In this document: positions 1-21,326 of the stretch, piece after piece | Layout: the number at the start of each line of letters is the position of its first letter | How positions within the stretch are numbered: the first letter of the stretch is position 1 | Virus record (IMG/VR): IMGVR_UViG_3300037840_000115 | Location: 1 to 21,326 of that record | Length of the DNA stretch: 21,326 nt | Origin: a virus | Direction: 5' to 3' (one strand) | Program-made: the position numbers and the translations under genes | The notes under the pieces: generated by a model | Database searches by the model: none | What the model saw: only the letters and a program-made list of their open reading frames with translations | Told to the model about the DNA's origin: nothing

Positions 1-1
1 T

Positions 2-151
2 GATGTTCCGTTTTCTGTGCCCCCCGAGAACTACGTGCACCCGACTCCGCTCACTGACGCAAGTGCTGCGCCGGATGGTGATCTTGTGAATAAGTGGGGG
101 CCGTTTGCGCTGCATCATATCGGCCTTTATGTCAAAGCACTGGAGACTTGA
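2..151 (+). CDS. C-terminal end of an unknown phage protein (5' truncated)
   Basis: An open frame enters from the left edge and ends at a TGA at 149-151, giving the last 49 residues of a protein. The tail is acidic and proline-rich at first (PENYVHPTPLTDAS), then ends NKWGPFALHHIGLYVKALET. I do not recognise a family. The stop lies only 3 nt before the ATG of the holin candidate, so the two genes are probably cotranscribed and may be translationally coupled. Its place upstream of holin and terL suggests a late or structural gene, but that is context only. Confidence 0.6.
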   Translation, partial: DVPFSVPPENYVHPTPLTDASAAPDGDLVNKWGPFALHHIGLYVKALET

Positions 152-154
152 ATC

Positions 155-406
155 ATGGACTGGACTACGATCGGCGGTATGGCTCTGCGCCATGGTGCGA
201 CAACTGCGGGCGGCTGGCTGGTCGCACACGGCTATCTCAACTCCGATGGAGTCAGTGGTTTCGTCGGTGCGTGCGCCATCTTCACCGGCATCTTTGCGTC
301 TTGGTGGCAAAAGCAGGGCCACGCCGCAGCGCTCGCTGCGGAAAAAGCTGCCGCCGATTATTGGCGGAATAAGAAAATCGCCCCTTCTCCCGACGCGAAA
401 CCATGA
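155..406 (+). CDS. Putative small phage holin (Pam3-gp28-like)
   Basis: This 83-residue protein has a hydrophobic, small-residue-rich middle: residues about 5-25 (IGGMALRHGATTAGGWLVA) and 30-52 (DGVSGFVGACAIFTGIFASWW) could form two short membrane segments. They are followed by a charged, alanine-rich helix ending in Lys and Pro. An Arg before a T-x-x-G-G segment, a G-x-x-x-x-G pattern and a Trp at the end of the second segment are what I remember from the Pam3-gp28 family of putative holins. Such proteins make lesions in the inner membrane at lysis. It starts 3 nt after the previous stop and ends 6 nt before terL. No endolysin is visible next to it. The family assignment is from memory; a different small membrane protein is possible. 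Confidence 0.6.
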   Translation: MDWTTIGGMALRHGATTAGGWLVAHGYLNSDGVSGFVGACAIFTGIFASWWQKQGHAAALAAEKAAADYWRNKKIAPSPDAKP

Positions 407-412
407 TACCGG

Positions 413-1975
413 ATGAACATCAATCCGCCTTGGGAGACGGTCAGACCGCCGTGGGAACCCGTACAGCTCGATAAAGCAACTGTACGGGCTAAACTGCTTG
501 ATTTCGACAAATACCGTGAAAAGTTTTTGCGCGTACGGCCGCGGAACGGCGGTGAACGCATACCTTTCATTCTGAATGCGGCGCAGCGTGTTCTGCATGC
601 CAGCATAGAGCGGGAGCGCGCCCGATTTGGATTAGTGCGCGCGCTCATCCCTAAAGCCCGGCGGATGGGCGTCAGTACGTACATCGGCGGTCGCTACTTT
701 CATCGCACGGCGACAGAGTGGGGCAGGCGAGCCCAAGTTGTGGCGCACCGTTCGGATAGCGCTACGAACCTGCATCGCGAAATAAAGCAGTTCTATGAAG
801 GACTGCCGGCATCCGTACGGCCACGCCTCGGCGCGTCAAATGCGCGGGAGCTGATCTTTGACGTTCTAAAATCACTGTATAAAGTAGCGTCGGCAGAGGG
901 TGGCGATATCAGCCGTTCCGATGATTTCCATCTGCTGCATATGTCCGAGGCTGCATTTTTTGACAACACAGAGGACCTATCGGCAGGTCTTTTGCAGACC
1001 ATACAAGACTTGCCCGATACAGAAATCGCAATAGAAAGCACGGGCAACGGGCAGTCGGGCATGTTCTATGACATGTGCCGCACAGCTCACGATGAACAGG
1101 GCGGCGGGCTGTGGCGGCTGCATTTCCTGCCCTGGACAGTAATGCCGGAGTACCGTACGGAGGTTCCGACCGGATGGAAGGCACCGAAGGAGTTCGAGGA
1201 CTACGCCAAATTCCACGGGCTCGATCGCGAGCAAGTATACTGGTTCTGGACGAAGAATTATACCCTTGCCGCCATGAACGGCGGGCAGCCGGAGATGATT
1301 CACCGGCTCACGAGGCAAGAATATCCGGCGATCTACAGTGAATGCTTTATGACCGACAGTACACTGGATTTTTTCCCAGCGTCTCTTGTCGGGGCCGCGA
1401 TGATACGCAAGCCTGCCCCATCGGCCGGTGCATTAAAACTTCTGGCCGTGGACCCGGCCGGCGACGGACAGGACAAGTGCTTCGTTTGCGACCGACAAGG
1501 CTCTGCGATCGGCGCGCGGGTGTGGGGCGAATTAGCAAACCGCGATTATAACGTGCAAGCGGATTGGCTTGTGCAAACGTTCGAACGATTTAGTATGGAC
1601 GCGATTGTGATCGACGTGACCGGAACGGGCAAAGGTTTGCTGGACGCTGTACGGCTCCGCATGCGCCGCTACGGCCCCGAAAAGGTGGTGGCGGTCAACT
1701 TTGCGTGGGGTGCGCTTAACGACGTGCTGTACGGCAATCGACGCGCGGAACTCCACGATAGGCTTCAACGCTGGCTGCAGGGCGACGTTTCTGTACCGAA
1801 CGATAAGATGCTACAGGAAGAATGTGCGGCGTATAAGTGGGGTACAGGCGGCTGCCGACGCGATGAAAAAATGCGGTTGTTCTTGACGCTGAAAGAGAAG
1901 GTACGTGCAGAATTGAAACCTGTACGGTCACCCGATCGGCTAGACGCGTGTGCGGTTTCCATGGCTGTGGATTGA
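413..1975 (+). CDS. terL: Terminase large subunit (DNA-packaging ATPase/nuclease)
   Basis: This 520-residue protein is the motor that pumps phage DNA into the prohead and cuts it. The N-terminal ATPase part has a Walker A-like loop KARRMGVST at residues 81-89 and a Walker B region HLLHMSEAAFF at 173-183, with E179 as the likely catalytic carboxylate. A coupling motif STGNG lies at 209-213. The C-terminal RNase H-fold nuclease shows the expected acidic residues: D347 in AVDPAGDG, D401 in VIDVTG and D511 in RLDACAV. Length is usual for full-length TerL. The start at 413 follows the holin stop closely but its Shine-Dalgarno is weak. The N-terminus carries a tandem PPWE motif (residues 5-16) that resembles the tiny protein at 10928-11092. 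A TerS candidate is far away at 11201-11500, on the other strand. Confidence 0.96.
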   Translation: MNINPPWETVRPPWEPVQLDKATVRAKLLDFDKYREKFLRVRPRNGGERIPFILNAAQRVLHASIERERARFGLVRALIPKARRMGVSTYIGGRYFHRTATEWGRRAQVVAHRSDSATNLHREIKQFYEGLPASVRPRLGASNARELIFDVLKSLYKVASAEGGDISRSDDFHLLHMSEAAFFDNTEDLSAGLLQTIQDLPDTEIAIESTGNGQSGMFYDMCRTAHDEQGGGLWRLHFLPWTVMPEYRTEVPTGWKAPKEFEDYAKFHGLDREQVYWFWTKNYTLAAMNGGQPEMIHRLTRQEYPAIYSECFMTDSTLDFFPASLVGAAMIRKPAPSAGALKLLAVDPAGDGQDKCFVCDRQGSAIGARVWGELANRDYNVQADWLVQTFERFSMDAIVIDVTGTGKGLLDAVRLRMRRYGPEKVVAVNFAWGALNDVLYGNRRAELHDRLQRWLQGDVSVPNDKMLQEECAAYKWGTGGCRRDEKMRLFLTLKEKVRAELKPVRSPDRLDACAVSMAVD

Positions 1976-2032
1976 CATGCGCTCTCCGTACGGTGTACAT
2001 GCTGATTTGCACACGTACAGCCAGGAGCACAC

Positions 2033-2218
2033 ATGAGCAACGTAACCGCCAAGAAGCCCAAGCCGAAGGCTGTACGGAAAGGCCGCCCACTAGTGCGTAC
2101 GTGTCGGATGGATATCCGACTTGCTCCGGCAGAGCTGGCGAAGCTGAAACGAATCGCGAAGGCGAAAGATATTTCGGCAACCGCAATGCTGGTCAGGCTA
2201 ATCGAGAAGGCCGCCTGA
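2033..2218 (+). CDS. Small ribbon-helix-helix DNA-binding protein
   Basis: This is a 61-residue basic protein. After a Lys/Arg-rich arm (KKPKPKAVRKGRPLVRT), residues about 24-31 (RMDIRLAP) look like the beta strand of an Arc/MetJ/CopG fold. They are followed by helix one (AELAKLKRIAKAKD) and helix two (SATAMLVRLIEKAA), the standard ribbon-helix-helix order. Such proteins bind operators as dimers, so a transcriptional regulator is the likely role; the target is unknown. AGGAG lies 6 nt before the ATG. The last codons and the stop are built into a perfect 13-bp inverted repeat that probably ends transcription. The gene follows terL after a 57-nt gap. Confidence 0.72.
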   Translation: MSNVTAKKPKPKAVRKGRPLVRTCRMDIRLAPAELAKLKRIAKAKDISATAMLVRLIEKAA

Positions 2219-2225
2219 CCAGCAT
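2186..2225. terminator. Perfect 13-bp inverted repeat between convergent genes
   Basis: ATGCTGGTCAGGC at 2186-2198 pairs exactly with GCCTGACCAGCAT at 2213-2225 across a 14-nt loop. The hairpin spans the 3' end and stop codon of the ribbon-helix-helix gene and reaches into the 24-nt gap before the end of the opposite-strand gene at 2243. It therefore sits where rightward and leftward transcripts meet. There is no long T tract, so a classical intrinsic terminator is not proven; it may be a bidirectional terminator, an RNA-stabilising hairpin or a protein site. Confidence 0.65.
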
Positions 2226-2242
2226 GCTTGGCCCCTTGAAAT

Positions 2243-2944
2243 TCAGTACTTGAGCGAGAACCCTACGCGGTAGGTAGTGCCAAGATTGGCACAAGCTATG
2301 GCAAGGGTGCAAATCGCCTTCTCCCGCAACTGCGCTTCGGTGTAAACGTCGGCTGCCACGTTGTTGGAAAGCTGATTGATCATTCCGACACCGAAGCCCG
2401 GGGAGAACGCCCAAGCGCCGTGGCTCGCCGGGCCGACTGTCGCCGAAATGTCTTGTTCGTGAACTCCAACAAACAGATATGGATGCGTTGTCGTCACGGT
2501 AACGCCAGTCGGTAAGACCGGGAGTGTTGGCAGCGGCAGATTCAATGTCGGGAACAAATTCAACATGGTCGATAGTGGGCCGCCGAAAGCTACGCGCTGC
2601 TCAAAGCTCGCAGGCCCCGAAAGAGACAAACTAGCGGCTTGGCCATTGAGATTGGCGAAATTGAACATTGATTCGACGAACCAGAACGTCGATGCGCTCG
2701 CTGCGCAACTATAGCCGAGGACGGCGCCGATTTCACCCTGCACCGTAGCAGCTCCGGGCGCGTTGCTTACATTGAGCTTGCCGCCATCGCCCGCGGTATC
2801 GATACCGTAGTATGCACCGCAACCAGTGTACGGATAGCCTTTGGCAAACGGGTCGGCGAACGCTTTCGTCTTCACCGGCATGTCGGCAGCATGGGCCGCT
2901 CCTAAACACGCCATGGCGGCTAGAGCAATCAATGCACGTTTCAT
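2243..2944 (-). CDS. Exported outer-membrane beta-barrel-like protein
   Basis: This 233-residue protein has a textbook Sec signal peptide (MKRALIALAAMACLGAAHA, cleavage before ADMP). The mature start ADMPVKTKA, followed by an F/Y/G-rich segment, resembles the Omp25/Omp31-type outer-membrane proteins common in Bradyrhizobium relatives. The body alternates polar and hydrophobic residues (for example HPYLFVGVHEQDISATV and WAFSPGFGVGMINQL). The C-terminus TTYRVGFSLKY ends in an aromatic residue as beta-barrels do for BAM recognition. Four Cys (CGAYY, YSCAA, ICTLAIAC) may form disulphides. It has its own promoter (2973-3002) and a good AAGGAA ribosome site. A virion role is unlikely for an exported barrel; changing the host surface, for example in superinfection exclusion, is an inference. 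Family membership is from memory only. Confidence 0.7.
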   Translation of the reverse strand: MKRALIALAAMACLGAAHAADMPVKTKAFADPFAKGYPYTGCGAYYGIDTAGDGGKLNVSNAPGAATVQGEIGAVLGYSCAASASTFWFVESMFNFANLNGQAASLSLSGPASFEQRVAFGGPLSTMLNLFPTLNLPLPTLPVLPTGVTVTTTHPYLFVGVHEQDISATVGPASHGAWAFSPGFGVGMINQLSNNVAADVYTEAQLREKAICTLAIACANLGTTYRVGFSLKY

Positions 2945-2972
2945 GGTGATTTCCTTTCGAGTTTACAAGCTT

Positions 2973-3002
2973 GGTGTACGTTCAGCGCAGTCGCATTGTC
3001 AA
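2973..3002 (-). promoter_or_regulatory. Sigma70-type promoter for the barrel-like protein gene
   Basis: On the minus strand a perfect TTGACA (-35, 2997-3002) is followed after 18 bp by TACACC (-10, 2973-2978). The -35 box contains the TGA stop codon (2999-3001) of the upstream fibre-like gene, so the promoter is fused to the end of that gene. The start codon at 2944 follows with AAGGAA as ribosome site. The same TTGACA/TACAC pairing recurs at 19633-19661. Confidence 0.6.
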
Positions 3003-4300
3003 CCCATGATCTCCCTGACACGCAGATAGCTACCGATCGAACCGCCGAACTTACGCGCGCCGCTTTGACCGTTAAGCGTGATCGTAGATGCCGCAGCATC
3101 TCCAGCGCGCACCTTGAAAGTAGTCGAAGATAGAGTGCCGGAAAGCATCGACCACTCGACGGGGGCCTCAATAGCCGCGCCCGTTGCCGTACTGAACAAG
3201 AGCCACGACGCCAGCGCATTGACGGTCGAATCCTGGAAAAGAGCCATGCCCATCGTGGCCGCGCTGCCGTTGCCATCGGAAACATTCAGCATTCCGGTCA
3301 CGCGCAGTACGTCTGCCGAAGATATCGGCGTGATCGCCTGCGAGATGAGCTGCGCGCCGCGTGTGTTCGGCGGGATCGTATCGTCGATCGCAAATGCAGT
3401 CGCGCCAGTCGCGACCGCTCCGGTGTAGGCCTCCTGCGTCTGGATTTCCTGCCCCGGCAACGGTGTAGAGCCCGGCTGGTACAGGCTTAACCGCGTCGGT
3501 GCTGCATTCCACGTCCCGGCAGTTGCAAGCGTACCGCCGGCTTCCCATGTGGCATAAGCAAGTGGGACATATGCAAGACTCGAGCGCGCTGTAGTGCTGT
3601 ACGCAACGCCAGAGCTGCTTGCGCCAGAAACAGCCGACGTTGAGATGATGCCCCAGCCCTGCAATGGGTAAATGCTTGTGCCTGTCAGCGCATTAAGGAC
3701 GAACAGTTCCACCGTTCCGGCATTGTCGAGTGCACCAATCCAAATGCGGCCAGGGGTGGCATTGGAAAAGCCTATCGCTTGGCCCGATGGAATCGTGATG
3801 TTGAGTGCTGTCGTAACCGTACGCATGACATAGTTGCCAGTCGCGGCGGTTACGTTACGAAACAGGAATACTACCGGGTCGCTTGCTGCCGGATCGATAC
3901 CCGCCAACGTCTTGACTGCAAACGTCTGTGCATTACCCACTTGGGACTGAACAAGCGTTCCATTCATCATGGCCGACGCATACGCGTATGGCGTCGCCCA
4001 TGTGCCATCTCCGCGCCAAAACGTCGTCGAGCTGGCATTCGTACCGCTATTCAAGTTGGTTACAGGTAGGTTGCCAGTAATACCCGCGGTACCGAGATTG
4101 ACTGCGCTACAGGTCGGATCGGCTGAAGCTCCAGCGCCTACGAACGGCACGCCCGCGGCGCATGGTCCGACGCTACCAAAGCCGATGACGCCAACACCGC
4201 GCCCGAGCGGCGTGGAGTGATTCGGCGTTTGCCATTGGGCCGCAGCAGGCGCGGCGGCAAGAAGCGCGACAAGCAGAGAAACGAATCGGAGCATCTTCAT
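2999..4300 (-). CDS. Tail-fibre-like protein with an N-terminal signal peptide
   Basis: The 433-residue product starts at the ATG that overlaps the previous gene's TGA (4297-4300). This start gives a clear Sec signal peptide ([21 protein letters not shown], cleavage before QWQ). A longer open frame upstream overlaps the preceding gene and is not used. Residues about 22-110 are Gly/Pro/Ala-rich and include [19 protein letters not shown] followed by RGDGTWA, a repeat-type linker I associate with phage fibres. The remainder is Ser/Thr/Ala-rich beta-type sequence ([34 protein letters not shown]) without visible enzyme motifs. Fibre-type proteins normally fold in the cytoplasm, so the signal peptide is odd. 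It may be an exported adhesin or envelope protein instead of a virion fibre. The specific function is unknown. Confidence 0.7.
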
Positions 4301-4914
4301 GGCGCGATAACCCATGCGTTGAGGTCGGGGGAAGGCTGGAGCATGACGCCCGAAAGCTGTGCGGCCGTCGAAAGCAGCTGGAACGTAGCTTGTTGCATGA
4401 TGGTTGCACTGTCGGGTACGGACAACGTAATGGTGTGATTCGTCACTGCTGTCGAGAAGTCCACAATCTGAAGTTTCTTGCCGGACGCAAATTGACTTGC
4501 GAGTGTTGGCAGCGTGAGAGCGGTTGCCGTGGGCGAAACGCGCTGGACTGCAACAAGCGACGTGCCCGCAATAATCGCCGCAGCGCCGGCTGTGACGCTT
4601 TGAAACGCATAGCCGGATATCAGCGGCAGGAAATACGTCTGCCACAGGGCAGGCGTTGCAGGCTGGTAAACCGATAGGGTGGCATTCCACAGGAACAACT
4701 GCCCTTCGGCCGACCACGATGGTACTGCGGGCTGGAACCAAGCTGTTGAGGCCTGATTCGCAATCGGTGCCGACTGCCCAACAAAAAGGTTGATGAACCC
4801 CGCTCGCGCGAGTGCTTCCACAAACCAGTCAAGGCCCGGAATGCTCCCCAAGCGCTCTACGCCGCCAACATTGCGAAGCAACGCAAGAAAGTCTGTTGTG
4901 GCCGAGTAAGACAT
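4297..4914 (-). CDS. Tail-associated protein of unknown function
   Basis: This is a 205-residue protein with no signal peptide. The N-terminus ([20 protein letters not shown]) is helical. From residue about 75 it is rich in Ala, Thr, Ser and Val with short beta-type repeats ([37 protein letters not shown]), as seen in fibre or baseplate-attached proteins. It overlaps the start of the next gene by ATGA (4297-4300), which implies translational coupling with the signal-peptide fibre-like protein. A weak AGGGG lies 7 nt upstream of its ATG. Calling it tail-associated rests on composition and neighbours; I do not recognise the family. Confidence 0.6.
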
Positions 4915-4923
4915 TGAGAACCC

Positions 4924-5364
4924 CTATATTGCGTGCGAATCCTCGGCTGTATACAGCGTGTTCAGCGTGACGCCTACGCTTGCAGGATTCGCGGGCCACG
5001 CGCCCGCCGCCTTCGGCCCGTAGATCGAAACAGGGTTGAGACCGTAATTGCCGAAACCCGCCCACAACAGAAAGTAGTCGCCGTTCACGCCAATGTCGGC
5101 TGTAGGCGCGGACGTGCCGAACCATTTCAATGCCGGCTGGTAGGTCAGTGGCACGGCAAAGAGAAAGTGGCCCCACGGGTCTACGTCACCGCCTGCGTCC
5201 GTTGACCGCTTGCTGTATATGTTCCAGGCCTGCACATCGATGTACAGGTCGCCAACAGTGCCCGCCTGAGGCACGGGCGGCCCATTGCCACGCGCAATCG
5301 AGCCGAACTGCTTGGCCTGGAAATAGATACCACCCTGCATTGTGCCGTTGTCGAAACCGCTCAT
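4924..5364 (-). CDS. Short paralogue of the duplicated gene pair
   Basis: This 146-residue protein is very similar to its upstream neighbour over about 120 residues; they share GGIYFQAKQFGSI, RGNGPPVPQAG, DVDPWGHFLF and WAFGNYGL-type segments (WAGFGNYGL). It lacks a central block of about 67 residues present in the longer copy, then rejoins it at the C-terminus, TLYTAEDSHAI against ALYTAEDGHAI. Its ATG overlaps the stop of the longer copy (ATGA, 5361-5364). No catalytic or membrane features are visible. The conserved PPVPQAG-x-VGDLY start resembles segments near the ends of phage fibre or structural proteins. Function is unknown; the pair may be alternative adhesin subunits. Confidence 0.68.
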   Translation of the reverse strand: MSGFDNGTMQGGIYFQAKQFGSIARGNGPPVPQAGTVGDLYIDVQAWNIYSKRSTDAGGDVDPWGHFLFAVPLTYQPALKWFGTSAPTADIGVNGDYFLLWAGFGNYGLNPVSIYGPKAAGAWPANPASVGVTLNTLYTAEDSHAI

Positions 5365-6002
5365 ATTGCGTGTCCGTCTTCTGCTGTGTACAACGCATTC
5401 AGTGTTACCGCAACATTTGCCGGGTTGCTCTGAATACCGATCTGCAAAATCGGCATTCCGGCCGCAATGCCCACAGGCGTCGGCTGCACGTATTCGTCCA
5501 CAATGCCGATCACGATCAGTTGCGTCGAACTGCTAAACGCAATTGGCGCACCTTCGCCTGCAAGTCCGATCGGAAGCACAAAGCCCGCACCCGTAATTGA
5601 TATGGACGTGTTTGGACCGTTGCCATTTTCCGCCCACACACCGAAAGCAGTTTTCGGCCCGTACATGGCAGGCTGGAGGCCGTAGTTGCCGAAACCCGCC
5701 CATGCCAGGCAATAGTCGCCTGTGACGCCCACACTGTCGTCAGGCGCCGACGTACTGAACCATTTAAGCTGATTTCGGTATGTGGCCGGAACGTTGAAAA
5801 GAAAATGGCCCCACGGGTCCACATCGCTCCCGGCCTCGGTAGAGCGCTTTGTGTACAGGTTCCACGCAGATACGTCTAAGTAAAGATCGCCGACGAGCCC
5901 GGCTTGCGGCACGGGCGGCCCGTTGCCGCGCAGGATCGAGCCAAATTGCTTGGCTTGGAAGTATATCCCGCCTTGCGATGTGCCGTTGTCGATGCCTGCC
6001 AT
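5361..6002 (-). CDS. Long paralogue of the duplicated gene pair
   Basis: This is a 213-residue protein. Residues 1-120 match the downstream paralogue closely. Residues about 121-190 are unique and beta-rich (SISITGAGFVLPIGLAGEG, TQLIVIGIVDEYVQPTPVG). The last 15 residues match again. The extra block is bounded by conserved sequence on both sides, so the short copy most simply arose by tandem duplication followed by internal deletion, or the long one by insertion. It starts 4 nt from the previous gene's stop, with a GAGG close to the ATG. Composition and context suggest a virion surface or tail component, but no known domain is recognised. Confidence 0.68.
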   Translation of the reverse strand: MAGIDNGTSQGGIYFQAKQFGSILRGNGPPVPQAGLVGDLYLDVSAWNLYTKRSTEAGSDVDPWGHFLFNVPATYRNQLKWFSTSAPDDSVGVTGDYCLAWAGFGNYGLQPAMYGPKTAFGVWAENGNGPNTSISITGAGFVLPIGLAGEGAPIAFSSSTQLIVIGIVDEYVQPTPVGIAAGMPILQIGIQSNPANVAVTLNALYTAEDGHAI

Positions 6003-6006
6003 GGCC

Positions 6007-6432
6007 TCACATCTGCGCTCCCACGTCCTCGGAACGTGTGACCTGCATTGCCATGTTGATGCCAGTCCCGTCGCCGTTATTGATGTTCAGGATGCGAAGC
6101 CGCACCCATCCGGCGCGGTGTGCACGCCTGGACGTGGCAACGACCATATTTTGCCACTGATCGATGGGCCACGCATTGCCGCCGGCTACCTGTTCAGCTC
6201 CCGACGCCCGCATTTCCATGAGCACGGACGCTTCCGGGGCGATCGGCGACATGGTGACTGCGCTCGTTTGCGCAGAACTGAAGGCAATCGAGGCGCGAGC
6301 GATATTGATCGAAATGTTGTCGCCCGTGTTGACAGGCAGCCAGCCAGTCGCTTGCCCGATCGTATCGGCGTAGCAGCAATCGTATTGACGATTGATCGCC
6401 TTCGTGCCGCCGCCCTGTCGATAGAACGTCAT
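6007..6432 (-). CDS. Hypothetical phage protein, probably structural
   Basis: This is a 141-residue protein with no signal peptide. It begins MTFYRQGGGTKAINRQYDCC, is followed by a beta-rich section (DNISINIARASIAFSSAQTS) and ends with LRILNINNGDGTGINMAMQV. Alternating hydrophobic residues suggest a beta-sandwich. Two adjacent Cys (19-20) are the only ones and could be structural. It lies between a coiled-coil protein and the duplicated pair, with an ATGA overlap to the upstream gene (6429-6432). No family is recognised; the structural assignment rests on position and fold impression only. Confidence 0.6.
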   Translation of the reverse strand: MTFYRQGGGTKAINRQYDCCYADTIGQATGWLPVNTGDNISINIARASIAFSSAQTSAVTMSPIAPEASVLMEMRASGAEQVAGGNAWPIDQWQNMVVATSRRAHRAGWVRLRILNINNGDGTGINMAMQVTRSEDVGAQM

Positions 6433-6743
6433 TTCTGATTGCTCAGTGTAGCCATTGCCGCTTCGGCGGTCTGAACGCTGCTTTCAGCGTCAGCAACGAT
6501 CGCTTCAATTGCAGAAAAGGTGTTGTCGCCATGGACCTCCAACGCGTCAAAGCGCGCCATGATGCCGTCCATTCGCGTGTGCAGCGCCGCCGGAACTTTG
6601 CCCATACGCGCCGCTAGGATATCCGCTTTGTCCTTAAGGGCCATCCGCCTCCCCTCCGCAATCAAAACCCGCATAGATTCGAATCGATCCGCGGCTACTC
6701 TCAACTGCGCCACGATGGGCACTTGAGATTGCTGCCCGAACAC
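6429..6743 (-). CDS. Small helical coiled-coil protein (GTG start)
   Basis: This 104-residue, almost entirely helical protein is rich in Ala, Met, Arg and Glu (VAQLRVAADRFESMRVLIAE, TRMDGIMARFDALEV, AIVADAESSVQTAEAAMATL). Heptad-like spacing of hydrophobic residues suggests a coiled coil. The start is GTG at 6743, preceded by GAGGG at about 6 nt. It has no Cys, signal peptide or membrane segment. The 4-nt ATGA overlap with the next gene suggests coupled translation. It could be a virion scaffold, tail chaperone or internal protein; nothing in the sequence decides. Confidence 0.6.
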   Translation of the reverse strand: MFGQQSQVPIVAQLRVAADRFESMRVLIAEGRRMALKDKADILAARMGKVPAALHTRMDGIMARFDALEVHGDNTFSAIEAIVADAESSVQTAEAAMATLSNQK

Positions 6744-6757
6744 TGCCGCCCTCGCTG

Positions 6758-6904
6758 CTACTTGGACTTGCGCGTGACCGGCTTTTCGCCCTCTTTGCGC
6801 GTGCCGTTGAAGATCATGGCCGCGTGTTTCTTCAGCAGCTTGTCAGGCATCTTAGGATGCCCGGCGCGTAGTTCCCGCTTGATCGCTTCGTACCGGCGCG
6901 GCAT
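6758..6904 (-). CDS. Short basic protein
   Basis: A 48-residue Lys/Arg-rich protein starts at the ATG at 6904: MPRRYEAIKRELRAGH, then PDKLLKKHAAMIFNGTRK. The pattern 'MP-R-Y-E-x-I...K-x-A-A-x-I-F-N' resembles small proteins often seen near phage structural genes, where a short helix pair precedes an alanine-rich stretch. The ribosome site AAGAAG overlaps the end of the upstream gene (its Lys-Lys-stop codons), so translation is probably coupled. A longer in-frame extension upstream would overlap the neighbouring gene completely and is not credible. Function is unknown. Confidence 0.6.
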   Translation of the reverse strand: MPRRYEAIKRELRAGHPKMPDKLLKKHAAMIFNGTRKEGEKPVTRKSK

Positions 6905-6909
6905 GCGGG

Positions 6910-7245
6910 CTACTTCTTGTTGTACGCCATGGACTTCGATGGCTTGCCACCCATGCCTGCCGCGGTGCGCTTGCCGTCCAAGCCAGTCTTCCGGCCGCCG
7001 AAGGCCGTGTTGCCGTGGTAGGTCACGCCGTCGTTCAGGCCCCCGCCATCGGATAGGTTCGTTTTGGCGAGCCTGCGATTGCCGGTGCTGATATCGGCGG
7101 CGCCCCCAGGAAAGCGCTTCAGCGGCCCCGCAGGCACGGCAGGACGGCCGCCAAATTTGGTTGTCGGCGGCCCCATCAAATTCGGCGTCATGTCGTTCTC
7201 GCCACCGGGGTTGAAGCCCGTTTTGTGACCGCAAAAACGCGCCAT
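6910..7245 (-). CDS. Basic Gly-rich low-complexity protein
   Basis: This is a 111-residue protein rich in Gly, Lys, Pro and Asn (PTTKFGGRPAVPAGPLKRF, GNTAFGGRKTGLDGKRTAAG) and ending KSMAYNKK. There are no hydrophobic core segments, so it is probably disordered. Its ATG at 7245 lies directly after the TAA of the 59-residue gene, in an ATG-TAA-ATG arrangement that also offers an earlier dead ATG. The upstream AAAAGGGGA sequence serves as ribosome site. It belongs to a run of four short basic proteins. A nucleic-acid or virion-packing role is possible but unsupported. Confidence 0.55.
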   Translation of the reverse strand: MARFCGHKTGFNPGGENDMTPNLMGPPTTKFGGRPAVPAGPLKRFPGGAADISTGNRRLAKTNLSDGGGLNDGVTYHGNTAFGGRKTGLDGKRTAAGMGGKPSKSMAYNKK

Positions 7246-7425
7246 TTACATTCCCCTTTTGTTGCTACGTTCGCACAAGCCGCCCGGCAACTTGTCCTGC
7301 GGCTGCGCAACGCGCATGATCTTGCTATCCGCTGCGGATGCCGGCAACGCATAGCGCGAAAGCATGGTCTTCCGAATCGGCCCATCATACTTTCGTTCGC
7401 GGGCCGGCACTAGCTTGGTTTTCAT
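7246..7425 (-). CDS. Short basic protein, 59 residues
   Basis: Reading on the minus strand from the ATG at 7425 gives a 59-residue basic protein: MKTKLVPARERKYDGPIRK, then TMLSRYALPASAADSKIM, ending CERSNKRGM. The ATG overlaps the TGA of the upstream gene (7422-7425) and the TAA at 7246-7248 abuts the next ATG, so the gene fits the packed operon exactly. It has one Cys and no membrane segment. It is similar in size and charge to its neighbours. Function is unknown; the precise junctions at both ends are the main argument that it is real. Confidence 0.6.
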   Translation of the reverse strand: MKTKLVPARERKYDGPIRKTMLSRYALPASAADSKIMRVAQPQDKLPGGLCERSNKRGM

Positions 7426-7604
7426 TTGCGAGCCTTGCCTGTGTGCGGATTGATCGGGAAGCGCAGCTTGTCGTTGAGGCGCGATCGCCGCTCGACATTC
7501 TTCGCCATGAGCTTTTCGGGGTAGCGCGCGTACTTAGTTGCTTTGATCGTGCCACCGTACTTGCCAGGCTGTCCCACGACTTTCATGGCTTTGTTCCCAT
7601 CCAT
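7422..7604 (-). CDS. Short strongly basic protein, 60 residues
   Basis: A 60-residue protein with many Lys and Arg: MDGNKAMKVVGQPGKYGG, then TKYARYPEKLMAKN, ending INPHTGKARK. It overlaps the 3' end of the coiled-coil membrane protein gene by 22 nt and the next gene by ATGA. High positive charge and lack of hydrophobic core suggest a nucleic-acid or anionic-surface binder. No known family is recognised. Confidence 0.58.
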   Translation of the reverse strand: MDGNKAMKVVGQPGKYGGTIKATKYARYPEKLMAKNVERRSRLNDKLRFPINPHTGKARK

Positions 7605-7867
7605 TTTGCTACCAGCGCAACAGCCACGCCGCCGCCTATTACCATCAGAAAATTCATGGTCCAGCGGCCCAGATTAAAATAGATAGCTGCCTGTGTCAGT
7701 ATCTTTTCGATTTTCGCAAACCGCTCTGTCGTCTCTCTTTCGATCCTGTACAGGCGTGCCGCGTTTTCTTCGTGGCGCTGCTGCTGCGTTTCCTCGCGCC
7801 GTCGCGCGTCCGTTTCAATCATTTCCAAGCGGCGAATGACGTGATGCATGTCCGCAGGGCTGTTCAC
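7583..7867 (-). CDS. Coiled-coil protein with one C-terminal membrane segment (XhlA-like)
   Basis: I chose the GTG at 7867 because GGAG lies 8 nt upstream; the ATG at 7849 has no ribosome site. The 94-residue product has an N-terminal charged helix (LEMIETDARRREETQQQRHE, then ENAARLYRIERETTERFAKI) with coiled-coil spacing. A hydrophobic segment WTMNFLMVIGGGVAVALVAKWM near residues 68-89 follows. This order matches small lysis-associated or virion-associated membrane proteins such as the haemolysin XhlA type. A second holin, a spanin-like partner or an ejection-associated protein are all possible. The XhlA resemblance is architectural only. Confidence 0.55.
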   Translation of the reverse strand: MNSPADMHHVIRRLEMIETDARRREETQQQRHEENAARLYRIERETTERFAKIEKILTQAAIYFNLGRWTMNFLMVIGGGVAVALVAKWMGTKP

Positions 7868-7871
7868 GTCA

Positions 7872-8261
7872 CTAGCTCCAATAGCTGACGGACATGGTCG
7901 TCCCTTGCACCTTGATCGCCGCAATCGCCTGCGCGCCCTGAACAGGCAGCGACGCGCCGGCCGCAAGCGAGATGGCGTAGTTCACGGAACTTGGCGTGGA
8001 CCCGTCATAGGTGACGTAAAGCGGACCGCCGATCGCCGTGATAACGGCGTACGTAGGCGGATTGTTTACTGTCGTGCCGGGTGGCGACGTGGCACCGCTT
8101 GGGACGGTCAAACCTGTCGCAACTGCAATGCTGACATTCTCTTGCGAAGGAAGCTGAATGCGTGACGGGTAGTCATCGGAAACCATCCGCGACTCGCCTT
8201 GCTTCACAGCCTTGGCCATGAAGCTGTTTGGAAACAGGTTTGCAGAGTCAACGCCGGCCAT
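7872..8261 (-). CDS. Hypothetical beta-rich phage protein
   Basis: This is a 129-residue protein: a charged N-terminus (MAGVDSANLFPNSFMAKAVK) is followed by beta-rich Thr/Ser/Pro sequence (ENVSIAVATGLTVPSGATSP, GGPLYVTYDGSTPSSVNYAI, IAAIKVQGTTMSVSYWS). It looks like a small compact beta domain such as a virion decoration or fibre-attachment protein. An alternative internal start at MAKAV (15 residues later) cannot be ruled out; the first ATG has GAAGG about 10 nt upstream. It follows the glycine-rich gene after 28 nt and lies 4 nt before the GTG-started membrane protein. No family is recognised. Confidence 0.6.
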   Translation of the reverse strand: MAGVDSANLFPNSFMAKAVKQGESRMVSDDYPSRIQLPSQENVSIAVATGLTVPSGATSPPGTTVNNPPTYAVITAIGGPLYVTYDGSTPSSVNYAISLAAGASLPVQGAQAIAAIKVQGTTMSVSYWS

Positions 8262-8289
8262 GTTTCCAAACCTTCGCTATGGTGTGCGC

Positions 8290-9210
8290 TTACCACACAC
8301 CGTTTATCGTCAGGCAACCCGCGCCGCCATTCCCGCCGGCCGCATTCGAGCCCCCGCCACCGCCGCCAGCGCCACACTGTGTCGCGTTGGCCGCTGCCGA
8401 ACCGGCCGCGGGTCCGGTGCCGCCCACTCCGTAGAGCGAGGAACCGCCCCCGCCGCCCGCACCGTTGCTGGCCGTGCCCACGCCGCCAACAAATAAGACG
8501 TTGGACCCGCCAGCGCCGGGGCTTCCTGCTGTGGCACCGCCGCCACCGCCGCCCGAGCCAGGGTCCGCATAGGGGCCACGTGAAGCCGTAACATTTTGGC
8601 CCGCGGCGCCACCCGCGCCGCCCGCAGTACCGCCAAGGCCAGCACCATTGCCGCCTGCGCCGCCCGTACCCGCGGCACCCGCCGACCCAAATGAACCGCC
8701 AGCCATCGCGCCCGTAGCCCCAAAGGGCACGCATTGGACGCCCGCGGAACAGGCAATCGTGGTGCTGAAACTTGCGCTTTGCCCTCCGGTACCGTTGGCC
8801 CCCGCCGCGCCGCCTTGCCCCCCAGGACCAACAAAAATCGTCAGCTGGACGGCTGGAGCGACAATCATCGGGAACGGAGCCATGCAACCTGCAGCCCCGC
8901 CGCCACCGCCGCCGGCCGTGTTCGCAGACGCTTGCCCCCCACCCCCGCCGCCACCGCCGCCGCAGCCGGTGAAATCGATTTTACCGATTGAGGTCGAAGG
9001 AACCGTACAGAGCGAATTATTGCCACTCGGGACGCAAGTGAAGAAACCCGAGCCAGGACAAGTTGTCGCGGTTCCGTTTGTGGTGCACGTGAAAGACTGC
9101 GCACTAGCGCCGAGCGGTGGTGCGTAGGGCGCCAGTGGAGGCGCGACTTGGCCGTACGCGATGCTTGCCAACAGGCAGAGCAGAGAAACGAGTGCCGCTT
9201 TGATATTCAT
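8290..9210 (-). CDS. Exported, extremely glycine-rich adhesin-like protein
   Basis: The ATG at 9210 gives 306 residues starting with a Sec signal peptide (MNIKAALVSLLCLLASIAYG, cleavage before QVAPP). Residues about 25-80 contain paired Cys and Thr-rich turns. From about residue 86 the protein is dominated by Gly: runs of 7-9 consecutive Gly alternate with Ala/Ser/Asn-Gly repeats up to the C-terminus, NGGAGCLTINGVW. Such sequence can form polyglycine-II bundles, as known for receptor-binding adhesins like phage S16 gp38, and similar glycine-rich domains sit at the ends of tail fibres. Six or more Cys in an exported protein suggest disulphides made in the periplasm. It lies 5 nt from the next exported protein. 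Exported adhesin or fibre tip are the two readings. Confidence 0.7.
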   Translation of the reverse strand: MNIKAALVSLLCLLASIAYGQVAPPLAPYAPPLGASAQSFTCTTNGTATTCPGSGFFTCVPSGNNSLCTVPSTSIGKIDFTGCGGGGGGGGGQASANTAGGGGGGAAGCMAPFPMIVAPAVQLTIFVGPGGQGGAAGANGTGGQSASFSTTIACSAGVQCVPFGATGAMAGGSFGSAGAAGTGGAGGNGAGLGGTAGGAGGAAGQNVTASRGPYADPGSGGGGGGATAGSPGAGGSNVLFVGGVGTASNGAGGGGGSSLYGVGGTGPAAGSAAANATQCGAGGGGGGSNAAGGNGGAGCLTINGVW

Positions 9211-9215
9211 GGCGG

Positions 9216-9848
9216 TTACCAAGCGCCGATCGGGAACGTCAAGAACAGGATGCCGGCTTGCAGCCCTCCGTACATGCACATACGGGCGGTTGAGTAGATA
9301 GGGAGCGCTGAGTGTGGCCCGGTCGATCCACCAACCCCGCGCAAGTTAAGCGCTGGCCCGAGCGTCGGGACGGTCCCCGGCGGTACGCCCGGAACGTTCG
9401 CTGCCGTGGAGGCAGGGCACGCAGAGCCCCACACGAGATTCGCGGCCGTGACGGTCGTGGCAACCGATGTAGTGATGCCTGTGGTTCCGTTGAAGGCCGT
9501 GATCGTAGTTCCCGCCGGAATGGTGCAGGGCGTGATTACGTTCGACGCGGCGCAAGTGATGAATGCGCCTACGAGCGGAGTGTTGGCTGCATTCGGCGTT
9601 GTCGCCAGTGTCAGCGCTGTGGTTCCGGCCGACGTACCGATGCCACCGCCGCCCGACGTGTACAGCTCGCCAGAGCCCTCGGTGACCAGTATTTCGACCG
9701 GACCATTGCCGAGGTCGATCCATTGCTGATTCTGGTCAAACCGCGGCTGCTTGTCCGAAGTCTGCGCATGCGCTGCGGTGACGAGCGCGAGAGCCGCAAG
9801 TGTGTTGATCGCGAGGCGACGCGCCCAGCTTTTTGCGTAGTCCAACAT
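9216..9848 (-). CDS. Exported protein of unknown function with signal peptide
   Basis: A 210-residue protein begins with a long signal peptide (MLDYAKSWARRLAINTLAAL, then ALVTAAHA, cleavage before QTSDKQ). The mature part begins with a short charged stretch that includes NQQWIDLGNGPVEILV. It continues as Ala/Thr/Val-rich repeats (TTALTLATTPNAANTPLVG, GTTITAFNGTTGITTSVATT) with two Cys pairs (ITCAASNVITPC; SACPAS). The Thr-rich part resembles fibre stalk sequence. It sits directly upstream of the glycine-rich exported protein and directly downstream of the decoration-like protein; GGGAG precedes its ATG. The two adjacent exported proteins are likely made together. Function is unknown. Confidence 0.65.
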   Translation of the reverse strand: MLDYAKSWARRLAINTLAALALVTAAHAQTSDKQPRFDQNQQWIDLGNGPVEILVTEGSGELYTSGGGGIGTSAGTTALTLATTPNAANTPLVGAFITCAASNVITPCTIPAGTTITAFNGTTGITTSVATTVTAANLVWGSACPASTAANVPGVPPGTVPTLGPALNLRGVGGSTGPHSALPIYSTARMCMYGGLQAGILFLTFPIGAW

Positions 9849-9878
9849 TGTGAGTTGCTCCCTGTGACTCGAGCCGAA

Positions 9879-10625
9879 TTAGTCGGCAGTGAAGCCTGCG
9901 CCGCCGCGCCAGTGACGCGCCTGGTTGAACATGACTTGGCAGACAAAACCGGGCTGTGTCACATCATTGCCGATTTGTTCGCCCGAATTGATGATGCGCA
10001 GCGGCAAGGTCGCTGTGGTGGCGAGCGACGCCGGGTCCAGCGAAAGCCCTGAAATGCCGAACCGTGTGGATTGGAAGCCTGCATTGGCTTTCACATCGAC
10101 ACCGAGGTCCAAATCTAAGTTGAAGGTAGCACCCGCGCCGCCGCCCGCGGGAACTGTCGGCATGGTAGCCGCCATGTACACTTGCGGATCAGTTTCGACG
10201 AATGCCCACGCTTCCGTGCTGGCCGGAGTGTATTGCCATCCATTCTTGGCCATGTACAGCGAAATCGGTCCCCAGCCGACCACGATGCCGGCAATAACGC
10301 TGGTCGTGTCCCCAGGCACCCATCGCGAAATGTTGGCCGCCATCGATCCGTTGCCGAGCAATGAACCGCCGCCGTTGCCGACGACAAGACCGCCGGGCGC
10401 GCCGATATTCGGAAGCAGGTCACCCGCGCCCTGCACACCGATCGTAGCGGAATTGATCACGACAATGTCGCCGCGGAATATCGCCAAGGCGTTGGTCGCC
10501 GCGATGTGAAAAGGCCGAACGGATGCTTGCGCCTGCGGGCCGCCGTCGCCGGGCGTGGTCGGCAAAAGACCGCTGTAATGTTTGAAACCACCACCAAGGA
10601 TGGGTTGGTTAACGATCTGCACCAT
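9879..10625 (-). CDS. Putative virion structural/capsid decoration protein
   Basis: This is a 248-residue protein without a signal peptide. The order of features matches a phage structural family I remember as a head-stabilising or decoration type. There is an early IFRGDIVVINSATIGV segment, a central IAGIVVGWGPISLY, then EAWAFVETDPQVYM, an acidic LDLDLGVDVKA stretch, GISGLSLDPASLATTATLPL, and a closing FVCQVMFNQARHW. It has the strongest ribosome site in the window (GGGAGGG, 7 nt before ATG), fitting a highly expressed structural protein. It is the first gene of the large leftward block, reading out of the divergent control region at 10626-10784. Family assignment is from memory; another abundant virion protein is the alternative. 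Confidence 0.6.
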   Translation of the reverse strand: MVQIVNQPILGGGFKHYSGLLPTTPGDGGPQAQASVRPFHIAATNALAIFRGDIVVINSATIGVQGAGDLLPNIGAPGGLVVGNGGGSLLGNGSMAANISRWVPGDTTSVIAGIVVGWGPISLYMAKNGWQYTPASTEAWAFVETDPQVYMAATMPTVPAGGGAGATFNLDLDLGVDVKANAGFQSTRFGISGLSLDPASLATTATLPLRIINSGEQIGNDVTQPGFVCQVMFNQARHWRGGAGFTAD

Positions 10626-10687
10626 TGCTCGGCCCTCCCAGAGCCCCTAGAGACGAATCAGCGTCGAATCAGGCGTAGCAAATAAAC

Positions 10688-10715
10688 TTGTCATACGTCA
10701 AATTACCCGTATGAC
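10688..10715 (+). promoter_or_regulatory. Possible promoter of the small rightward operon
   Basis: TTGTCA at 10688-10693 (one mismatch from TTGACA) and TATGAC at 10710-10715 are separated by 16 bp. Both hexamers lie inside the TGTCATACG inverted repeat, so a protein bound there would block RNA polymerase. A second -10-like TATGCT lies at 10744-10749 but lacks a good -35. Start of transcription is not established. Confidence 0.35.
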
Positions 10716-10743
10716 ATTTAGTGGATTGCAAAGTGTCATACGT
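10689..10743. promoter_or_regulatory. Operator array: three TGTCATACG elements
   Basis: TGTCATACG occurs at 10689-10697 and 10734-10742 in direct orientation and inverted (CGTATGACA) at 10708-10716. The first and second copies form a perfect 9-bp inverted repeat with a 10-bp spacer, roughly two helical turns centre to centre, as expected for a dimeric repressor or activator. They lie in the only divergent gap between the leftward structural block (starting 10625) and the rightward mini-operon (starting 10785), so one regulator could control both. The small DNA-binding protein at 2033-2218 is a candidate binder, purely by inference. Confidence 0.6.
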
Positions 10744-10784
10744 TATGCTAACACCATGCGTACGTACACAGAGGAGTAGAGACG

Positions 10785-10931
10785 ATGACAAACTGGCTGG
10801 CTTTTTTACTTGGCGCGTGCGCAATGACCGTGCCGAGCATTCTGTTGCTTTCGCTTCTTGCCTGGAACGCACCGAAACTGTGCGATGAGTTGCGCGTGGA
10901 CGTACGCGATGATTCGGAGCCCTCGCAATGA
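10785..10931 (+). CDS. 48-residue single-pass membrane protein
   Basis: The ATG at 10785 is preceded by GAGGAG at about 10 nt. The product begins with one long hydrophobic segment (NWLAFLLGACAMTVPSILLL, then SLLAWNA) and ends in a charged tail (KLCDELRVDVRDDSEPSQ). One membrane helix plus an acidic tail is seen in many small phage membrane proteins that modulate host functions or lysis. It opens the rightward mini-operon behind the TGTCATACG array; its stop overlaps the next ATG by ATGA. Function is unknown. Confidence 0.6.
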   Translation: MTNWLAFLLGACAMTVPSILLLSLLAWNAPKLCDELRVDVRDDSEPSQ

Positions 10932-11092
10932 ACATGCCTTGGGACGTACCGCCGGAACCCGCACGCGCGCCTTGGGATGTGCCACCGAAGCCCGTACGTC
11001 CGGAACTGATTAAAGACCCGGTGACAGGGCTGTACCCCGGTCAGATAGATGCTGATGACATTCCGGGATTTTTAAAACGAGCGCCACAATGA
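10928..11092 (+). CDS. 54-residue protein with tandem PWDVPP motif
   Basis: The protein starts MNMPWDVPPEPARAPWDVPP: the unit PWDVPP(E/K)P occurs twice, 11 residues apart. It then continues RPELIKDPVTGLYPGQ to an acidic stretch DADDIPG. The beginning resembles the N-terminus of the terminase large subunit in this window (MNINPPWETVRPPWEPV), including the DNA around the start, ATGAACAT. The short Trp-Pro motif could be a shared docking peptide. ATGA overlaps on both sides (10928-10931, 11089-11092) indicate coupled translation. No domain is large enough to name. Confidence 0.58.
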   Translation: MNMPWDVPPEPARAPWDVPPKPVRPELIKDPVTGLYPGQIDADDIPGFLKRAPQ

Positions 11093-11268
11093 ACATTATG
11101 CAGACCGTACGCTGCATGTCGGGGCGCCATGAACTGATGTTCTGCGAAGGTTTTCCGGTGCTGGCAGAAGATTGCATTCGCTGCAAACACTGTCCGCACG
11201 TCAGTCCTTCAAATAGTCCTCCAGCGTCAGCCCGATCTCAACCTCGGCCTTTGGCATCCACGATTTAG
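11089..11268 (+). CDS. 59-residue Cys-rich small protein
   Basis: The ATG overlaps the previous stop (ATGA). The protein has Cys at residues 9, 19, 29, 32 and 35 with the closely spaced group CIRCKHC followed by His, plausible zinc ligands. The C-terminal third (SPSNSPPASARSQPRPLAST) is low complexity and is encoded where the gene overlaps, on the opposite strand, the last 68 nt of the TerS-like gene. Either this end is real and the overlap is convergent, or function lies only in the Cys-rich part. It is the third and last gene of the mini-operon. Confidence 0.5.
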   Translation: MNIMQTVRCMSGRHELMFCEGFPVLAEDCIRCKHCPHVSPSNSPPASARSQPRPLASTI

Positions 11269-11500
11269 CTTCGCGGCGCATGGCGGCCCGTACGACGCCA
11301 GTAACCCCGCTATCGCGTGCGCGCTCGAATAGCAGGATTTCGCCTTCCGCGAGCGCCATGTCCACTTCGCGGTCGTCCTTGAGCGATTCCATCGTGATGC
11401 CCGCCGCGCGTGTCGCCAATTCCGGCGGCACGCCATCACGCAACCGCTGCAGCATCAGCTCACGCGGCGTTTTGGGTTGGGTTGTCCACGGCCCGAACAT
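11201..11500 (-). CDS. Putative terminase small subunit or HTH protein
   Basis: This is a 99-residue protein. Residues about 15-45 (MLQRLRDGVPPELATRAAGI, then TMESLKDDREVDMAL) have the form of the helix-turn-helix of small terminase subunits: a helix, a Gly turn, an A-x-x-A-G-I recognition helix and an acidic 'D-x-E-V-x-x-A' continuation. A further helix with AEGEILLFERARDSGV and an RREAKSWMPK segment follow, as in TerS-like proteins, where W-x-P often marks the end of the helical core. The C-terminus is acidic (LTLEDYLKD). TerS would bind the packaging site and activate TerL. It is separated from terL by 9 kb and lies on the opposite strand, which is unusual, so another phage HTH regulator remains possible. 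Confidence 0.5.
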   Translation of the reverse strand: MFGPWTTQPKTPRELMLQRLRDGVPPELATRAAGITMESLKDDREVDMALAEGEILLFERARDSGVTGVVRAAMRREAKSWMPKAEVEIGLTLEDYLKD

Positions 11501-11504
11501 TGCC

Positions 11505-11735
11505 TTACTTTATTACTGTTAGCGTAGGCTTTGGGACCTTTGGCGGACCTGCTATAAAGTCGCACCCCGGTACTCTTTCTATTAAAAGATTGATACCTTC
11601 AATTGCTATGTACAGAGCACGGTCCAGATCGTTCATGCCGCCAAAGGTACTAGCAGCCTTAGCATAACGATCTAGCCGCTCTACCAGTTCAATCCATGAA
11701 TTGATGGGCGCCGGTTCGTCACCCAGATTGCTCAT
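11505..11735 (-). CDS. Small hypothetical helical protein
   Basis: This is a 76-residue protein with a central helical part (INSWIELVERLDRYAKAAST, then LDRALYIAIEGINLLIERV) and a Pro/Lys-rich tail (PPKVPKPTLTVIK). It has one Cys, no signal peptide and no membrane span. It is positioned 5 nt upstream of the TerS-like gene in the same operon, so it may act with it. The family is not recognised. Confidence 0.58.
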   Translation of the reverse strand: MSNLGDEPAPINSWIELVERLDRYAKAASTFGGMNDLDRALYIAIEGINLLIERVPGCDFIAGPPKVPKPTLTVIK

Positions 11736-11753
11736 TTTAACCTCGCGCGGTGT

Positions 11754-11912
11754 TCATGGCGCTGGCCGTCGTTTCAGAAAGGGCTCGTTTGTGCCCGTCC
11801 GCACCCATACCTCAACCATTTCCCCCCATGGCAGCCGCACCGTAGCAATCAACTGCTCTTCCATCGTGTCTTCCTCCTGCTTCTCCATCAAAGCGATTTG
11901 GGTGACTGTCAT
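11754..11912 (-). CDS. 52-residue hypothetical protein with MTVTQ-ALM start
   Basis: I place the start at the ATG at 11912 because GGAG lies 9 nt upstream; an earlier in-frame ATG (11939) would overlap the preceding gene. The N-terminus MTVTQIALMEKQEEDTMEEQ is followed by beta-type LIATVRLPWGEMVEVWVR. The first nine residues, and their codons, are almost the same as those of another 52-residue gene at 12333-12491. The two therefore share a duplicated start region but differ afterwards. The 5'-proximal element may be a copied ribosome-binding/start cassette. Function is unknown. Confidence 0.55.
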   Translation of the reverse strand: MTVTQIALMEKQEEDTMEEQLIATVRLPWGEMVEVWVRTGTNEPFLKRRPAP

Positions 11913-11916
11913 GGCA

Positions 11917-12336
11917 CTAGGCTCCGCTACCGGGCGCATAGCATCTGATCACCAACTTGCCGCCCGGAATCCACCACCAAACTACGGGTGCCCCATGATG
12001 GTTCGTCGATAATACGACCTCCGGTGGCACCTCCATCCAATCGCTCGACACATCGACATAGTTGCTGATCGTTGCGTCCCATTTCTTGTACTGGAACCTG
12101 GTCCAATAACGGCCGTTGCGGATTTCTTCCTCGGCGTACGTACCATCCGCGTCGCTACAGCAAGAAGCGCCTCTAGCAGCACCACCGGGTACAAGCTGAT
12201 CTCTGAACCACTGCTTTTCCGTATTGCTTAACCCGTTGGCTTGCGCCCATTGCCGGCCTAGATCGCCAGCTGAGGCGGTTCCGGCAGCAAAGAAAGTGAT
12301 CCATGCGGCGAGGATAACAGCTTGTTTGTTGGTCAT
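11917..12336 (-). CDS. Exported protein with CC and IRCYAPG motifs
   Basis: The ATG at 12336 gives 139 residues with a Sec signal peptide (MTNKQAVILAAWITFFAAGT, then ASA, cleavage before GDLG). The mature protein carries a vicinal Cys pair (GASCCSDADGTY), a Trp-rich centre (RYWTRFQYKKWDATI; SDWMEVPPEVVL), and ends HGAPVVWWWIPGGKLVIRCY followed by APGSGA. I recognise this layout, CCSDADG...W.EVP..V...G.PVVWW....IRC(Y/F).PG, from small exported proteins common in Bradyrhizobium relatives, all of unknown function. Its ATG overlaps the preceding stop (ATGA). A host-derived cargo gene with an envelope role is the simplest inference. Confidence 0.7.
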   Translation of the reverse strand: MTNKQAVILAAWITFFAAGTASAGDLGRQWAQANGLSNTEKQWFRDQLVPGGAARGASCCSDADGTYAEEEIRNGRYWTRFQYKKWDATISNYVDVSSDWMEVPPEVVLSTNHHGAPVVWWWIPGGKLVIRCYAPGSGA

Positions 12337-12491
12337 GGCTGCGCCGATAGGATGAACTTTGCCTGCCGTAAGTACGCAGCCCTGAACTGCTCTGGCTGCG
12401 CTGCGCACACTGCTTGCTGCGCTGTTGGCGTCGCCAGTCCTATGTTGTTCGCGAGGACGCAAAGCATCAAAGCGAGTTGAGTAACTGTCAT
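12333..12491 (-). CDS. 52-residue protein, possibly exported or membrane-anchored
   Basis: Starting at the ATG at 12491, which overlaps the stop of the giant virion protein gene (ATGA, 12488-12491), the frame encodes MTVTQLALMLCVLANNIGLA, then TPTAQQAVCAAQPEQFRAAY, ending ILSAQP. The first 20 residues are hydrophobic and could be a signal or anchor. GGGAG precedes the start at about 10 nt. Its stop overlaps the next ATG in the same way (12333-12336). The first nine residues parallel those of the gene at 11754-11912. Exact four-base junctions on both sides make it credible despite its size. Confidence 0.58.
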   Translation of the reverse strand: MTVTQLALMLCVLANNIGLATPTAQQAVCAAQPEQFRAAYLRQAKFILSAQP

Positions 12492-15400
12492 GGCGTAGCC
12501 TCTCCCGATATTGCCTGTGTCATCGCTCTTACACCGATCTGCGCGCCGATCGCGCCCGGTAGCGGCGAATTCTGTGCCGCTTCGTTGGCGAAGAAATCGG
12601 CAAATTTTACCTTCCTGCCGAGCATCCGCGCGCGTAAATAGTCAGCGCCGTAGTCATAGAAGCGCTTCGCAGCGACAATTCCAGTCGTCGCGCCGGCTAA
12701 AGGATTGCCGGCCAAAACAGTAGACAAGTCGGCTGCTCCCAGTAATCCCAGTATTTTTCCTTCCTGACCGAGTGAGTGCCGCGCATCCGCTTTCACGGCA
12801 TTCAATGCCGCAATCGCAGTTGGATCGCCTGCCGCAATCTGTCGGAAATTGCGCTCGAATTCTCGGCTTTCCGGCGTATTCTTGGATAGCAAGGTGCTCA
12901 GTTTGCTTTGTTTGATGCCATCGCTGAGCTGCATAACAGTCGCATAGCGTTTGTCCGTTGCGTGTAGTTCGTCCATGAACGGATCGACGCGACTCTCTGG
13001 TAACAACGAAGATGCAATGCGCCTTTGTTCGCCGCGCAGACTGGTCGCCATCGTCCGCATGACTTCCGCTCTATCCGGGTCGTTTGCTTTATACGCATTG
13101 CGTTCCCAGCCTAACAGCAAAGACTGTGCTTTTTCGACATTGGCCCAGCGTGCCGCGGGATTAGCCGCGGGTTGGTCAGCATACCGCTGCGCGGTTGTTG
13201 CTTCCGGCTCGTATGCGGAAGTGATTGTTCCTTTAGGATTATCCGCTGTGTTGATTAACGACACAGGGCCATCTGGAATTGCCCTGCCACTGCCCGGTGA
13301 CGCGGTTATCTTATAGACGGGCTGTCCATCTGTTGAGTGCGTCACGCCACCAAATCCGGGGCGGGTGTTCGGATTGCGCTCAACAGTGTATCCGCGCCGT
13401 TCTAGCGCCCCGTACACGTTCGATGCCGCGTCCGTCACTGCGGTATCGCTAATCAGCGGCTTGCCTTGTGACAATCCGTAGTCGGCAAGCTTACTGTACG
13501 CTGTGACTGCCAAACCTTGTTTCTGCGACGCAGGATCAATATGTGGATAAGTAACCCTGATAGCGTCATCGCGCTCCGAAAAATCCAGATCACCAACTTG
13601 CTTGCCCGTCGCGTCGCGAATCGGCATGCTATTCGTGCCCTTGCCGTACGTAGGCGCGCCGGCTCTCTCAATCTGTGCCGCGCGGGCCGCCGCCGTTTCT
13701 AACTCTCTCCGTTTTGCTTGGTACTCCTGAACTGCAGCCGCCTTTTCGGCGGCAAGTGGCCGTCCGATTTGCGCCTCGGCAATTGTCGCACCTTCGCGCG
13801 CCCGGTCAACGGCGTAAGCGATGTCGTCCGGCTTATGGCCGCCGGCTTTGAGTTCCGCAGTAGCGTCGGCTGCGTCTTTTTCAGCCTGTACGTATTTCGG
13901 ATTGTCCAGCGCCGCGCCCTGAGCAGTGGCGGGCAGTTTGGGCTCTTGCTCTTTAAGCACCTTATTCGCATCCGTAAGCTTTGCCCCTTGGTCGAAGAGC
14001 TTCTGCTGTTCTGGTTTCGTGAACCGCGACACGAATTGGTGCGCCTCGCGACCGAGAAAGCCTACAAACCGACCGAGTACCCCAGTCGCCTCGCCGGCTG
14101 CAGAGCCCACTGCCGAGCTCCCCGCGCCAGTGATTGCAGCTCCGGCGATACTGTCCGCGTCGCCGCCCTCGACAGCCTTGGTGCCGCCTTCGACAACGCC
14201 GGCGCCGGCCGCACGAGCGAGCGCGCCAACGATGGGCCGCCCTTCGGGTGCAATGGCCTGAGTAAGGCCAAGGCCGCCTTGTTTCAGGTATTCAAGAGGC
14301 TGAGGAGTGTTTCGGTTGAGAAAATCTTTCGCCCCTTGGCCGACGACTCCGCCCGCAAGTCCGCCTGCTGCCATACCCGGCGGACCACCAACCGCACCTC
14401 CGATAGCACCCAAGGTTGAGCCAATCGCCGGACCTTCCTCGCGAACGTCCTGCCGCGCTGCTTCTGTCGTTGCACGTCCTCCAGGTACATTCCCGGACAT
14501 CAAACGTTGGAATAGCGACGGCGCTGTCGGCTTAGGCAACGCAGGAAGACCACCGCTGGGCGCCGTTCCTGTTCCGTAACTTTCAAGCGACGCAACGCCG
14601 TTTTTGCGAATGCCATCAAGTCGATTTTGAAGATTAGGCGTGGACGGCTTAAGATATTCGCGCGCGTATATCCTTGCCGCATCTTCGGGCGTTGCCGCGG
14701 TGTTCATGCGCTGCCATGTCGCCGGATAGTTGTTTTTCAAATTCTGTGCGGCGAACTGACTTTGCAACGCAGGATCGCGCCAATCCTTACCGGGCGCATT
14801 CTGTCCAAGCCACTGTGTGTAGTTGTTCCATTCTGCGCCGCCCTCTTGATAAAGCCCATGTGCGAAATGCGCCTCACCACCCCAACGCGGCTGGTCTGGA
14901 TGACGCAGACCGGGATCAAAATTCGATTCTTCGCGAATGTTGTGCATTATGCCGGCGATACCGTTATCCGACATGCCTTGGCCACGCCATGCGCCGATAA
15001 CCGATGGCGCAACCACATTGCCCCCGCCACCCGCAGGCCCAGAGGCGCTTCCGGCGGCAAGGTGATCGCGTCCGTAAGGCGTATCGCCGGATTCCTGTAT
15101 AGGTGCGGCAGTGGTCGCGCCCGGAATTCTACTACCCGTGGGGAGATTGACACGCCGGTCGCCGATCGCAACCATCGGATAACCAGCAATTTCACGTTTG
15201 CTGCCAGCAACGGCGCTGTTATATGTTGCCAGCAATTGCGGATCGCCGGTCAATTCTTTTGAAAGCCCCAAATCTTCCAAATTCATGCCGTAGCGGCCGG
15301 CGGTCTTAAACGGCTGATTAAGACGCTCGCTCGCCTCTTGCATCATTTGTTGATGCTGAAATCGAGCGATCATCTTGATGCCTTCAATCGAAGGCGGCGC

Positions 15401-16720
15401 TAAACGCTCTGACGACGGCTTTCCGTTCCACTCCTTAAGCGCCGCCCATTCATTTGCAATCGCATTGCGCGCCTTATCAATAGTGCCGTATCTTGCTTCA
15501 AATTGTCTTGTTAGGCCGACATTGCCCGCAGCCTTTGTACCTTCCACAACGTCACGCACGACTCCGCCAACCGTATCGTACAAGTCCGCTATGCCCGCAG
15601 CGGACTTGTACATGTCTGGGTTGTTCGCAGCGGCTTCAAAATCTCGACTTGCCTTGTACTTGCTAAGCAAGCCCTTGACCTCTTCAGTGCCAAGCTGTCC
15701 GGTAACGGTCTTGATCTGATCAGGCGACGCAATGTTCCACGTTTTGCCGAAATTGTTAATATCCTTCGAACCGGGCGGCCCCATCGTACCTTGCTGATCG
15801 CCATAGCCGGGCAACGTCACGGCTTTGAAGCCGGGTATCTGTTCGCTGTTGCTGAACTGATAGCTGCCTTCGATGCGACCGGCGACCTTTTCATCCGTGA
15901 TCGGCACAGCCTGTCCAAGTTGGTTTTGCCGTACGAAAAAGTTGCTCACCATGCGATCAGCGTTGTTGTACTTTGCTGTGATCGCTGCGCCGCTGCGTTT
16001 CCAATCATCGACCTTTTGCGGCACTTGGCCGGGCTTAAGGCCAATGGAGCCCCAATCTTGATCGTTGAGGCCGTTGCGTACGGAATCGTACGCCTGTTGG
16101 TCACGACTCTGCGCCGCGGCGTTCAGCGCAGTAAGCCCCTTCTGCACGGCGCCGATATGCTGTTGCAATTGCCCAATCGCTTCCGGCGCGTACAAGTTCG
16201 CTCGCGCCGCCCATTCGGGCGACGTGCCTTGTAAAGCGAGATAGGCGTTGTAGCTGCCTTCCTCTTTCCACTGCCGCAGTTGCTCGTTAGCGAGGGTATC
16301 GTCGGTAGCCGCTGCACCGAACTGTCCGGGATTGCGCAATCCCTGATTTACGGCACGTTGCTGTATGTCAATTTGATGCTGTTTTTGTTGCTGAATGGCA
16401 AGCCATTTTTCCGCAATTTGGGGGATAGCCTGCCGCGCCTCGTCAGCACCGCCGAATATTTGCGCCCATGGATTGGTAGCGATCCACTGTGCCCGCTGAC
16501 TTTGTTGGCGCAGCTGATTCTCAGCGGCATCGAGCGGTGATGAGCCGGAAGGTGCAGGATCGTAGCGCGGGCCGAAAAGACTGCCGTGTGGGCCGAGGAA
16601 CGAGCCCCCAAAACCGCCACTTTGCGGCTGCTGGTCACTACTTTGCGGGGGCGCCGGCGGTTGCTGGTCGCCACTGAAGTTCAATCCGCTGCCGAATTGC
16701 CCGCTACCGTCGTCCGCCAT
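12488..16720 (-). CDS. Giant internal virion/ejection protein with lysozyme-like domain
   Basis: A 1410-residue protein, probably carried in the virion and ejected to cross the host envelope. Residues 1-60 are Gln/Pro/Gly-rich and disordered; 60-500 are mostly helical and Gln-rich. Residues about 570-710 form a phage-tail-lysozyme-like domain: SVIGAWRGQGMSDNGIAGIM, then NIREESNF with E598 as likely catalytic acid, AHGLYQEGG, and AARIYAREYLKPS. Residues about 763-796 and 856-885 are Gly/Ala-rich glycine-zipper-like segments that could insert in membranes. Residues about 900-1010 are helical and charged. Residues about 1030-1118 resemble a GNAT fold with ASQKQGLAV as the cofactor-loop signature and a closing RRGYTV. 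The C-terminus is helical. No signal peptide. Its size and lysozyme match ejection proteins of short-tailed phages. It is transcribed from the promoter at 16752-16780. Confidence 0.85.
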   Translation of the reverse strand: MADDGSGQFGSGLNFSGDQQPPAPPQSSDQQPQSGGFGGSFLGPHGSLFGPRYDPAPSGSSPLDAAENQLRQQSQRAQWIATNPWAQIFGGADEARQAIPQIAEKWLAIQQQKQHQIDIQQRAVNQGLRNPGQFGAAATDDTLANEQLRQWKEEGSYNAYLALQGTSPEWAARANLYAPEAIGQLQQHIGAVQKGLTALNAAAQSRDQQAYDSVRNGLNDQDWGSIGLKPGQVPQKVDDWKRSGAAITAKYNNADRMVSNFFVRQNQLGQAVPITDEKVAGRIEGSYQFSNSEQIPGFKAVTLPGYGDQQGTMGPPGSKDINNFGKTWNIASPDQIKTVTGQLGTEEVKGLLSKYKASRDFEAAANNPDMYKSAAGIADLYDTVGGVVRDVVEGTKAAGNVGLTRQFEARYGTIDKARNAIANEWAALKEWNGKPSSERLAPPSIEGIKMIARFQHQQMMQEASERLNQPFKTAGRYGMNLEDLGLSKELTGDPQLLATYNSAVAGSKREIAGYPMVAIGDRRVNLPTGSRIPGATTAAPIQESGDTPYGRDHLAAGSASGPAGGGGNVVAPSVIGAWRGQGMSDNGIAGIMHNIREESNFDPGLRHPDQPRWGGEAHFAHGLYQEGGAEWNNYTQWLGQNAPGKDWRDPALQSQFAAQNLKNNYPATWQRMNTAATPEDAARIYAREYLKPSTPNLQNRLDGIRKNGVASLESYGTGTAPSGGLPALPKPTAPSLFQRLMSGNVPGGRATTEAARQDVREEGPAIGSTLGAIGGAVGGPPGMAAGGLAGGVVGQGAKDFLNRNTPQPLEYLKQGGLGLTQAIAPEGRPIVGALARAAGAGVVEGGTKAVEGGDADSIAGAAITGAGSSAVGSAAGEATGVLGRFVGFLGREAHQFVSRFTKPEQQKLFDQGAKLTDANKVLKEQEPKLPATAQGAALDNPKYVQAEKDAADATAELKAGGHKPDDIAYAVDRAREGATIAEAQIGRPLAAEKAAAVQEYQAKRRELETAAARAAQIERAGAPTYGKGTNSMPIRDATGKQVGDLDFSERDDAIRVTYPHIDPASQKQGLAVTAYSKLADYGLSQGKPLISDTAVTDAASNVYGALERRGYTVERNPNTRPGFGGVTHSTDGQPVYKITASPGSGRAIPDGPVSLINTADNPKGTITSAYEPEATTAQRYADQPAANPAARWANVEKAQSLLLGWERNAYKANDPDRAEVMRTMATSLRGEQRRIASSLLPESRVDPFMDELHATDKRYATVMQLSDGIKQSKLSTLLSKNTPESREFERNFRQIAAGDPTAIAALNAVKADARHSLGQEGKILGLLGAADLSTVLAGNPLAGATTGIVAAKRFYDYGADYLRARMLGRKVKFADFFANEAAQNSPLPGAIGAQIGVRAMTQAISGEATP

Positions 16721-16751
16721 TGTGCCAGCCCCCGCTCATCTAGGGAGCTGA

Positions 16752-16780
16752 TTCGTAGCACAGTCGGCGCGGACACTCAA
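16752..16780 (-). promoter_or_regulatory. Promoter of the giant virion protein gene (copy 1 of a repeated promoter)
   Basis: TTGAGT (-35, 16775-16780) and TACGAA (-10, 16752-16757) are 17 bp apart on the minus strand. The surrounding sequence repeats at 17279-17325, with an identical 15-bp core (plus strand CTGATTCGTAGCACA) and the same distance to a CTAG. The transcript would start about 25 nt before the ATG at 16720. Confidence 0.6.
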
Positions 16781-16904
16781 TCCGACCGCCCCTTGAAATT
16801 CATATCTCGCTGCGAGAGCTTCTCGCGGGCCGGAGGTTATGACGCGACAACCCCGGCATCTGCCACGCGACCGGCAGGCTTTGCCGCCGCGAGAATTCGA
16901 AAAC

Positions 16905-17048
16905 TCAACTGCGGCCGATATGACGCTCAAGTTTCCGGAGCAGATGCCGCGCCCCGCGCTTGTCGCCGTGGCGTAACTTGGCATCGACGCGCTTTGCATA
17001 TCGCTTGGTCTTGGTTCTGTTGTGAGGCGAACGGTTGTGAGATGTCAT
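16905..17048 (-). CDS. 47-residue highly basic protein
   Basis: From the ATG at 17048 the frame encodes MTSHNRSPHNRTKTKRYAKR, then VDAKLRHGDKRGARHLLRKL, ending ERHIGRS: a net charge well above +10 and one amphipathic helix. An upstream in-frame GTG (17129) would extend it by 27 residues, but it has no ribosome site and overlaps the preceding frame. Small Arg/Lys/His-rich proteins of this kind may bind nucleic acid; no family is recognised. The following 180 nt hold no clear gene, only a GCGAGA/TCTCGC hairpin and the promoter for the giant gene. Confidence 0.5.
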   Translation of the reverse strand: MTSHNRSPHNRTKTKRYAKRVDAKLRHGDKRGARHLLRKLERHIGRS

Positions 17049-17092
17049 GGGTTTTCGTCCTTCTTGGTTTGCCCGGAGCCGCCGGGCGCGGT

Positions 17093-17278
17093 TTAAATCG
17101 GTTCCCCTGGAAGCTTGATTGCGGCCCACTGCTTTAGAGGCTTGACGCCCTGGTACTGGCCATCCTTGTCCATGGTGCCAATGATCAAAATTTCCCGGAT
17201 GCCATACTGATCAGCGCCAACGCGCACAATCTTGACTACGTCTCCGGCGACATAGGCAATCTTGCGGCTGCCGGCTGC
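17093..17278 (-). pseudogene. Open frame without a usable start; KOW/SH3-like sequence
   Basis: After an in-frame TAG (17279-17281) an open frame runs 61 codons to a TAA at 17093. It encodes protein-like sequence: KIAYVAGDVVKIVRVGADQY, then GIREILIIGTMDKDGQYQGV and KQWAAIKLPGEPI. The 'GDVVKIVRVG' part looks like the first strands of an SH3/KOW-type domain. No ATG is available; the only GTG (17227) cuts the domain and lacks a ribosome site. A repeated promoter sits just upstream (17291-17319). Either the gene lost its start, or it uses a non-canonical codon such as ATT, or there is a sequencing error. The protein-like sequence argues against a random frame. Confidence 0.4.
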
Positions 17279-17290
17279 CTAGGAAACTGA

Positions 17291-17319
17291 TTCGTAGCAC
17301 AATTGCGACCGACGTTCAA
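17291..17319 (-). promoter_or_regulatory. Promoter copy 2 of the repeated TTGA/TACGAA type
   Basis: TTGAAC (-35, 17314-17319) and TACGAA (-10, 17291-17296) on the minus strand are 17 bp apart, as in copy 1. The -35 box contains the TGA stop codon (17316-17318) of the SH3-like gene upstream. It would drive the start-less frame at 17093-17278 and the basic 47-residue gene. Confidence 0.55.
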
Positions 17320-17501
17320 TCGGCCTTAGTCCAGTGTGTCCAAGCCGTTGTCACGGCGCCATAGTAGCGCGTCAGCTCGCTACCGTCCCAGCGTACGGTC
17401 ACACCGCCGCCGTCCGTATCCGTGACGTTGCCGGCCGTAGCGGCCATGGGGTTCGCAATGCGGTCGCCAATCTTCAGTGCGGCGAATTCCTTGATATTCA
17501 T
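17316..17501 (-). CDS. 61-residue SH3-like small protein
   Basis: The protein begins MNIKEFAALKIGDRIANPMA and continues GNVTDTDGGGVTVRWDGSEL to THWTKAD. The pattern 'KIGDRI...G.V.....GGGVTVRWD' is typical of five-stranded SH3-like barrels in short phage proteins. It overlaps the upstream RMF-like gene by ATGA (17498-17501). It may be related to the start-less KOW-like frame just downstream. The role is unknown; these folds often mediate nucleic-acid or protein contacts. Confidence 0.6.
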   Translation of the reverse strand: MNIKEFAALKIGDRIANPMAATAGNVTDTDGGGVTVRWDGSELTRYYGAVTTAWTHWTKAD

Positions 17502-17692
17502 CGCCCGTTTTCCCGTCTATCGCGTTCACTCGCACGTTCATAGCCTTCATCCCATGCTTCAGCTTTCGCTTCTCGATGAGGGTGCGAGTACCATCCATTT
17601 GCATAGGCTGTCAGCCCCTTGTAGGGGTTACAGCCTCTGTCTTTTCTGATTCTGTAGGCAAGCACGCCTTCGTTAAATTCTGCGCCGTTCAT
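17498..17692 (-). CDS. 64-residue RMF-like small protein
   Basis: The sequence MNGAEFNEGVLAYRIRKDRG, then CNPYKGLTAYANGWYSHPH, and AEAWDEGYERASERDRREN has the order of ribosome modulation factor-like proteins: a first helix with G-x-x-A, a C/N-P-Y turn, and a second helix with W-x-x-G(Y/W). RMF binds ribosomes in stationary phase; many alphaproteobacterial phages carry short relatives whose job is unknown. The match is by pattern only. It overlaps neighbours on both sides by 4 nt (17498-17501 and 17689-17692). Confidence 0.45.
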   Translation of the reverse strand: MNGAEFNEGVLAYRIRKDRGCNPYKGLTAYANGWYSHPHREAKAEAWDEGYERASERDRRENGR

Positions 17693-17889
17693 CGTCTGCG
17701 TTCCGGTATGTATTCGTAAACCATTACACGAAGGCCGGCTTTCCGAATAGCCCCCAAATGCACGTCAAGAAAACGCGGATCGAAGATTTCGATCCGACGT
17801 TTCCGTATCCAATCCAAGCCATAGTCGGTATTGCCATGCGCGCTTGCCCACAGCCGCCGTGACTTGATGACGATATCGATATCAGTCAT
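17689..17889 (-). CDS. 66-residue hypothetical protein
   Basis: MTDIDIVIKSRRLWASAHGN, then DYGLDWIRKRRIEIFDPRFL and RVMVYEYIPERRR: a small alpha/beta protein with a buried WIRKRRIEIF helix and a basic C-terminus. Its ATG lies within the 3' end of the DUF6378-like gene (8-nt overlap) and its stop overlaps the RMF-like gene's ATG. Family not recognised. Confidence 0.58.
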   Translation of the reverse strand: MTDIDIVIKSRRLWASAHGNTDYGLDWIRKRRIEIFDPRFLDVHLGAIRKAGLRVMVYEYIPERRR

Positions 17890-18196
17890 TGCTAACCAGA
17901 ATGCTTTTTGACGCCTGCGCTGTCAGCCGCTCGCGCTCTTGACGCAAGTGGCGCTCGACAAGCGTCGCATAGCCCGCGATATCGTGCCAATGATCCATGT
18001 GATTGCGATCGCCTTCGAGAATGCGCGCGATCTTGTGTTGAATCATTTCCAAGGCTTCGCGCTGATGTGGTGTCAAGCTCTTGTAGTTCGTCGCGCGGCG
18101 CATAACATCAGATAGCGCTTGTGAGATTTCCGCCTGATCAACGAAAGCGCCGTGCACGGCATGACGCTCCGTTAGCGTTTCGCTAATATCGCTCAT
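17882..18196 (-). CDS. DUF6378-like phage protein
   Basis: The start is the ATG at 18196, preceded by GGAGG at 6 nt; an ATG eight codons earlier has no advantage and lies deeper in the neighbour. The 104-residue product, LTERHAVHGAFVDQAEISQA, then LTPHQREALEMIQHKIARIL and EGDRNHMDHWHDIAGYATLV, matches the pattern I remember for DUF6378: 'ER...YG.f...a.i.q.l..v.......L...Q.EAL.MI..KiARIl.Gd....D.W.DIaGYa.L'. The helical E/H/D-rich centre recalls all-alpha NTP pyrophosphatases of the MazG type, but catalytic identity is unproven. A nucleotide-metabolism or early-gene role is an inference. Confidence 0.75.
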   Translation of the reverse strand: MSDISETLTERHAVHGAFVDQAEISQALSDVMRRATNYKSLTPHQREALEMIQHKIARILEGDRNHMDHWHDIAGYATLVERHLRQERERLTAQASKSILVSND

Positions 18197-18581
18197 TCGT
18201 CGCCTCCGTAAACGCATCAAGCACTTTAATTAACGAAAGACTGCCGTCGCTGTCAAACACGTCGTTACGACCAGCAACACGCAATTTAGCAACTATCTCT
18301 GCATACGCTGGCTTGTGCACCTGGAGTGTTACATAGTCCGAGTACGCCGTGACTGTAACTTCTTCCGTGGCGTCTTTGGGTATGTTTGTTGAGCCGTCGT
18401 AATCACGCCATTCGATCCTGAAAGCGTCTAGTAACTCCATAGCCGCATAATCGTAGTTGTGCGCATCCTGAATTTTACGAACGAGTTTCTGGAACTCTAC
18501 GGGCATACGACCGTACAGCCCAACTATATCACCTTTTTTCATAGGTGGGTGTCCATCCCGTTCCTCGTTTACTTTGCTCAT
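18183..18581 (-). CDS. 132-residue hypothetical protein
   Basis: MSKVNEERDGHPPMKKGDIV, then helical EFQKLVRKIQDAHNYDYAAM and ELLDAFRIEWRDYDGST, followed by beta-type EEVTVTAYSDYVTLQVHKP and a helical end LIKVLDAFTEATNERY. No signal peptide or metal site is visible. The ATG at 18581 has GGGGGAG at 4 nt and overlaps the previous stop. Its last 14 nt overlap the start of the DUF6378-like gene. A later start at MKKGD is possible. Function is unknown. Confidence 0.6.
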   Translation of the reverse strand: MSKVNEERDGHPPMKKGDIVGLYGRMPVEFQKLVRKIQDAHNYDYAAMELLDAFRIEWRDYDGSTNIPKDATEEVTVTAYSDYVTLQVHKPAYAEIVAKLRVAGRNDVFDSDGSLSLIKVLDAFTEATNERY

Positions 18582-18775
18582 TCGTCTCCCCCGTCGTCCG
18601 CCATGATGTCAACGATTGCCTTCATGACATTCTTCAATTGACTATCCGTGACACTGCCAGCCGTGATCTCATTCAGCCGGACGCGCACGCGGTCGATCTT
18701 TGCCCTCCGCGAGCGCCGTGCATCAGTTTCGGCAGCCGTACGGCGCTCGCGCGTTGTGTCGAATATGCGTGTCAA
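18578..18775 (-). CDS. 65-residue basic protein with TTG start
   Basis: No ATG fits. I chose the TTG at 18775, preceded by GGAG at 7 nt and lying 13 nt after the previous gene's stop. The product reads (M)TRIFDTTRERRTAAETDARR, then AKIDRVRVRLNEITAGSVTD and LKNVMKAIVDIMADDGGDE: an Arg-rich N-terminal helix and an acidic C-terminus. It overlaps the next gene by ATGA. The longer frame to 18925 lies inside the neighbouring gene and is rejected. Function is unknown. Confidence 0.5.
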   Translation of the reverse strand: MTRIFDTTRERRTAAETDARRSRRAKIDRVRVRLNEITAGSVTDSQLKNVMKAIVDIMADDGGDE

Positions 18776-18788
18776 GATCGTACTCCGT

Positions 18789-19190
18789 TCAGTAAGCTGC
18801 CTTGAACGCCGGCTCTGGCTTTGTGCTGGCAACAGCAACGAGCGCTTGGCCTTCCTCGCCGAGCTTTTCCAGCGCCGCAGGCGATTGCAGCTTGAACGCC
18901 TTAAGCCCGTACGTGGCAAATGCAAGGTCAGCCGCTACAGTTTCGTCATGCCAGAAGCGATGCTTGGCGATTGGCTTGCGCATGGCGCCAGCGATTGACA
19001 TGCCGTCGCCGATGACTCGAGCTTGAATGCGGCTATCGATCACTTCGATGAAGCTAGCCGCAGCCTGCATAGTCTTGGCAAGCGGCACAAGCTCATTGTC
19101 ATTGATTGCAGCAACGTCGAGTGCTTTCAGCTCAGACACAATTGCGTCGAGGGCGGATTTCAGTTCGGCGGGTGTTCGGTGGTTTTGCAT
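18789..19190 (-). CDS. 133-residue phage protein, weak DUF2800-like C-terminus
   Basis: The N-terminus (TPAELKSALDAIVSELKALD, then DSRIQARVIGDGMSIAGAM) is helical. The C-terminal half, KHRFWHDETVAADLAFATYG, LQSPAALEKLGEEGQALVAV and STKPEPAFKAAY, recalls the end of DUF2800 phage proteins ('W.dE..a...l......L.SPA..EKl........v..KP'), which are nuclease-like proteins linked to recombination genes. Only this tail resembles them, so no nuclease activity is claimed. It is the first gene after repeated promoter copy A and the shared AAACGTTGGAGAACG leader. Confidence 0.55.
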   Translation of the reverse strand: MQNHRTPAELKSALDAIVSELKALDVAAINDNELVPLAKTMQAAASFIEVIDSRIQARVIGDGMSIAGAMRKPIAKHRFWHDETVAADLAFATYGLKAFKLQSPAALEKLGEEGQALVAVASTKPEPAFKAAY

Positions 19191-19194
19191 GTTA

Positions 19195-19249
19195 CGTTCT
19201 CCAACGTTTCGAATGGTGACGTTCTAGGGTGATTCGCGGCTCGAGTCAA
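19195..19249 (-). promoter_or_regulatory. Repeated promoter/leader module, copy A
   Basis: On the minus strand TTGACT (19244-19249), 17 bp, TAGAAC (19221-19226), then leader AAACGTTGGAGAACG (19195-19209) with the GGAG ribosome site 9 nt before ATG. 48 of 50 positions (19200-19249) equal copy B exactly 200 bp away. The -10 box contains the TAG stop of the 55-residue gene and the -35 lies inside its coding sequence. Confidence 0.68.
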
Positions 19250-19391
19250 TCCGACATTTGCCCGAATCAAGGCACGCAAGCTTCGACTGACAGCTTTCAC
19301 ACGTCACGAAAGATTTTCCGTATGTGACTATTTCGCCACCCAATTCCTTCATGAGTGCATCGCCTGTGCTTTCGTACGGGTTCTTTGCCAT
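19224..19391 (-). CDS. 55-residue Cys-rich protein
   Basis: From the ATG at 19391 the frame encodes MAKNPYESTGDALMKELGGE, then IVTYGKSFVTCESCQSKLAC and LDSGKCRIDSSRESP. Cys at 31, 34, 40 and 46 (C-x2-C-x5-C-x5-C) suggest a zinc-binding knuckle. The gene is preceded by promoter/leader copy B, with the leader's GGAG 9 nt before its ATG. Its final codons and TAG stop double as the core of promoter copy A for the next gene. Function is unknown. Confidence 0.62.
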   Translation of the reverse strand: MAKNPYESTGDALMKELGGEIVTYGKSFVTCESCQSKLACLDSGKCRIDSSRESP

Positions 19392-19394
19392 GTC

Positions 19395-19449
19395 CGATCT
19401 CCATCGTTTCGAATGGTGGCGTTCTAGGGTGATTCGCGGCTCGAGTCAA
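19395..19449 (-). promoter_or_regulatory. Repeated promoter/leader module, copy B
   Basis: TTGACT (19444-19449), 17 bp, TAGAAC (19421-19426), leader AAACGATGGAGATCG (19395-19409) on the minus strand. The -35 overlaps the TGA stop (19446-19448) of the 50-residue membrane protein gene. It is nearly identical to copy A and serves the 55-residue Cys-rich gene. Confidence 0.68.
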
Positions 19450-19598
19450 GGGCCGTTAATGATCACCATAGCCACAAATGCCACAGCCGTAAGCCCAACC
19501 GTAATCAGCACTAACGCTGCTACGACTCGAGCCGCATTTGCGCCGAAGGCGAATCCGACAAGCGCAATCAAACCAGCCGCAGTCAGAAAATGGTGCAT
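19446..19598 (-). CDS. 50-residue two-pass membrane protein
   Basis: The ATG at 19598 follows the shared leader (GGAG 9 nt upstream). The product is almost wholly hydrophobic: LTAAGLIALVGFAFGANAA and VVAALVLITVGLTAVAFVAM, separated by Arg, ending VIINGP. This fits two short membrane helices in a hairpin. Such tiny proteins can be holins, antiholins or host membrane modulators; nothing decides. Its stop overlaps the -35 of promoter copy B. Confidence 0.6.
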   Translation of the reverse strand: MHHFLTAAGLIALVGFAFGANAARVVAALVLITVGLTAVAFVAMVIINGP

Positions 19599-19601
19599 GT
19601 T

Positions 19602-19661
19602 CGTTCTCCAACGTTTGAATTACGATGCCGCATGTGTACGCCGCTCATTCCGACTTGTCAA
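19602..19661 (-). promoter_or_regulatory. Promoter/leader module, copy C
   Basis: A perfect TTGACA (19656-19661), 17 bp, TACACA (19633-19638), then leader AAACGTTGGAGAACG (19602-19616), all on the minus strand. The -35 lies inside the last codons of the 160-residue gene (Leu-Asp-Lys). The leader core is the same as copies A and D, but the -10 region differs from A and B. Confidence 0.6.
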
Positions 19662-20127
19662 GCGCCCGCATTTGCCGCTGTGAATATCTTTTCGAAGCGT
19701 CGGTGTCCATTCCGAGCAGCCAAGCTAGCCGGCCTATTTCATGCCGCTCGTACTTGTTCGCGCAAACAGCGTCCCAATGCGCCACAGCCGCACGGCCGTT
19801 GATTGGCGAGGCCGCAATTGCAATCTTCAGCGCGTACGAAGCCGGTTCATTGCAAGCCGCGACAATCCGCTCTTTGCGCTTCGTGCGTTCAAAGTCGGTA
19901 CGTGCTAGCCGGCTAATTGCGATCAAATCGTCAATTACGCTTGCAAGCAGTCCGCCGCACAATTCCGCTTGTTCGTGCGTCAAGCCGGCATTCGTGCAAG
20001 CCGCTGTTAAAGCCGGGCTTGTGAACCGTACCAGCTTGCTTCGAATAGCCGAGCCGTGCCTGCTAACTTGTTCTAGCGCGTAGCCGGATAGCCGGGTCGT
20101 CAACTGCGTGCTCATGCGATCCGACAT
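19645..20127 (-). CDS. 160-residue hypothetical helical protein
   Basis: I chose the ATG at 20127, preceded by AAGGAAGAAG at about 7 nt, over an upstream ATG that adds 17 unlikely residues. The protein is helical: STQLTTRLSGYALEQVSRHG, LTHEQAELCGGLLASVIDDL and RTKRKERIVAACNEPASYAL, then AVAHWDAVCANKYERHEIGR. Four Cys are spread without a metal motif. It is the first gene leftward of the candidate origin, so it may be an early or replication-linked protein, an inference from position only. Family not recognised. Confidence 0.58.
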   Translation of the reverse strand: MSDRMSTQLTTRLSGYALEQVSRHGSAIRSKLVRFTSPALTAACTNAGLTHEQAELCGGLLASVIDDLIAISRLARTDFERTKRKERIVAACNEPASYALKIAIAASPINGRAAVAHWDAVCANKYERHEIGRLAWLLGMDTDASKRYSQRQMRALDKSE

Positions 20128-20179
20128 AGCCGATCTTCTTCCTTCCGGCAATGGGGGCCGACCGTAAGGGAGCGCCACC

Positions 20180-20305
20180 CTCTTTCTTTAATTTGCCCTT
20201 CTTTAATTTATTAATACACCGTTTGTCCCCTTTAGGGGACGGTGATCTTTAGTGGCATGTGTATAAAAAAAGAGATCAAACCACACAAAGAATCTTGTGG
20301 ATAAC
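20180..20305. other. AT-rich divergent region with two DnaA boxes: candidate replication origin
   Basis: This is the core of the 263-nt gap between divergent genes (20127 leftward, 20391 rightward). It holds two sequences fitting the DnaA consensus TGTGNATAA in the same orientation: TGTGTATAA (20258-20266) and TGTGGATAA (20296-20304), 38 bp apart. A direct repeat TTCTTTAATTT (20184-20194 and 20199-20209) lies in an AT-rich stretch. A perfect hairpin GTCCCCTTTAGGGGAC (20225-20240) separates the two. DnaA boxes, AT-rich direct repeats and a hairpin are typical origin parts. It may equally be a control region; no origin activity is shown. Confidence 0.45.
20225..20240. repeat. Perfect 6-bp stem hairpin
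   Basis: GTCCCC and GGGGAC flank a 4-nt TTTA loop. No T tract follows on either strand, so an intrinsic terminator is unlikely. It may be a DNA hairpin, operator or part of the candidate origin. Confidence 0.5.
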
Positions 20306-20390
20306 TTTTGATGAATGCAAAAGATGTAGCGAATGTGGAGAACGAAAATGATAGAAAGCACGCACCACACGTGAAAAAGAAGGAAAAAGC

Positions 20391-20876
20391 ATGCTACAGG
20401 GCACTACGCTGCACGGCTGGAAAATCGGCGAACCGGTCACAAAATGGTGGCGCGGCAAGTACATTCATCTTTACCGGGTCACTAAGGCATGCGCGCAATG
20501 CCAACAAGAAATGACGTTAGATGTGACTAAAGCCGCGCTAATGGGGACGGCCAAGAATTCCGGCTTCCACTTGACGCGTTGCCTGGAATGCCGGGCCACA
20601 ACGCGTTCGCAGCCTAGCACGTCACGGCCTGTTGTGCTCGACGCTACACCGCAATCAACGGCACCGCAGTCACCCGGCGACGCCTCCGAGGTCGAACATT
20701 TGCGCGCAGTCAACAGCACCATGCTGCAGGAGATAAACTGCTCTAACGAGTACGTGCGCGAATTGGAAGCCAAGATCAAAGCGCTGGAAGCCAAGAAACC
20801 CGAACCGCCATTTGATCCTCACAAAATGCTGGCAAACGAGCTAGCCAAGCTGAAAGGACCGTGGAGTTTTGAGTGA
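20391..20876 (+). CDS. 161-residue zinc-ribbon and coiled-coil protein
   Basis: Residues 1-33 are Trp/Lys-rich (LHGWKIGEPVTKWWRGKYIH). Two CxxC knuckles, C34-x2-C37 (ACAQC) and C64-x2-C67 (RCLEC), are spaced as in a four-Cys zinc ribbon. A Thr/Ser/Pro-rich linker (70-97) leads to a charged coiled coil (EVEHLRAVNSTMLQEI, then RELEAKIKALEAKKPE) and a basic end. Such zinc ribbons often bind DNA or RNA. GAAGGA lies 8 nt before the ATG. It is the first gene rightward of the candidate origin, so an early regulatory or replication role is possible. No family is recognised. Confidence 0.65.
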   Translation: MLQGTTLHGWKIGEPVTKWWRGKYIHLYRVTKACAQCQQEMTLDVTKAALMGTAKNSGFHLTRCLECRATTRSQPSTSRPVVLDATPQSTAPQSPGDASEVEHLRAVNSTMLQEINCSNEYVRELEAKIKALEAKKPEPPFDPHKMLANELAKLKGPWSFE

Positions 20877-20896
20877 CGCATGCGTATCCTTAAGGA
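20876..20896. repeat. Two adjacent 10-bp palindromes
   Basis: ACGCATGCGT (20876-20885) and TCCTTAAGGA (20887-20896) are both perfect palindromes and lie side by side right after the zinc-ribbon gene's stop. They could be a dimer-binding site or part of a weak terminator. Single 10-bp palindromes are common by chance; the adjacency is the only point. Confidence 0.4.
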
Positions 20897-20916
20897 CAGC
20901 TATGCAAAAATAGGGC

Positions 20917-20969
20917 TTGCAATCCCTTAGGACTGTGCTAAATTGTAGACACTGAAACGTTGGAGAACG
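20917..20969 (+). promoter_or_regulatory. Promoter/leader module, copy D (plus strand)
   Basis: TTGCAA (20917-20922), 16 bp, TAAATT (20939-20944) and the leader AAACGTTGGAGAACG (20955-20969), which is the same 15-mer as copies A and C but on the opposite strand. The TGTGCTA just before the -10 also occurs in the promoters at 16752 and 17291. GGAG lies 9 nt before the ATG at 20973. Confidence 0.55.
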
Positions 20970-20972
20970 GAC

Positions 20973-21152
20973 ATGACATATCACGAAGCACGCGCCCTCT
21001 TACCGCCCAACCGCGCATGGTCGGCATGCTACGGCGATCCCGAGCAACCGGGATTTGAAGAATGGCATGGAGCCGGCGGCCGTACATATGTTCTGCGCCA
21101 GATGGCGTGGGGAGAATGGACGGCGTACGGCATTTGTGTTTATACGTGTTAA
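20973..21152 (+). CDS. 59-residue hypothetical protein
   Basis: The ATG follows the shared leader. The product, MTYHEARALLPPNRAWSACY, then GDPEQPGFEEWHGAGGRTYV and LRQMAWGEWTAYGICVYTC, is rich in aromatic residues (Trp x4, Tyr x5) with three Cys and a compact beta look. Nothing identifies its role. It shares only the leader, not the protein sequence, with the genes behind copies A to C. Confidence 0.6.
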   Translation: MTYHEARALLPPNRAWSACYGDPEQPGFEEWHGAGGRTYVLRQMAWGEWTAYGICVYTC

Positions 21153-21180
21153 TAAATTGTGGCGAAAACCAAGGGTCAAG

Positions 21181-21225
21181 ATGAACGAACATGAAATCGT
21201 CCACGTTTCGTTCATGGGTATTTAG
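21181..21225 (+). CDS. Possible 14-codon leader peptide in a hairpin
   Basis: MNEHEIVHVSFMGI, preceded by AAGGG, ends at TAG one base before the ATG of the next gene. The reading frame starts and runs through an inverted repeat: ATGAACGAA (21181-21189) and TTCGTTCAT (21207-21215), 17-nt loop. Folding would hide its start codon. A translational-coupling or attenuation leader is possible; a chance short frame is the alternative. Confidence 0.3.
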   Translation: MNEHEIVHVSFMGI

Positions 21226-21226
21226 T

Positions 21227-21326
21227 ATGGCTCGGCGTACATACGCGCAGGTAATCGCTGCGGCGCAGACACTTCTCAAACTATCACAAAATGTTTCAAA
21301 ACAGAACGGACCGCGTACGTACGCCA
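21227..21326 (+). CDS. N-terminal part of an unknown protein (3' truncated)
   Basis: An open frame from the ATG at 21227 runs off the right edge: MARRTYAQVIAAAQTLLKLS, then QNVSKQNGPRTYA. The first 20 residues form a basic then hydrophobic helix. There is no good ribosome site of its own, fitting coupling to the 14-codon frame that ends one base earlier. Too little is present to name it. Confidence 0.5.
   Translation, partial: MARRTYAQVIAAAQTLLKLSQNVSKQNGPRTYA

Follow-up and report, generated by a model that had tools for sequence, protein, structure and literature searches.

A putative Shine-Dalgarno hairpin recurs in the leaders of unrelated small genes in a group of uncultured phages

A short leader immediately before the start codon, in which the Shine-Dalgarno sequence GGAG would be the loop sequence of a short hairpin, recurs before many unrelated small genes in a group of uncultured phages. 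We hold, with slightly more confidence than doubt, that this structured ribosome-binding site (RBS) is a shared translational control element for small early genes, that it is carried on regulated promoters, and that it is probably read by a common factor. The DNA itself shows a family of leaders with a fixed place, compensatory pairing, promoters, and gene exchange; from these we infer that the hairpin forms in the mRNA, alters translation, and is bound by a common factor.

The 21,326 bp of DNA analyzed here (the window) are a fragment of a virus record. The genes include one for a terminase large subunit at 413–1975 (E 3e-20 to PHROG terminase), and Pfam and PHROGs searches found a tail lysozyme domain in another encoded protein, which is 1410 aa long. 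Because the terminase is less than 31% identical to those of its closest cultured relatives, we assign the window to an uncultured phage group. A blastn comparison of the region with the four leaders against cultured phages gave no matches, and the uncultured phages that bear the leader are ~52 kb. The window also encodes a 112-aa protein with DUF6378 (17882–18220), which is widespread in phage families (PHROG 16943, 17775).

The 15-mer AAACGTTGGAGAACG has four matches in the window: leaders A (19195–19209), B (19395–19409, with two changes), and C (19602–19616) on the minus strand and leader D (20955–20969) on the plus strand. With up to three mismatches allowed, 0.65 matches are expected in the window by chance, and four were reached in 1 of 100 shuffles. 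As a preliminary description of this DNA had reported, every copy lies 3–4 nt before the ATG of an open reading frame, and the four proteins are unrelated (best mutual blastp E 3.4, no meaningful similarity). What the copies have in common is a leader of 12–15 nt with the hairpin CGNU-GGAG-ANCG, the Shine-Dalgarno GGAG being in the loop. In leaders A (19206–19195), C (19613–19602), and D (20958–20969) the bases AAA are followed by CGUU-GGAG-AACG, and in leader B (19406–19395) by CGAU-GGAG-AUCG; the two differences of leader B from the others compensate each other in the stem.

The promoter was also thought to be common to all four copies, which is not the case, since only A and B share one. 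Read from the sequence, promoters A (19221–19249, minus) and B (19421–19449, minus) each have a –35 TTGACT (19249–19244 and 19449–19444) and, after the same 17-bp spacer, a –10 TAGAAC (19226–19221 and 19426–19421). From TTGACT onward 48 of 50 bases agree between these two copies, which are exactly 200 bp apart, as had been described; the full repeat unit of promoter plus leader is 66 nt long (19184–19249 and 19384–19449) and 88% identical. Leaders C and D each have a –35 and –10 of their own. Those of promoter C (19633–19661, minus), also read from the sequence, are TTGACA (19661–19656) and TACACA (19638–19633) with a 17-bp spacer. Those of promoter D (20917–20944, plus) are TTGCAA (20917–20922) and TAAATT (20939–20944) with a 16-bp spacer, and upstream of them is a perfect, operator-like palindrome, TCCTTAAGGA (20887–20896). 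Promoter D recurs before unrelated genes in two near relatives of the window, G001 and G002.

Pfam and PHROGs searches of the leader genes mostly gave no matches. Leader A is 4 nt before the ATG of a gene for a 133-aa protein (18789–19190, minus), orthologs of which are found behind leaders in 14 other records. This family resembles the C-terminal part of the DUF2800/phage exonuclease family and may be a regulatory part that has become separated from the DUF2800 nuclease; G002 additionally encodes a full DUF2800 nuclease of 331 aa. Leader B precedes a gene for a 55-aa protein (19224–19391, minus), leader C one for a 50-aa hydrophobic protein (19446–19598, minus), and leader D one for a 59-aa protein (20973–21152, plus).

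We collected 126 distinct leaders from 27 IMG/VR records. The proteins encoded behind them fall into 84 unrelated clusters, of which 67 are singletons. The distance from GGAG to ATG is 6–9 nt, usually 7–8 nt, and the leader always has the orientation of its gene. If the motif had no connection with starts, it should be found as often at other positions. A scan of 595 kb of leader-bearing records with the leader consensus showed the opposite, with 78 matches at starts, 7 elsewhere, and 3 in the reversed control. The pattern GCTGGAGAGC-N3-5-ATG gave 67 forward matches and no reversed-control match in 20 viral records, each of which had entered the set with at least one match. All 14 further records, chosen solely by a conserved helical protein described below, were leader-positive (48 forward matches and none in the control). 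The leader genes are small, and none encodes a capsid or tail protein in the sets examined; their size, place, and neighborhood suggest that they are early genes.

Among the near relatives, G002 (99% terminase identity) has 7 leaders and G001 (97%) has 7–8, and both carry a second version, CGCU-GGAG-AGUG. The ~52-kb relatives with 70–79% terminase identity (G021, G023, G037, G038, and G039) have CGCU-GGAG-AGCG/A, AGCU-GGAG-AGCU, and UGCU-GGAG-AGCA. Most terminase relatives at 61–65% identity (G029, G030, G031, G035, and G036) are without such a leader, and their early modules differ. A degenerate pattern added further multi-copy records (G042–G045, G047, and G055), and the sequence signature of the leader can find related phages and their accessory genes in metagenomes. 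The exact 15-mer gave 47 matches in an IMG/VR scan, mostly single and at the level of chance; of these, just the multi-copy contigs were informative. In 84,980 cellular genomes the pattern of the leader family had 102 single matches in scattered taxa, where we estimate ~120 by chance.

The stem has three conserved base pairs, often four or five; in roughly one copy in four, C-A occupies the outer (fourth) position. At TGGAGA sites the three inner pairs are kept in 83 of 104 cases at starts, compared with 25 of 194 elsewhere. We counted pairing at 146 distinct TGGAGA sites at starts in leader-bearing records, whose selection ignored the outer three pairs; the inner U-A pair is invariant because the search fixed it. 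Pair 2 (C-G 113, U-A 11, A-U 4) is paired at 131 of these sites against a shuffled mean of 109 (maximum 117), and pair 3 (G-C 110, G-U 18, A-U 4) at 135 against a mean of 123 (maximum 132). For 73 aligned leaders, a set pre-selected for pairing, the score for covariation is 0.217, compared with 0.123 when shuffled (reached in 0 of 500 shuffles) and 0.137 in the best slid register.

Pairing is also kept between orthologous genes. The leader of the 50-aa gene has CGUU/AACG in the window and CGCU/AGUG in G002. Orthologs of the 133-aa gene have CGUU/AACG, CGCU/AGCG, and others, while those of one 55-aa family have CGCU/AGCG in L263 and UGAU/AUCG in L270, and those of a 93-aa gene have CGCU/AGUG in G042 and CACU/AGUG in L263. 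Only a minority of leaders have a variant stem; U-A at pair 2 is restricted to the closest relatives of the window, and A-U arose at least two times. Because recombination can spread one variant as a unit, the independent compensatory events are few. The hairpins are predicted to be weak, at –3 to –5 kcal/mol, which is no more stable than shuffled sequence, so the case for the hairpin rests on covariation and not on energy. For leader C the best structure from the folding tool differs from the hairpin.

Most leaders follow a TTGACA promoter of the sigma70 type. TTGAC is found upstream of 53 of 78 leaders, most often 42–43 nt before the hairpin, where 5.0 are expected. Of 126 upstream regions, 44 contain a perfect palindrome of 10 bp or longer, against ~8 expected. 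The palindromes are genome-specific, with TCCCTAGGGA or CGTTTAAACG in the –35/–10 spacer and TGTACGTACA over the –10 (L244–L247, L263, L264, L270, and L274), which suggests repressor operators that vary from phage to phage, as in immunity groups. Other leaders are operon-internal with no promoter (at 772, 1068, 1339, and 1569 in G002 and at 15046 in G001). The existence of these copies indicates that the hairpin is maintained in its own right.

Nearly identical promoter-leaders stand before different genes. The upstream 60 bases before unrelated genes are identical at all 60 positions between window B and G002, at 56 between G043 and G047, at 52 between G039 and G055, and at 51 between window D and G002. 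G002 is missing exactly one 200-bp cassette unit relative to the window, and with it the 55-aa gene, and has leader B before the window's leader-A gene; it looks like a precise A/B recombinant. Together, these data indicate that genes have been exchanged behind promoter-leaders. The earlier proposal that the cassette, rather than the genes, has been copied is thereby borne out for these promoter-leaders and for the one-unit difference of G002. It does not extend to a cassette that always includes the promoter, which is shared only by A and B in the window and is absent from some of the copies in relatives.

In the mechanism that we favor, a portable RNA hairpin would subject many small early genes to the same translational control. 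The hairpin would hold GGAG in its tetraloop 6–9 nt before the AUG and would usually end a 5' leader of ~25–30 nt. The promoter of that leader would be of the sigma70 type and would often have palindromic, operator-like sites; in some cases the hairpin would instead be operon-internal. Recombination between copies would swap the genes behind the promoter-leader. Most likely, the hairpin would be the landing site of a common factor, coded by phage or host, that opens or blocks these RBSs together. The main rival is that the leader is simply a strong or stable portable RBS with no trans-acting factor, where the loop offers GGAG to the 30S subunit, the hairpin at the 5' end shields the mRNA, and duplication and recombination keep the copies alike. 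This is possible, if doubtful. The fixed spacing between Shine-Dalgarno and AUG, a loop GGAG that stays accessible, and the visible recombination between copies all fit it. Searches for known RNA regulators (CsrA, RegB, and Rfam) also yielded none, which tells against our favored mechanism: the leaders matched no Rfam family, and a phage-coded CsrA was found in 0 of 11 records in a search that detected its positive controls. A search for DUF3310 likewise gave no result. Against a plain strong RBS, the Shine-Dalgarno is just 4 nt and is not extended to AGGAGG, as selection for strength only would predict. Further, the flanks, which have no rRNA complement, are conserved across phages whose proteins are 55–70% identical, and the leaders examined stand before small early genes and not capsid or tail genes.

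CsrA/RsmA bind small hairpins with GGA in the loop over the Shine-Dalgarno, and the CsrA consensus has A/R before GGA. The leaders resemble these in having GGA in a loop over the Shine-Dalgarno but have U before GGA.

The element is a dyad (GCTnnnnAGC), and true operator-like palindromes are present in the same promoters, so that a phage repressor might bind it as DNA, as an operator or stoperator whose overlap with the Shine-Dalgarno is incidental. We regard this as improbable. The leader is always oriented with its gene 6–9 nt from the ATG, its central GGAG is invariant in the family, and it is present where the promoter is absent. Moreover, the 18 G-U combinations at pair 3 pair in RNA and are mismatches in a DNA dyad, and thus fit RNA better. 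The likeness to stoperators that had been suggested for the repeats fails on similar grounds, since the repeat is always gene-oriented and contains a Shine-Dalgarno at a fixed distance from the ATG. The stoperators of Cluster A mycobacteriophages (L5) are likewise short, numerous, and repeated in a single orientation along the phage genome. By contrast, they are asymmetric DNA sites bound by repressor that act on transcription and are not tied to starts, whereas the leader is the RBS itself; we therefore rejected leaders as Cluster A stoperators.

Even less probable is that the leader is a cleavage site, where early mRNAs would be switched off by a cut at GGAG, made either by a host RNase or by a phage nuclease like RegB. 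T4 RegB sites are like the leaders in having GGAG in the RBS of early genes. However, folded RNA is protected from RegB, whose sites are unstructured and favor an A-rich 3' side (PMC3014915), whereas the leader stem is conserved; 0 of 11 records matched RegB in a search run without a positive control. We give the least credence to a recombination handle with no regulatory role, in which homology around starts swaps accessory genes; gene exchange behind conserved promoter-leaders and the exact 200-bp difference between the window and G002 agree with this, but 15 nt provides little length for homologous exchange, and the paired changes of stem bases are not needed for homology.

The closest parallel is the Start-Associated Sequence (SAS) of Cluster K mycobacteriophages, a 13-bp repeat containing the Shine-Dalgarno immediately before the starts of 11–19 genes of different families, mostly in one orientation; about half of these, termed extended SAS (ESAS), lie downstream of a SigA-type promoter with which an inverted repeat overlaps (PMC3203893, PMC11373665). 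The SAS was described in 2011 by Pope et al., who noted that the bases flanking the Shine-Dalgarno are conserved and have no rRNA partner (PMC3203893), and its function was still called unknown in 2024 (Adephagia, PMC11373665). The leaders share with SAS/ESAS a Shine-Dalgarno-containing repeat at many starts (78 against 7 elsewhere, 6–9 nt from the ATG), unrelated gene families and gene orientation (126 leaders, 84 clusters), and a subset with a promoter and inverted repeat (TTGAC in 53 of 78, palindromes in 44 of 126). The consensus is different (GGGATAGGAGCCC for SAS and AAMCGCTGGAGAGCR for the leaders), and open reading frames of the window group compared with the right arms of Pixie and Angelica gave one weak tblastn hit (Pixie) and no meaningful shared proteins. 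As judged by these comparisons, the leaders are of the same kind as SAS/ESAS, unrelated in sequence, and not homologous. In Cluster EF Microbacterium phages, GGGAAAGGACCCC is found ten times at the RBS position, accompanied by linked motifs upstream, and the portion of the published study considered here proposes no hairpin or covariation (PMC7302621); the leaders resemble these copies in position and linked motifs and differ in sequence and host.

The ends of the SAS consensus, GGG...CCC, could pair around the Shine-Dalgarno in both Cluster K and Cluster EF. The SAS copies of Pixie and Angelica that we scanned hardly vary; one change is paired, and several others break the pairing from one side. 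The paired change is in the copy CGGATAGGAGCCG (L249 position 519, Pixie 30519), where both consensus ends are altered (CGG..CCG). Sequence support for a hairpin thus appears good in the leaders described here and weak and mixed in the Cluster K SAS, for which we claim no proven hairpin. Start-associated RBS repeats of this kind were previously described only in Mycobacterium and Microbacterium phages. The leaders add a second system, which is unrelated in sequence and belongs to a different group of phages, and their natural stem variants point to a hairpin with the Shine-Dalgarno in its loop. If our reading is true, phages would have a genome-wide, RNA-level switch for accessory genes, and new genes would have a simple route to ready-made expression signals.

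The most attractive candidate for the trans-acting factor is encoded between leaders C and D. This conserved, all-helical protein of ~156 aa (19645–20115, minus; open reading frame open to 20178) has no leader of its own and belongs to a family of ~145–156 aa with a basic FERTKRKER stretch. In a phyletic pattern search it was present in all leader-bearing records that include the region, and no leader-less TerL relative had it. Because the primase-helicase and others show the same pattern, the link between this protein and the leaders is confounded with the early module. Leaders flank its gene on both sides in records picked by this protein. The AlphaFold model is confident (pLDDT 88.7) and all-helical, and Foldseek found no match to its fold in PDB or BFVD. 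The protein could equally bind the promoter palindromes. We consider it unlikely that the leaders form a phage translational regulon in which this protein binds the GGAG-loop hairpin and sets the translation of all leader genes, with the actinobacteriophage SAS being convergent versions.

Two other features of the window were observed. The first gene of the rightward arm (20391–20876) encodes a 161-aa protein with CxxC pairs that is distantly conserved in relatives and is possibly a zinc-binding early regulator. In the tail region, neighboring genes at 5031–5426 and 5669–5992 (minus), encoding proteins of 146 and 213 aa, have ~73% DNA identity over more than 300 bp and are a tandem duplication.
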